Below are positions 1 through 61,019 of a stretch of DNA of 61,019 nt, one piece after another. The position numbers and the translations under genes were made by a program. The notes beneath the pieces were generated by a model that was not told where the DNA came from, did not search any database, and worked only from the letters and a program-made list of their open reading frames with translations. The number at the start of each line of letters is the position of its first letter. Position 1 is the first letter of the stretch. This stretch comes from Chrysochromulina tobinii (Eukaryota > Haptophyta > Prymnesiales > Chrysochromulinaceae): the NCBI GenBank assembly GCA_001275005.1, contig JWZX01002355.1, positions 1 through 61,019 of the forward strand, written 5' to 3'.

Positions 1-2795
1 CCTCCTTCTCCACCACCCTCCCCAGCTCCGCTGCCCCCACCTCCGCCGTCTCCATGCCTGCCGCCGCCCTCACCCCCACCGCCGACGCCCCACCGCCCAG
101 CCCGCCACCAAAGCCACCGCCCTTGCCGCCGCCGCCGTCGCCGCCTCCGCCCTCACCTCCACCATCCCCGCCTCCTCCTTCGCCACCACCGTCCCCGCCA
201 CCGCCATCGCCGCCGCCCTCGCCTCCGCCGCCCTCACAGCCGCCCTCACCACCACCATCACCACCGCCACCAAGCCCACCACCACCGCCGAGCCCCTTGC
301 CTCCCGAGCCATCCCCTCCGCCACCGTCACCTCCGCCGCCCACCCCACCGCCTCCGTGTCCACCTCCGCCATCGCCGCCTCCACCCTCACCGCCGCCTCC
401 CTCGCCGCCGCCCTCACCGCCTCCGCCATCACCGCCACCCTCGCCCCCACCACCGTCGCCTCCACCGGCGCCGCCTCCACCTTCGCCACCACCATCGCCT
501 CCTCCCCCGTCGCCGCCACCCTTACCGCCACCTCCCTCACCGCCACCTCCCTCTCCGCCGCCCTCGCCTCCGCCACCCTCACCACCGCCTTCGCCGCCCC
601 CACCGTCGCCCCCACCATCACCGCCTCCGCCCTCGCCGCCGCCGCTGCCACCGCCACCTTCACCGCCTCCCTCACCGCCACCGCCGTCGCCGCCACCGTC
701 GCCGCCTCCGCCATCGCCGCCTCCGTTACCTCCGCCGCCGTCTCCACCACCGTCGCCACCGCCTCCTTCGCCTCCACCGTCGCCGCCGCCACCTTCGCCG
801 CCGCCCTCGCCACCTCCGCCATCCCCGCCGCCCTCGCCACCCCCACCCTCACCGCCGCCGTCGCCGCCGCCTCCGCCACCTCCCAGCCCGCCTCCGAGTC
901 CACCGCCTCCATCATCGCCGCTGCCAAGCCCACCACCATCGCCACCCCCCCCGAGCCCGCCGCCGTCGCCACTACCTCCGAGCCCGCCGCCAACTCCGCC
1001 GCCGCCATCCCAACCACCCTCGCCGCCCTTGTTGCCCCCCCCAGACGGTTGCCTGTGCGAAAATACATGCCAGTTTGCCGCTGATAACATCTGCGACGAC
1101 GGCGGCACACCATCTTCCTTCGACTATTGTCCCTTTTCTACCGACTGCGGCGACTGCGGTCGAAGATGCTTACCACCGCCGTCGCCGCCTCGGCGGCCCC
1201 GACCCTCCCCGCCGCCGCCTTCGCCTCCACCCCCAAGTCCACCGCCTTCACGACCGCCATCGCCGCCTCCCTCGCCGCCGCCAATCCCACCACCTCCGTC
1301 ACCACCGCCTTCGCCTCCGCCGCCATCGCCGCCACCGTCGCCGCCACCGCCATCACCGCCTCCCTCGCCGTCGCCTCCCTCACCACCGCCGTCCCCCCCG
1401 CCACCGTCGCCGCCGCCATCGCCTCCGCCGCCCTCATCACCTCCGTCCCCTCCGCCGCCATGTCCACCACCTCCGTCTCCCCCTGTCAGCTTCACGGTCA
1501 CCATTCAGGCAGAGATGGGCGTTGCAGATTTGCTCGCGCAGGGCGCCGACTCAGTTGTGGGCAACTTCACTGCCGCCCTCCAGAATGTGCCAGGCAGTAC
1601 ATCCAACATCAGCGTGACATTGCAAACATCCTCCGCCATGAGTCTCTCATTTTTCATGATCATCGACCAGCAGGGACTCTGCAATGTCGTTGCACAGCTG
1701 TACCCGACTCCTCCGTATCAAGTCACATGCCCCTTAGCAGGCCAGCGCCGACATTTGCAGGACACAAACGGCAACAGCAATCGCACCTTTCTCGTGGAGG
1801 TGGCCTGCTTGCTGCCGACGTGTATCACCGCTGCACGGCTCCCGAACGCAAGTCACATTGGTGAGGAGGCAGCCACCCTTTTGGGCACCCCTACTCCAAC
1901 CACGACACAGGAGACGGCTGTTGCCATGAGCGCCTCCATCATCATGCAGGGTTACGCGGGACAGGCTGCCTCACAGGCAGTAGTTGCGAGCCTTACGCAG
2001 AGCGAGCTCATGCAAGGGCTCCTTAGCTCGATGACCGTCCACACAGTCACGCCTCCGCGGCCACCGCCAGGAGCACCACCCTTGTCTCCCTCGGCACCAC
2101 CTACACCTCCTCCACCTTCACTACCACCGCCGCCTCCGCCTCCCTCTCTGCCACCCTCGCCTCCACCTCCGACGCTCCCGTCACCACTCTTGCCCCCAGC
2201 GAGACCACCAAGACCATCAAGTGTACTGCCCTCACCCGCACCGCAGCCCCCACAAACAGTGCCTCCGGAGCGACCGCCGTCTCCTTCCCCCCCGCCACCA
2301 TCAACACCGCCAACGCCACCACTGCCATCCCCGCCCCTACCATCACCATCTCCTCCATCACATTCGCCCTCGCCTCCACCGCCCAGCCCGTCGCCATCTC
2401 CTCCGCCTCCAATTCCACCCCCAAGCCCACTTCCACCATCCCCACCACCCTTACCACCACCACCCGTACCACCACCATCGACGCCACCCCTGTCCCACTC
2501 CCCAATTTCGTCCCCATCTCCGCCGCCGACATCACTGCCAGTGCCCGCACATTTTGAGCAGCAGTTGGAGCATGATATGGCTAGGCCTTCCAACTCCCTC
2601 CTCGTCAGCATCAGCACTGGAGTGATCGTGACAATGGCTGCTCTGCTTGGTTGGCGCTGCTGCAGGGCTCGCACAGAAACCCGGAGGCAACGGGAGGTGC
2701 CTTGGAGCTTGAAACGGAGGCCAGGGACACAGAGTGAGATTTGGCGCACTGAGGGAGACTGGCCTCCCGCAGTAGTACATCCAGCAGCAGCAGCA

Positions 2796-2828
<33 letters not shown>

Positions 2829-3593
2829 GCAGTGGCAGAGGCGGTGAATGTGCCCGTTGGTGGTGGTCGTGCTTGTGCCAAGTTGTCAGCCGCCCCGGCT
2901 GCTGCGGCTCCCGCCACTGCCGCCGCCGGAGGTGCGTGCTCGCCTGCTCAGAAGGCATGTTGGCACGAGGACGCCAGCGCGGAGGGTGCCAGCTCGCGGA
3001 GCGGCAGCTCATTAGGGCATGCCTCTTCTATGGCCTCTTCTAGTTCAAGCGCGTCAACAAGCCATCGCAGTGGTCATCGCTCGTCCCATCCTCGTCAAGA
3101 CGAACGTGCAGCCGAGCAGGCTTCCGGTCCGCGAGAGCATCACCGACATACCCGCAGCCCGGGGGCAAGTCATCATCACCACCATCATCAACGTAAACAC
3201 CAACATCATGATCATCATCAGCAGCAGGAGGACAGGCATGCTCGACATCCACATGAGCGCCATAATGGCAGTCCGCAGCGTCGCCATCATGCACAAGAAC
3301 ACCAGCACCACGGCCATCGCTGCCGCGAGCGGCGGCCGCACGAGCTGGACGAATCCAAGGGGGCTCTTGATGAATCAGTGCCGGCGAATCCAAGATCCGG
3401 ACCGTACGCAGTTGTGGACCGAAGCCGTCTAAAGACGCCCCCCAGACGGAGCCGTTGCCCTTCAGACGGATTCGAAGCCTCCCCCCAGCTGTCGAATCCG
3501 CGTTTGTCTCCAAACCTCCCCTTGTCGTCACCATCGCCTTCGCCCTCGCCTGGGGCTGGGCATCGTGGGCTCGAGACTGTTCAGAATGTGTAA
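1..3593 (+). CDS. Pherophorin-like Ser/Pro-rich membrane glycoprotein with LNR-like Cys module (5' partial)
   Basis: Likely a cell-surface, hydroxyproline-rich structural protein. Counting from the ATG at 54, residues 8-330 are SPPP/SPPPP repeats. Residues ~331-372 form a Cys-rich Notch/LNR-like module (CENTC, CDDGG, TDCGDCG). More SPPP follows, then a globular pherophorin-like domain at ~478-663 ending near a GQRRHLQ motif, a third Pro-rich tract, one TM helix (~848-868, STGVIVTMAALLGW) and a ~310-residue cytosolic tail. The tail has a 16-Ala run (bases ~2782-2829) and a very His-rich segment (~3160-3330). There is no signal peptide after the ATG at 54. Bases 1-84 read PPSPPP in frame 1 while the rest reads it in frame 3, so the true start is probably upstream of the window, with a one-base indel or splice near base 85. 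The stop is at 3591-3593. Long ORFs in other frames here are by-products of the repeat. Confidence 0.8.
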
Positions 3594-3964
3594 GCTCATG
3601 GCTTTAAAGTAGGGCGCCTAACTGTTCGGAGTGTATTAACCATGTGAGGTACTAACAACGCAGGTTTACACGGTGAAACCGAAGACAGTTCCGTTTCCCT
3701 GGCCATGCACTGAAGACGGGAGCGCCAGCGCGCGGCGTGCACATCTCGTCTGCAACCGCACAACACCCGTTCGGTTATTCAGTCGCACAGTCGCACAGAC
3801 ACATCGCATGCAGCTCCGCCCCCTTTGCCTGCCTGCAGGCTGAATGCTCGCATACTGAATGCGCCGCATCGAATGTCTCGATGCTCAATGCAGAAAGAAC
3901 TTCGAGAAAGAACTCTCGACGGTCTCGACTCTCGCGCTGCTTGGCGCTGCATCTCGCAAGCAGC
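3594..3964. other. Convergent intergenic region
   Basis: This is the 3'-to-3' spacer between the Pro-rich protein gene and the TMEM198-like gene. I see no convincing ORF, RNA gene or repeat; it presumably holds the two 3' UTRs. Confidence 0.5.
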
Positions 3965-5572
3965 CTAATCGAGGAGAGTGTCCCGCCATTGCGGAGCCCG
4001 GGGAGGAGGGGGCCCTCGTACAGCGTCTTCGGTGGCCTCTCCCCGTATCCGCCATCCCGGAGGCTGAATCACCTCTGTCGCTTCAGCCGTGACAGATGCC
4101 GGGCGAGCCTCTTCCATGGCAGCCACCATGCTCTCCGGTTGAGCCTCAGCGGGAATCTCAGAGTCTGGGGGATCGAACTCTACGAATGCCTCCCCCGCTC
4201 GCCTTGCAGCGTCCTCTGCTAATCGTTGCGCAGCTGCTGCCTCGGCCGCGGCACTCTCAGCCGCCGCTCGTGCCTCTGCGGCCGCCCGCTCGGCCGCCAT
4301 TGCGGCTGCTACACGCGCCGCTCTGAGCTCCGCTTGGGCGGAACGGAACTGCAACCCGAGTTCCTCTGCCTGCACCTCGGCCGCCTGGGCTCTCTGGACC
4401 TCGTTCAGCACAAGGGGCTGGGTGAGCAAGGGGCTGCCAGCTCCTTGGGGGGGTGGCTGGGTGAGTGACGTTGGCGCTGATGGCTCCAGGGGCTCCTGGA
4501 GCGCGGCGAAGTGGTGCCCGGAACCAGTAGATTGGAGCTCGGTGGACGAGGAGGCCCGGCGTGGCTTGCGGCAGAATGAGGAGAATTGGACGGCAAGTCC
4601 GATGATCAGCAGCGCCGCGTCCAGGACCTCGAGCCCGATGCAGGCTGTGTTCGGAGGATCCAGGCAAGGAGGCAGCGTTTGCGCGGGGTTGAGTAGCGAC
4701 GGGAACTGCAACGCGCTCTCGTCGTCCGCATCGCCATCGTGCCACCACTGGTTGACGGCGTGGACGACGAAGAAGGCGCCCATGATAGTGGTGACCAACG
4801 CGGTGAGCACGTCGCGCATGGTTCTCGCTCGCCGCTTCAGGCTCCGCCACTGGCCTTCCGTCAGCGGTCTTCCCGCGTCGTCCTCGTCGTCGTCGATGGG
4901 GATGCGGAACCTGTGCAGGACGGCGATGGTGGCGGCCGCGCAGACTGCGGCGGTCACGATGATGATCGTGAGGCGAAGGCTACCCGGCATCGCGGGCGCG
5001 ATCAACCGCACTGGTAGCGCTGCGATCACCCCGCCCGAGATGGTCGCGCACAGGACCAGGCCGAGTGTGACTGCGTAGGACGCTATCACGCCCGTGAGGA
5101 TGCCAAAGGTCACCGAGATGAGCGGGCAGGCCCACCATGCCATGCTCTTGCTCGTGTCGAAGAGCAGCACGCCCACGCCGCCGGTCACGATCACACAGGT
5201 CATCAGCCCGATGAAGAGCCTGAAAAACATGTGGCCTTTGAAGACCAAGACGAGACCAATGAGGCCGATGATGATGGCAAAGACTTCTGCGGCTACCTTT
5301 TCGTTGTCGTTCGGTGGCGGTGGCGGTGGCGGTGGTGGAGGTGGAGGCGGGACGCCACTCCCAGGGTCGCCACTCCCACTGCTTTCCTCCCAAGCTCCGT
5401 CATCTTTGGCTATCGAGCCCTGCTGAAAGGCAGCGATCGAGGCCTTCGTGGCGACGGCAATCTCGGGGGCAGTGCGAGAGGTGAAGGCCCAGAGGCAGCA
5501 GTCATATGCACCACCACCCAGAGGCAGGAGCAAGAGCCGTAGTAAGAGCAGTCGTGCGCCAAGATGGGGCAT
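3965..5572 (-). CDS. TMEM198/TM7SF3-like (DUF4203-type) seven-TM membrane protein
   Basis: 535 aa, ATG at 5572. An N-terminal signal peptide (MPHLGARLLLLRLLLLPLGG) is followed by a lumenal or extracellular segment ending in a 13-Pro run (~75-87). Seven hydrophobic helices follow at ~95-111, 116-138, 146-166, 167-188, 200-220, 255-272 and 315-331. An acidic loop (DDDEDD, ~228-232) lies between helices 5 and 6. The Gly-rich helix pairs (IIGLIGLVLVFKGHMFFRLF, then a GGVGVLLF stretch) match the TMEM198/DUF4203 family. The cytosolic C-terminus has a long Ala/Glu/Arg-rich coiled coil (~395-470). Family members elsewhere are linked to Wnt signalling or are uncharacterised, so function here is unknown. 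The coiled-coil tail is a lineage extra. It is head-to-head with the EF-hand gene at 5813, 240 bp apart. Confidence 0.8.
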   Translation of the reverse strand: MPHLGARLLLLRLLLLPLGGGAYDCCLWAFTSRTAPEIAVATKASIAAFQQGSIAKDDGAWEESSGSGDPGSGVPPPPPPPPPPPPPNDNEKVAAEVFAIIIGLIGLVLVFKGHMFFRLFIGLMTCVIVTGGVGVLLFDTSKSMAWWACPLISVTFGILTGVIASYAVTLGLVLCATISGGVIAALPVRLIAPAMPGSLRLTIIIVTAAVCAAATIAVLHRFRIPIDDDEDDAGRPLTEGQWRSLKRRARTMRDVLTALVTTIMGAFFVVHAVNQWWHDGDADDESALQFPSLLNPAQTLPPCLDPPNTACIGLEVLDAALLIIGLAVQFSSFCRKPRRASSSTELQSTGSGHHFAALQEPLEPSAPTSLTQPPPQGAGSPLLTQPLVLNEVQRAQAAEVQAEELGLQFRSAQAELRAARVAAAMAAERAAAEARAAAESAAAEAAAAQRLAEDAARRAGEAFVEFDPPDSEIPAEAQPESMVAAMEEARPASVTAEATEVIQPPGWRIRGEATEDAVRGPPPPRAPQWRDTLLD

Positions 5573-5812
5573 GCGGAAGGGCGAACCCTGATCGTGCTTG
5601 ATGGGGCACTACGTTTTGCACGTACGGACGACTCGCGATCACCGACGGAAGGGCCGATCATGTTTTCCATACATGTATGCGTAGTTCCGAAAGTAACAAG
5701 ACACCAACTCCAGTTGGAATGCTATGCAAAAACCGGCGCCTTTTCGCTCCGAACTTCAAACTCCTGACCGAAGTCCGCAAACGTTTTTCTCATCTTCAAA
5801 GGATTTCAGTTC

Positions 5813-6780
5813 ATGCCTCTATTCCCTCAACTCTACTCCAAGGAGCAGGTTTTCATCTCGGGCCGCTATGCCTTCGAGCTCAAGCGGATGGAGAAGAACA
5901 TCCTGCGCTTCACAAACAGCGGTGGCCCGCAGGACCGCCTAGCACTCCTCGCCTTCTGTCGCGACATGTACGCAGAGCTTGAGCGCGAGCGGCTCGACCT
6001 CCTCGCGCGTGAGGAGGCGTGGCGGCGCGAGTGGGGTGGCAAAAAGGGTCAGGTGAGGGCCCTTTTTGACGCGATCGACACCGACGGCAGCGGTGTCATC
6101 GATATCGATGAGCTGTCCCAGGCGCTGCATCAGATGCCCGACTTTTTTGGCTACTCTGATGGTGGCACGCCCGAGGGCATGCAGGAGTGGCTCAAGGACG
6201 AGGTCGCTGGCGCGGCCGGCGGCGCTGGCGTCATCGACCTTTTCAAGCGGCTCGACGCAGATGGCGATGGCAAGGTGCGCGGAGAGTCGCGCGCGCGTTA
6301 CCATAGCCATGGCCCGCCGCGCCGCGCTGAACCATGCCGCGACACGCGTTCGCCAGCGCGCTCGCCAGTGCGCTCGCCAGCGCGCTCGCCTCTAGCATGC
6401 TCGCCTCTAGCATGCTCGCCTCTAGCGCCAGCCTCTAGCGCCCGTCCGTACGCATCTATGCTCTCGTCCCGCCCTCTCACGCGCATGACGATGCGCCACT
6501 GGTGCAGGTGAACTGGGAGGAGTTTTGGACCGTCATTGGAGAGTGGATGGAGACTGGCTTCAACCGGCTCGAGGAGCTGCGCAAGCGCGAGGGCCAGCTC
6601 AAGGAAGAGCGTGAGCGTGCGCTTGCAGAGGAGGCCACCCGGCATGCTGCCGAAGAGGAGCGCAAGCGTCGCGAGGCGGAGGAGAGTCTACAGAGGGACA
6701 TGGAGAAGGAGCAGCGCAAGGCGGAACTCGCGGCCATGGACGAGGCGGACAAGGAAGCGGCACGACAGAAGAAAAAGTGA
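5813..6780 (+). CDS. EF-hand calcium-binding protein with C-terminal coiled coil (2 exons)
   Basis: Exons 5813-6274 and 6508-6780 give 244 aa. Intron 6275-6507 (233 nt) is GTGCGC...GTGCAG, phase 0. Splicing is strongly supported because it rebuilds the second EF-hand loop: exon 1 ends DADGDGK and exon 2 starts VNWEEF, a canonical 12-residue loop with Glu at position 12. The first EF-hand is DTDGSGVIDIDEL (~residues 86-98). The N-terminal third is helical and charged. Residues ~175-244 are a highly charged Glu/Lys/Arg coiled coil ending in KKK. The unspliced frame runs on into intronic repeats and is not real. Calcium-binding regulatory role by family; partner unknown. Confidence 0.85.
6275..6507 (+). 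repeat. Intron with internal short direct repeats
   Basis: This intron, inside the second EF-hand loop of the preceding gene, contains tandem copies of CGCTCGCCAG/TG-type units (about 6355-6392) followed by repeated TCTAGCATGCTCGCC units (about 6392-6440). The copies drift. They explain why open frames cross the intron. Confidence 0.7.
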
Positions 6781-7731
6781 CGGCGGCGGTGCACCGGTAC
6801 GATCGCGGGCGGCCGACACAGTGTGCGATGTGTCCGTTGCTTCCGACCGCGAGTGTGTGCGGTAGCTAGTGTGCGGGCGGACGGAGGCTCGGCACACTAG
6901 CTAGTGTCCGTTGCTTCCGAGTTCCGTGCGTTCCGTGTTTCCGGATGATCTTGCTTGCATCTTCGTACTCGGAATCCAACCTCCGTCGGCCGCGGACCCG
7001 AAGTTAACATACGCGACGTGTATTGGCTATTGCGTCGCCGATCCGTTATACGAGTTACACGACTTGACGTCCGTATTGCTGATTCGCACCCCGCGCAGTT
7101 CCCGCCCTTCGCACCGGCCACCTGCACGCTGCACCATGACGCTGCACGGACCTGTCGATCTTCGGCGGGCGAGCGGGCCTCGCCGCTCGGCGGCTCGGAC
7201 TACGACTAGATAACCTTGCAGAACTGACTTCGATGTTCGTGACTTGTTCGGTTGACGGTTCAACGCATCGTCACACTGGAGTGTCGGGAGTGTCGGGAGA
7301 GTCGGTCACATGCTGTATTTCGTTTGATACGGCCGCAGACCAATCTATGGGCTAGCGGTGGTGGGTAGACAGCCGGCCCGCGGGCCGACTGGCGCGCAAG
7401 CCACGCCGTGTTGGGCACCGACTCAAAGTGGCCGGCTCCCGTGGGGGGCTGTTTGCTGTTTGATAACCTCAACATCCCTATTCACAGATGCGCAGCACAG
7501 AGAAGACCAAAGTTTGTACCGTACCGCGAGACTCCTTTCTCCATGGTTTCGTGTCGCTAATCGTAATAAAACTCAATATCCAAAAGCTACACGTCCCGGC
7601 ACAAAATTCGAGATCAGATTGCGCGTGTAGCGAGCTGTAGGCTCAAGCGGCACGGGTCACGAGCGCATTTTGCGCAGAAAGCATGAAGCGCGACTTGTCG
7701 ACTATTCTCAGCAAGCCCTACTGCCCTAGGC
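6781..7731. other. Long convergent intergenic region
   Basis: About 950 bases between the EF-hand gene and the 3' end of the ABC transporter. Apart from the stem-loop and direct repeats at 6831-6920, nothing codes convincingly: open frames are short, unrelated to families I know, and have no supporting context. Confidence 0.5.
6831..6920. repeat. Stem-loop flanked by 16-bp direct repeats
   Basis: The perfect 12-bp arms TAGCTAGTGTGC (6863-6874) and GCACACTAGCTA (6892-6903) enclose a 17-nt loop. The stem is bracketed by two identical copies of TGTCCGTTGCTTCCGA at 6831-6846 and 6905-6920. It lies about 50 nt past the stop of the EF-hand gene, so it could be a 3'-UTR or 3'-end structure, or the remnant of a small inserted element. 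Confidence 0.7.
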
Positions 7732-9933
7732 CTAGCCTTGTAGCGCAAGGCTTGTGTACATGCCCCCCAGCGATAGCAGCTCTTCGTGCGTGCCCTCCTC
7801 GACAATGCGTCCCTCGCTCACGACGGCGATCTTGTCCGCGGTGCGGATCGTCGACAGCCGATGCGCGATCACGATCGTCGTGCGCTTCTGCTTAGTCATG
7901 ATCTCGTCGAGCGCTGCTTGCACGATCTTCTCACTCTCGTTGTCAAGTGCGCTCGTCGCCTCGTCGAGCAGCAGCACCGCCGGCTTCTTGATGATGGCGC
8001 GCGCGATCGCGACGCGCTGCTTCTGCCCGCCGGACAGCTTGCCACCGCGCAGACCCACATCCGTCTCATAGCCATTTGCCAGGTTGCTGGTGATGAAGTC
8101 GTGCGCATTGGCCATCTTGGCTGCCTCCTCGATCTCGGCCTGCGTCGCCACGCCCGGCTTGCCGTAGGCAATGTTCTGCGCGACCGTGCCCTGGAACAGC
8201 AGTGGCTCCTGCGACACGAGACCCATCTGCGAGCGCAGCCAGCGCACGTTGAGCGCCTTCACGTCGACGCCGTCGAGCGTGATCGAGCCGCTAAGCGGGT
8301 CGTAGAAGCGCTCGAGCAGCTGGATCAGCGTCGACTTGCCGCTTCCCGACGGGCCACAGAGCGCGACCGTCGTGCCCGCGGCCACCGAGAGCGAGTAGCC
8401 CTTGCACACGAGCTTCTGCGGCGCGGTCGGATACGCAAACGTCACATTCGACACCTCGATGCGCCCCTCGATCCCTGTCAATTTGAGGCCCTCCACGCTA
8501 AACGAGTCGATCGCGGGCACGCGGCGAATAATGGCGAGGACCTTGGCGGAGGCGCTACGACCGAGACTGAAGGTCTGTGCCGGCTGCGAGATCATGCCAA
8601 AGCCCTCGCCCATCATCATGATGGCGAAGATGGCGATGATGATTTTGTCGCCCGCGACGAAGCATGGGTTGTAGTCTGGGTTGTCCTTCAGGTACGACGC
8701 CGACGCGTGCGACTTCACGAAGTCGGTGAAGGCGGCGACCGAATCGAAGCCCAGCCCGGCAAGCACAGTCGCCTCGTAGTTTTGCACTGGGATCTGCTCG
8801 AGAGGAACGCCGGCCGCGAAGTAGAGAAAGGGCGTCTCGCTTGCATCGGCGATCGTGCCGCCCAGCTGGCATGTCATCTTGAAAGGCGCGAGCGGAGCGC
8901 ATGGCGCGCCAATGGACACGCCGGCCAGAGCGCCGCTCGCGTCGGCGCAGTAGTAGGTGGTCGCGTCGGTGCCGTTGGGCAGCCCACTCGAATAGACGGA
9001 GCCGTTCACGGCGAGCGGGAAGGACGAGTCCTCCATCTCGCCGGAGAGGCGGTACGCCCCGTACACGACCGCGGTGGCCATCATGATGAGGTACGAGGAG
9101 AGTATAAGGCCACCTGAACCCATCAGCAGAGTCTTATTGATGATGGTGGTGCGGTGAACGCTCGAGAGCGCGCCGTTGTACCGCTTCTCGAAGGCGGGCT
9201 CGATGCCAAAGGAGACGATTGTGCGCATCGAGAACAAGCACTCGGTCGCGATGCCGCCAGCAACGCCGTACGCCTTCGTGATCATCTTAGAGCCGTGCTC
9301 GACCAGGTACATCATCGCGACCGCTGAGCAGATCAAGATGGGCACTGAAAGGAGTGTCACGCCGGCCACCTCGGGGTTGCCGAGCTGGGGCACGAAGGCG
9401 AGGATGAAGCCGCCACCGCCGTATCCAATTCCAACGAAGAGCATTGCCTGCGCCTTGAACGCCTTCTGGATTTTTACCATCGCCTCCGCGAACTGCGTCG
9501 AGAGCTCCTCCGGGTTGGAGACGTCGTACCACGCAACGTCCTGCCGGAGCACGGCCTTGAGGTACGCTCGCCTGTACTTGAGCATCTGCCGGGCCGTGAT
9601 CGTGTCAATGATGATGACCGCTATGGCCTGGCAGATGAACATTCCCACGCCGATGTAGATGAGGATCAGGAGGACGGTGTTCATCCTGTCGTCGCTAACG
9701 ACCGCGCCGGATATGACCGATCCCGCACCGAGCCCCTGGAAGAGTTCACCGAAGGCAAGCAGCATCAGGGGCTGTGCGACGCCGGTGCCCGTGGCGCACA
9801 CAATCGCAAATGCGAGGAGGAGCGCCTCGCACGCGCTAATGTACTGAAAGAATTCTGAGAGCGTGGCTGTCGGCTCCGGCGCCGGCTTCTCCTTCTTGGG
9901 GGCGGCGGAGTTCACCTCTGCGGAGTCGTTCAT
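7732..9933 (-). CDS. ABCB-type half transporter (TMD-NBD) with large insertion in the TMD
   Basis: 733 aa from the ATG at 9933; the frame also runs to a GTG at 9975, unlikely in a eukaryote. ATP-driven membrane exporter of the MDR/TAP/ABCB type. The N-terminal transmembrane domain has the usual helices and coupling loops (NPEELSTQFAEAM; GIATECLFSMRTIVSFG). The nucleotide-binding domain follows in order: Walker A GPSGSGKST (~526-534), Q-loop SQEP, signature LSGGQKQR (~631), Walker B AVLLLDEATSALD (~653) and H-loop IAHRLST (~689). Only one TMD-NBD unit is present, so it must dimerise. Between the fifth and sixth TM helices there is an extra ~130-residue, Cys-containing segment (~300-430) with potential N-glycosylation sites (NGS, NGT), far longer than the normal short loop. 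There is no organellar targeting signal I trust. Substrate unknown. Confidence 0.92.
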   Translation of the reverse strand: MNDSAEVNSAAPKKEKPAPEPTATLSEFFQYISACEALLLAFAIVCATGTGVAQPLMLLAFGELFQGLGAGSVISGAVVSDDRMNTVLLILIYIGVGMFICQAIAVIIIDTITARQMLKYRRAYLKAVLRQDVAWYDVSNPEELSTQFAEAMVKIQKAFKAQAMLFVGIGYGGGGFILAFVPQLGNPEVAGVTLLSVPILICSAVAMMYLVEHGSKMITKAYGVAGGIATECLFSMRTIVSFGIEPAFEKRYNGALSSVHRTTIINKTLLMGSGGLILSSYLIMMATAVVYGAYRLSGEMEDSSFPLAVNGSVYSSGLPNGTDATTYYCADASGALAGVSIGAPCAPLAPFKMTCQLGGTIADASETPFLYFAAGVPLEQIPVQNYEATVLAGLGFDSVAAFTDFVKSHASASYLKDNPDYNPCFVAGDKIIIAIFAIMMMGEGFGMISQPAQTFSLGRSASAKVLAIIRRVPAIDSFSVEGLKLTGIEGRIEVSNVTFAYPTAPQKLVCKGYSLSVAAGTTVALCGPSGSGKSTLIQLLERFYDPLSGSITLDGVDVKALNVRWLRSQMGLVSQEPLLFQGTVAQNIAYGKPGVATQAEIEEAAKMANAHDFITSNLANGYETDVGLRGGKLSGGQKQRVAIARAIIKKPAVLLLDEATSALDNESEKIVQAALDEIMTKQKRTTIVIAHRLSTIRTADKIAVVSEGRIVEEGTHEELLSLGGMYTSLALQG

Positions 9934-10629
9934 GGCAAAGGGATGCCGACCAGTTGCCGACACGTCGGGAAGCACAGATGCGACAAAAACGGAGATATGA
10001 CTACTCGTAAGTCTCGTCAGTTTGGCACTTAGTTTGGCACTTTAGTTTGGCTCTTAGTCCGTTCAGTCAGTTTCAAAGGACGACTCCGTACTCCACGGTC
10101 AAAACACAAGAACTGAGTACTCGTTCTCTACTCGGGCTACTCAATTTCCCTCGTGAGGTCGGTTTACGGTTACTCGGTTTGGTGCTTGCGGAACCGCCAA
10201 TGAAAACACGGAGAGCTCAACCACAGTCTTCACAACTCACAAGAGCCCGTCCGACCCGAGGCGTTTGATCAGAAGGGGGAAAGTAGCGTTTGAGACAAAG
10301 ACGAAAGAGAGGCTGTGTGAAAGGCTGCGGTGTCGGGTGTGCGCGGCGCGGAGCGGGCTCCGCAATGGGGCTCCGAGCTCTGGGCTCGTTGAGCCGCGTT
10401 CTGTACAGAGAGAAAAACAGAGATTTGTAAGTGACCAAGCTACCCGTTCTGCACAGAGCACACGGTACGCATGCGACGACACGGCACGATAGGTATGGTT
10501 GTCACGACTGCATCTATTGCTTCGGCCATTGCCCATCTGTGTAGCAAACCCCCCGCTCCTTACAGCGACGTGTTTGTCGAATGGCGTCGACAGCTGAAGA
10601 CCTCACGCTGCCAGCACGCGGCTGACATG
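9934..10629. other. Intergenic region upstream of the ABC transporter
   Basis: About 700 bases between two minus-strand genes. It should hold the ABC gene promoter (right of 9933) and the 3' UTR of the EF-hand gene ending at 10630. The only clear structure is the triplicated 12-13 nt repeat at 10021-10057. No gene seen. Confidence 0.5.
10021..10057. repeat. Three tandem copies of a TTTGGCACTTAG-like unit in the ABC transporter promoter region
   Basis: The units are TTTGGCACTTAG (10021), TTTGGCACTTTAG (10033) and TTTGGCTCTTAG (10046), about 90-120 bp upstream of the transporter ATG. They could be reiterated factor-binding sites, but no known motif is claimed. Confidence 0.7.
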
Positions 10630-12330
10630 CTACTTTTTGATCTTGTGAGGGAAGTACATCTTGTCCGCCGCCCAGGCTAGCCTCATCGCCGTCCTCATAC
10701 ACGTTTCGGCTGTCGCTCCGGCTGAAGCGGCAGCCTTCCCCGCTTCGTCCTCCCGCTTCTTTTGATCAAACGCCTCTTTCTGTACCTTCTGCAAGGCGGC
10801 GACGATCTCCTTCGGCGTCAGAGTGCCGTTGCCGTCCGCGTCGAAACTCTTGTGAAGCGCCTCGAGCTCTTCTTTGGACCCCTCGATGCCCAGCTTCAGC
10901 ATAGCTGATGTGAACTCGTTGATGTCGATCTTGCCGGTGCCGTCCTCATCCCAAGCGCTCACGAGCTCTTGAATCTTGATCTTCTTCGAAGTGAGGACCA
11001 TCCCGAGCTTTGCGGTGATGCTCGGCTTCGGAGGCGGGGGCACGCCACGAGCAACCGTGATCGCCTCCGCGCCTTTCACAAACGCCTCTGCCACTTTGCG
11101 CAGCTCCATCAGCTTGCGCAGCGCGTCACCGTTGTGCCCGCGGAGGATTCCTGCCTTGAGAGAGATGAGGAAGCGGCCCACTTCGCGCGCATCGAGGCTG
11201 CCACTCTTGTTCGTGTCCAGAGTGGCAAAGTAAAGATCAATCTCCTTGTCCCGGCAGCCACGACCCATGAGATCAGTCGATTGGCCAGAGAGCCACTTCA
11301 TGCTCACCGGCGTCTCGTCCACGTGATAAATCGAGCCAGAGAGTGCGCCAGAGCGTTCGCTGTCGAGCGTGCGCATCAGTTTGCGGAACTGGGGCTTATC
11401 CATAGTGCCGTTCTTGTCGATGTCGACCTTGGCCGCAACCTTCTCCACATCGACCTCGGTCAGGTCGAGAGCGTACATAACCATGCCAACGCGCTCCGCA
11501 ACCGTATCAAAGTGGGCCTCGACGAGCCGCGAGGCCTCATAGTAAGCAGTGGATACCTCGATCATGTACGGCGGGTTCATCCACGCCTCGTGCGCCTCCG
11601 GCCCTTCTTTGGCGACGATTGCAAACGAATACTTTTCAAGTGGATCGACCACAACCATGTCTGTTGGCCGCGGCGATTTCGATCGACGTCTGCGCCGCTC
11701 GTCGCGGGCGACATATGCGGGCGTTGTGTCGGTCGAAATCTTCCGGGCGGTAATCACGCCTTGCGAGATCAACTCGGGCATGATGAGCTGTGCCACTTCT
11801 CCGTACGGTATCCATTGAAAGTTTCCGATACGCGACGCCCGGTTTTCGCGCCGTCGAAGCGCAATACGAGACGCCATGGAGTCGGAAGGCTTTTCCGCCG
11901 CATCATGGTCCTTGATTTTGCAGTCCCTGTCGAATTCCGCTCGCCAGAGTATGTCGCGTTCTTCTTCGGCGCTCAGGACTTTCAGGTTCTCCTTGCCCTC
12001 CTTCGTTGCCACGGTCACCCAGCCCATCTCGTACCCCATCAAGCCCCGAGGTGAAGTCTTCTCACTAACTCGCGCGCAGACCGTGCCGTCGTCGAGGGTC
12101 CGCGTTTCCATGATCAGTACGGACTGGCCGGCTTTCAGGTAGGTTCCAGCCCGCTCGGAACCAACTTCGCACCCTTTTCGGATGGCCAGCTTCGCCGCAA
12201 GGCACTCCGCCTGAGGTGTGACCACTATTTTGTTACGGTAGAGGGGGCGATCGTATGTGCGATCTGAGGCGGGTGGCATGTCCGCCGGAGATCTGGGCCG
12301 TCGGAAGAGAGCCAATGCCGCGTCACCCAT
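10630..12330 (-). CDS. Protein with four EF-hands (calcium-binding)
   Basis: 566 aa, ATG at 12330, single exon. The N-terminal ~200 residues are basic and unrecognised; they include an SVLIMETRTLDDG...VCARV segment that resembles a short beta-rich repeat, and a Ser/Arg patch RRRRRSKSPR. EF-hand loops are visible at ~302 (DIDKNGTMDKPQF), ~368 (DTNKSGSLDAREV), ~461 (DEDGTGKIDINEF) and ~497 (DADGNGTLTPKEI). The last two are canonical and form a calmodulin-like C-terminal pair. Sequence between the pairs has helical Leu/Glu segments. Likely a calcium sensor or buffer; target unknown. It is head-to-head with another EF-hand gene at 12624, 293 bp apart, which suggests shared control. Confidence 0.85.
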   Translation of the reverse strand: MGDAALALFRRPRSPADMPPASDRTYDRPLYRNKIVVTPQAECLAAKLAIRKGCEVGSERAGTYLKAGQSVLIMETRTLDDGTVCARVSEKTSPRGLMGYEMGWVTVATKEGKENLKVLSAEEERDILWRAEFDRDCKIKDHDAAEKPSDSMASRIALRRRENRASRIGNFQWIPYGEVAQLIMPELISQGVITARKISTDTTPAYVARDERRRRRSKSPRPTDMVVVDPLEKYSFAIVAKEGPEAHEAWMNPPYMIEVSTAYYEASRLVEAHFDTVAERVGMVMYALDLTEVDVEKVAAKVDIDKNGTMDKPQFRKLMRTLDSERSGALSGSIYHVDETPVSMKWLSGQSTDLMGRGCRDKEIDLYFATLDTNKSGSLDAREVGRFLISLKAGILRGHNGDALRKLMELRKVAEAFVKGAEAITVARGVPPPPKPSITAKLGMVLTSKKIKIQELVSAWDEDGTGKIDINEFTSAMLKLGIEGSKEELEALHKSFDADGNGTLTPKEIVAALQKVQKEAFDQKKREDEAGKAAASAGATAETCMRTAMRLAWAADKMYFPHKIKK

Positions 12331-12623
12331 GAGAGGCTACGACTCACGAGGATTCGACGCACCTTTGGGGGTTTGGACCCCAAGAGGAGATGTTTGGGGA
12401 CTCGGGGATTTGGGGAGATCGTCGAGTTTGGTTTGTTGCAAATAGGCTGCTTTCTAGCTTTGACTTACCGCATGGTCTTCGCGCGACCAAGTTTCGAGGT
12501 TTTGTAGCAACAACGGTCGTTTCTTTAGGAATCGGTCGTTTCATTTTTGTGCCCTTTGCGGCGTCGCCAAGCGCAGCGCTCCTGACACACCTTTACGAGC
12601 GCGCACATCCTCATTGTCAGTAG

Positions 12624-13565
12624 ATGACCACATCCTTGCCACCTCTGCGGCCATCCTCCATGGGCTCAATCGGGGCGTCCTCCGAAGAGGGGAGGCTCAC
12701 TGGGCGAGAACTGGGCGAGGTCCGCATGCCCTCGCGGCTCAGCCAATCGCCCTCGGAGCTCGAGTTGGCCTTTGCGGAAGAGCTGCGAGCCAGGCATCTG
12801 GCTGCCTCGGAGCACCGCACGCTGCTCAGGACCGCCTCGGCAGCGTCGCGCACGATTCTCTTCGAGAAGCGGCGCACGCACGTCAAGGCGCTTCGCGAAG
12901 AGTACGATGAGCAAACGGGCAAGGACCTTGCGTTCAAACTCAGGAGCATTCAGCCTGCCAAGGACGAGGATTTGCTCCGCTTTGCCGTTGAGCTCAATGT
13001 TGCCATGTGTCGGGTGTGGCCCGAGTCTCGCTCACAATCCACCTACTTCCGCCTCTATCGGCTCATGGATCGGGACAATTCGGGCCTCATCACCTATTAC
13101 GAGCTCGTCAAGATGTGCCGCGACATTCTCAAGTTCACGCCACAGCAGATGCCCGAGCCAAAGCTGCTCGCTTTGTGGCGCTCGGTCGATAAGGATGTCT
13201 CAGGCACTATCAGCGCAGGCGAGTTTCTCCGCGTGGCGAGACGTGGATGGCCGGCGTTTGTTCAGGAACAAAGCCGCTTATCTAAAACGCAAGATTTGCT
13301 TCGCCGTCCAAACTGGAACCCAGCCAACTTCATACCGCACGATAAGCCGGCATGGAATGAGCAGACGATGACCCTTGCCGAGAAGCATCGCTTCTACATC
13401 GAGGCGGCACAAGACGAGATGACCAAGCGAAAGGAGCAGTTCGAGCGCGTAGCGCGGAGATATGGCCGCGAGAGGCAACGTTGGGAGCAGGATCTCGAAA
13501 ACACGATGCTCATGAGCATGAGCAGGTCACCGTCCGTGCCGATGCTCAGCAAACCGGTCACTTGA
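12624..13565 (+). CDS. EF-hand protein (two EF-hands)
   Basis: 313 aa, ATG at 12624. Residues ~40-110 are helical and charged. The EF-hand loops are DRDNSGLITYYEL (~147) and DKDVSGTISAGEF (~187). The C-terminal third is rich in Arg/Glu/Gln (KHRFYIEAAQDEMTKRKEQF) and probably helical, ending in a Ser/Pro/Met tail. Similar layouts are common in flagellate algae, and a cytoskeletal or flagellar calcium-responsive role is only an inference. It shares its upstream region with the divergent four-EF-hand gene. Confidence 0.82.
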   Translation: MTTSLPPLRPSSMGSIGASSEEGRLTGRELGEVRMPSRLSQSPSELELAFAEELRARHLAASEHRTLLRTASAASRTILFEKRRTHVKALREEYDEQTGKDLAFKLRSIQPAKDEDLLRFAVELNVAMCRVWPESRSQSTYFRLYRLMDRDNSGLITYYELVKMCRDILKFTPQQMPEPKLLALWRSVDKDVSGTISAGEFLRVARRGWPAFVQEQSRLSKTQDLLRRPNWNPANFIPHDKPAWNEQTMTLAEKHRFYIEAAQDEMTKRKEQFERVARRYGRERQRWEQDLENTMLMSMSRSPSVPMLSKPVT

Positions 13566-14216
13566 GCGATGGGATGCGGCACCCAACAACGAGAGCCAAG
13601 GTCTCTAAATGTGGGAAGCAGTTGCGGGCTTGCGGCATACCAACGAGAATGTAGCTCTTCTTATGCCTCTCACTGTTACCGGGACCGGTGCGGCCCACTC
13701 CGTGACTCGTGGACGGGAGACTCACGGAACCAATCCCAGGCACCGACCGCGTATAGAGCCGACCGTCACATCACATCTCATTCTGCTCTGTTGTCAATAA
13801 AGGGGTATTTTGCTCGGCTATTTGATTTGCGGCGGTCCTATGTATGGTGCTGGAGAGTGCGCGGTGCATGCGGCGCATGATGCGGCGGTGTGTGGGTCGC
13901 GGCTCGGGGAATCTGAATGCGTCATGAAGTCTGAGTGCTGGTGTTATACATTGAATGCGTGTCGCTGATGATGAGTAATCCGGTACGATGCGCCGCGGTC
14001 GATGTTATCGTGCGCCCACCGAGCACCCAGGAATGGTTTCTGGTATAATAACCGAAAGCGAGTGCGTCAAGTCAGGGTCGCTGCTCGCGCTGAGCCCTCC
14101 TCAAGCCAACGCGCGCAAACCCGCACGGACGGCCAGACGTGTGCAAGGTGATCCGAACATCCGATCGTCACGTGGCCGCGGGGATCAACCGGTTCCAAAC
14201 GGCAGAGCTCGCCTCC
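13566..14216. other. Convergent intergenic region
   Basis: About 650 bases between the 3' ends of the EF-hand gene and the SR-like gene. There are scattered short ORFs but no recognisable product, RNA gene or repeat. Confidence 0.5.
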
Positions 14217-15545
14217 TCATTCATCGTCATCACGCAGCGGCGAGTACGTCGGCGACGGCCGCTCGTGGATAACCTCGTGCGGTTCAGCCCTCGCCAACAG
14301 AGATGGGTCCTGCGGCTTGCGAGGCGGGCTGCGGCTGAGGCTCCGCCCGCGGCACCACCCGCGAGGGTCCCTTCGGTCCTCTCTAGCACATCCGTCATGA
14401 CTTGGACTACGGCTGCGGCTGCGACTGCAGCTGCGACGCGCATACCCGTCGATAAATTTGTCATGGGTCCAACGCGACACCACGCTCGCCCGTGGCTGTA
14501 GACGGCGGTCGGGCTGCTGGTCTTTAGCCCACGGCAGGCCCTGAGTGCCACTGTACCGCGGGTCGCGATCGGTTCCTGTCTCGTCCAGCTCATCACCGTC
14601 GAGCCTCGGGTCGTCGTTCATGGACGAGCGGCGCCGATGCGCCTGCGCCGCCTCGAGGGCTCTGTCGACCATCGAGAGCTTTTCACTGAGAAGCACAGGG
14701 CGGGTGAGTAGGCCGCGCTGGGCGAGGTGACGAGATGCACCCTCGAGCTGTGCGGCGTCCTCCTTGGCGTTGAAGCCGCGCGTCTCGACCAGCACCTTTG
14801 CGAGCGTGTCGCTGTCTGGACGCGCGTTGCTCAGCCCGCCACCGCGTTCTCTGCTCGTGCCGTACTTGTGCGACTTGATGATGTAGTCGATGATCGGGTT
14901 CGCGTCCTCCTGTGGGCCATGGATGTACGGCACGCGCGCCTCGGCTTTGAGCTGCTGCTTGCGTCGGCGGCTGCGCTCAACGTAGTCATCTTCGTCGTCC
15001 TCGTCGCGCTGAGATGGAGGCGGCGGTGGAGGTGGTGGCGGTGGTCGCAGATACAAGTCCTCAGATGGTGGTGGCGGCGGCGGCGATGTCAGTGGTGGCG
15101 GTGGCGGTGGTGGCGGCAGCCGCCGTATTCCTGACGGTAGCGGCGCCTGTGGCGGTGGTGGCGGTGGCGGTGGCGGTGGTGGCGGTGGCGGCGGAACTGC
15201 AGATGTGTCTTGTCGACGGTCACGTTTGCTCTCCTTGTGGCTATGCTTCTTGCGCTGATGTTTGTCCTCCTTGTGGCTGTGTCGGCTCCTCTTCCTCCGC
15301 TCGTCTTCGCTGTCGCTGCCGCTGTCACCTGCCAAGCGGCGTTCCAACTCGCGCTGCTTCCGCTCGTAGTAGCGATCTGCAGCGATCTCGTCATCTTCGG
15401 CCGTGCGGCGCAACGCTGAGGCGATGCCGGAGAGCATCTGTGTTCTGTGATTGTGATTGGAGGACATACGCGAGGAAATGGAAGGAAAGCAAACACAGTC
15501 GAGTCGCGGAACGTCCCGTCTCGAAACGTTTTCACGGTGATTCAT
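14217..15545 (-). CDS. SR-like, proline-rich protein of unknown function, probably nuclear
   Basis: 442 aa from the ATG at 15545; an alternative in-frame ATG at 15467 (MSSNHNHRTQ) is equally good. In order: a short helix rich in Arg/Glu (YYERKQRELERRL), a Ser/Asp then Lys/His/Arg-rich block (HSHKEDKHQRKKHSHKES), three long polyproline runs (one of 15 Pro), an acidic patch (DEDDEDDY), a conserved-looking folded stretch (PYIHGPQEDANPIIDYIIKS), and a C-terminal Arg/Ser domain (RSCSRSRSRSPSHDG, RSLSRSPPRK). RS domains plus basic repeats point to splicing or mRNP work in the nucleus, by analogy only. I do not recognise the family. It is divergent from SMC3. Confidence 0.7.
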   Translation of the reverse strand: MNHRENVSRRDVPRLDCVCFPSISSRMSSNHNHRTQMLSGIASALRRTAEDDEIAADRYYERKQRELERRLAGDSGSDSEDERRKRSRHSHKEDKHQRKKHSHKESKRDRRQDTSAVPPPPPPPPPPPPPPPQAPLPSGIRRLPPPPPPPPLTSPPPPPPSEDLYLRPPPPPPPPPPSQRDEDDEDDYVERSRRRKQQLKAEARVPYIHGPQEDANPIIDYIIKSHKYGTSRERGGGLSNARPDSDTLAKVLVETRGFNAKEDAAQLEGASRHLAQRGLLTRPVLLSEKLSMVDRALEAAQAHRRRSSMNDDPRLDGDELDETGTDRDPRYSGTQGLPWAKDQQPDRRLQPRASVVSRWTHDKFIDGYARRSCSRSRSRSPSHDGCAREDRRDPRGWCRGRSLSRSPPRKPQDPSLLARAEPHEVIHERPSPTYSPLRDDDE

Positions 15546-15792
15546 TCACACTCGTCTCAGTTCGCGCCTAGCTCGTTCCCTCCCGTCGCGCGCAAGGTAC
15601 GGCGAGGGCGCGCGAGCGCGCGCGCCCGGCAGACGCACGGTGCTGCTCGCGCGCACGCGTCCACGCCTCATGCACTCCGGCTCATCGATCGCTCTCGCGT
15701 GCACCCCGCTTCGCCCGCGCCAGCCTGCTCCACGTGGGTATCTGATGAAGAAGGGCGGCAGATCGGATGATGCTGACGATCAGCCACGGCCC

Positions 15793-20311
<4,519 letters not shown>

Positions 20312-20411
20312 GCTCGGGGAGCGCCATTTGGCGACCTGTACGTTAAAATACAATGGTAGAGCAGCAGCAGCGCAGCAGCAGCAGCAGCAGCGCAGCAGCA
20401 GCAGCAGCAGC

Positions 20412-20475
<64 letters not shown>

Positions 20476-20702
20476 CAGAGGCGTGGGCGCAGCCGCAGGC
20501 CGCAGCCCGTGCATGTCGCATTTGGCAAAGGTCGTGTTAGATACGGCCTCTTTCTACAAACGCACTCTTCTACAGCCGATGGGTTTTTGAGAGAAATGAT
20601 ACCCCATTCACACCACCTAGTGCAGCAGCTCTCAGGAGAGTCGGCTCAGCGAGTACGCACACCATCGACCAGGCGCCATGGGCTTCTTGATGTCGTCTAG
20701 GG
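20312..20702. other. Intergenic region with CAG repeat
   Basis: Between the convergent SMC3 and exostosin-like genes. It contains the CAG microsatellite at 20361-20479 and otherwise nothing recognisable. Confidence 0.6.
20361..20479 (+). repeat. Interrupted CAG microsatellite downstream of SMC3
   Basis: About 35 CAG triplets, broken three times by an extra GC so that blocks of about 20 nt repeat before one long pure run. It starts ~50 nt after the SMC3 stop, hence probably in its 3' UTR. Open frames across it are repeat artefacts. Confidence 0.85.
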
Positions 20703-22208
20703 CTAGGCGCCCATGTCCAGGCCATGCTCGCGCGCTGCCTCCAAAGAGAGCGCTCGCATGGTGAGCAAGAGCATGGCGAACGCGTCCCAGGTTGCACTAC
20801 CCGCTGGAGCCGCAGCCGAGTAGTGCATCAGCTGCGCGGCAGCGGCGAGAGCAGCCTGCATTCGTCGCAGCTCGGGCGCGCGTGCCACATTGGTAGCCAA
20901 GTCCCGCAGCTCTTCGACAAGCTGCTCTCGCTCGCCACGCAGGAGGTGACTCACCTTCTCCACCCGAGCGAAGGCCGAGAAATTGACCAGGCGGCTGCGC
21001 GCCAGGGCGGCAGCAGAGCCGGGGAGCGCGGCGGCGGCGCCGGGCAGATGGCGCCACGCCCACGCGGTCTCAAAGGGCGCGGGGTCCGAGCGGAAGGGCG
21101 CAGGCATCGGCGTCGTGGGGTCGAAGATGACGGGGATACAACCCATCAGGACAGCCACATAAAAGTGCGAGCGCACGAGTGTGTCGCTCGTGGGTTCGAG
21201 GCAGAAGGTTGCGCGCGAGGCCAGCGCAAGTACCTGGAGCGCGCCGAAGCCCGCCTGGTCCTGGTACGGTTGCAAGCCAAGCGAGCCGAACGTGCGCTCG
21301 CACGCGCGCGCATCGGTGCACAGCGCACAGCTCGAGCGACGGTCGAGGCCGTCGCGGCAGGCGGCACCGAGGCGCTGGAGCTGCTGGTGCACGCGGCGGC
21401 GGCTGTCGTCGAAGCTCGCGTGCGCGCGCCCAGTGAACAGCACCGAGATCGGCCGACGCGTCGTCTCGGCAGAGGCGTCGATCGTGCCCTCGGTGAGCAC
21501 GGTGAACGGCACGGAGACAAAACTTGGGCTTGCGCCCCCGAAGAGGTCGACGAATTGCTGCACTTGCAAGGCCGTGTCAATCGAGGCGATCACGACGCGC
21601 CGCACGAAGCTCGCCGGCTGCTCGGCCAAGGCGCGCAGCATCGCGCTTGCAAACGGCATCTCGAATGTGCCGTCATAATGCATCAGCAGCAGCTGCGGGC
21701 GGTGTCGCCGCTTGCTGCCAAGTGCCGAGCGCTGTCTCGAACGCATCTCGTCACGGAGCCTCAACGCATTCCAATACCGCTGGTGCGCGTCAATACGACC
21801 CTCAATCATGCCTGGCTTCCAACCATCCAGATGAACTCCATCGTAGGCAGCGCAATGGGCTATCAGGCTCGGCACGACGATCACCGCGGCGCGAATCTCG
21901 CATGGTATGCCGTCACGGTAGCAATTTTGCGGCAGGGCAAGCCAGCGCTCGAACATGACGCGCTCAATCTCTTGCCATGGCTCCGCGTCGTTGTGCACAT
22001 CTGGATCCACGTGGTAACACAATGGCGTGCCTTCAATGCTCTTGTAGCTGCAATCCAGCGGCCAGTGAGTCCAATTGAGAAGCTGGAGTGACGCGTGGCG
22101 CGCAGATGATGGTGGCGCATAGGATTCGAGTCTAAGTGAGCCGCAAACATCGGGAAGGTAGGCTGGGGAGGCAAAGACGGAGAAGTGTCGCGGGGATGGC
22201 AAAGACAT
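20703..22208 (-). CDS. Exostosin-like glycosyltransferase (GT47 family)
   Basis: 501 aa, ATG at 22208. The diagnostic stretch is ATFCLEPTSDTLVRSHFYVA followed by VLMGCIPVIFD, the exostosin signature near the C-terminus, preceded by QVLALASR. A Cys-containing region (SSCALCTDARACERTFG) lies before it. There is no clear signal anchor at the N-terminus, which is unusual for a Golgi GT47 enzyme; an upstream targeting exon may be missing, or the protein may be tethered otherwise. GT47 members in algae and plants add sugars to wall polysaccharides or hydroxyproline-rich glycoproteins. That makes a role in modifying surface proteins like those at the window ends plausible but unproven. Confidence 0.8.
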   Translation of the reverse strand: MSLPSPRHFSVFASPAYLPDVCGSLRLESYAPPSSARHASLQLLNWTHWPLDCSYKSIEGTPLCYHVDPDVHNDAEPWQEIERVMFERWLALPQNCYRDGIPCEIRAAVIVVPSLIAHCAAYDGVHLDGWKPGMIEGRIDAHQRYWNALRLRDEMRSRQRSALGSKRRHRPQLLLMHYDGTFEMPFASAMLRALAEQPASFVRRVVIASIDTALQVQQFVDLFGGASPSFVSVPFTVLTEGTIDASAETTRRPISVLFTGRAHASFDDSRRRVHQQLQRLGAACRDGLDRRSSCALCTDARACERTFGSLGLQPYQDQAGFGALQVLALASRATFCLEPTSDTLVRSHFYVAVLMGCIPVIFDPTTPMPAPFRSDPAPFETAWAWRHLPGAAAALPGSAAALARSRLVNFSAFARVEKVSHLLRGEREQLVEELRDLATNVARAPELRRMQAALAAAAQLMHYSAAAPAGSATWDAFAMLLLTMRALSLEAAREHGLDMGA

Positions 22209-22329
22209 GAGACAGCAAACAGTTGCGGATGCCTTGTTTGGTAAGTTTGAGAGTCGGTCGGTCGGTCAGACACACACGCGCGCCCGCCCACCGTACTTCG
22301 TCTCGGGGGATGCAAATAAGTTTGTGAGG

Positions 22330-22378
22330 TGAGTCAAGATTGAGAATGAGAGGTGAGTCAAGATGGAGAGGTCAGTCA
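22330..22378. promoter_or_regulatory. Tandem TGAGTCA (AP-1/GCN4-type) sites upstream of the exostosin-like gene
   Basis: Two perfect TGAGTCA heptamers at 22330-22336 and 22354-22360, plus TCAGTCA at 22372-22378, lie within a degenerate ~20-24 nt repeat (GAGGTGAGTCAAGAT units). They sit 120-170 bp upstream of the exostosin ATG (minus strand). bZIP factors bind this motif in many eukaryotes; function here is inferred. Confidence 0.5.
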
Positions 22379-22433
22379 AGTTTCACTCCTCCCACCTCTA
22401 GGCGACGTTTACCTGCCCAACGATATCAAGTGA

Positions 22434-24743
22434 TCACCTGCCCCAGGACATGCCCCTACGCGGTCCAACTGTCGGCCGATCCAAATGAATCCCCTGTCGA
22501 ATTGACCTCTGTCTTCCAAACGAAAGCCGCATTTTCCGAACTGCAGTTTCAGCTGGTTTGGCGAGCTGACTAGTCGCCATTGCCGGTGCGAGTGCTTTGT
22601 GCTTCGTAAAGCTCCGGCTCCGGCTGAACGATCCATCGTGAGATGCACGGCGCTGTGGAGCCAGAACACCAAGGTATGCAGATAGGCTCCACCCTCGATC
22701 CCAAGGCTGCAGCTCACGACCTCCGACCTCCGTAGGCTCCACTTTCGAAACGGCTTTCCTCGGTGGTGTTGTACCCTCTTCGAGCGCCATCGCTTGGTCG
22801 TGGCGTATCTGCCTGTCTAGCCAATGCATCTGGCGTCGCCGGGGGTCGCCGGGGCGCAGGCGCCATCCGAGCTCAGGCGCCGAGTGGGACTGTGGGATCT
22901 TGAGCCTCCCCACATCGACGGCGAGCGCTCCCACATCATCGACGGGCGAAGCGAGCCTCTGTTCGCAAGGGATCTCGTCCCGGGGCAAGAGCCCATCCCA
23001 TGCTTGCCCAGGAGACCTATCTACCAAAGATGGTCCTCCGGCGTCGTTCTCGAGTCCGAAACCGGCGGGGGCGCTGTCGTCGATGATGCTGTACTGGTGC
23101 GGTTCGAGCTTCAACATGATGATCTGGCGGTTGCGGTTGCGGCGAGGCGGAGGTGGTGGCGGGATGCCTGCCTGATCGTACGATGGTTGACTGGAATGAA
23201 GGGGGGTGCACATGGAGCACTCTGGACTACCACTGTTGCTGGCGCTGGTGCTGGCGCTGGCGCTGGTGCTGGCGCTAGTGCTGGCGCTGGTGGGGGTGAT
23301 GCGTCCGGTGATGCGTGCTCTTATGGGCTCAGCTTCACTCGGGTCTTGCTGTGCAGGTCCATTAGGTAGCCTCCATCTCGCGCCTGTTGCATGCGCGATG
23401 ATGCTAAGGGGGACGTCGGAGTCGAGGTCAGGATCATGCACGAACTTGATGTCTGTGCTCTTGATTTTGTGTTTGACGCCGGGTGTTGCTTTGCGTACAA
23501 GCACCGGAAGCGCCGGAAGCGCCTCAAGCACTTCCTGGGCCCGCACAGCACGCTCATCGGAGGGGGAGCTGCGCGGCATAGGAGTTTTGGTGCAGGTCGT
23601 CCCCAGCGGCGTGCTGCAGGTCGGCCCCAGTGCTCTCCCCTTGCGCGGAGAGACTGGCCTCGCTCCTTGGGCGCGCGCGAGCACTCGCAACTCGTGCGCT
23701 GTGAGCATTGTCGGCTTAGCGGGAGCGGCGGCGGCGATGGCGAGAGCAGTAGCGGCGGAGACGGTCCAGCAGGCGGTGGGAGCGGCATCGGCGATGCTCG
23801 TGAGTGGGGGTGATCGCGGCGGCGAATCCGCGTGCACATCCGTGAACTCATGCAGGGTGTCGGCGTCAATGTGGGCGGCGAGCGGAGTGGCGAGGAGGCG
23901 TCTAGAGGGTACCTCGCCTCCGTCTCGTCCAGCGGAAGTCGAGCAATCCTTCCGGCCGTCCATCTCGTCCAGCACTGCCTTCGCTGACTCGGCTGCGGCA
24001 GCTTGTCGGGCCGCCTCACGCGCCGTAACCGCGTCGGCCGCTGCTTGGAGCTCCATGGCTACATGCATGGCGCGGCCAGCGCTCGCCATCGATGCCATCG
24101 ATGCGGTCCCGCTCGCAAGCGCTTGCAGCGATGCCGCGTGCAGTAGGGTGGCTTGCCGTGCGGTCGCCTGCTGCCGTTCTGCAGGTGTCGCGGAGATGTC
24201 GGGCGCGACCTCCGTGGAATCGTTACGGGAATCGTGCCCCAACCCCCCGTACGCAGCCCGCAGCCATGACGTCGCGCGCGCCACGACCTGGAGCTCGAGG
24301 TCGTACTCTTCGACGCGCCCCAAGAAGCGCTTCAGCCGTGAGGCATGAGTCCGCACATGTCCGAGTGTCGCGTTGAGGTCAGCCTCGCACTTGAGCACTT
24401 TGGCAAGCTGTTCGTCAAGCGGAGCACCACGTAAGGAGGAGTTCACCACGGCCGAAGGCTTGCCCAATGGCGTGGCGGTGTCGACGTTTGAACGAGAACA
24501 ATATGGTTGATCTGAGTTGCCCCTCTTTACTGAGTTCCCCGGGGTGGAGGTGAATTCAGTCTCAGGACTTGTGAGCTTGATACCGTAGCGGTGCACGTTG
24601 GGTTCAGTGGTTGCAAATGCGTATATTGCACCAGCTACGATAGCCATCGGCACGGCTGCCACCGCGAGTATGACCATGCCGCGTAAAAAAGATACGTAAA
24701 GCGCATCAACTGCGAGAGCGAAAGACACGACCGCCACGGGCAT
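22434..24743 (-). CDS. Novel membrane-leader protein, two-block family, copy 1
   Basis: 769 aa from the ATG at 24743; the frame continues upstream only to a TTG. The N-terminus carries two hydrophobic stretches (VAVVSFALAVDALYVSF and VILAVAAVPMAIVAGAIYAF). Block A (bases ~24305-24447) contains APLDEQLAKVLKCEADLN and a basic helix ASRLKRFLG. Block B (bases ~22780-22925) contains DVGRLKIPQ, LGWRLRPGDP and MHWLDRQIRHDQAMALEEG. Both blocks recur in the gene at 27522. Between them are Ala-rich helices (~residues 190-260), Ser/Pro-rich linkers, a Ser/Thr/Ala repeat (bases ~23230-23290) and PPPPPPRRNRNRQ. The C-terminus is basic, Ser/Arg-rich. I recognise no known domain. The gene lies 183 bp from the divergent DEAD-box gene. 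Possibly an anchored scaffold; function unknown. Confidence 0.7.
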   Translation of the reverse strand: MPVAVVSFALAVDALYVSFLRGMVILAVAAVPMAIVAGAIYAFATTEPNVHRYGIKLTSPETEFTSTPGNSVKRGNSDQPYCSRSNVDTATPLGKPSAVVNSSLRGAPLDEQLAKVLKCEADLNATLGHVRTHASRLKRFLGRVEEYDLELQVVARATSWLRAAYGGLGHDSRNDSTEVAPDISATPAERQQATARQATLLHAASLQALASGTASMASMASAGRAMHVAMELQAAADAVTAREAARQAAAAESAKAVLDEMDGRKDCSTSAGRDGGEVPSRRLLATPLAAHIDADTLHEFTDVHADSPPRSPPLTSIADAAPTACWTVSAATALAIAAAAPAKPTMLTAHELRVLARAQGARPVSPRKGRALGPTCSTPLGTTCTKTPMPRSSPSDERAVRAQEVLEALPALPVLVRKATPGVKHKIKSTDIKFVHDPDLDSDVPLSIIAHATGARWRLPNGPAQQDPSEAEPIRARITGRITPTSASTSASTSASASTSASNSGSPECSMCTPLHSSQPSYDQAGIPPPPPPRRNRNRQIIMLKLEPHQYSIIDDSAPAGFGLENDAGGPSLVDRSPGQAWDGLLPRDEIPCEQRLASPVDDVGALAVDVGRLKIPQSHSAPELGWRLRPGDPRRRQMHWLDRQIRHDQAMALEEGTTPPRKAVSKVEPTEVGGRELQPWDRGWSLSAYLGVLAPQRRASHDGSFSRSRSFTKHKALAPAMATSQLAKPAETAVRKMRLSFGRQRSIRQGIHLDRPTVGPRRGMSWGR

Positions 24744-24908
24744 GGTAGCCTCCTCAAATGAAGGTCTTCGCTGGTCTTCCTCGGTTTGGGGTATCAAGAA
24801 GGTAATTATGAAAACAGAGCATGCTTTCGAACCAGATTGTAAGTAGAGAACGGCCTTGCACAAAGGTAAGTAGAGGAGACCTTAAAGGACCTCGCTTGCC
24901 AACTGTTC

Positions 24909-24934
24909 GGGGGGGGGGGGCTGTACATGTACAG
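24909..24934. other. G12 homopolymer followed by a 14-bp palindrome over a possible start codon
   Basis: Twelve G residues (24909-24920) are followed directly by CTGTACATGTACAG (24921-24934), a perfect palindrome whose centre contains the first ATG of the helicase frame. This argues for a regulatory or structural site here and makes the later ATG at 25014 a credible start. Confidence 0.6.
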
Positions 24935-26801
24935 AGTGGAACTTGACAGAAAAACCGAGCGCCCGGTGAACCGAGATAGCGACGTCTTCGCGCGACACGA
25001 AAAGCACAGCCGCATGTGGCTGCTCGCCAGCAGCGCCTGCTTCTACTCAAATCGTATGTCATCGCTCGGCTCGCCGTACGCACTGAAGGCCGTTCGTTAC
25101 TCCGCAAGGATGCTATTGGTGGAGCCAGACCAGCAACTGCTTACATTCGCAGATCTGGATATCAGCGCTGGCCTGCGGCAGAACATTGCAGCGCTGGGCC
25201 ATCGCACTGCGACACTAGTGCAAACAGCGTCGCTGCCTGCCCTGCTTGCGGGCGAAGATGTAGTGGCGAAGGCTCGTACAGGCACGGGCAAGACTCTGGC
25301 CTTCCTGATCCCGACGATCGAGAGATTGATGATCTCGGAGGCGGCGTCCCCCGACCAGATTCGTGCGCTGGTGCTCTCTCCGACCCGTGAGCTTGCCGCT
25401 CAGATCGCCGAGGCAGCTGAGAGCCTCGTGGCTGGCAGCCCGATCCGCGTGGTCTGCGTCTTCGGTGGCACATCGATGACCAAGGACCGTCGTCTGCTCG
25501 CGGGTCGTGTTGACCTCTTGGTGGCGACGCCGGGACGGCTGTGGGACCACATGGAGAACGAACGGCTCACACCGCGCCTGCGCACGCTGCAGACGCTCAT
25601 TCTCGACGAAGGCGACCGGCTACTCGACCAAGGGTTCAGCAAGCAAATCGGCGACATCGTGCGCTGCTTGCCTCCGAAGCGGCAGTCGCTCTGCTTCTCG
25701 GCGACGATGCCGCCCGAGCTCTCGAGCGTGCTCGGCAGGGCGCTGCGCCCCGGCCACCGCGTGATCGACTGCGTGGGCAGCGCGGCCCAGTCGGAGACAG
25801 CATCACTGGTCTCGCAGCAGGTCTTCTGTGCGGAGATGAGCGCGGTGCCTGGGATTGCGGCGGTCGTGGTGCGCGAAGAGCTCAAGGCTGCGGCCGGCCG
25901 GGGCAAAGTGGTGGTCTTCTGCCCGACAGCGAACCAGGCGCAGTTTGTCTCGGAGCTCTTCGACACGATGGGCGTGCGCAACGCGCCCCTCCACTCGCGC
26001 AAGAGCCAAGCCTATCGCACTCGTGTCTCGAACGAATTCCGTGACCAGAAGCAAGGAGTCCTCGTCGCGTCGGACGTGGCCGCGCGGGGAGTGGACTACC
26101 CCGACGTGTCGCTGGTGGTGCAGATGGGCGCGCCGGACACGCGCGAGCAGTACGTGCATCGCACGGGGCGCACGGGGCGCGCGGGCAAGACGGGCAAGGC
26201 CCTTCTGCTCCTGAACGACTGGGAGGAGCGCGCCACGATGAAGATGCTCGCCGGGCTGCCTATCGAAAAGCGACGAACGAGTGGCGCGGATGCGGCGGCG
26301 CAGCAGGAGGCGTGTGAGGCGGCCGGGCGGGTCGATGAGGACTGCCGAGCGAAGGCGTACCAGGCGTGGCTCGGCTATTACAACCAGAAGATGCGCATCT
26401 TTGGTTGGGACAAGGCGGCGTTGGTCGCCACCGCCAATGAGTTTGCCCTCGGCGCACTGGCATTGCCCGAGGTGCCGACGCTCGAAGCGAAGACGGTTGG
26501 AATGATGGGCCTCAAAGGCACACCTGGTCTCAACGTGGCCAAGGGGCCAGCCGGCGGAGGTAGCAGAGGCGCAGGCGGTGCAGGCGGTGCAGGCGGTGCA
26601 GGCGGTGCAGGCGTCGGGGGGGCAGGCGGAGGTGGCAGAGGTACAGGTGGCAGCGACGGCAGAGGCAGAGGCCGTGGCGGCGGTAGAGGTGCCACCCACG
26701 GGACGGCCCCCTTGGCCCGTGGGCGAGGCTACTCGCAGGGGCGTGGCGGGCGCGGTGGAAACGGAATAGGGCCTGGCCGCGGCGGGTCGCATGGCCAATG
26801 A
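24927..26801 (+). CDS. DEAD-box-type ATP-dependent RNA helicase with RGG tail
   Basis: 624 aa from the ATG at 24927. The in-frame ATG at 25014 starts a leader (MWLLASSACFYSNRMSSLG) rich in Ser/Ala/Arg that could target an organelle. Helicase motifs: upstream Phe in LTFADLDIS (~72), motif I ARTGTGKT (~115), Ia SPTRELA (~151), FGGTSM, Ib TPGRL (~200), II DEGD (~227), III SAT (~258), V SDVAARGVDYPDV (~380) and VI HRTGRTGRAGK (~411). Motif II is DEGD rather than DEAD. The C-terminal ~85 residues are a Gly-rich/RGG tail (GRGRGRGGGRG) that should bind RNA. Likely RNA unwinding or remodelling, possibly in mitochondrion or plastid (Mss116-like layout), but the compartment is uncertain. It sits between the two copies of the novel two-block family. 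Confidence 0.9.
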   Translation: MYRVELDRKTERPVNRDSDVFARHEKHSRMWLLASSACFYSNRMSSLGSPYALKAVRYSARMLLVEPDQQLLTFADLDISAGLRQNIAALGHRTATLVQTASLPALLAGEDVVAKARTGTGKTLAFLIPTIERLMISEAASPDQIRALVLSPTRELAAQIAEAAESLVAGSPIRVVCVFGGTSMTKDRRLLAGRVDLLVATPGRLWDHMENERLTPRLRTLQTLILDEGDRLLDQGFSKQIGDIVRCLPPKRQSLCFSATMPPELSSVLGRALRPGHRVIDCVGSAAQSETASLVSQQVFCAEMSAVPGIAAVVVREELKAAAGRGKVVVFCPTANQAQFVSELFDTMGVRNAPLHSRKSQAYRTRVSNEFRDQKQGVLVASDVAARGVDYPDVSLVVQMGAPDTREQYVHRTGRTGRAGKTGKALLLLNDWEERATMKMLAGLPIEKRRTSGADAAAQQEACEAAGRVDEDCRAKAYQAWLGYYNQKMRIFGWDKAALVATANEFALGALALPEVPTLEAKTVGMMGLKGTPGLNVAKGPAGGGSRGAGGAGGAGGAGGAGVGGAGGGGRGTGGSDGRGRGRGGGRGATHGTAPLARGRGYSQGRGGRGGNGIGPGRGGSHGQ

Positions 26802-27521
26802 ATGACGCACCTACATGTGGTGCTGCCGGTTGCGGTTGGGACGACCCGTCCGTGCGAGGAGTTGCCCCGGTTGCGTTTGCCGCGCCCACACACCTAACCG
26901 ACTGGACTTGCTAGGCGTCCCGATGTTATGTCCATGTTGACGCTAGATCAAGAAGAATTGATTACGTTTAACGTTATGATTACGATGAAGGCTCAACCGT
27001 ATCGGTCTCTGAGAATGTGGGTGGTGAATTACTATCAAAAGTGTGGACGCCGGGAGATTAATTTCTTCGTTCATCTCCGATCTCGCTACTCGCTTCACAG
27101 CGTGCTGCTGCTGGAGATCCGCTTCAGCCGGACCGCTCTTCAGCTCTTGTCGCCGCACAAGGCACTCGCACGCACAACGAGGCATTGGAATTTCCCTTGG
27201 CGCCCTACGGCCGTTATATAGATCGCGTCTAGGCGCAGGAGCGACTGCGTACTCGAGACTTTGGTGGACCACGTGTACACGTGGCAGGGGTTAGGTCTTA
27301 CGCGCTACAGTGGGAGGAAAATGGCGCCGTGGCAAGCGCCCAGCAACCCTCATCGTATCCAATCCGTTGATGAAGCGTGTTATTTTTTATAATCACCCCC
27401 CCGAATAACAAGATTCTGCATGCACATTTTAGTTGGCAACCATCGATCTTGACGAAACAGAGTTGCGCGTAACCGAGTTGCCAGATCTTTTAATTATCCG
27501 TCAACACGCGCCTTCAACCCA
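26802..27521. other. Intergenic region upstream of the second two-block gene
   Basis: About 720 bases between the helicase and the gene at 27522. It is more AT-rich than the flanks. A palindromic double G-box lies at 27269-27284. Short ORFs (for example at 26928) match nothing I recognise. Confidence 0.5.
27269..27284. promoter_or_regulatory. Palindromic double G-box
   Basis: CCACGTGTACACGTGG is a perfect 16-bp palindrome made of two CACGTG boxes, 238 bp upstream of the ATG at 27522. CACGTG is the classical bHLH/bZIP site in plants and fungi. The regulatory role is inferred. Confidence 0.55.
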
Positions 27522-29021
27522 ATGCTCGCCGCAGCCGTGCCGTTAGCTATTGCAGCTAGTGCCGTATCGTATCGCGTGCGTCGCTGCCTGCACGGCGACG
27601 GCAAGACCGATGTGGACGTGACGGACCAAATATCTGACAGCACAGCACTGCATGCCGAGGAGCCTACGGCGTCTGAACACTTGAACAACGACTTGGATTG
27701 CGAGGATGACAACAGTAGCTTGTGGCCACATCATCTTGACGAGTGGCCGCACACACGCTACGCACTTTGCGATAAGTTGCCACCCCTGCAGGAGGAGGGC
27801 GAAACCGAAAGTGATGTGGATGAGAGCGGATCATCGGAAGCCGGCGACGACAACTCTGTTAACTCAGAATGCTGTGATTCCAAGGTTGACACCGCCATGG
27901 TGCACTCATCCTTGGGTGCTGCTCCGCTTGACGAACAGCTTGCCAAAGTGCTCAAGTGCGAGGCTGACCTCAACGCGGCACTTGAGCACGTGCGGGCTCG
28001 TGCCTCACGGCTGAAACGCTACTTGGGGCACGTCGTGGAGCAGCAGCCAATGGCGATCCCGATCCAAACGGAGGCCACGAGCACATGCTCCGACGAGACC
28101 CGTGGCGAGCGGGCGTCCGCTCCTCCGCTTCTCGACGTGGGGAGGCTCACAAGCCCCACAAGCCCGCTCGGCTGGCGCCTGAACCCCGGCGACGCGCGCC
28201 TGTGCCAAATGGATTGGCTGGACAGGGAGATGCGCCGAGATCAAGAGTTGGCACTCGAAGAGGGGCCGAGGACACACGACTACGAGAAGGCGGCAGAGGC
28301 CGAGCTTCCATACGGAGGGATCCCGGGCGCTGAGCTTCCATATGGAGCGATCCGCAGGCGGCCCTCCGTGCACGCGCCTGGATCCCTCCATCTCTGTCTG
28401 CAGACGATTGCTAGCCGGCCGAGTCGCCCTTTGCGCTCGAAGGATGACCTTAAAGTATCGAAGGTGCCCAAGACGCCCTCGAAGGTGCCGGAGACGCCCG
28501 CTTTCGAGAGCATCGTCAGCAGCAGGAAGACGTTCGAGGCGTGTAGGAATCTTTTTGGCGCCCATCGGCCAGCGCCAGGGCCAGCCAGCACGGACAGTTC
28601 TGTAACGGACGGGGCGGAAGCGCTGCTGTGGAGCAAAGCAGAGCTTTGGGAGGCGGAGGCGGAGCCATACGTGCGCAGTAGTCCCACATCGATCATGAGT
28701 ACGCATGCAATCCTCGAGGCTGCATTGGCGACTCCGATCCAAATGGAGGCCATCATGAGTACGCATGCAATCCTCGAGGCTGCATTGGCGACTTCGATCC
28801 ATATGGAGGCCATCAGGGCATGCCCTTGTCACGAAACCGTGGAGGCTGCCAGTGCCGCGCCAGTTGATGTGCCTAAAGCTGCCATTGCAAAGGAGACCGC
28901 GCCTGCACTGAAGGTGCGAGGCTCAGCTTGGGCATGCGCGTTTACATGCATGGGGTTGGGGAATGACCAAGACCTCGCCGTTTGCGTTCCAGTTGAAAAG
29001 CCAAGAAACAACGCATGCTAG
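27522..29021 (+). CDS. Novel membrane-leader protein, two-block family, copy 2
   Basis: 499 aa, ATG at 27522. The N-terminus LAAAVPLAIAASAVSY aligns with the second hydrophobic stretch of the paralogue at 22434-24743. An acidic Ser/Asp/Glu region (~40-120) follows. Block A is at bases ~27905-28042 (APLDEQLAKVLKCEADLN, ASRLKRYLG). Block B is at bases ~28130-28265 (DVGRLTSP, LGWRLNPGDA, MDWLDREMRRDQELALEEG). Over the heart of block A, about 48 nt are identical to the paralogue, pointing to recent duplication or conversion. Downstream are an AELPYGGIPG/AELPYGAIRR pair and a 60-nt tandem duplication (28696-28815). The family is unrecognised. The large Ala-rich middle of the paralogue is missing here. 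Confidence 0.7.
   Translation: MLAAAVPLAIAASAVSYRVRRCLHGDGKTDVDVTDQISDSTALHAEEPTASEHLNNDLDCEDDNSSLWPHHLDEWPHTRYALCDKLPPLQEEGETESDVDESGSSEAGDDNSVNSECCDSKVDTAMVHSSLGAAPLDEQLAKVLKCEADLNAALEHVRARASRLKRYLGHVVEQQPMAIPIQTEATSTCSDETRGERASAPPLLDVGRLTSPTSPLGWRLNPGDARLCQMDWLDREMRRDQELALEEGPRTHDYEKAAEAELPYGGIPGAELPYGAIRRRPSVHAPGSLHLCLQTIASRPSRPLRSKDDLKVSKVPKTPSKVPETPAFESIVSSRKTFEACRNLFGAHRPAPGPASTDSSVTDGAEALLWSKAELWEAEAEPYVRSSPTSIMSTHAILEAALATPIQMEAIMSTHAILEAALATSIHMEAIRACPCHETVEAASAAPVDVPKAAIAKETAPALKVRGSAWACAFTCMGLGNDQDLAVCVPVEKPRNNAC
28696..28815 (+). repeat. 60-nt in-frame tandem duplication
   Basis: Two nearly identical 60-nt units, starting at 28696 and 28756, encode STHAILEAALATPIQMEAIM and STHAILEAALATSIHMEAIR. 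The few mismatches suggest a recent event inside the coding region. Confidence 0.9.
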
Positions 29022-29283
29022 ATGCGAATCGGCCCTTCGCTCTTCGGCAGGACCCAGGGGGAGGAGGAGCGGGGGCGCGACGAACCCGCGGTCCCGCGCC
29101 ACATGGTCCCAGGCCGCACGGCACAGGCGCGACGTACGGGTCGGCGGGAGCGAGCCGCGCGGTTTCGCCCCCGGTTCGACGGTCTTAGCGCCCATACAAA
29201 TCGTCGATCAAGTTTACTGTAAGAATACACTCCTCTATTATGTTGAATGCCACGAGCAGATCGAGCGCATTTGCCGGATCCAC

Positions 29284-30024
29284 TCACTCAAGCCCAGGCG
29301 CCTTGCCGGGCGCCGGGTTCGACAACGGTACGCTCGTCATGGCTCGTAACCCGGGCTTTGGCAGCGGCTTGCGTCCTGGGACGGGCTTATACTGTGCGGG
29401 AAAGAGCTTCTTTCCCGACGGTCTGTAGAGAGTGTCCATGAGCTGTGCCTCGGCGAGATTCTTGGCAGCCTCTTTGACGGCACGCACGCGCTCGGCCTCG
29501 ACTGCGCTCTGTGTTCTCGTGCGCTCGGCAGCTGCTCGGGCGGAGTCGGACGTGAGCAGTGCGAACCCCTTGGAGAATTCTTCTTTCGTCAGGACGCCAT
29601 CGTTGTTGTTGTCAATGGCTTTAAATGCTGCCTGCACTACGTCCCCTGTGAGCATCGCATAGCCCTTCCGAAACTCGGCAATATCGAGCACTCCGTTTCC
29701 ATCTTCATCAACTGCGTCAAACACCATCGACACTCGAGAGTCATCAGAGGTGGACTTTGCTTCGCCTCCCGCGAACTCCGAATTGGCCTTCGACTTGAGC
29801 TGTGATAGCTCCTGCTGCAGCAGGTTTGCCCGCAGCTCCGCAGCACCACCGGCAGCCATGGCAGCCCGGAGGTTGGAACGCATGTCCCTAATTTCGGCTT
29901 GCAGTTCCTCCACCGACGGCTCAGCTTGCGATGCCATCGAAATATGGCAGGCCGCACGACGAGGCACGTTCGCAACGGTCCCTAACCAAGATGATAGCGT
30001 CAGCGATGCGATAAGCACAAGCAT
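29284..30024 (-). CDS. EF-hand pair protein with N-terminal signal/anchor
   Basis: 246 aa, ATG at 30024. The hydrophobic start (MLVLIASLTLSSWLGTVANV) is a signal peptide or signal anchor. A coiled coil (~35-75; EELQAEIRDMRSNLRAAM) follows, then two EF-hands, DEDGNGVLDIAEF (~106) and DNNNDGVLTKEEF (~138), each followed by a KGxAxLT motif. An Ala/Arg helix and a basic Pro-rich tail end the protein. A calcium-binding protein of the secretory route or plastid periphery is likely; location is not certain. It is divergent from the GT41-like gene, 226 bp apart. Confidence 0.82.
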   Translation of the reverse strand: MLVLIASLTLSSWLGTVANVPRRAACHISMASQAEPSVEELQAEIRDMRSNLRAAMAAGGAAELRANLLQQELSQLKSKANSEFAGGEAKSTSDDSRVSMVFDAVDEDGNGVLDIAEFRKGYAMLTGDVVQAAFKAIDNNNDGVLTKEEFSKGFALLTSDSARAAAERTRTQSAVEAERVRAVKEAAKNLAEAQLMDTLYRPSGKKLFPAQYKPVPGRKPLPKPGLRAMTSVPLSNPAPGKAPGLE

Positions 30025-30250
30025 CGTGGGTGCGGTCGCGGTGCTGTGTGTGGTGATGCGATCGTCCGGGAGAGGCCCGGGGAGGAAAACAGGAAATTTC
30101 GTGTGAGAGATTCGACCTCACCTTTCGTCGTTTCATCCCGTTGCTAGTGGCAACATTAGCAATACATGTACCCAGTCGCTACTGTCCGCTCATAGGGGTA
30201 GTTTCGTCGAATTTTTAGGGGGCTTCCAAACTTGCCTTCGATGGACGCGA

Positions 30251-32506
30251 ATGGGGGCTGAATTCTTAAGGAACGCGCTGGCCCGCGACTCGAAACTTTC
30301 GGCGGACCTGTACAACGATTTGGGGGCGGCGCTTGCTTCGCAGCGCGGTCGTCAGCGAGAGGCGGCGGCCGCCTACGTGCAGGCCATTCAGATTGCGCCA
30401 GTGCATAGCGTGGCCTACAACAACCTTGCCGCGTTGCTGCTCACCGCCTCGCCGCCACAGCGTTCCAAAGCTCTGAGCATGTACCTCATCGCGCACTCGC
30501 TGCAGCCTGAGCAGTACGAGCGCTATCCGCAGATGCACCTCAACCTCGCGAGCGTCCTCGTTGATGCAGCGCGCTACGATGAGGCCATCTGGCACTACGG
30601 CCGCGGATTGCGGTACGAGCCACAGGCCGAGGACACGCTCGGCCGGCTCGTGCATCTGAGCCAGCGCGTGTGCGACTGGCGTGCGGTCGATCGCCTCTGG
30701 CCTCACGTGCGCCACTTGCTCACGAAGCTGCGTCGCCGCGGCCAGCAGCAAGCGCAGCGGCCGGCAATCTCGCCGATGCATGCGCTAACATTGCCACTCT
30801 CAGCCAGCGAGCTGCTCGCGCTTGCGCAGGCGCACAGCGCTGCCATCGAGGCCGAGGCCGCTACGGCGCACTCTCTTCTTGGTGAACCCCCAGAGGCGCC
30901 GTCGGCGGGCTTGCTGCCGCCCACCACGTCCGCGATGCGCGCGGCGGACCGTCCAGAGACTGCCGCCTCTGCGGCCGCGGGCGCCGTAGGCGCTGCCTCG
31001 GGCGTTTTCACGGGGTCCTCGCACGTGCGCCACGGCACGCTGCATATCGGACTGCTGAGCTTCGATTTCAAGCGCCATCCGGTCGCCATCCTGCTCGCTC
31101 GAGCACTTGCCGCTGTGCGCCGCCACTGCCCAGGGGTGACGCTGACTCTCTTTGCCCTCAATCCGATGGCGCCGTCGCGGGCGGTCGCCGAGACGTCCCC
31201 CGCGCTCGATGCCGAAGGGGATGCGGCCGCGAGCTCACTGGCGTCGGAGGCCGATGAGACGGTATGGGCAGCGCGGCTTCGCGCGGCTGTGCATGCGACA
31301 GTGCCACTGCATAATGTGAGCGACGCCAAGGCGGCAGCCCAGATCCGTGCATACGGCGTGCACGTGCTTCTCGACTTCAACGGGCTGTACTCACGCGGCG
31401 CGCGGCCGGGCATCCTCGCGCGCCGCCCGGCGCCGGTGCAAGCAACCCATCTAGGCTACGGTGCCTCGACGGGCGCCCGTTTCGTAGATTGGGTCTTGGC
31501 TGACCCGATAGCGTTGCCACCGACCCCGGAGCACGCGGCGCTGCATACCGAGAAGATGCTGCTGATGCCGCCCTCGCACCTACCTGCAGGCCACGCGGAG
31601 CTCTATCCACACCTGCTGCGACCGAGCGCCGATCCGCGCACGCGCGGCCGTCGCGAAGCCGACACGATGAGCAGCGCTGGCGCCGCCGCCGCCGGCCGCG
31701 CTGGCGGCCGACAAGACGCGTGTACGAGCCACGAGCGTGCTCGATACGGTCTGCCGCCGCGGAGTGGCTCGCGTCGCGGGGCGGTGCTCGGCTACTTTGG
31801 GCAGCATCTGAAGATTGACGAGAGCACGTTCGGGCAGTGGCTCTCGATGCTGCAGCGCCAGCCGAGGTCTCGGCTTTGGATGGTACGATGGCCTGCCTCC
31901 ACCTCGAGGCTGCAGCAGCAAGCGGCCGCGGCTGGCGTGCGAGTGGATCGCCTCGTGTTTACCGAGCGGCTTGCACAAGGAGAGCACCTGTGCGCCTTTG
32001 CCCTCGCGGACCTCGCCCTCGATTCGCCGCTCTATAGCAGTGGCGCCACGGGGGTCGACGTGCTATGGAGCGGTGTGCCGATGCTCGCGTTGGCTGGCGG
32101 CATGCGCACGCCCGCGGCGACCGGCGCCAACGCGGGCGCGCACGCAGCTTCCCACAGGGCCTCGACGAACATCTTCCAGCGCAACGCCATCTCGCTCGTC
32201 GCGGCGGCCGCGCAACCCTACCTGCAGGCGCACACGCGCTCGGGCTACGAGGAACTTGGGCTGGGGATCGTGCAACGGCCCTCGACGCGTGCTGCGGCAC
32301 AGGCGCGCGCACGGAGCTCTCGGGCGAGCGCGCCACTCTTTGACACACGTCGGTGGGCGCTCGCTTTCACGGCGGGCTTGCACATGGCGTGGGAGGTGCG
32401 CCAGACGAGCGCCGTGTCGAGCGGCGTGCGTGCCGCCATGCATCTTGTGGTCGGACGCCCTTTTGTTACCGGACGCCCTTTTGTTACCGGATCTTCTTCA
32501 TCTTGA
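30251..32506 (+). CDS. OGT/SPINDLY-like TPR glycosyltransferase (GT41 family)
   Basis: 751 aa, ATG at 30251. The N-terminal ~150 residues hold TPR-like helices (DLYNDLGAALASQRGR; SVAYNNLAALLL; NLASVLVDAARYDEAIWHYG). The GT41 catalytic half starts near LHIGLLSFDFKRHPV (~265). It includes VLLDFNGLYSRG, QATHLGYGASTGARFVDWV, YFGQHLKIDESTF, LALDSPLYSSGATGVDVLWS and GVPMLAL, matching the two-lobed O-GlcNAc/O-fucosyltransferase fold. By family it transfers GlcNAc or fucose from a nucleotide sugar to Ser/Thr of nucleocytoplasmic proteins. Compared with animal OGT it has far fewer TPRs and Ala/Arg-rich insertions (~205-260 and ~465-500). The last residues repeat GRPFVT twice because of an 18-nt tandem (32454-32489), so the C-terminus is recently altered. 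Confidence 0.85.
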   Translation: MGAEFLRNALARDSKLSADLYNDLGAALASQRGRQREAAAAYVQAIQIAPVHSVAYNNLAALLLTASPPQRSKALSMYLIAHSLQPEQYERYPQMHLNLASVLVDAARYDEAIWHYGRGLRYEPQAEDTLGRLVHLSQRVCDWRAVDRLWPHVRHLLTKLRRRGQQQAQRPAISPMHALTLPLSASELLALAQAHSAAIEAEAATAHSLLGEPPEAPSAGLLPPTTSAMRAADRPETAASAAAGAVGAASGVFTGSSHVRHGTLHIGLLSFDFKRHPVAILLARALAAVRRHCPGVTLTLFALNPMAPSRAVAETSPALDAEGDAAASSLASEADETVWAARLRAAVHATVPLHNVSDAKAAAQIRAYGVHVLLDFNGLYSRGARPGILARRPAPVQATHLGYGASTGARFVDWVLADPIALPPTPEHAALHTEKMLLMPPSHLPAGHAELYPHLLRPSADPRTRGRREADTMSSAGAAAAGRAGGRQDACTSHERARYGLPPRSGSRRGAVLGYFGQHLKIDESTFGQWLSMLQRQPRSRLWMVRWPASTSRLQQQAAAAGVRVDRLVFTERLAQGEHLCAFALADLALDSPLYSSGATGVDVLWSGVPMLALAGGMRTPAATGANAGAHAASHRASTNIFQRNAISLVAAAAQPYLQAHTRSGYEELGLGIVQRPSTRAAAQARARSSRASAPLFDTRRWALAFTAGLHMAWEVRQTSAVSSGVRAAMHLVVGRPFVTGRPFVTGSSSS
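32454..32489 (+). repeat. 18-nt tandem at the end of the GT41-like gene
   Basis: The unit GGACGCCCTTTTGTTACC is present twice in direct tandem just before the stop, encoding two GRPFVT copies. Confidence 0.8.
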
Positions 32507-32834
32507 TCTTCTTCTTGGCCCTGGCAGCAGACGAACGGCCGGGCGTGTTCCGGCCAACGCGCGACTTCAAGGGAACGGCACAAAACGAAGGCCCGCCCGG
32601 GGCGAGAGCAAGAGCGGACGAGCTCGGCTCCTGTTTCGCGCACCGTCACGGCACTCTTCGCTTCGCGGTTCTCGGTGCGACACACGTTGCTTCACTTTCC
32701 GCTCAACTACAAGTGTTCGTGTAAAGACCGTGTTGACGGAACTAGAAGTATGAGATTATAACTAGGACTAGCTACTAGCGGGTGGCACTGGAATTCACAG
32801 AAATGTTCACCACAAGCTGAAGTCGGCTCATTGA
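32507..32834. other. Convergent intergenic region
   Basis: Spacer between the 3' ends of the GT41-like and GBP-like genes. I see no gene or repeat. Confidence 0.5.
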
Positions 32835-34901
32835 TCATTCGCCCTTGATGACGACCTGGGCGAGGTCGGCGCCGCCGCCCTGCTCGCGTGCCTCGGGCTT
32901 GTGCTTTCCCCTTCGCACGCGCGACAGGACGAGCCTGCGCAGCACGTAGAGCGCGAAGCTCGCGATGACACCGATAGGTAGCAGCTCGCCGAGGTCCCAA
33001 TACTCGTTGAACACGAGTCTCTCGTAGGTATCCACGGCGTGCTCGACGCGCGACGAGCCCCACACGAGCTGGGAGCTCAGCCCCAAAGGGTCGAGGGAGG
33101 GGAGCAGCTCGAGCAGCACGAATCCGAGCGCGCACACGAGCTCGAGCAGCCACGAGCGCACGCAGAAGCGCGCGCCAAGCACGCCGACGATGCTCAGCGC
33201 CACGGCCGCGCGGTGCAGCCGCTCACGGTAGGCGGCGCGATACGCGGTGCGCCCCTCGGAGGCGAGCTGTGGCAGTAGGCTCTCGTGGAATCGCGCCGCC
33301 GCCGGCCCGACGCATCCCTCGAGGGTCCGATTGCACGCGAGGACGTGCGCGTCGTACCGGGCAGTGGACGGCAGCCACGCGGCCGTGCCGCGGCGAAGCA
33401 TCGCCTCGCAGCGGCCCCAGAGCTCGTCGCACGCGCGTTGCGACGCGACGAAGTTCGAGTCGGCGACGGCGCGCAGGGCGTCGCGCGCGCGGACCTCGAG
33501 GTCCGTCGCGTCCGTTGCGCCGAAGCTCTCATCCCGCAGCCGCTCCATCGCCGCTCGCAGCCGTTGCTCAAAGGCCGCCTGCAGCGCTGCCTCGCTCAGA
33601 GGCAGCGGCAGCGCGCGAAGGGACTCGACGAGGCGGTCGATGTTGCTGTGGACGAGCGCTGTATTGAAGGCGTCGACGACGGAGCCGGCCGAAGGCAGAT
33701 CGTGGGCATTGAGCGCGCCCACGAGCCGCGTGATCAGCGACGCGAGCTCCTCGCCGCGAAGGCTGCCCTCGCGGTTGCCGCCCGCACCAGCGCCGCCTTC
33801 GCCGCCTTCGCCGCCTTCGCCGCCTTCGCGGCCTTCGCCGCCCTCGCCGCCTTCGCTGCCCACGCCGGCGCCGCCGTCGCTGTGGCTTGCCGCGTGCCTG
33901 TACACATACTCCTTGACCTCAGCCGCACCTCGTAGGTAACCCGGATCGTACTGCTCGCGCGGCAGCGCGCACAGCTCCGTACGGTGCACGTGCGGCTGCG
34001 GCAGGCCAAGGGCACGCATGCGGTCAAACGAGATGAGCGCGTCGCGCACCTTGTTGAGCCGTTTGGAATGTTCGTCCAGGTGCTCGCTGGGCTGCAGCGC
34101 CTGGTGCAGGTATGCCTCGACCGAGCCGCCCTCAAGAAAGTCGCGCTGCACCAGCCAAAGCAGTGCGGGTGGCCGCCACTTGCTGTGCAGCACGCGACCG
34201 TCGCCACCGCCGCCGCCGCCGTCGCCACCGCCGTCCTTATCCTCGCGCCGGCCGCGACGGCTGCCGTCGGTGTCGCTCTCAGTGCTGCTCCTACTCCTGC
34301 TACTGGCGCCGTGGCTAGAAACGCCGCCGCGCGCCGTGTGCTGCGCACGGTGCCAGAACTCCTGCGAGAGCTGCGAGGCGAAGGCAAGTCGCTCGATGTC
34401 GGCCTGCTTGATCGTCTCAGCCAAGTTGTATACGAGCACCGAGCTAATGAGCGCGGCGAAAGCAAAGATGCGGTCATCGTACACGTCGGCTTGGCCAGTG
34501 CCTTCGAAGCCCTCCGTGTCCATGAAGATCCGAACTGTGCCGTTGGAGTCCCTTCTCGGCCAGATCCACACTCCCTTTGTCTGCGTGTGGCGCTGGTGGC
34601 CGACGACGAAGCCCTCCGAGCAGCCGACGCCCATGAGCTCGTTGAGCAGGAACGACTTGCCCGTGCGGTAGGCGCCGACGACTGATACGACGGGCAGCGG
34701 CGTCTCACGAAGCTGACCTCGCAGCAGCTCGAGCGCATCTTCCTGCAGTACCAGCTTCGTGTGAGTGTCCTTGTCGGGCAGCAGGAGTGCAAGCGGCTGT
34801 TGCTGCGGCGGCACGTGCGGCTCGCCGGTGGCGACCAGCGCGAGCACGGCCGTGAGCAGCGCGAACACGGCCGTGCTCGCACCGTGGCGCATCAGGCTCA
34901 T
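32835..34901 (-). CDS. GBP/atlastin-superfamily GTPase with signal peptide and C-terminal membrane anchor
   Basis: 688 aa, ATG at 34901. N-terminal signal-like helix (FALLTAVLALVATG). The GBP-type G domain has P-loop GAYRTGKS (~76-83), a switch region HTQTKGVW (~105), switch II MDTEGFEGTG (~127) and the guanine-specificity RD motif in LLWLVQRDFLEGG. The helical stalk follows (~380-560). Two hydrophobic segments near the C-terminus (VALSIVGVLGARFCV..LLELVCALGFVLLELLP and LLPIGVIASFALYVL) are followed by a basic tail, so it is membrane-anchored like plant and protist GBP-like proteins. Odd: Ser/Gly/Asp-rich insertions inside the G domain (bases ~34195-34310) and a Gly-Glu repeat (bases ~33780-33870). 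A role in membrane remodelling of the ER or vacuole is inferred from family. If the signal peptide is real, the G domain would face the lumen, which would be unusual. Confidence 0.85.
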   Translation of the reverse strand: MSLMRHGASTAVFALLTAVLALVATGEPHVPPQQQPLALLLPDKDTHTKLVLQEDALELLRGQLRETPLPVVSVVGAYRTGKSFLLNELMGVGCSEGFVVGHQRHTQTKGVWIWPRRDSNGTVRIFMDTEGFEGTGQADVYDDRIFAFAALISSVLVYNLAETIKQADIERLAFASQLSQEFWHRAQHTARGGVSSHGASSRSRSSTESDTDGSRRGRREDKDGGGDGGGGGGDGRVLHSKWRPPALLWLVQRDFLEGGSVEAYLHQALQPSEHLDEHSKRLNKVRDALISFDRMRALGLPQPHVHRTELCALPREQYDPGYLRGAAEVKEYVYRHAASHSDGGAGVGSEGGEGGEGREGGEGGEGGEGGAGAGGNREGSLRGEELASLITRLVGALNAHDLPSAGSVVDAFNTALVHSNIDRLVESLRALPLPLSEAALQAAFEQRLRAAMERLRDESFGATDATDLEVRARDALRAVADSNFVASQRACDELWGRCEAMLRRGTAAWLPSTARYDAHVLACNRTLEGCVGPAAARFHESLLPQLASEGRTAYRAAYRERLHRAAVALSIVGVLGARFCVRSWLLELVCALGFVLLELLPSLDPLGLSSQLVWGSSRVEHAVDTYERLVFNEYWDLGELLPIGVIASFALYVLRRLVLSRVRRGKHKPEAREQGGGADLAQVVIKGE

Positions 34902-35054
34902 GTATCGCGCTCGTCTCGCCGAGCGCGAACCCCGCGATGGCGCAGCTGGATGGCGTTCGGGGATGCGAGCGCTTTTGATGACACACCCAATTTGTCGTGA
35001 GTGTCAAATGTATTGGCGGCCAGCCCCACTGTGGAGAAGGCCGCTCGCTCGCTC

Positions 35055-35166
35055 ATGTCGTCGCTGAGCGGCGACATCAGTGCACGGCGGCTGGCGCGCT
35101 CCAAGGAGCGCGCCGAGGGCAAATGCGTCGGCAGCAGTAGTAGCAGCAGCGGCGGCAGCGGCGGCA

Positions 35167-35207
<41 letters not shown>

Positions 35208-36584
35208 GCTCCTTTGGTCTTGGCGCAGCCTCCAAAGGGCAAAGCGGATACTTCGAGAGGCCTCGTGCCCATCGCCGAGGCCGAGCTATTACATATGAGC
35301 ATGCCGCTGCCGCCCAGGCCGCCCCCGCCTGCGCCGACCGGCGACACGCCCGCTACCCTCCGCAGCGGCAAGGTGTCCTCATCGCCAGCGCAGCCGAGCG
35401 ACCGGAGCAGCAGTACTGCGACCCGCGATGGCTCCCAGCCGAGCGACCGGAGCACGAACGACAAAGTGAAGCGGCGGCCACCTAGCCCCGAGAAGGTGGC
35501 GTCGACGGCGCGGCGCAAGTCTTCCGACGCGGCTGCGCCGCCGCATCAGCTGCCGGTGACGACCAGCTCGACGGTCGCCTCTAGCTCGGCGGCTGACGAG
35601 GCCGAGGGCCGCGGCAAGGCGAAGCGCAGCGCGCGCTACCTGAGCAGCGAGCCGGGGCCCGCGCGCGAGGGCGTCCTCGAGCCGCTCACCAAGTACAGCG
35701 AGTATGAGGGTGAGCTCAACGACGCAGGACTCGCCAACGGGCATGGCTTCGGGCGCTGGCCGAATGGCGATGAGTACCTGGGCGACTGGAAGAATGACAA
35801 GCGCGAGGGGCAGGGCAGCTGCACGTTCGCGACGGGCGAGTTCTACGACGGCGACTGGAAGAATGACCGGCGCGAGGGCCTCGGGAGCACACGGTATTCG
35901 AGCGGAGACAAGTACGAGGGCGAGTGGCGAGCCGGCTTGCGCGAAGGGCGCGGCCGCGCCAAGTACGCCAACCGCGACCGGTACGAGGGCGAGTGGAAGT
36001 CGGACAAGAAGCAGGGCTTCGGCACCTTTTGGGCTGCGAGCGGCGAGGTGTACGAGGGCCAATGGCTCGTGGGCACTTATGATGGGCGCGGCACCTACCT
36101 TTACGCGAGCGGCGACGTGTACGAGGGCGAGTACAAGCAAGGGCGGCGCGAGGGTCGCGGCGTGTACTTGTACGCGGCGGGCGACGTCTACGAGGGCGAG
36201 TACAGGCAGGGCCGCATGGAGGGGCGCGGCATCTACCGGCTCGCCGATGGGTCTGCCGAGGTAGGTCAGTACAAGGGCGGCACAGACGTGGGCGAGGGCG
36301 CGCGCTGGTCGCCCGATCGGCAGCACGCGTGGCGGCTCAAGAACGGCAAGGTGGTCGAGGAGATCAGCGTCGAGGAGGCGGCGCATATCGCGGGCTCGCT
36401 CGGCCTCCCAGTTCCTAAGCCGGTGCTCACCGGCTCCCAAGCTGGCGAGGGAGTGGGCAGCTTCTTCCGCTCCTCTCCGCAGGGGCAGCAGCAGATGCAG
36501 CAGCAGAAGCTGCAGCTCGAGCTTGCCGAGCAAATGGGCTCGATGAGTATTGGTGCCGCGCCGCAGGTTCCCGTCGCCGGATGA
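35055..36584 (+). CDS. MORN-repeat protein
   Basis: 509 aa from the ATG at 35055; the longer frame begins with GTG at 35001 and is unlikely. The N-terminal ~200 residues are disordered: Ser run, 13-Gly run, polyproline, and Ser/Arg/Lys-rich linkers. Eight MORN repeats of 23 residues follow (~216-410), with units such as YEGEWKSDKKQGFGTFWAAS and VYEGEYKQGRREGRGVYLYA. The C-terminus has a Gln-rich helix (QQQMQQQKLQLELAEQM). MORN arrays bind membranes or form flagellar and cytoskeletal scaffolds in protists, and no catalytic domain is attached. It is head-to-head with the GBP-like GTPase gene (153 bp). Confidence 0.88.
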
Positions 36585-37306
36585 GCGTGGGCTGGTGATG
36601 CCCGTGATGCCCGTGATGACCAGATGGATGAGGACGATCTTTCGATTCGATGTATGAAGAGCCGAGGCGCCCGTTGTTGGCCCGAGCCGCCGAGCCGCCG
36701 AGGTGATACCATCTATGATGTGGATGTGTGCATGAGGGTCTCAGTGTTGCCGTTTTGCTGTGATCTCGCGGGAGACCTCGCCCCGATTCGAGTGCGGCGA
36801 CACCGGCCGGTGTAGGCTGTTGAGCCACCCGCCCGGTACCCCGGTGGTCGCGTGGGTCCGACGCATGCGCGCCGCGGGTCATGGCTTTCAAGTTTCATGC
36901 GCCACCGCTGCGCCCGGTTCACGTAGCGGTTCGAGCGACGATCTGGTTTATTGTGAGCCACAAGTGTCATCCCACATCCGCGCCTGTTCGTGTCATCCCG
37001 TCGGTGCTCGGCTGTATTACCAGTCCCAAACTCCCCCCGGAGCTCGACCTCGAGCTGGTATTTCTAATTTGACCAGTCCATGCGAATCCCCGGCACCCTG
37101 GCACCCTGCCGCCTCGCCCCCGCTGCCTCGCCCCTCGAACAGCCCCCTGAATCGCCCCCTCGCCGAAAAAACGCCTTTTTTTCATCGTGAAATTCACGAG
37201 ACTCGCTGGGCTTTTCACAGGAAAATTGGTCAGCAATATATTTGCTTGCTTGATCATTGCTTGCTTGGTCAGCAATCCAGAGAAAACCTTTTTAGGCATT
37301 TTCACA
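36585..37306. other. Intergenic region, AT-rich toward its right end
   Basis: Just after the MORN stop there is a short TGATGCCCG-type repeat (~36594-36619). Base composition drops in GC near 37140-37300, where TTGGTCAGCAAT occurs twice, 39 nt apart (37226 and 37265). The frame of the next gene stays open leftward to 37187 and encodes a hydrophobic stretch (NIFACLIIACLVS), so an unseen 5' exon may splice in here, for example at the CACAG near 37220. Confidence 0.5.
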
Positions 37307-38281
37307 ATGGCGTCGACGTCCTCGTGCGATACGCAGCCGCCGTCGCCGGTCCAATGGCTCGGACCGCAGCAGATGCCGATGATTTTCGTGACGATGACCA
37401 ACACGAGCACCTTTCGCGCCGTCTCAATGAAAGCCACCATGGCGGAGCTCGGCGTACAGGTAGACGCCTTGGTCGTGCAGAGGCACCCACGCGGCTCCGT
37501 CATCGGCATCTTCGACTCGCACGTCAAGGCGTTGCGGCACATGAGCAACTTAGCTAAAACGATATGCTCGCCCTTATTCCTTGTTTTCGAGGACGACATC
37601 GTGCCCTCGCAGTATTATCGTCCCGAGGTGATGGAGACCATCATTGCCGAGCTGGTTGACAGCCACGACGACTTCGACATCGCGTACTTTGACTCCATCC
37701 AGTGGTTCCAGCTGCTGCCGTATTTTCCGCCGTGGCATCGCACAACGCTGCATACGCTAGACCACGCATGGTCGACGATGACTGCCAACGTTTATACGCG
37801 CGGCGGCCTCGCCAAGGTGCTCCCTATCTTGGAGGTGCGACTCGCCGAGATGCTGGCCGACAATGCCTCGGAGCCGCAGCATGTCGACCTATTCCTCGAG
37901 TCAGATGACCGAGCTAAGGGCATCGTGCGCCGCCAGATCGTCCCGTACATGTTCGACCAGAACTGGTTGCTCCCCTCGGGAAATGTAGACCGTTGCGACG
38001 CGAAGGGGATGGAGTGCTCCAACGCAGACAGCAGCGAGCAGGCCTTTGAGCAGGCATACCTGCGCGAAGGGGTGCACATTTCGTGGTCAAACGCGTGCTT
38101 CGAGGCTGGTGGCAACCCAGTGCGCTTCTACCTCATCTTCATCCCCACGTTCTTGCTCGCCACCTTGATCCCGATGTACTTCTGCTACCGATGCTATCGC
38201 AGCCGCACCTGCTGCTTTGCATGCTCTCCGCCGGACGCCGCGGTGCCGTCCGAAGGCAGTGCCCTTCTTGCGAAGACTTGA
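37307..38281 (+). CDS. GT25-like membrane-anchored glycosyltransferase (putative)
   Basis: 324 aa from the ATG at 37307. Features of a GT-A enzyme related to GT25/procollagen galactosyltransferase-type proteins: beta-strand start MIFVTMTNTSTFRAVSM, then IGIFDSHVKALRHM, then LFLVFEDDIVPS, where EDD would bind metal and nucleotide sugar. Later there are LDHAWSTMTANVYTRGG and an acidic VDLFLESDD. One C-terminal TM helix (FYLIFIPTFLLATLIPMYF) is followed by a Cys-rich basic tail (CYRCYRSRTCCFACS). The open frame extends upstream without ATG through a hydrophobic segment, so the true N-terminus may include a signal anchor from a spliced exon. The family call is moderate; the exact sugar is unknown. 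Confidence 0.65.
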   Translation: MASTSSCDTQPPSPVQWLGPQQMPMIFVTMTNTSTFRAVSMKATMAELGVQVDALVVQRHPRGSVIGIFDSHVKALRHMSNLAKTICSPLFLVFEDDIVPSQYYRPEVMETIIAELVDSHDDFDIAYFDSIQWFQLLPYFPPWHRTTLHTLDHAWSTMTANVYTRGGLAKVLPILEVRLAEMLADNASEPQHVDLFLESDDRAKGIVRRQIVPYMFDQNWLLPSGNVDRCDAKGMECSNADSSEQAFEQAYLREGVHISWSNACFEAGGNPVRFYLIFIPTFLLATLIPMYFCYRCYRSRTCCFACSPPDAAVPSEGSALLAKT

Positions 38282-38831
38282 CGTGGTGCGCGGTTGCGAA
38301 GGGCGTTGGTGCGTGGTGACGTCCACTTTGGTGTGGCGTGACTGAATTGTTATGCATCTGCTAAACAAAGACGAGGGACCTGATTAACAATTTGGCTCGT
38401 GCGCGCGCGCACAGTGCGTCTTTCATCGGATCCTCAGAAGGATATATAAGTTAACCCCTGCGACAGTCGATGGACGATGCACGATAGGGACATAGGGTGT
38501 CGTGCCGTCTGTCCGGCGCGGACGCGACGTCCGAGCGGACGACGCTCGACGGTCGACGCCGCCCGAGGACCGCGGCCGGACAGACGTCTAACAATATAAT
38601 GACGGTGCTCGGTGGTCAAACCACATGTCAAACCATCGGCGCGCCCGCCCCCGCGGAGGTCGGAGCGCGCGTTTCGACTTTCGTGTATCAGTATAATAGT
38701 AAATACACACGCGCCGCGTCGACAGGATATCAGGCACGATTCTCTCCGCTCGCTTTCTCAGCCCCCGTGCTGTGGCAGGCCACTTTCGCACCGGGGCATC
38801 ATGCGAACGTCATCATCATGCGATCCGGTCT
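38282..38831. other. Convergent intergenic region with TATA-like box and strong hairpin
   Basis: Between the GT25-like and methyltransferase genes. It holds a TATATAA at 38441-38447 and a long hairpin at 38506-38586. A plus-strand frame from 38497 runs antisense into the methyltransferase gene and is not credible as a protein. Confidence 0.5.
38441..38586 (+). other. Candidate structured RNA: TATATAA followed by a long hairpin
   Basis: TATATAA (38441-38447) is followed ~60 nt later by arms CGTCTGTCCGGCGCGG (38506-38521) and CCGCGGCCGGACAGACG (38570-38586). These pair over 16 bp with a single bulge, and the loop can fold further. No protein is associated. It could be a non-coding RNA, a precursor hairpin or a small element remnant. 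Confidence is low. Confidence 0.3.
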
Positions 38832-40088
38832 TCAACGCTCGACGGCGCCTGGACCCCATCGCGGTGTACCCAGCTTGGAAAGCCACGCAGCCTTGGCAGC
38901 CTTGGCTGCGTCCTCGCTGGTGGCGACGGGCACCGGCGGGACAGGCGATGCGGGCGGCGCGACAAGAGAGGGCCCAGCGATGCCCTTGTTGCCCAGATCA
39001 GGTCTTGAGCCAAAGCTTGCATGCAGATCTTGTGACAGTGCCGCCTCCATGGCGGCAAAGCTTGCATGCAGATCTTGTGTGAATGCTGCCTCCATGGCGG
39101 CAAAGCTCGCATCGTCCTTGACAGAGCCATCAGCCTTGCCATCAGCCTCGCCGGCCGCATCGCGCTCGCCGCGGCTGCGCTTGCGATGGAGATAGCCCGT
39201 TGATGTGCCGCCTACGCCGCTGTTCTCGCCGGTCATGGTGTCCAGCACCTCAAAGTGCGCCGGGTCGAGCTTGTAGTCGGTGGTGACGACGATACAGCCT
39301 CGGCGCAGTCGCTGTGCGAGCGCTCTGGAGAGCCCTTCGAGAATGCCCTCGTCATTGGTCGTGATCGCCGTCGTGTACGCGAAGGCGACATCGACCTCTG
39401 CAAAGCAGTCGAGCTTCTCGTCCCAAGTGCCCTGGGTTAGGACGACCTCGTCGGTGCGCAGCAAGCCTGCTGCACGCGCCTCCTCGAGCTTCTCGACCGC
39501 CGTGCTGGCGAGCGACCGCAGGTACTCCACGCCGACGACACGACGCCAAGCGCTCGTCGCCGCGGCCCACAGCGCCAGCCTGCCTGCGCCAGACCCCAGG
39601 TCGATCAAGCTGCAGCTGCGGCGGTCGTCGCCGCAGCCGTGCAACTCGCACGCTCGATCGATGAGCCTATGGAAGAAGGGCAGCGGAAACTCACCGTACG
39701 TGAAGTCGGGGTTGGGCTCCTCATTGCGATGGACAAAGCTCCAGTAACCATCCTTTCGAGAGATGCCGTTCCTATCCGAGTACTCTTGAGCTGGGTAGAG
39801 CGACTTCTCGAAGATGGCGAGCGGCTCAGCATAGCACATCTGGAATGCTCGCAGCTCTGCTTCCGCGCGGTCATCGACAACCTCCGAGGCCTTTGCTGCC
39901 TCCTCCTCGATACGTCGCTGTCTCCTCGCTCTCATCTCGGCCTGCTGCGCGGCATACTGCTCAGCCGGTGAGAGGGCGAGCTGTGCTGGAGGGTGACGGT
40001 ATGCTCTAATGGGATAAATGAGCGCACCAACGCTAGGATTGAAGAGCGCCTTGGTCGCGCAGAGACTAGCGAGAAAGAGGAAGGTCAT
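38832..40088 (-). CDS. Class I SAM-dependent methyltransferase (DOT1-fold-like), possible plastid or secretory leader
   Basis: 418 aa from the ATG at 40088. The frame extends upstream to 40457, but that region lacks a convincing start other than 40412. The N-terminus MTFLFLASLCATKALFNPSV looks like a signal peptide followed by a transit-like region. After a charged helix (~45-75), the pattern TYGEFPLPFFHRLID (~130) then LIDLGSGAGRLALWAA (~161, motif I), VVGVEYL (~184) and VAFAYTTAITTND resembles the DOT1-type arrangement in which YGE precedes the SAM-binding loop. The C-terminus contains two copies of a 15-residue ASFAAMEAAF/L-TQ/SQDLH unit and a Pro/Ala tail. The methyl acceptor is unknown. 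It shares a 471-bp upstream region with a divergent SET-domain gene. Confidence 0.78.
   Translation of the reverse strand: MTFLFLASLCATKALFNPSVGALIYPIRAYRHPPAQLALSPAEQYAAQQAEMRARRQRRIEEEAAKASEVVDDRAEAELRAFQMCYAEPLAIFEKSLYPAQEYSDRNGISRKDGYWSFVHRNEEPNPDFTYGEFPLPFFHRLIDRACELHGCGDDRRSCSLIDLGSGAGRLALWAAATSAWRRVVGVEYLRSLASTAVEKLEEARAAGLLRTDEVVLTQGTWDEKLDCFAEVDVAFAYTTAITTNDEGILEGLSRALAQRLRRGCIVVTTDYKLDPAHFEVLDTMTGENSGVGGTSTGYLHRKRSRGERDAAGEADGKADGSVKDDASFAAMEAAFTQDLHASFAAMEAALSQDLHASFGSRPDLGNKGIAGPSLVAPPASPVPPVPVATSEDAAKAAKAAWLSKLGTPRWGPGAVER
39015..39110 (-). repeat. 45-nt in-frame tandem in the methyltransferase C-terminus
   Basis: Two near-identical 45-nt units (shared core GCTTGCATGCAGATCTTGTG) encode ASFAAMEAAFTQDLH and ASFAAMEAALSQDLH. 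The unit probably extends a helix and is not part of the catalytic fold. Confidence 0.8.
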
Positions 40089-40559
40089 CCCCAGGAATCC
40101 AGGCCGCGTGTGATGATGTGAGAGAGCGTTCTTCGGACCCCATTGCACATTTCCTCTCCGTCGCCACGGACGACGTTTGCGTGGCGGGAGATGTAGGGGA
40201 GGTTTCGGATTCGCCCGACACATCCAAACTTGAATTTCCAAATTAAGTTGAATTGATTTCAGCGCGTGTTTTGCTACCCTCATGAGGCGTTTTGCGGCGA
40301 GGTCGCCTCTCCCACACATCCTCGCGGCCGAAGGGGACGAGAGTCGAGAATGGTGCAGCCTGAAGACGCGAATGGGGCACTCGCACACGCCGTGTGAAAT
40401 CCATGAAAGCATGGTCACTGCAGTGGAGCTTTCCGTTCGTTGCCACCCCACCGGCACGGGTTATCACCCCTGCGCTCTGTCGTTCAATTCCTCGCATTGT
40501 GTGTGCAGTTTGTGGCGGCGCTGACATGCATCGCGCTCACGAATCCACCCGTGGTGGTC
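40089..40559. promoter_or_regulatory. Shared upstream region of two divergent methyltransferase-type genes
   Basis: 471 bp between the ATG of the DOT1-fold-like gene and the first in-frame ATG of the SET gene. The SET frame stays open leftward to a stop at 40404 without another ATG and encodes a hydrophobic stretch (VVQFLALCVQFVAALTCIAL) that would be a good signal sequence if supplied with a start by splicing. Confidence 0.5.
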
Positions 40560-41252
40560 ATGCCAGTGGGCGCTCTGTTCTCAAGGGGTGACGAACCCAA
40601 TGTGAAAGAAGACGGCATGAGGGTCAGCGCCAATGCCCAGATGAGAAAATTGTCGGGCGGCGCAGTTGAGGAGAAGGAAGTCGAGGAGGAGAAGGAGGAG
40701 GAGGACCTCTCTGCCGGTGGCCCGGTGGCCCGTCGCGTCCTCCTCGAGATTGCTGGGTTCGAGAAGCTGTCGGACGAGTTCTTCGTCGTCCGCGACACGA
40801 CAGACGGTCGCGGCCGTGGGCTTTTCGTCGCGAAGCCAATCGCGGCCGAGACGTACCTCTTCGACTACCTGGACAGCCCAGCCTTTATCATCGACCAGGT
40901 CGAGTTTGAGCGGCGATATGAAAACCCGACGGGCACGCAATCGGGGGACTACGCGATCGGCATCACGCTGCCCGACGGTGTGCACGTTTACCTCGACGCA
41001 CAGGACCTACTCAGCAGCAAGCACGCCCGGTTCATGAACCACGCCGAGGACGCGCCGACCCGCAACTGCGAGTGCTGGACGATAACTCCGCCGACGAGCG
41101 ATCATGTGCGAGCGATGCTCTTTGCGTCACGCGACCTCGTTGTGGGCGAGGAGCTCTGCTGGGACTACGGCGCCGACTATTGGCGGGGGCGCGAGGACAA
41201 GGTGGACGAGGCTCGGCGCCCATGGTGGAAGCCGACGTGGTGGACCTCGTGA
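40560..41252 (+). CDS. SET-domain protein (putative lysine methyltransferase)
   Basis: 230 aa from the ATG at 40560. An acidic Glu/Lys stretch (~40-55) precedes the SET fold: DTTDGRGRGLFVAKPI (SET-I, Gly-rich SAM loop), FDYLDSP, the ARFMNHAED...RNCECW region (SET-III; Asn-His for SAM binding) and GEELCWDYGADYW (SET-IV with the catalytic Tyr). Pre-SET and post-SET zinc clusters are not obvious. Length fits a minimal SET protein. The substrate may be histone or non-histone. An alternative N-terminus with a hydrophobic leader is possible if an upstream exon exists. Confidence 0.82.
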   Translation: MPVGALFSRGDEPNVKEDGMRVSANAQMRKLSGGAVEEKEVEEEKEEEDLSAGGPVARRVLLEIAGFEKLSDEFFVVRDTTDGRGRGLFVAKPIAAETYLFDYLDSPAFIIDQVEFERRYENPTGTQSGDYAIGITLPDGVHVYLDAQDLLSSKHARFMNHAEDAPTRNCECWTITPPTSDHVRAMLFASRDLVVGEELCWDYGADYWRGREDKVDEARRPWWKPTWWTS

Positions 41253-41280
41253 GAAGAGTTCGCACACGCGTTGAGGGAAG

Positions 41281-41322
41281 GGGAGATTACCCAAGGGAGA
41301 TTACCCAAGGGAGATTACCCAA
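41281..41322 (+). repeat. Three tandem 14-nt repeats
   Basis: GGGAGATTACCCAA repeated three times, followed by a partial fourth GGGAxA, 28 nt after the SET stop codon, within the presumed 3' UTR. The unit is itself partly palindromic. Confidence 0.85.
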
Positions 41323-41562
41323 GGGATATCCGAGGAGATTGGGGAGCGACCAGATCGACCAGTCGCGGGCCCGCCGATAGATCCGATAGAAATTTTTCTT
41401 ATTAGAGAAAAAGCGCGTGTCATAACCGCAACATCAACCGCAAACTCTTTTTGTGCGTCAAATAAATGCACAAGATCCTGGGTGTGTTTCCTAAACATCT
41501 GGTCTACACACAGTCGAGCTTTCCCGTATCTGTGGAACCTGTGTTGGCGTCTGACTGTGTCG

Positions 41563-43094
41563 TCACCAGAGCGAGGGCTGGGCGAGGGGTCCGCTTGGCC
41601 TCCCGGCCGCACCGTCGGATCCGGGCGGCGGGCTTGGGCTGCGCGCCGCGGCGCGCCGTGCCTTGAGTGCCGCCTGGCTGCCATACAGGGGATCCGGCCC
41701 TTGCATTGGTGCGGCGACGCCGTGATACTGCGGCGCCGGCGCATACTCGTACGCGTCACTGGGATGATACCGTGGCGGCGACGGCGGCAAGTTGTGTGGC
41801 TCCGGAAGCCTCGGCTGCTGAAGCGCCGGCGTGCCAGCTGCTAGCATCTCCATCGGATTGGGGACGCCGCGCGCCGCCCTCCGTCGAGCTTTGAGCGCCT
41901 CTTGGCTACCATAGTCGTTGGGTGGGGGCGCCGGCTGCACACGCGGCACGTGATTCCCGGCCTTCATCGCCGTCGGTGGTGCCAGTGGCGCCCCTGCTGC
42001 CATCATCTCCACCGGCGACGGCACTCCGCGCGCTGCTCTCCGCCGTGCCCTGAGTGCCTCTTGCGAGCCATACTCTTGATTTGGCGGTGGTGGTACGTTG
42101 ACGTAGCCGAGGCCGTCGAGGTACGCGGGCTCGGGGCCGCCGCCGCCAGGGTAGCCTCGGCCGACGGGTGCGTAGCCTATGCGGTATTGCTCCGGTGGCA
42201 TGGTCCTTTCCGGAGGGTTGGCGCCACCAAACAGCGGATTCGAGCCTGATGAGGGAGGCAATCAGAGCTGTGATCAGAGGTGTTCAGTGGCCATCAGTGG
42301 CCATCAGTAGCAATCGAGGCTCGAGTCTGATGGCTCGTGCCTTGCGCACGGCGGCGAGTCTCAGCTGCTTGCGCGTCCGCCATTTGATCCGGCCGCAGGC
42401 CATTAGTCAGTCCTCCACCAGCGGCGTGTCCTCCACCAGCGGCGTGTCCTCCACCAGCGGCGTGTCCTCCACCAGCGGCGTTGCGCTGCATCGATCTGTT
42501 GAACTCGTCAAAGGTCAGCAGGCCATCGCCATCTTCGTCCGCCTCCATGAAGGCCGCTGCCGCGTGCTGCTGCTGAAACTGCTGCTGCTGCTGCTGCTGA
42601 CGCTGCTGCTGCTGCCGCCGTTGCTGCTGAATTTCTCGTTCTTGCTCCTGATCCTGTTGCTGCTGCTGCTGCCACTGCTGCTGCCGACCGATCAGACCGA
42701 GCTGCCACGGCTGCAGCGAGCGTTTTGTATCTTCTCCGATCACGGTGATTTCCTCATCCGAGATTCGGCCGGACCGTCCGCGGACGGTCCTTGTTGGCAT
42801 GCCGCCGCCGAAGCTGCTGCTGCTGGAACTACCGGCGCCGCGGTCTCCTCTGCACAGTGTCTGGATTTGTGGCGGAGCAACTCTGCGACAAGCGGTGAGC
42901 ACTGGCCCGTCTGCGGCCATAATCTCGGCCATGCTGCTGCCCCTTTGCGACTCTTTGATTACCTTCCACCTTTCCTCATTGTCGACCTCAGGAGGGACCT
43001 CGACCGCCTGCCTGCCGCTCCGATGAAGGCTTCCCAGGATATCTGAAGGCGTCCGAACCGTCGACGGGAAAGGCATGCCGCTCATGACCGGCAT
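41563..43094 (-). CDS. EF-hand, polyglutamine and YGSQ-repeat protein (2 exons)
   Basis: Exon 1 runs 43094-42350 and exon 2 42245-41563, giving 475 aa. Intron 42246-42349 (104 nt) is GTGCGC...CATCAG and joins the reading frames exactly (codon split 1/2). Exon 1: Gly/Ser linker, a strongly Gln-rich segment (bases ~42562-42690; coiled-coil-like), one canonical EF-hand ADEDGDGLLTFDEF, then four copies of HAAGGG. Exon 2: Pro/Gly-rich with three copies of a YGSQEALRARRRAARGVPSP-type unit, the third degenerate, in an otherwise disordered chain. Exon 2 alone has no ATG start, which supports the splice. Calcium-responsive scaffold is a guess; function unknown. It is divergent from the gene at 43299 (204 bp). 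Confidence 0.78.
42246..42349 (-). repeat. Intron containing CTGATKGCCW decamer array (copy B)
   Basis: Read on the minus strand, the intron holds CTGATGGCCA twice in tandem, then CTGAACACCT, CTGATCACAG and CTGATTGCCT, followed by CTCATCAG at the acceptor. A near-copy of the acceptor region (CATCAGACTCGAGCC versus CATCAGGCTCGAATCC) occurs 17 nt after the donor. Confidence 0.85.
42408..42482 (-). repeat. Four 18-nt tandem repeats encoding HAAGGG-type units
   Basis: The coding repeat is near identical at DNA level (CACGCCGCTGGTGGAGGA, last copy followed by CTG) and lies just after the EF-hand. It implies recent slippage or unequal exchange. Confidence 0.85.
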
Positions 43095-43298
43095 TGGTTC
43101 AACTTTGGGCCAATTCCGCAACGTGTCAGACGAAACTCGAAGCCGGATCTGCGTCCGAGAGAGTAGACGAGTACATCAAAGCAAGCAAGCAACATCGATC
43201 TTCGCGTGTCCCACCGTCCCTTCCCCACTGTATGTACATTTCTCGTCCTGCCGTTCCGAAACATACCGCACCGCACTTTCCGCGCTACAAGTACCGCT
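43095..43298. promoter_or_regulatory. Short bidirectional upstream region
   Basis: 204 bp separate the divergent ATGs of the EF-hand/polyQ gene and the Cys-rich gene. The latter frame continues upstream to a GTG at 43206 and encodes a hydrophobic run (VCTFLVLPF), so a signal sequence from an earlier exon is possible. No clear TATA box. Confidence 0.45.
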
Positions 43299-44969
43299 AT
43301 GCCGACTCCCATACCTTGGATGACGACAGCGGCGGCGGCGGCAGCAAACGAGAGCGCGATATCCGCCGCATGCGAAGACTTCTATGCTCGCGAGGAGCCC
43401 AAAGGGCACTGCCATTGCCTTGGGCCGAACGATAACGCGACGGCGAGCATCGCAGCGGCGATGGCGTCCCAGAGACCGTCTCTCACTATACACACTCAGG
43501 ACAGAGGCGGGACGAGTGGCCTCGCGCTACTTCTCCGTGGTGGCGCGTATCGAGGCTCGATGGACAACTCAGCTGCCGAGCGTGAATCTGCGCAGCTGCG
43601 GTGCGTGCAGTCCGCGATGCGCCGGCTCGTGCAGCCTCTTGTAGATGACGGTGTGAGGGTGCGAGTATTCATGACCGTATACGACAACTTGAATGCGACG
43701 GCCTTGGCACTGCTGCGCGAGCCTTTTGGCAAGCACCTGGCCACGATCACCACGATCGCGGCGCGCGAGTCTGAGCAGCTGACTATGACCGCCAACGCGC
43801 TCGCCAGCTTTCTGGCGCACTGTGAGGAACAGCGAGAGGCCTTCGACGCGGTCCTCCTCACGCGGCTGGATCTCTCTTTTAAAATGGATGTGAGGGCGCT
43901 CCTCGGCCCGCCGTCGCAGCTGCGCGGAATTCGCTTCCTCTGGCAGGAGCTCGAGGCCGGCACCAAATGGCGGTTCCTCTGGCCGGCAGCCTACCTTGGC
44001 GCGTTTTCAAGCCGCCTCTCATCAAGCGACATTGCGCACCTCAATCTCACCCTGGCGCGGCAGAAGCGTGAGCGCAGCCTGGTGCTCACACCGCCCTACT
44101 GGCGAAGCACGCACCGGACCGCGGACACCCTCCACGCATTCAGCTTCCGCCTCTGCCGCTGCTTCTACCGGGCCGTTCGGATGGAGATGACACGGGGCTG
44201 GGCCGCCACCCCTCGCCCCGCCTCGCCCGAGGTGCCGATGCATGTCGTGGCCTGGCGGCCTACACCCGTGACCAACCACTGGCTGCACAAGATGCAGTAC
44301 CACTTGTGGCGCGCGGTGCAGGGCCACATGGGCGTCCTCGTGCCGAATGGAACTTTTGACTCCAACCCTTGCAGCACCACTTGCATGCTCAACCCAGTGT
44401 ACGACATCCTGCCGCGGATGGATTGGGTCGTGCGCAGCGGCATCTGCCAGTCGCCGGACGAGTTTGTGTACGATCCGATCAGTCAGACCCTCTGCTGCCC
44501 GAGCCCCGACTATTGCTGCCCGAATAGCGTCCTCTCATGCTCAGATCCGAACGCCATCTTATTCGACGCCGCAGCCGCGGGCGCTGGGCGCGGCGTGCCT
44601 CGAGAGACTATTGAGAGCGGATGGCGGCGCCACTATCTGCAACGTTCGGGCCTGATGCCCAAACCGAACTGGAGTGCGCCGATCCCAGGCACCCAATGGC
44701 GCCGCGCCATTTCAGATGCAGCGAGCCGGTTGGCCGAGACGGCGTGCCCATCAAGCGAGTGGTCGGACGGCGAGACTGGGCGCACCGGATGCCTCTTCGC
44801 CATGACCGAGCCAAGCGTGCAGCTTGTTAGAGACGTTTGGCTCCATGCGCCCGAGTGGACGACGGCTTGGCCTGTGAATGACGACGAGTCCACGACCAAG
44901 AGCCAGGCCACCCAGGCCCTGCGAGAGGCCTCAACGCCGGTGGGCCGCCGTCTCAGATCGGATGCGTGA
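43299..44969 (+). CDS. Large protein of unknown family, glycosyltransferase-like layout, Cys-rich C-terminal part
   Basis: 556 aa from the ATG at 43299. Residues ~75-290 show alternating strands and helices reminiscent of GT-A enzymes: LALLLRGGAYRG, RVRVFMTVYDN, then AVLLTRLDLSFKMDVRALLG, where TRLD sits where a DxD-type metal site would be. The central part is aromatic- and His-rich (MHVVAWRPTPVTNHWLHKMQ). A Cys cluster follows (CSTTCMLNP, then LCCPSPDYCCPNSVLSCSD). There is no TM helix in the ORF itself. I do not recognise the family with confidence. Secretory or Golgi location is suggested by the many Cys and Asn-Xaa-Thr/Ser sites (NAT, NLT). Confidence 0.6.
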   Translation: MPTPIPWMTTAAAAAANESAISAACEDFYAREEPKGHCHCLGPNDNATASIAAAMASQRPSLTIHTQDRGGTSGLALLLRGGAYRGSMDNSAAERESAQLRCVQSAMRRLVQPLVDDGVRVRVFMTVYDNLNATALALLREPFGKHLATITTIAARESEQLTMTANALASFLAHCEEQREAFDAVLLTRLDLSFKMDVRALLGPPSQLRGIRFLWQELEAGTKWRFLWPAAYLGAFSSRLSSSDIAHLNLTLARQKRERSLVLTPPYWRSTHRTADTLHAFSFRLCRCFYRAVRMEMTRGWAATPRPASPEVPMHVVAWRPTPVTNHWLHKMQYHLWRAVQGHMGVLVPNGTFDSNPCSTTCMLNPVYDILPRMDWVVRSGICQSPDEFVYDPISQTLCCPSPDYCCPNSVLSCSDPNAILFDAAAAGAGRGVPRETIESGWRRHYLQRSGLMPKPNWSAPIPGTQWRRAISDAASRLAETACPSSEWSDGETGRTGCLFAMTEPSVQLVRDVWLHAPEWTTAWPVNDDESTTKSQATQALREASTPVGRRLRSDA

Positions 44970-45877
44970 AAGACTAAGTAGTACCATCACAGAAGTGAGA
45001 AGAGCGCCGTGTTTTTGTTAGCCTCTTTTTTGTTTTTACGCTGGGCCGTGCGGCGGCGACACCGACGTGGTCGTATCGTTAGTCTCACATGTAGCGCGGG
45101 GGCGGCGTCCGCGGTCGCCGCAACCCGCATGGAACGCCGGTCTGGCGTGCCGGCGTGTCGGCGGCGACCCCGCTCGCTCGCTCACCGGTTCCGAGAGACA
45201 GTTCTGTAATATGGCGACCGCGTCGACGACCATCGCAGCACGACCTCGGTCCTGCGCGCCGTCGCGTGCTTCGGGTCGTACCGAGCTGTACCAGTGTAGC
45301 TACGGACGACGCTCGACGGCGCGCCGCCGGGGACAGGAGTCGGCGCGGTGGGGCTCGGCAGTGGCGCTGCCCTGGCGCTGCTCCCTGCCTTTTGGGATTT
45401 GGCGGGGGTGGGTGGCCGCACCCGCGTGGCGCGGAGGTTAGCGAGTCGGCTCGGTTACCCGCTTCGTCTTACCCCCCCGAGCGTCGCGCTCGCGGCGCGA
45501 GCGACGAGAGGCACGGGCGCGCGACTCAGAAGAAATAAAGATCACGCTGGGTGCAGAGTCCACCGTTTCCGGGATCTCGCACTTGGACATGAACACTACG
45601 TTTGCAGGCGTGCGCGGGGGCGGTGTTTTCGGTTCTTGGTTCATCTTTAGACTTTACATAGGATATCATGTACGCGCGGACCGGGGGTAGCGCGTTACTG
45701 ACGTTTTCTCTCGTCGAGATCTCTCGGAAATATTGCCGGCAATCGGAGGGCTCTCGAGCTCTAGCTGGCGGCGGGACTCGCACGTAAAACTGTCGCCGCC
45801 CGCTTCCATGGCCGCACTGGTCGCTCTCCTGTGCTCTCGGCTCTCCGTGTTTCCCGGCTGCGTCCTCGCCAGGGAGA
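44970..45877. other. Intergenic region, about 900 bases
   Basis: Between the convergent Cys-rich gene and the PsbP-domain gene. It is GC-rich and repetitive in feel. One minus-strand ORF (45438-45644) is listed separately as doubtful. I see no tRNA or other RNA gene. Confidence 0.5.
45438..45644 (-). CDS. Doubtful small basic protein
   Basis: 68 aa with an ATG start. The N-terminal half is Pro/Ser-rich with PETVDSAPSVIFISSES, then a strongly basic tail (RARASRRSRRERDARGG). No family recognised; it could be noise in GC-rich spacer. Kept because the composition changes from a plausible folded or acidic half to a basic tail and because it stands alone in a 900-base gap. Confidence 0.2.
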   Translation of the reverse strand: MNQEPKTPPPRTPANVVFMSKCEIPETVDSAPSVIFISSESRARASRRSRRERDARGGKTKRVTEPTR

Positions 45878-46589
45878 TCAGAATCCTTTGGGTACGAACG
45901 AGGCGACGATGTTCTTGTACAGCTCCTGACGCTTCGGCCACTTCTTGTTGGAGGTGACCGTGGTGACACGGTACAGCTTGCCCCGGTTGATGCAAAGCGC
46001 GAGCAGCTCGTGGTACAGCTCGCCCTTGAGCTCGAAGGTATACACGAGGCTCCCCTCTACATCGCTCTCCTCCGCTTTCACAAGCTCTGCATTTCGGCTC
46101 TTGGCGAACTTGGCGCCGACGGTCGGCAGGTCACCGAGCGCCGAGACGGAAGTTGCCGTGGCCACGGGCGATGTGCTCACCTGCACTGTCGTCTCCGGCT
46201 CGATGACGTCCTGGAACTTGACGTCGTACACGCCCGGATCGGACTCGAACTTGTTCCAGCCCTTTGGTGAGTAGAGCTTGTAGCCCTTTTGCGTGTCGAT
46301 GTACGGCTCCAGCAGGCCGCCCATCTGTGGAGGCGGGAGTCATGGTGGCATGGGTAAGACAAGAGCTTAGGGGGCGGCTGCTCGCGGCGCGTGAGCTGCG
46401 TGATCGCAAGGCGCGGACCTTGCTGAAGGTGGGCTCCGCGGCGCTGGCAGCGTGCAAGCCGCCGAATGCTGCGGCGGCAACGGTGGCTCCCGCAGCCTGC
46501 ACAGCGCTGCGGCGGCAAAAAAGCGGCGGCGCCGCAGTCGGCGACGTCGGCAACAGCAGCGCGGTGAGCGAGCACAGGACAGTCAGCAT
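45878..46589 (-). CDS. PsbP-domain thylakoid-lumen protein (2 exons)
   Basis: Exon 1 runs 46589-46419 (57 codons) and exon 2 46324-45878, giving 205 aa. Intron 46325-46418 (94 nt) is GTCCGC...CACAG, phase 0. Exon 1 encodes a tripartite leader: ER-type signal (MLTVLCSLTALLLPTSPTA), a short transit region, then a twin-arginine thylakoid signal (FCRRSAVQAAGATVAAAAFG) ending in AASAAEP. Exon 2 encodes the PsbP fold (YIDTQKGYKLYSPKGWNKFE; GDLPTVGAKFAKSRNAEL; ELYHELLALCINRGKLYRVT; ELYKNIVASFVPKGF). By family it acts on the lumen side of photosystem II or as an assembly factor; which PsbP/PPL subgroup is not resolved. It is divergent from the CX9C gene (165 bp). Confidence 0.9.
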
Positions 46590-46754
46590 CGCGAAATGGA
46601 GATTATAGCGAATCTACAGGGAAGTGTCTCTTATCAGAAAGAGTGTTCTCTGGGCTCGACCAACACAACTCGCACTGGATCGGACACGTTTCGAACTTCC
46701 TTGTTCGGATTCCTCCCACGGTGTTTCCATCTCAAGAGAAAGTGCATTAGCGGC

Positions 46755-47203
46755 ATGTCGTCGGCGGAAGATGCCGATACCGTCGCCTCGTTCCGACGCA
46801 TCTTCGCGTACCCATTCGACTGCGCTACGTTGCAGGAGGCGCACACGGCAGTGCGCACGGCCCACGTGTTCGATCAGCCAATTGTAAAAGACTATTCCCC
46901 AACTTACACAGCACCGTGCGTCCGGTCGAATCACGGCTCTTGCAGTGTGTGCAGGATCATGGCTGGCAGCGCTGCACGGCGACCCGCGAAGCCATGGATG
47001 CGTGCGTTGAGTCAGCTGAGCGGCGTAAATTCTTTGTCGAGTCCGAGTGTCGACGATGGAGACGACGCCATCAGACGTGCCTTCTTCAACACGGTGCCGA
47101 CTGTCAGGTACAACTCAGCACTCTGCTGGCATGCGTAAGGTACGGACAAGTGTCGAGCGCGAGCACCAGCCTCGCGCGTGCCGGCACACGCGTCTTTTGT
47201 TGA
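46755..47203 (+). CDS. Quadruple CX9C (double CHCH) protein, likely mitochondrial intermembrane space (2 exons)
   Basis: Exons 46755-46850 and 46946-47203 give 117 aa. Intron 46851-46945 (95 nt) is GTGCGC...TTGCAG, phase 0. The splice is supported because it creates an exact CX9C motif across the junction: C23-X9-C33. Further motifs follow as C42-X9-C52, C67-X9-C77 and C85-X9-C95, i.e. two twin-CX9C hairpins. Such proteins are oxidised by Mia40 in the intermembrane space. A two-CHCH layout occurs in complex I subunit NDUFA8-type proteins, but identity to NDUFA8 is not shown here. A GTAAGG within the C-terminal codons (bases ~47138) could be another donor, so the last ~20 residues are uncertain. 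Confidence 0.75.
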
Positions 47204-47476
47204 CCCGAAGCGCCACTGCGATGACCAAGCCGCTAATGTGTGCCTCCCCTCCCGTTTTGCTTGTGGACACCCGGAGCGCAGGGATGCCTGCGCACGGCAG
47301 CCACCGCCCACGCCGCTCCGTCCGCCGCCTCCGCTGCACGAGCCGACGTCGCCGTGATGCGGGAGAGAAATGTCTAAAAAATATGACGAAACGCCGTCTT
47401 GGGCTTTTTTTCCCATGCCGGGCGGTGCGAAACCGCTCTCTGTTGCGCTGGTCTCGCCACTCGCAGTGTCATCACG

Positions 47477-50109
47477 ATGCCAGCGTATGTACGTGTACAC
47501 GAAGAGCGCTGGAAAGCTCTGCCACCGGAGATCTCTGCGGCGCTGCAGGCTCGGCTAGCACCGTATCGGAGCGCCCCTTCCCTTTCCGCCGATGGACTGC
47601 TCGCGACCCGAAGCGGCAGCAGCAGCACCACCATTCCGGAGCGCATCGAGGTCTCCGCGCTCGCTGACACGCGGCCGCACGAGAATCGGCCTTTGAACCC
47701 ACCTGTGCGCCTGCTCGCCGCCGCCGCCGCTGCCGAGCGCGCCGAGCGCATGGGCGCCAACCAGCAGCAGCAGAGGCAGCAGCAGAAGGAGCAGAAGCAG
47801 CAGCCGAAGAAGGAGGAGGAGCAGCAGCTGCTGCGCTGGCAGCAGCGCTGGCAGCAGGAGCTCGGCGGCGCGCTCGCCGTGGAGTTGCCGCCGCCGCCGG
47901 AGCCGCCGCCGTCAGAGATCCCTGAGGAGTTTTGCGTGTACGACGCCCAGTTGACCGGCCAACAGCTGCCACTCGCTTCGTCCAAGGTGAAGATCTTCCC
48001 GACGACGAAGCCGTCGAACCGGTCGGAGGTGGTGCTGCTCGCGCGCTGCCTGGAGGCGATGCTCGCCCAGGCGGGCACGCGCACCGCGGACGCGCTGTGC
48101 GCATGGGACGTCACCTTTGGCGAGTTAGTGCGTCAGGTGTGCATGCACTGAGGTGGAACCGCTGATGGCCACTGATGTCCTCTGAGTGCCACTGATGACC
48201 GCGCTCTGGATGGCTCCCCCGCCAGGTCTTCATGCACTGCTCGGAGCGAGGCGAATTGCTTGGGCGCGTGCGGCGCGCGATGCGCCATTACCTGGGCGAA
48301 CTCGTCGGGCGAGTGCGTGCGATGGAGGCGGGTGCACGGGAGGTCGCCATCCGGGAGCTCGAGGCCGAGAATGCCGAGCTGCGCGAGAAGCTCGGGGAGA
48401 CCAAAACCTTGGCCACCCGCTCCAAGGTCTTCGGCCGGTTCCAGCGTGCGGTGGCTCAGGAGCGCTCTGAGCGTTTCTCGGTAGGCGCGCTGGCCGAGAG
48501 CAACGTCCCACGGGAGCTGAGCACCTCCTCAGAGGCATGTCTGCTCGCGTACAAGGCGTGCAGCGAGCAGGAGCAGCAAGGGTTCTGGCGCGACATGGTC
48601 AGCGCTACCCCGCCCAAGGATCGTGCGCCCCTGCTGCAGCTCGTCTTCAAGTCCTTCGCGGAGCCGAAGCGTGCGGAGCTGCTGCGCGGCCTGCACGCCG
48701 AGATGACGACCGAGTTGTCCACGCCGTGCGTGCAGGCGGTTGCTGATCGTCTACCGTTTGAGAGCCGGCTCGGGATCGTCGAGGGGCTCCTGCGCAACTT
48801 TTCGTCCTTCGAGACGCTGACTTTGGTCGAGTTCCTGCCATACGTGTGGGGTAGCCTTGCAGTCAACTACGCGGCCAAGCTGCTCGCTCTGCTCCAACCT
48901 TCCGATAGGTCGCAACTGGTGAAGGTGCTCATTTTGGAGGAGAAGGCGGCGCGTGAGGCCGAGGAGGCCAGCGCAGCCGTGGCCAAGCTCTCAGCGGCCG
49001 AGACGGAAGCGGCCAAGCGGCTCAGCCTCGCTGCCGACCCGACCGAGCTGCTGCCGAGTGAACTCGACCATTGGCGCAAGTTCGCGCCCTCGCCGCCGCC
49101 GCCGCCGCCCCCACCGAAGGAAGGCACGGAGCTCACCTCAGATGGGGCCAAGGATGCCAAAAAGGGCGGCGAGCCCGCTCTGAAGGAGCTCCTCCTACTG
49201 AGCGCCGAGTGCTTCGAAGTCGCCGCCTCCTATGCTGCGCGCAAGCTGGCACGGCGTGTCGGAGGCACTCAGTACGAGGACGCCGAGACGCCCGACCCCA
49301 GCTTTCCACAGATTGTGTTCAATGTGCTGCTGCGGCGCAACATCCCGCCGCCCAAGCCCGGGCTCCAGTCGACGCAGTGCGCGCGCGAGGCACTGTGGAC
49401 GCTGTTGACGGGTGCGCGACAATTCGGTAAGAGCCACCCGAGAGCGCGACTGCTCGCGCGCCTCTGTGGGGTGGTGAAGCATCCGTTCCACGCGCGTCGT
49501 GTCGGGCTGTGCATGCGTGTGCTTGTCGAGCTGCTCGGCGCGGAGCCCATTTTTGAGGACGAGATGTGGCTGCCGATGGCGCGTAGGGAAGATGCCCGGG
49601 GAGACGAAGCGCGCGACCTGCCGAAACTGATCCGCGAGCGCCTCGAGGTGGAGTTGGGTGGCAGCACGAGAGTCACTGCGCTGCTGCAGAGGCTCGAACG
49701 TGAGATCGTCGAGACGCCCAAAGAGAGGCAGTTGCTCGCGGCGAGGCACAAGGACGCGCCGTTTGCAATCCCGACGCAGATCATCCACGCCGACACGGCG
49801 CTGCTGCTGCTCTGCGATGCCTTCGACGCCGCTCGGATGGCACACGCGGCGCGGCTGGCCACACTGCACGAGCATCTCGAGGTGACGCGCGTGAGCGGCG
49901 GCCTCGACGCGCACACCTTCGCCACGTTGCTCCAGTCGTACGACCCGACGCTCGACCAGCGGCGCGCGCTCGACATTCTCGTCGAGTGCGAGCTCGGCCG
50001 CGAAGAAGGGGATGGACGAGGCGGACCCTTCCAAGGGATCCCGAGGCACGTTTTCGTGCGCGTGTGCGACGCGCACGACGTTCGCAAGGGCGGCAAGGCG
50101 GACGTGTAG
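47477..50109 (+). CDS. Axonemal dynein light-chain-domain protein, AXDND1-like (2 exons)
   Basis: Exons 47477-48136 and 48226-50109 give 847 aa. Intron 48137-48225 (89 nt) is GTGTGC...GCCAG, phase 0. Residues ~150-280 match the inner-arm dynein light chain (p28/DNALI1) domain: TFGELVRQ at the end of exon 1 joins VFMHCSERGELLGRVRRAM, followed by a coiled coil (AIRELEAENAELREKL). Upstream is a Gln/Lys-rich tract (QQQQRQQQKEQKQQPKKEEE) and polyproline. The long C-terminal half is helical, with a nine-Pro run (~509), and is unrecognised. p28 itself is ~250 aa, so this is an enlarged axonemal relative, comparable to AXDND1. Expected in the flagellum. Confidence 0.82.
48137..48225 (+). repeat. Intron containing CTGATKGCCW decamer array (copy A)
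   Basis: Four head-to-tail decamers, CTGATGGCCA, CTGATGTCCT, CTGAGTGCCA and CTGATGACCG, occupy ~48162-48201. The intron begins GTGTGCATGCACTG and the downstream exon begins GTCTTCATGCACTG (12 of 14 identical). Confidence 0.9.
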
Positions 50110-50634
50110 TGCCGCGTGCGCGCGTGGCCACACTCGACGGCAAGTGTATCGCTCTCGGCTTGTAATTGTGATATCCGATGCACTTAGTACCGACGCTCCG
50201 ACGGGGTAAAGGGTATCTACGTAGTCGAATCGCTCAGATAACCTAGTCGCCGTACCGGTATAGTAATTAATCATTCAGAACATGATCTCAGACGAGATGT
50301 GTGCGCAACGCTCGCCGCACGCGCCGGCGTCGTCGACGATCGGTTCTGTCTAGCCTAACGTTCGGTTTGTTTCGGTGTGCGTACTGGCTACTGCGGTGTC
50401 GCACGAGCGACGAGGCGGGACGCGGCACGCGGGTACACGGCTCCACGCGACGCCACAGTGTGTCAGTCGTTAATCTTGAATCCGTTCATGGTCGTGATGC
50501 CCACGAGGACTCACGCCCGGGCGCCGCGGGTCCAGGCCAAATAAACACGCGAAACATATCGAAACTATGCCGCTCGCAAAGAAGCCGCAATGCCCCCTCT
50601 TCGTAGGACCCGCAACAGGCCGACTGCTATGCGC
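50110..50634. other. Convergent intergenic region
   Basis: 525 bases between the AXDND1-like gene and the 2OG oxygenase gene. Short ORFs only; nothing recognisable. Confidence 0.5.
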
Positions 50635-52131
50635 TCACCCTACAGACTGCACCCGCCAGCCAGGAGCCAGCAGTGCGTGCCAATTGAGCATAAACTGCTG
50701 CACGTCGCGTCCTGACTGAGGGGAGAGGATCGTTCTCCACAGCTCTCGGGCGATGGCGGCATCGTCCACGGCCTCGAAGCCAGTCTGAAGCCATGCCTGC
50801 TCTACAGGCTGCGTGCGAAAAAAGGCTGGCACGGCAAAGCGCGTCCCTGAGAGCAGAGGAGAGACCTCGTGCATGTTCTCCCACCCAGACGAGAAGATGA
50901 GCGCGCTTCCGATGGACGGCGCCATCGGGCGGAGGGTGCGATCGGACTCTTCGGGAATGGTCGCCTCGGCAATGGTCGCCTCGGGAGTGGACTGCTCGGC
51001 TGCTGCTGGCGCCGCCTCGTCCTCGGACGCGCCGGTGATGGCGGTGCCCGTTCTCTGCGGATCATTGAATGCAAACGTGCCGCCGTGGAAATCTTCGGAA
51101 TGGGTGCTTAGGTAGAGGACGCACGAGTAGTGGAATTCTGCAAACGAGGACTCATCCGCATGCAGGCCGCCCTGCTTCTTCTCTTGCGCGCCAGCCAGGC
51201 AAGCGACGAAGGCCTGGGCGGGAACTACGGTGGCTAGAGGCAGCCCGTACTCATGAGCGATCGCGCGCCGCATCCGCTCGATCAGGCGCACAAAGACCAG
51301 GGTCGTGCGAAGGGAGCGAAAGGCGCACTTGGCGAGCTCAAAGTGGTGCAGAGGGGGTGTCATCGAGCTCTCGAGCAGCTCACGGAACGCCTCGCACTCG
51401 TGGGGGCTGGCAAAGAGAGGGAAGGCGACGCGGGAGCAAGCCTCGCCGCAGGCCCCTCCCTCGCACACGCGGCCAGGCTTGAGGGTCAGCTTGAGCAGCT
51501 CGTCGTTGAACAGCTCGGATCCGCATCCTTCGTCAGCAGGCTGCATGCAAGTCACATTGGTCACGACCTTCTCGCGGAGCAGTAGCTGCTCGAAATCCTG
51601 ATCGAATGCCTGGTGTAGCAGCCGTGGCACATCGTCCGAGAGGTCGACGGTCGAGTCGGGGGGGAGGAGTTCACGAGCCTCACAGAGCAGGATGGCAGCT
51701 TCGAAGGCATCGAGCTGTGGGGAGCCATTGTGCCCAGCTGGCGAGCCATGGTGCCCAGCTTCCTGCTGCTGGCTCCCTGTGCCAAACTTGGCCGCCCTTT
51801 GGGCTCGGCGCCCGGAAGCTTCTCGATTCTCGCGCTCCAGATCGCCGTGGTCGATCGCAGGCGCAGCCGGCAGGGCCGAAAGCGCCACCAATGCATCTTC
51901 TAAGCAGGTCTCTTGTTGTTCGAAGTGCGCCAGCAATGCTTCAGCCAAGCTTGCCTCAGCTGCATCAACGTCTGTCTCTGCGAGCTCGATCGCTTGTGAG
52001 GTAGTGACCGCACTCATGGGCTTAGGTGGTGGAACCTCTTTCTCCGTCTGGGGCTTTGCTCGAGACCGTTGCTGATGATGACGAACCCAGCCTTCGCGAG
52101 CCGAGCCACGCCCTTTTGACATGCCATCCAT
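50635..52131 (-). CDS. 2OG-Fe(II) oxygenase (prolyl-hydroxylase superfamily)
   Basis: 498 aa from the ATG at 52131; 52122 is an alternative. The frame is open further upstream into the neighbouring gene but that is not credible. The N-terminal half is Ala/Glu-rich and helical, with Cys residues (VTNVTCMQPADEGC; RVCEGGACGEAC). The C-terminal double-stranded beta-helix has the Fe ligands H324 and D326 (GGLHADESSF), H421 (NMHEV) and the 2OG-binding R431 (GTRFAVPAFF), with FHGGTFAF between. The layout resembles prolyl 3- or 4-hydroxylase/leprecan-type enzymes. An Ala/Glu insertion (~368-398; TIAEATIPEE) lies between the motifs. An upstream hydrophobic stretch in the same frame could be a signal anchor if the start is 52434. 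The substrate may be secreted proline-rich proteins. Confidence 0.85.
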   Translation of the reverse strand: MDGMSKGRGSAREGWVRHHQQRSRAKPQTEKEVPPPKPMSAVTTSQAIELAETDVDAAEASLAEALLAHFEQQETCLEDALVALSALPAAPAIDHGDLERENREASGRRAQRAAKFGTGSQQQEAGHHGSPAGHNGSPQLDAFEAAILLCEARELLPPDSTVDLSDDVPRLLHQAFDQDFEQLLLREKVVTNVTCMQPADEGCGSELFNDELLKLTLKPGRVCEGGACGEACSRVAFPLFASPHECEAFRELLESSMTPPLHHFELAKCAFRSLRTTLVFVRLIERMRRAIAHEYGLPLATVVPAQAFVACLAGAQEKKQGGLHADESSFAEFHYSCVLYLSTHSEDFHGGTFAFNDPQRTGTAITGASEDEAAPAAAEQSTPEATIAEATIPEESDRTLRPMAPSIGSALIFSSGWENMHEVSPLLSGTRFAVPAFFRTQPVEQAWLQTGFEAVDDAAIARELWRTILSPQSGRDVQQFMLNWHALLAPGWRVQSVG

Positions 52132-52456
52132 CCTGACAGCACGATGCCTTGACCTGGTTATGGCATCGATCCTGCCATTAGCCACGAACGGTTGATGAAG
52201 CCCACAGACAAGAGGGGCCAGCAACGCCAGCCATCGTCCGCAAATCAACTTGACCTGGTCTAGTGGGAAGCGAACACGAGCCACACCTATCCGGATACGC
52301 GGAGTAGCGGGGAGGCCGATCACAAACAGCGAGATTGCCAATGATGGTAGGTTGCTTTTTTTTGGAGGTTTGGCACAACGCGACTTTTGTTCCACCAAGT
52401 CTAGACTCATCGGGGAGACACTTACTACTCTCATTGTCACTCTCCACAGGCTGCTA
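52132..52456. other. Short spacer between two tandem oxygenase genes
   Basis: 325 bases holding the 3' UTR of the prolyl 4-hydroxylase and the promoter of the second oxygenase. It contains a T-rich run (~52347-52355). No separate gene. Confidence 0.5.
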
Positions 52457-54150
52457 CTACTGATAGCCAAAGCCAAGGTGCTTGGAGCGCACCCAGCCGT
52501 TGATGGCATACTTGATGCCGCGCGCGGGCGGCACGCCCTCGTGCAGCGTGCGCTCGTCGGGCTCGCCATTGTCCAGCACGTCATTGAACACGAGCGCGGA
52601 GTACGCGGTGGGCGTCACAGAGATGTTCAGGCGCGGGAAGCCGGTCTCGCCTCCCTCGTCGACGTCGTTGAGGTAGATGAGGAAGGTGAAGTGCCGGTTG
52701 CCATTCATCCAGGTCTCGCACGCGTTGTAGTAGTCGTGATGCGGCTTGTAGAACTCGCCCGGATGGTAGCGCACCGCCTGCAATCAGAGGCAATCAGAGG
52801 CAATCAGAGGCAATCAGATGCAATCAGTGGCCATCCGTGGCAATCAGAGGCAATCAGAGGCCATCAGAGGCCATCGGCATGCAAGCGCACCTGAAGCGGC
52901 TCCAAGTTAGGCTCAGGGTAGCCACAGTAGAAAGCGATGCGATGGCGCACAGCACTCACCACCGGGTCGCCCGAGGCGAGAGTGGCTGAGTTGGAGGTGC
53001 GCTTGTCATCGGCGCCCGCGCGCGCGGTCGAGGAGCGATGGAAGTGAGGCCCCGCGAGCTCGATGAGCTTCTGCGCCTCGTACTCCGTCACGAAGTTGTG
53101 CAGCACACGCACTCGAGGTGACTCGGAGATCATCTGCACGCGCACCGGCCGCAAGTCGGCCTCAGAGGGCCGTCCAGCCGCGGAGGTGAGCTTGGCGGCC
53201 TTCGAGGGCAGCGCGGAGAGCGGTACGTCCGGGAGCTCGTCGTGCAGCACGCGCGGCGTGAGCCGCGCGTGCGCGGACGCGACGCGCGGGCAGCGCCGCC
53301 AGCGCCGCCGCCATGGCACTGGGTCAAGGTCGGCGCCGGTGTAGCGCTCGTCGACGGCGTCATCGTATGGAAGCATCGGTACGCCTTCGGCGGATCCCAG
53401 ACGCGGCTGGGAGGTCAGGTTCGGCAGCGCGCTCGGCGGCACGTTCGGGCACTGCGCCCCGAGTAACGCGTGCCGTAGGCCGATGTGGTGGCAGCGGCTC
53501 GGCCGGTGGCGCCTCACGCGCGCATCCATGTGTGGCGCGTGCTTCATCTTTGGGCGGGTGACCGTTTTGGAAGCAGAGGCTGGGTCGAGAATGGCACACG
53601 AGTATGGGCAGCGCTCGAGCATCACCTGCCCCGTCCAGATGTCGCGCGCCCGACACTCGCCGCGGCGCGCGGCGGCGGCGCACTTGTCTGCGTCGTCGCG
53701 GTCGCGCGCGAGCGGGCACTCGAACGAGCGCGCGCACGGCTTCGATTCAGGCGCCACGCCGCACGAGCGCAGCAGCTCGCACGAACGCCTGCACGAGGTG
53801 GCCATCCACTCCCGATTGGACTCGCACTCGCCGTCGGTCGCCCAGTAGAAGCAGTTGCCCTCGAGGTCCTCGGTGAGGTTGGCCTTGAGCGCGGTGTAGC
53901 ACGAGGCGCGGCAGCGCACGAGCGCGACGTCGGCATGGCAGCGGCCTTCCTTGACGAGCCGGCTGCACTCGGCCTGGTCGGCGGTGTCTCTCTCACTCAT
54001 CGAGCACGATTTGGCGCATTCCTTCTGCATGAACTTGGGATTTTTATCGCACTCGCCGATTTCGGCCCAGTGCGCGCAGTTGGCGTCGTTGTCTCGAGCG
54101 GCGCTCGCCGCGAAGACGAGCAGGATGAGCGCTGGCGGCACTAGCGCCAT
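52457..54150 (-). CDS. Prolyl 4-hydroxylase with four ShKT-type Cys modules (2 exons)
   Basis: Exon 1 runs 54150-52891 (420 codons) and exon 2 52777-52457, giving 526 aa. Intron 52778-52890 (113 nt) is GTGCGC...TTGCAG, phase 0. Signal peptide MALVPPALILLVFAASAA. ShKT-like modules are at ~24-49, 62-84, 100-124 and 157-185 (for example NCAHWAEIGECDKNPKFMQK). The catalytic P4H domain is at ~335-526: VRVLHNFVTEYEAQKLIELA, then EPLQ at the exon end joins AVRYHPGEFYKPHHDYY. The iron ligands H433 and D435 and distal H499, and the 2OG-binding K509 (GIKYAINGW), are all present, and the exon join is needed to complete the domain. It acts in the ER on secreted Pro-rich proteins, making 4-hydroxyproline for O-glycosylation. 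SPPP proteins at both window ends are natural candidate substrates. Confidence 0.93.
52778..52890 (-). repeat. Intron made almost entirely of CTGATKGCCW decamers (copy C)
   Basis: Nine to ten head-to-tail decamers (mostly CTGATTGCCT and CTGATGGCCT, one CGGATGGCCA) run to the very end of the intron, where the last unit, CTGATTGCAG, supplies the acceptor AG. The intron starts GTGCGCTTGCAT and the downstream exon has GTGCGCTACCAT three bases in (10 of 12 identical). Confidence 0.95.
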
Positions 54151-54355
54151 GGCGAGGAGCCTAGCCTCCGTCGTCTTGCGGCAGGCGCAGTCGCCCGAGG
54201 AGCGGAAGAAGTTGGGAACCCCCCGCTCTTTGTGGGCCTTGTTATTTTGAGACGGACCTGTTTTTGTGTGGTCCTGTGAAACAAAAACTCAGACACACCT
54301 TCACATTCACACATACAACTTCACACCAGCTTGTGCTCCTTTCTTTTTCAAAACG
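54151..54355. promoter_or_regulatory. Bidirectional upstream region (prolyl 4-hydroxylase / U-box)
   Basis: 205 bp between divergent ATGs. The U-box side has a long AC- and T-rich leader (CACACATACAACTTCACACC). No TATA box is obvious. Confidence 0.5.
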
Positions 54356-54632
54356 ATGGAGCAGTGCGTCTCCGAGCCCGTCCTCTTCCAAACGCCTCTG
54401 GAGGCTCCGGACGAGTGGTACGACCTGACTAAGGACGAGCCTGCCTTCTCCATTGACGACGACTTCTTCGAGCGTGAGCATCCGCTACACGAACATCCGA
54501 ATGGTCCGCCGAAGCTCAAGTCTCTGCTCGAGGTGGACGCGGCTGCTGCCAAGGCCACCGACGAAGGTCCAAGCACCGTGATCGCGCCGTTCGCACCTGA
54601 GACATCTCAGCCAACTCCAAATCTACCGCCGA

Positions 54633-54678
<46 letters not shown>

Positions 54679-54809
54679 GCCACCGCCCTCCCGCGACTCG
54701 GCCTCGAGTGCACGCATTGCAGGCGCCAGCGCGCACTCGCACCGCAAGAGCGTAATGGTTATCGGCGGTGCATCCGCATTACTAAAGTCCGAATCCACCT
54801 CCAAACCTG

Positions 54810-54843
<34 letters not shown>

Positions 54844-56845
54844 CGGTCCCGGTAAGAAGCGCTCGATGGCCTGCGCGGGTGTGCAGCTGAGGACTCCTTC
54901 CGCTGACGTGGGCCCGAGAGCGCGACTGGGATGCGCAGCAGACAAAGAGACCGAGGCGTGGCTGGGTGAGTCGAACTCGAGCGGGCTGCTGGCTTCGCTG
55001 CAAGAGCATAACCGGCGCGTCGCGCTGGCGGCCGTTGATGCGGCGAAGGCTCGCGTGGCTGCTGTCAAGAAGGCAACCGTCAAGACGAACGACGCGCCGT
55101 CGAAGCCATCGGCTCCGATGGCGCCGGCGCCGCCCAAGGCTGCCGACACGGCGGCAAGGTCCCGAGCGGGTGCTGCCTGCCCTACGGTCTCCCTCTGCAC
55201 TCTGCCCACCTTCGCCGCCGCTGCTACTTCCGCCCAGTCCGCCCAGGCAGCCTCCGATGCCATCGCCGACACGCCTGTCGCCGCCACGCCCACTCCCGTC
55301 CAGTCTCCTCAAATGATGATGGCCCTGGCCACGCCCGTCGCTGCGCCATCTGCGGCGCCCGCGCCCTTTGGCGCCGGCGGCGATGCCGACTCATCCTGTG
55401 CGATCGACTCATCGCCTCCTGCGCGATCAATGGCCTCACTTCTCGACGCTGTGGCTTCATCTCCCCAGTTGGCACCGATGCCGGTCACCCCGGCCGCCGC
55501 AACGAGCTCCGGTGCGATCACGCCCAGCGCGGCCACGCCAGCCGTCAACACACCAGTTCCGGTGTCGGGCAGCCCGATGGACCTTACGTCGCCCTCCGTG
55601 GCGGTCGATGCGCTCGCGGCCTACGCGCCGCCGCCGTCGCCGCCACCGCTGCCGCTTCCGCCCGTTGCGACGGTGGACGAGCGAGAGGACGCAAAGGCAC
55701 GGGTGGCGCAGGCGAAAGCACGGCTTGCGAGCCTGGACGACGTCGACGAGCCGGGCGCGACCATTCGAGCGCCGTTACGGGCGCCGTTTCTCTCTCGCCC
55801 ACCCGTCGCACCTCCCACAGCGCCAGCCCCTCACGAGGGTGCTGCCGCGCCCAGGGCAACGCGCGCGCCACCAGCTGTTGCGTCTGCCGCGCTACCGCCA
55901 GCCCAGGCCACACGCTCCTTCCCGGCTACGTTCTATTGCCCAATCTCGTTTGCGATCATGCGCGACCCCGTGTACACGGTGGGAGGCGAAGTCTACGAGC
56001 GCGCCCCCATCGAGCGATGGCTGCGCACCCATGGGCAGGTGAGCCCGTTGACGGGTGCGCCACTTGGCGCATCGACTCTCGTGCCCAATGAGGCGCTCGC
56101 CATGCTGATCAGGCAGAGCGGCGCACTCGACGCCCCTGCAGCACCGCCACCGATGCCACCCGCGCCCCCGCCGATCTCGTTGCTCGCCGCACCGTCCCTG
56201 GCCGCCGCCGCGCGGCCGCCCTCCTCGGCTTCGTCAGTCTCGTCAGTCTCGTCAGTCTCGTCGACCGTCGCTGAGGGCGACGAGGCGCCGTCGCGGCCAC
56301 TGACGCAACGAGAGAAGCTTGCACTGTGGAAAGAGCAGAAGCAGAAGCAGAAGTCCTCTCCGGCGTCTGCTCCTGTTGCCGGTGCCGCCACTGCCGCTGC
56401 CGCACCCTTGGCAGCACGTTCGGGCGCTCTGGCGGGCACACCGAGCAGCACCGCCCTCGAGCCGCGCGCTGCCTCGGACCTCAATAGTCAGCGGACGCGC
56501 CCACAGGAGAAGAAGCCGCTACGTGAGCCGGTAGCCGCCAAGGCGCTCAAAGGCGTGGCGGCGGCAGCGCTGCCCGTCGGTGCGCCAGAGTCGACGGATG
56601 CAGTCACGGACCTGCTGCGTGCGCACAATGCGCGCGTGCGTAAGGAGATGGCACTCGCAGGCACACTCCCGACCTACGAGCCACGGACCGCGTCGGTGGC
56701 CGACATCCGGGCATGGGAGAAGCGAACGGGTCAGAAATTCGCCGACCTTAACTCCGACGAGCGATGGATGGCGCAGCAGGAGATCCTTGCGATCAACGCT
56801 CAGCTCGCGCTGCAGCAGGCGGCCAACGGAATAGCGACCTACTGA
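54356..56845 (+). CDS. U-box E3 ubiquitin ligase, low-complexity rich
   Basis: 829 aa from the ATG at 54356; the frame runs to a GTG at 54266, which is not used. Mostly disordered: a run of about 17 Pro with flanking Thr-Pro (~residues 88-109), an 11-Ser run, Ala/Pro/Thr-rich stretches, and two related helices (AKARVAAVKKA; AKARVAQAKARLASLDD). A single U-box at ~520-587 (FPATFYCPISFAIMRDPVYT, GEVYERAPIERWL, LVPNEALAMLI) is the RING-like fold without zinc that binds an E2. After more linker, a conserved-looking helical end (KRTGQKFADLNSDERWMAQQ). The family transfers ubiquitin; substrate unknown. Confidence 0.85.
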
Positions 56846-57186
56846 ACTTCGAAAAGCACCACCACCGAATGATCGGCGTGCGAATGGGTGGTCAGCGAGG
56901 TCACCCAGTGAGGTCACCCGCAATCGGTGGGTGCAGGGCAAGGTGGCAAGGGGCTCGCGCCGGACGCACCGGCATGCGCACCGGTTGCGATGCGGTCGAT
57001 TGTGGTGCGAACGGCGGTGCATACCTTTGCGTAGGCCATAGCTGGGGAAGGCGGCCGCCACGCGGGGCGAATACATATTTTATATTGTCTAAGTTCGCCG
57101 TTCTTACTTCTTTGAACCCGGTGCCATTAAAACAAAATTGAGAGTCTAAATTCCGGCCCCGCCCCCCACGCCCCAGCCGCTAAGCG
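56846..57186. other. Convergent intergenic region
   Basis: 341 bases between the U-box and endonuclease-like genes. GAGGTCACCC occurs in two near copies (~56896-56920). No gene seen. Confidence 0.5.
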
Positions 57187-58258
57187 CTATCGCGTGAGGT
57201 CGGGCGGCGCGTGGAAGTGCACCTCGAGCGGGTAGTGATCGGAGAGCGAATCGGTGCGCTCATCGTGCAGCAGCGAGGCGCGCAGCTCATCGCGCTGGCC
57301 GCCACAGCTACGCAGCAGCTGATCGTTGACAAGGCAGTAGTCGAGCCGGAGCGTCGCAAAGTGCATATGGTCGGCGTTGATGCTGGTGGGTACAGAGTGG
57401 CCGCTGCCAACGCCCACGTCCCGCAGAGGCGCGTCCAGCAGCACCTGCATCGGCGTGTAATCCACCGCCGCCTGGGAGCTGTCGAGGAACTTGCGACTCA
57501 ACTGCGGGGCGTACGGCCCCTTGCGGATGAGCGACGCGAGGTCCGCCTTGGCGTGCTCGGCGCGGTCGAGGGACGAGAGCGTGTTGAGGTCACCCACCAG
57601 CATGAACGGTTGCTGGTCGTCCGTACCCACGCGCCGCACAATCTCCCTCGCCTCGTCTGCGCGCCGGCGCACGTCGTGGGGATTGAGATGGGTCACGCAG
57701 AGGGCGAGGCCGAGCACGCGCGCGCAGAGCAGCCCGTGCGCGAACGTGTGCCCCGTGTCCGCGGCGATGAGCGAGAGCGGATGGCGAGATAGGATGCCCA
57801 GACGGTAGGGGCTCTTGGCCAGCAGCAGTGAGTGCGTGAAGCCGCAGCGCTTGCCCAGGCGCTCCAACGACGCCTCGTCGAAGCCGTTGAGTTCGTTGAG
57901 CGTGAGCACGTCGTACTGCCCGTCGCGCACAAAGTTGCAGATGCCCGTTAGGCGCGACCCGCCACCATCGAGAATGTTCCAGTGCAGCAGCCGCCGAGGC
58001 TGGCAGCTGCGCCCAGCGCCACCTCCGCCGCGTGGCCGGTCCACTGCCGTGGAGTTGGTCGGCCGCTTGTGCCGGTTGCGCTTTCGGAGCTTGCGCTTGG
58101 CCGTTGCTTCTGCATGCGGCATGGGCGCTGGCATCGCTGGGGGCGGCGGCGACGGCGGAGGCTTAGGCCAGAGATCCAAGGGCGGCGGCGGTGGAGGGAG
58201 GCGTGATTCAGATTCAAGTGCAAAGCTCGCAGAGACAGTACTGACCGCGAGAATTCCA

Positions 58259-58327
<69 letters not shown>

Positions 58328-58358
58328 ATACTGCTGCTGATACTGCTGCTGATGATGA

Positions 58359-58397
<39 letters not shown>

Positions 58398-58485
58398 CCA
58401 TATATTCGGTGATAATGCGGCGCACTGCTATGAGCGCGGCCACCAGCGCCGAGGCAGCGAGCAATCGGCGCCAAGCCGAGAGCAT
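57187..58485 (-). CDS. Endonuclease/exonuclease/phosphatase (EEP) superfamily protein with signal anchor and polyserine linker
   Basis: 432 aa from the ATG at 58485. N-terminal hydrophobic anchor (LLAASALVAALIAV, ~8-22), then a ~45-residue Ser/Ile tract coded by an AGC repeat (58259-58393), a Pro-rich region, a basic patch (KRKLRKRNRHKRP), and the EEP domain. Its motifs: LLHWNILDGG (metal-binding Asn), LTLNELNGF (catalytic Glu), ALCVTHLNPHD, MLVGDLNTLS (Asp/Asn), LDYCLVND and SLSDHYPLEVHF (Asp-His). The family includes deadenylases, sphingomyelinases, inositol phosphatases and nucleases. The Asn-rich HLNPH and DLNT patterns do not discriminate, so substrate is open. Membrane-tethered by the N-terminus. 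Confidence 0.85.
58259..58393. repeat. CTG/CAG trinucleotide tract coding polyserine
   Basis: About 45 triplets of CTG on the plus strand (AGC, Ser, in the minus-strand gene), interrupted by ATA and ATGATGATA (Ile) and TTG. It is the third trinucleotide expansion in the window. Confidence 0.9.
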
Positions 58486-58833
58486 TTTCAGAGATTGCCC
58501 AAGACGACGTCCCGATCGGTATGGACGGTATGACGCCAACGTTCTGAACTTGCTTACGTGTACTCGCGTACAGTCTATCTCTGGTGGTGTGTATGGCTTG
58601 CAACAACTAGGTACAGAACGCCAATAGCCCTATGGCTGTTTCACTCGAGTTGCAACAAGTCAAGTCAAGTCAAGTCAAATCCAATCCAATCAAAATTTTG
58701 ATGTCGGTCGCACTTTATCACATCGTTTTCACGCCTGATCGACTCGCGTGACATGCAGCGTGAGGTTCGTTCCCAGCGATTCGAGTGCATGGGAAATTCG
58801 TCAGGCGAACCAGATTTCGTCGAGCTCCGAACC
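58486..58833. promoter_or_regulatory. Bidirectional upstream region with CAAGT pentamer repeat
   Basis: 348 bp between divergent ATGs. At ~58657-58678 the pentamer CAAGT/CAAGTC is repeated about four times and grades into CCAAT-like units (AATCCAATCCAATC). CCAAT-type boxes are plausible promoter elements for the ferredoxin-like gene. An ATG at 58753 in frame with it is a possible longer start. Confidence 0.5.
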
Positions 58834-59259
58834 ATGCGCGCCGGCGTGTTGCTTCTCCTCGTTCACACGGTGGTCGTTTCTGCATTCGCGCTGCCTTCGG
58901 CTGGTGTACGCGCCACCGCCGAACGGAGCACAGCCGTGCGCATGGGCATGTTCGATGGGCTCAAGGGCGCCTTTGCCAACGACGACACCCTCGGAAAGCG
59001 AGAGAATGCTGGTCTGTCCAAAGAGAAGACGAAGCGAACGGTGACGTGGGTCGGACCCAAGGGAGAGAAAAAAGTGGCACAGGCTCTTGCGGGTCAGAAG
59101 CTCCGCGATGTCGCGCGCAGCTGCAATATTCCCATCAAATACGACTGCAACGAAGGCACCTGCAAGACCTGCGAGGCGCAGGTTGGAAGTGGACGAGCAA
59201 AGATCTGCGTGACCAAGATGCCGGACAAGGATGTGACGATCAAGTACAACATCCGTTGA
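58834..59259 (+). CDS. Plastid-targeted compact 2Fe-2S ferredoxin-like protein
   Basis: 141 aa from the ATG at 58834, chosen because it puts a signal peptide (MRAGVLLLLVHTVVVSAFA) at the very N-terminus with an SAFALP junction typical of complex-plastid leaders; the ATG at 58753 would add 27 residues. The mature part starts near MGMFDGLKGAFAND. The ferredoxin-like part (~68-141) has VTWVGPKGEKK, then LRDVARSCNIPIKYDC and the cluster C105-X4-C110-X2-C113 and C125. The last spacing is only 11 residues instead of the ~29 usual in plant-type ferredoxins, so the loop and one strand are missing. Likely an iron-sulphur electron carrier or assembly-related protein in the plastid; whether it holds a normal cluster is open. 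Confidence 0.82.
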   Translation: MRAGVLLLLVHTVVVSAFALPSAGVRATAERSTAVRMGMFDGLKGAFANDDTLGKRENAGLSKEKTKRTVTWVGPKGEKKVAQALAGQKLRDVARSCNIPIKYDCNEGTCKTCEAQVGSGRAKICVTKMPDKDVTIKYNIR

Positions 59260-59810
59260 GTGCAAAGTCCATGGCTGAGGTGCGCATGCTCCAGATCAAC
59301 GTGGCCAATCTGCCATGTGAGGAGACGACAGTCTCTTGCCGCATTGTGCAGACAGCCGTGTCGGATGTCGCTGGCATGTCGATGTGATGTGCCATGGCAT
59401 GTGGCATGGCATGGCAATGTGTCTTCTCATTTGGTTACCGTACGCATGTGGCCTGTTCTGTATGTAAGGGATGTGTCTCGTCGTCCGAATATGTTTGCCC
59501 GCGCGGCCCTGGATAGATCGCCAGTGCGAGCTCGGCGGGGCGCGGGCGCGGTTCTATGGGATTGCGCGGCACGACGTGAGCGCCGCCGTCTTCGGCGCTG
59601 TCGTTAACCGCTCACACACATCTGACTCACATGTTCACATGCACTGCTGAAACGGAGCCTCACCCTCAGCCTGACCCTAAGTTTCGCATCTGGCTCGAAC
59701 ACTGCGCGGCTCGGCTCCGAACGCCCTAACGGCTTAAAATATAAATATCATCACTGAGCGGACCTGTAGAGGTCTGTACGACTTCTTACTTTCTGAGTTC
59801 ATCTCACAAG
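59260..59810. other. Convergent intergenic region
   Basis: 551 bases. A short GGCATG/GCATGTG repeat occurs at ~59388-59420. No gene or RNA recognised. Confidence 0.5.
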
Positions 59811-61019
59811 TCACAACAAAAGGAGGGCCCTCTTCGCACCGGGAGTTGTCGTACGCGGCGACCATTCGCCGCGCTCCGACCGTCTCGGCGAGCCCCTCGG
59901 ACTCGGCGTCGATGCCGACCGATTGGTCGGTAGCGGTCGAAGGGCGTGGAAAGCCACACAGACGGCCGACACGCCCGCAACGAGCCAAACGACAATCGCG
60001 AACAGAGGTGAGGGTGGAGGCGGTGGGGGCGGGAGTGAGGGCAGCGGTGAGGGTGGCGGCGAGGGCGGCGGCGGCGAGGGCGGCGGTGAAGGTGGCGGCG
60101 CTGGCGGCGGTGAGGGTGGTGGCGAGGGCGATGGCGGGGGCGATGGTGGAGGAGACGGTGGCGGTGGTGAAGGCGGCGGTGGCGAGGGAGCTGTGAAGAC
60201 ATACGCTGCGCTATACGTCCAAGTGAACGCGCTTCGCCACGCTGTGGTCGCTCGAGCAGTCACGCAGTCGGGGTATGGGGTCGCAGCGGGACAGGTGATC
60301 TGGATGATGTTGCTAGACTGTGGCACGTAGCCGATGCCTTGGTTCGTAAAGCTGGTCCTCTCTGCGGTGACAGCGAGCCCAACCAACTGCGTTGCCATGG
60401 CGGTGGTGCAGCAGCCAGCGATGGCGGTGAGTCGCCGACGTCCGTGGCGGTCATGGCCGTCAGTCGCGCCGGTAGCACCATTAGATCCATCGGGAAAGTC
60501 GTGGACGACTCCATCTACTGTTGCCGTGCCTGCCCCCAACTGCCGGCGCCTTGAAAACAAGTCAAGACCAGGGGGTAGAAACTGTACCTCCGATGAGACA
60601 GTGGTAATAGTGCCTCCGGGTGGCGCTGCTGGGGGAGGCTCCGGAGGCGATGGCGGCGGCGACGGCGGCGGAGGCGAAGGTGGCGGCAGCGGCGGAGGGC
60701 TCGGTGGTGGCGGCGAGGGTGGTGGTGATGGCGGCGGTGGTGAGGGAGGCGGCGAAGGTGGTGGCGGCCTTGGTGGCGGTGACGGTGGCGGCGGCGAGGG
60801 AGGAGGTTTGGGTGGCGGCGAGGGCGGAGGTGATGGTGGCGGCGGTGAGGGGGGTGGCTCTGGCGGAGGGCTGGGTGGTGGTGGCGAGGGCGGCGGCGAT
60901 GGAGGGGGTGGAGATGGTGGCGGAGGGGAAGGCGGTGGTGGTAGTGGTGGCGGTGAGGGTGGGGGCGGGCTTGGCGGAGGGGAAGGCGGCGGAGGCGAGG
61001 GAGGTGGCTCTGGCGGAGG
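59811..61019 (-). CDS. Pherophorin-like Ser/Pro-rich membrane protein (5' partial)
   Basis: The frame is open from the window edge (61019) to the stop at 59811, ~402 residues. From the edge: ~125 residues of SPPPP/SPPP with PEPPP and PLPPP variants; then a globular segment starting GTITTVSSEVQFLPPG, with FSRRRQLGAGTATVDG, a Cys pair IAGCCTTAM, and the region VPQSSNIIQITCPAATPYPDC; a second SPPP block (~45 residues); one TM helix (FAIVVWLVAGVSAVCVAFHA); and a ~45-residue basic Ser/Arg tail. This mirrors the layout of the protein at the left end (Pro block, domain, Pro block, TM). A frame starting only at 60560 misses the upstream Pro block because it uses a TTG. A surface glycoprotein and probable target of prolyl hydroxylation and O-glycosylation. 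Confidence 0.8.
   Translation of the reverse strand, partial: PPPEPPPSPPPPSPPPSPPPPSPPPLPPPPSPPPPSPPPPSPPPSPPPPSPPPEPPPSPPPPSPPPSPPPKPPPSPPPPSPPPRPPPPSPPPSPPPPSPPPSPPPPSPPPLPPPSPPPPSPPPSPPEPPPAAPPGGTITTVSSEVQFLPPGLDLFSRRRQLGAGTATVDGVVHDFPDGSNGATGATDGHDRHGRRRLTAIAGCCTTAMATQLVGLAVTAERTSFTNQGIGYVPQSSNIIQITCPAATPYPDCVTARATTAWRSAFTWTYSAAYVFTAPSPPPPSPPPPSPPPSPPPSPSPPPSPPPAPPPSPPPSPPPPSPPPSPLPSLPPPPPPPSPLFAIVVWLVAGVSAVCVAFHALRPLPTNRSASTPSPRGSPRRSERGEWSPRTTTPGAKRALLLL

Follow-up and report, generated by a model that had tools for sequence, protein, structure and literature searches.

Introns of Chrysochromulina tobinii that may have been gained by insertion of short cassettes between duplicated exon sequences

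Many introns of the haptophyte Chrysochromulina tobinii appear to have been gained when a short cassette carrying a branch point or a 3' splice site entered an exon, with duplication of the target and later lengthening by slippage; we place the probability of this reading at about two in three. How introns originate has long been asked, and recent events that can still be read are scarce. Here the scar of birth, in which the cassette lies between two copies of an exon stretch, is often still visible, and for a single insertion there is at least one difference between strains. The pattern suggests frequent and recent intron-making, with splicing that leaves the protein unchanged, and the proposed route would be a variation on known routes of intron gain.

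Results

Tandem decamers in three genes of the window and throughout the genome

The window is a stretch of 61,019 nucleotides, in which a preliminary description had placed tandem 10-nt units with a CTRAY core in the introns of three unrelated genes. The units were confirmed at all of these places. The intron of the EF-hand/polyQ gene (42246..42349, minus strand; GTGCGC...CCCTCATCAG, splice sites picked by coding continuity) contains about five units of the CTGATGGCCA type (42256..42307, minus strand), including three exact copies of CTGATKGCCW, and its 3' splice site coincides with the recurrent 3' end TCCCTCATCAG (42246..42256, minus strand). In the prolyl 4-hydroxylase (P4H; ShK and 2OG-Fe(II) oxygenase) gene, the intron (52778..52890, minus strand) holds ten units of the CTGATTGCCT / CTGATGGCCT type (52778..52877, minus strand), reported by TRF with period 10, 9.6 copies, 89% matches and a score of 143. 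The weakest of the three arrays (48162..48201, plus strand) has four degenerate units (69% matches by TRF) and lies in the modelled intron of an AXDND1-like (axonemal dynein light chain domain) gene (48137..48225, plus strand). Its period identity, 0.67, is just below the cut of 0.68 that defines our strict array caller. A Pfam match (PF10211) and a PDB alignment both cross the junction of this intron.

With up to one mismatch, CTGATKGCCW occurs 33 times in the window, against 16.2 +/- 4.3 in shuffled sequence, and none of 100 shuffles gave as high a count. In the 53-Mb genome the two-unit pattern CTGATKGCCNCTGATKGCCN was found 2,552 times, overlaps counted, and the reversed pattern not at all. 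The proposed spread of the arrays over the genome is real. Three CTRAY cores spaced by 10 nt occur 9,862 times genome-wide (3,601 for the reversed control), those spaced by 9 nt 258 times (control 85) and those spaced by 11 nt 1,395 times (control 1,286). The high control at 10 nt probably stems from the arrays, since the complement of CTGATTG units contains CAATC, a match to YARTC.

Detailed work was carried out on a 261-kb sample, which combines the window with the initial 10 kb from each of 20 contigs (taken at every 22nd, from C11 to C429), and on targeted loci that were chosen for holding arrays. The sample yielded 22 strict arrays, compared with none in each of five trinucleotide-block shuffles and one in the reversed sequence. 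A permissive caller, which called 92 arrays in shuffled sequence, was dropped in favor of the strict one. The arrays cluster, with 7 of the 22 at a single locus (L032), so that the counts are not fully independent. The copy number in the genome seems to be in the thousands; rough extrapolation from 22 per 261 kb to the 53 Mb suggests about 4,500, an estimate whose error is wide because of this clumping.

The units are varied, with 16 different consensus units among 34 arrays, and are fairly homogeneous inside one array. The surroundings of the arrays have a polarity: two CTGAT units are followed 3-33 nt later by CTCATCAGG in 1,355 places genome-wide and are preceded by it in 190. Higher-order tandem copies were seen at L039 (8613-8862) and L050 (8773-8901). 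A decamer array query had no matches in the viral collection. No description of such arrays was found in the published, mostly openly accessible literature that was searched, which included PMC9860276, PMC4580454, PMC4202315, PMC3443670, PMC4974935 and PMC7789003.

The arrays lie in sense orientation in predicted introns

Orientation was judged from the flanking coding signal. Among 42 strict arrays 37 are sense, none is antisense and 5 are unclear, which bears out the sense orientation originally described. An earlier, looser caller had given 29 sense, one antisense and 3 unclear in 33 clusters; in our reading, the single antisense case (near 58654-58693) is a run of CAAGT pentamers without a decamer array. 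A further statement, that there are no arrays between genes, was dropped: the same measure leaves 99 of 600 random places unclear, compared with 3 of 22 unbiased arrays.

Exact removal of the array introns is supported in four genes at the level of protein homology. For CNNM, 113 of the 120 listed homologues are gapless over the predicted junction. At two sites in a mannosidase gene the homologues that span the junction are gapless in 119 of 119 and 116 of 117 cases, and for P4H the proportion is 23 of 27, with a PDB alignment that is gapless too. At this level the array segments behave as predicted spliceosomal GT-AG introns, the removal of which would join codons exactly. If they were instead coding or regulatory minisatellites, homologues of the tested genes would not be expected to run exactly across the predicted junctions. 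Further, each 10-nt unit contains a stop codon, which is TGA except in CTAAT units, where it is TAA, and since 10 is not a multiple of 3, three successive units would close all three frames, so that unspliced messages would end early. We consider this alternative very improbable.

CTRAY is the branch-point consensus. In the 35 modelled introns that hold a CTRAY upstream of the AG, its last A, counted only if at least 8 nt from the intron end, lies 8-90 nt from that end. The branch-point-like character of the core is borne out. The genome has one match to U2 snRNA (134 bits, C1578), in keeping with U2-type spliceosomal introns. When period-10 runs were found without use of the motif, 53 of 63 had a consensus that holds CTRA, and in these the CTRA core differs from the consensus of its run at a lower rate than the rest of the unit (69/1444 versus 230/2166, p = 7e-10), an effect smaller than with the motif-based caller. 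The figures from the latter (a core A mutated in 1 of 219 and invariant C, T and A in the consensus units) were discounted as largely built in by the caller. Conservation of the core inside arrays could reflect seeding instead of selection.

Reading frames from other sources meet the same introns. The environmental frame P0249 (93%) runs into the P4H intron and ends there, with 6 of its last 8 residues matching the read-through of P4H in this genome, and P0129 (98%) likewise ends within a mannosidase intron, its tail reading as decamers. The close relatives P0121 (88%) and P0122 (85%) have uninterrupted frames at both mannosidase sites and could be transcripts. Among the hits listed with an organism name, Tisochrysis lutea (66%) was best in one protein search, ahead of plants at 55% and Diacronema lutheri at 53%; E. 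huxleyi (59%) was best in a second, and Achlya hypogyna (34%) and E. huxleyi (43%) came first in a third.

Direct duplications surround the arrays

A direct duplication scoring at least 12 was detected in the flanks of 24 of 43 arrays, where 0.78 would be expected, and the duplicated sequence is often that of the exon. At a score of at least 20 there were 11, versus none among 1,704 null pairs, and an inverted control at 12 or above gave 1. The flanks were masked for this test, which replaced an unmasked version (25 of 46 at a score of at least 12, null fraction 0.091). The matches at this threshold are 12-64 nt long, and 12-31 in all but one; shorter duplicated stretches are indistinguishable from chance. 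In several cases the duplication directly adjoins the array. In 10 of 37 modelled introns a duplication scoring at least 12 is in register with the splice junction, as at L034 (-12..+19), L026 (0..+20), L038 (-1..+22) and L032 (-5..+16). Loci with a visible duplication often have an intron whose 5' part repeats its own exon. The matches are not uniform: some lie out of register, others are not clearly exonic, and two of the top ones, at L003 and L017, include array-like sequence.

Within the window, the AXDND1-like gene provides the example. The upstream copy (48131..48150, plus strand), CGTCAG/GTGTGCATGCACTG, holds the 5' splice site, and the downstream copy (48220..48239, plus strand), CGCCAG/GTCTTCATGCACTG, holds the 3' splice site. 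The score is 12.5, and the null fraction at 12 or above is 0.018. The other two window introns are among the 19 of 43 arrays with no duplication at a score of 12: the EF-hand/polyQ intron reaches 9.5 and the P4H intron 8.0 (null fraction 0.33). At the start of the latter, the 8-nt GGTGCGCT (52884..52891, minus strand) has a counterpart near the start of the downstream exon (52768..52775, minus strand), a possible remnant of duplication that is not significant alone.

Of the 170 pairs from a scan of all direct repeats, 60 have an in-register GT..AG, versus 72 for a TG..GA control; protein repeats swamp the scan, which therefore gives no support outside the array loci. De novo intron calling produced 87 candidates. 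An in-register duplication scoring at least 12 was present in 4 of the 13 with arrays and in 1 of the other 74, which are no proper control, most of them being doubtful by eye. The lone case among these (L038, score 26.5) proves to be an array itself, with CTGAGTGCC/CTGAATGCC units.

These data bear on the possibility that the introns are old, that replication slippage expanded their branch-point regions into minisatellites, the extra branch points being helpful or neutral, and that the flanking duplications are later accidents. Homogeneity within arrays with differences between them, the lower variation of the core, the arrays without a detected duplication and the higher-order copies at L039 and L050 would all fit such a history. 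If the duplications were accidents, however, they would not be expected to fall in register with the junction or to adjoin the array directly, nor would an unrelated module be surrounded by the same duplication (see below). The uninterrupted mannosidase frames of P0121 and P0122 also argue against it, with the caveat that they could be transcripts. We regard old introns expanded by slippage as unlikely. Growth by the adding of branch-point modules, which the preliminary description had offered, agrees with the homogeneity inside arrays but leaves out the most telling feature, the duplications that enclose them.

A second, unrelated module has the same architecture

The second module, TGCATGCAAGTGCTCACCACGGCGC-pyrimidine-CAG, is unrelated to the decamers, is not itself a tandem repeat and has 1,039 core matches genome-wide. 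Its flanks carry duplications in 13 of 24 places (0.57 expected), with matched stretches of 14-60 nt, and the architecture is that of the arrays. Of these 13 duplications, 7 have a second copy that begins at the AG, 0-4 nt ahead of the exon. The longest match (L039 8767) continues into a tandem module copy, and another (L038, 14.0) is itself module sequence. The module matches the viral collection once, at one end of a probably chimeric contig that has phage-like reading frames. The prokaryote collection gave one match, in DNA of 57% GC without the second-module core.

The difference between strains concerns this module. The strain homologue P0001 has a 31-residue insertion. One part of it, ACKCSPRR, is the second module in translation, and another 15 residues exactly repeat the preceding exon. 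The insertion is absent from the gene of this genome and from P0002, and ACKCSPRR is in none of the other 119 homologues listed.

The start of the second copy at the AG would be anticipated if excised intron RNA, or its 3' part, were reverse-transcribed into exons by a target-primed reaction that preserved the 3' end, truncated the 5' end and made long duplications of variable size. The variable length of the duplications and the 3' polarity of CTCATCAGG are in keeping with retro-insertion of this kind. The same appearance would result, however, if an AG at the junction were selected, and the array units are too varied for one template; we think it a rather unlikely account of the whole.

Discussion

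A scheme for cassette insertion

In the reading that we favor, a cassette would enter an exon and the exon stretch at that place, X, would be duplicated to give X-cassette-X. The cassette would be either a run of CTRAYNNNNN decamers, sometimes ending in TCCCTCATCAG, or the second module. The branch point would come from the cassette, as would the 3' AG of some introns, and the 5' GT would come from X; if X contained AG/GT, splicing between the copies would restore the original mRNA. Because the insert brings a branch point, duplicated exon sequence without one of its own could turn into an intron immediately. Slippage would then lengthen and homogenise the decamer array. An insertion in antisense could not be spliced and would disappear, which would account for the sense-only pattern. 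We infer the order of these events, the use of the branch points, the slippage and the selection; the DNA event itself could be break repair or template switching, or else retro-insertion.

A more specific proposal is that the alga builds introns from cassettes that carry the 3' half only (the branch point and in some the AG), the 5' splice site being taken from the target exon through its long duplication, that two unrelated cassettes undergo the same event, that the process is active at the strain level and that the arrays serve as pools of interchangeable branch points. We advance it tentatively, at rather less than even odds. Because two unrelated cassettes would share one event, the event and not the sequence would be the recurring agent.

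Relation to known routes of intron gain

In the tandem genomic duplication model (Rogers 1989; Hellsten 2011), a duplicated exon segment with AGGT provides both GT and AG (PMC3443670, PMC4974935). Restoration of the original message by splicing, and the in-register duplications described above, are shared with that model. There the intron is the duplicated exon itself, whereas here a separate high-copy cassette, array or second module, lies between the copies. In the Daphnia pulex gains attributed to staggered breaks, exon repeats of 4-12 bp flank inserts that are AT-rich (78%), and internal repeats are common (55/90) (PMC4202315). The matched stretches in C. tobinii, mostly 12-45 nt, fall outside the 4-12 bp of such breaks, and the inserts are recurrent cassettes.

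The resemblance to introners, suggested at the outset, is right in spirit, but these introns have no 5' end in common and their units vary from array to array. As with introners, many introns come from a recurring sequence, and in some introners described by a major survey one splice site is provided by the target duplication, that of Symbiodinium carrying the 3' site and taking the 5' site in this manner (PMC9860276). A mobile, MITE-like DNA element that inserts with a target site duplication and is then spliced would account for the high copy number of the second module, for the shared unit variants and for direct repeats that flank insertions. Target duplications are indeed found at part of the loci, where they are long and variable: the stretches matched here measure 12 to more than 40 nt, against 3-9 bp in some earlier families and 4 bp in examples given in the survey (PMC9860276). 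The inserts, moreover, are often tandem repeats. As to terminal inverted repeats, the sequences CTGATGAG and CTCATCAG are complementary. Such an element is to our minds an improbable source of these introns. The Chrysochromulina introner reported in the same survey has 4-bp duplications and carries the 5' splice site, whereas the cassettes described here carry the 3' side.

The survey demanded similarity that reached close to either end of the intron, and families rich in short repeats were discarded (PMC9860276), so that arrays like these would probably have been excluded, a likely blind spot. In the introns studied here similarity does not appear to extend to both splice boundaries, the 5' part often being a copy of the intron's own exon where a duplication is visible, and the decamer arrays are themselves short repeats of low complexity. 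Amoebophrya introners are comparable in that direct repeats overlap the exon/intron boundary and intron families have spread; as reported (PMC7789003), their direct repeats are 3-5 nt long, their inverted repeats 8-20 nt and their splice sites often non-canonical, in contrast to the GT-AG borders and long direct repeats of the introns in C. tobinii.

Decamer arrays in the window and in the genome

The preliminary description placed head-to-tail 10-nt units of the CTGATKGCCW type, with a CTRAY core, in introns of three genes, and direct reading of all three segments bears this out (EF-hand/polyQ, 42246..42349, minus strand; AXDND1-like, 48137..48225, plus strand; prolyl 4-hydroxylase or P4H, 52778..52890, minus strand). 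Tandem Repeats Finder gives the P4H array a period of 10, 9.6 copies and a score of 143, and it also reports short arrays of period 10 in the other two segments. With at most one mismatch, CTGATKGCCW has 33 matches in the window against 16.2 expected. The genome-wide search that had been proposed, made in the assembly that holds the window (53.15 Mb, 2,253 contigs), returned 2,552 matches to two adjacent exact units, overlaps counted, and none to the reversed pattern. In an unbiased sample of 261,019 bases, comprising the window and the opening 10 kb of each of 20 evenly spaced contigs, period 10 was prominent once periods divisible by three were set aside. It accounted for 30 arrays, and in 21 of these at least 60% of the units carried CTRAY. 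Genome-wide, three CTRAY cores at 10-nt spacing gave 9,862 matches against 3,601 for the reversed control, which probably includes arrays itself because its pattern fits CAATC in the array complement. The corresponding values were 258 against 85 at 9-nt spacing and 1,395 against 1,286, hardly above control, at 11-nt spacing. An 11-nt unit, (CTGATTGCATG)n, recurs on many contigs (for example C33, C80, C115, C191, C201 and C224), which suggests copying between loci.

When period-10 runs were called without reference to the motif, CTRA appeared in the consensus of 53 of 63. From these 53 runs 361 units were kept, 56 with more than three differences being dropped, and positions 1-4 departed from the consensus in 69 of 1,444 cases, against 230 of 2,166 for positions 5-10. 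This fits selection on the predicted branch-point core; seeding could give the same result. The 34 motif-based arrays contain 16 distinct consensus units. Runs of the CTTGATCTCC or GAGATCGCAC type lack CTRA (L036 8655-8712, L038 2670-2744 and L039 149-215); some have a YTGAY core, and the L038 run lies inside a modelled intron that shows an in-register duplication of 23 nt. Three exact CTGATGGCCA units also occur in a Verrucomicrobia-binned contig, WBXE01000042.1 (L060 6741-6770, minus strand; GC 57%). The core of the second module described below was not found in the DNA of that contig, and these units are likely unrelated to the algal arrays.

Orientation and predicted splicing

A strict array caller, which found no arrays in any of five shuffles and one in reversed sequence, yielded 42 clusters, 22 from the unbiased sample and 20 from targeted pieces. 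The latter were 3-kb pieces from two-unit matches (9 used of 30 overlapping loci) and eight 801-base stretches around listed arrays. With flanking coding signal taken from a codon model trained on the long reading frames of the sample, the array strand was the coding strand in 37 of the 42, opposite in none and unclear in 5, so that the sense orientation first noted in the window holds more widely. A looser, earlier caller gave 29 sense, 1 antisense and 3 unclear among 33 clusters, and by our reading the lone antisense case is a pentamer run. Selection against unspliceable orientations suffices for this bias, and targeting to genes need therefore not be assumed; an absence of arrays from intergenic DNA is not claimed.

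Coding continuity was used to pick GT-AG pairs; of 40 array clusters, 37 gave a pair and 3 had no candidate. Homology covers four genes. In a CNNM-type transporter gene (L034) the predicted junction, RFTSK/VSSEIMTP, is gapless for 10 residues on each side in 113 of the 120 homologues listed (1,415 found); of four others inspected, 3 start past the junction and 1 is without the stretch. A mannosidase gene (L026) has two array introns, whose junctions are gapless in 119 of 119 and 116 of 117 spanning homologues among 120 listed, and a PDB alignment crosses both without gaps. Of 27 P4H homologues, 23 align across the junction without a gap, as do PDB prolyl hydroxylases, and the AXDND1-like junction is gapless against a dynein light chain. 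Judged from these alignments, the arrays appear to be removed precisely in the genes compared. The best named matches were Tisochrysis lutea in the mannosidase search and Emiliania huxleyi in another protein search, both of which are haptophytes. The genome has one U2 snRNA gene.

At the 3' side, CTCATCAGG occurs 3-33 nt after two CTGAT units 1,355 times and before them 190 times, and ATCAG is the intron end in 7 of the 37 modelled introns. A recurrent 3' end, CTCATCAG (for example at 42246-42256), is the reverse complement of CTGATGAG, and this complementarity could allow the units to pair as RNA with the 3' splice site.

Duplications flanking the arrays

For the 42 strict clusters plus the AXDND1 array (n=43), the 100 nt before the array were compared with the 100 nt after it, decamers being masked and cross-locus pairs serving as the null; arrays on common loci (seven on L032) enter these counts. 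Scores reached at least 12 in 24 of 43 arrays against 0.78 expected, at least 16 in 12 against 0.10, and at least 20 in 11 against 0 of 1,704 null pairs. Inverting the comparison as a control gave just 1 at 12 or above among the 43, and the unbiased part alone gave 14 of 23 at that threshold. Duplication lengths were 12-64 nt, and 12-31 nt in all but one. Two of the top-scoring cases (L003, L017) take in array-like sequence, and some matches are not clearly exon. In 10 of 37 modelled introns a duplication scoring at least 12 is in register with the splice junction, as in L034 (ccaag/GTGAGCTCGGAGATCATGA with gtag/GTGAGCTCGGAGATCATGA), L026 (ga/GTACGCGCTCAAGAGC with ag/GTATGCGCTCAAGAGC) and L032 (cccg/GTGCGGAGAATACTC with ccag/GTGCGGAGAATACTC). 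Among the window introns only AXDND1 has an individually convincing duplication (12.5); the flank scores of EF-hand (9.5) and P4H (8.0) are not individually convincing.

A second module

Some introns finish with TGCATGCAAGTGCTCACCACGGCGC, then a pyrimidine stretch, then CAG. The 16-base core of this second module has 1,039 matches against 1 for the reversed pattern. At 24 places, taken with up to 2 mismatches and after removal of overlaps, 13 had a duplication score of at least 12 (0.57 expected), and in 7 of these 13 the second copy begins 0-4 nt ahead of the exon. One duplication comprises 44 identical nt (L039 6745), the longest of the 13 (L039 8767) extends into another module copy in tandem, and that at L038 (score 14.0) is module sequence itself. 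The second-module introns have the same architecture as the array introns, and the two elements share some introns (L032 8357-8639, L057). At L039 8613-8862 there are four tandem copies, about 73 nt each, of an exon piece plus the module, as if newborn introns were multiplying by unequal exchange. At the end of an IMG/VR contig with phage-like reading frames (L059 4368-4554), CTGACGAACC repeats appear by eye to be flanked on each side by a copy of one stretch, about 34 nt long, with the second module following; this contig is probably a chimeric assembly with algal DNA.

The most economical reading is that a single type of event explains these introns. An exon stretch, X, would be duplicated and a cassette, the decamer array or the second module, placed between the two copies; X would supply the 5' GT, the cassette would contribute the branch point, together with the 3' AG in some introns, and arrays would afterwards lengthen by slippage. 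The event may be break repair with template switching, or it may be retro-insertion of intron 3' ends. Judging from partial texts of the sources, the tandem-duplication model (PMC3443670, PMC4974935), Daphnia staggered-break gains (PMC4202315), introners (PMC9860276) and Amoebophrya introners (PMC7789003) each have part of this pattern in common; in those portions, the combination of a branch-point cassette with a long in-register exon duplication is found in none of the four systems compared.

Differences between strains

An environmental CNNM homologue, P0001, has 31 additional residues. They open with the 8 residues ACKCSPRR, which are the second module in translation, and close with 15 residues that repeat the preceding exon exactly. 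The insertion is missing from the CNNM gene of this genome and from P0002, and ACKCSPRR occurs in P0001 alone among the 120 homologues listed. In P0129 (98% over 60% of the query) the reading frame enters a mannosidase intron and stops there, terminating with GALIATDCHSWCLIATDRH where this genome has GALLATDCH and then a stop. In P0249 (93% over 58%) it likewise enters and stops in the P4H intron, terminating with VCLHADDL where this genome has VRLHADGL and then a stop. Since both proteins run into introns, sister strains seem to have these introns too, with an altered sequence. P0121 (88%) and P0122 (85%) are uninterrupted across both mannosidase sites and may represent intron-less genes or transcripts.
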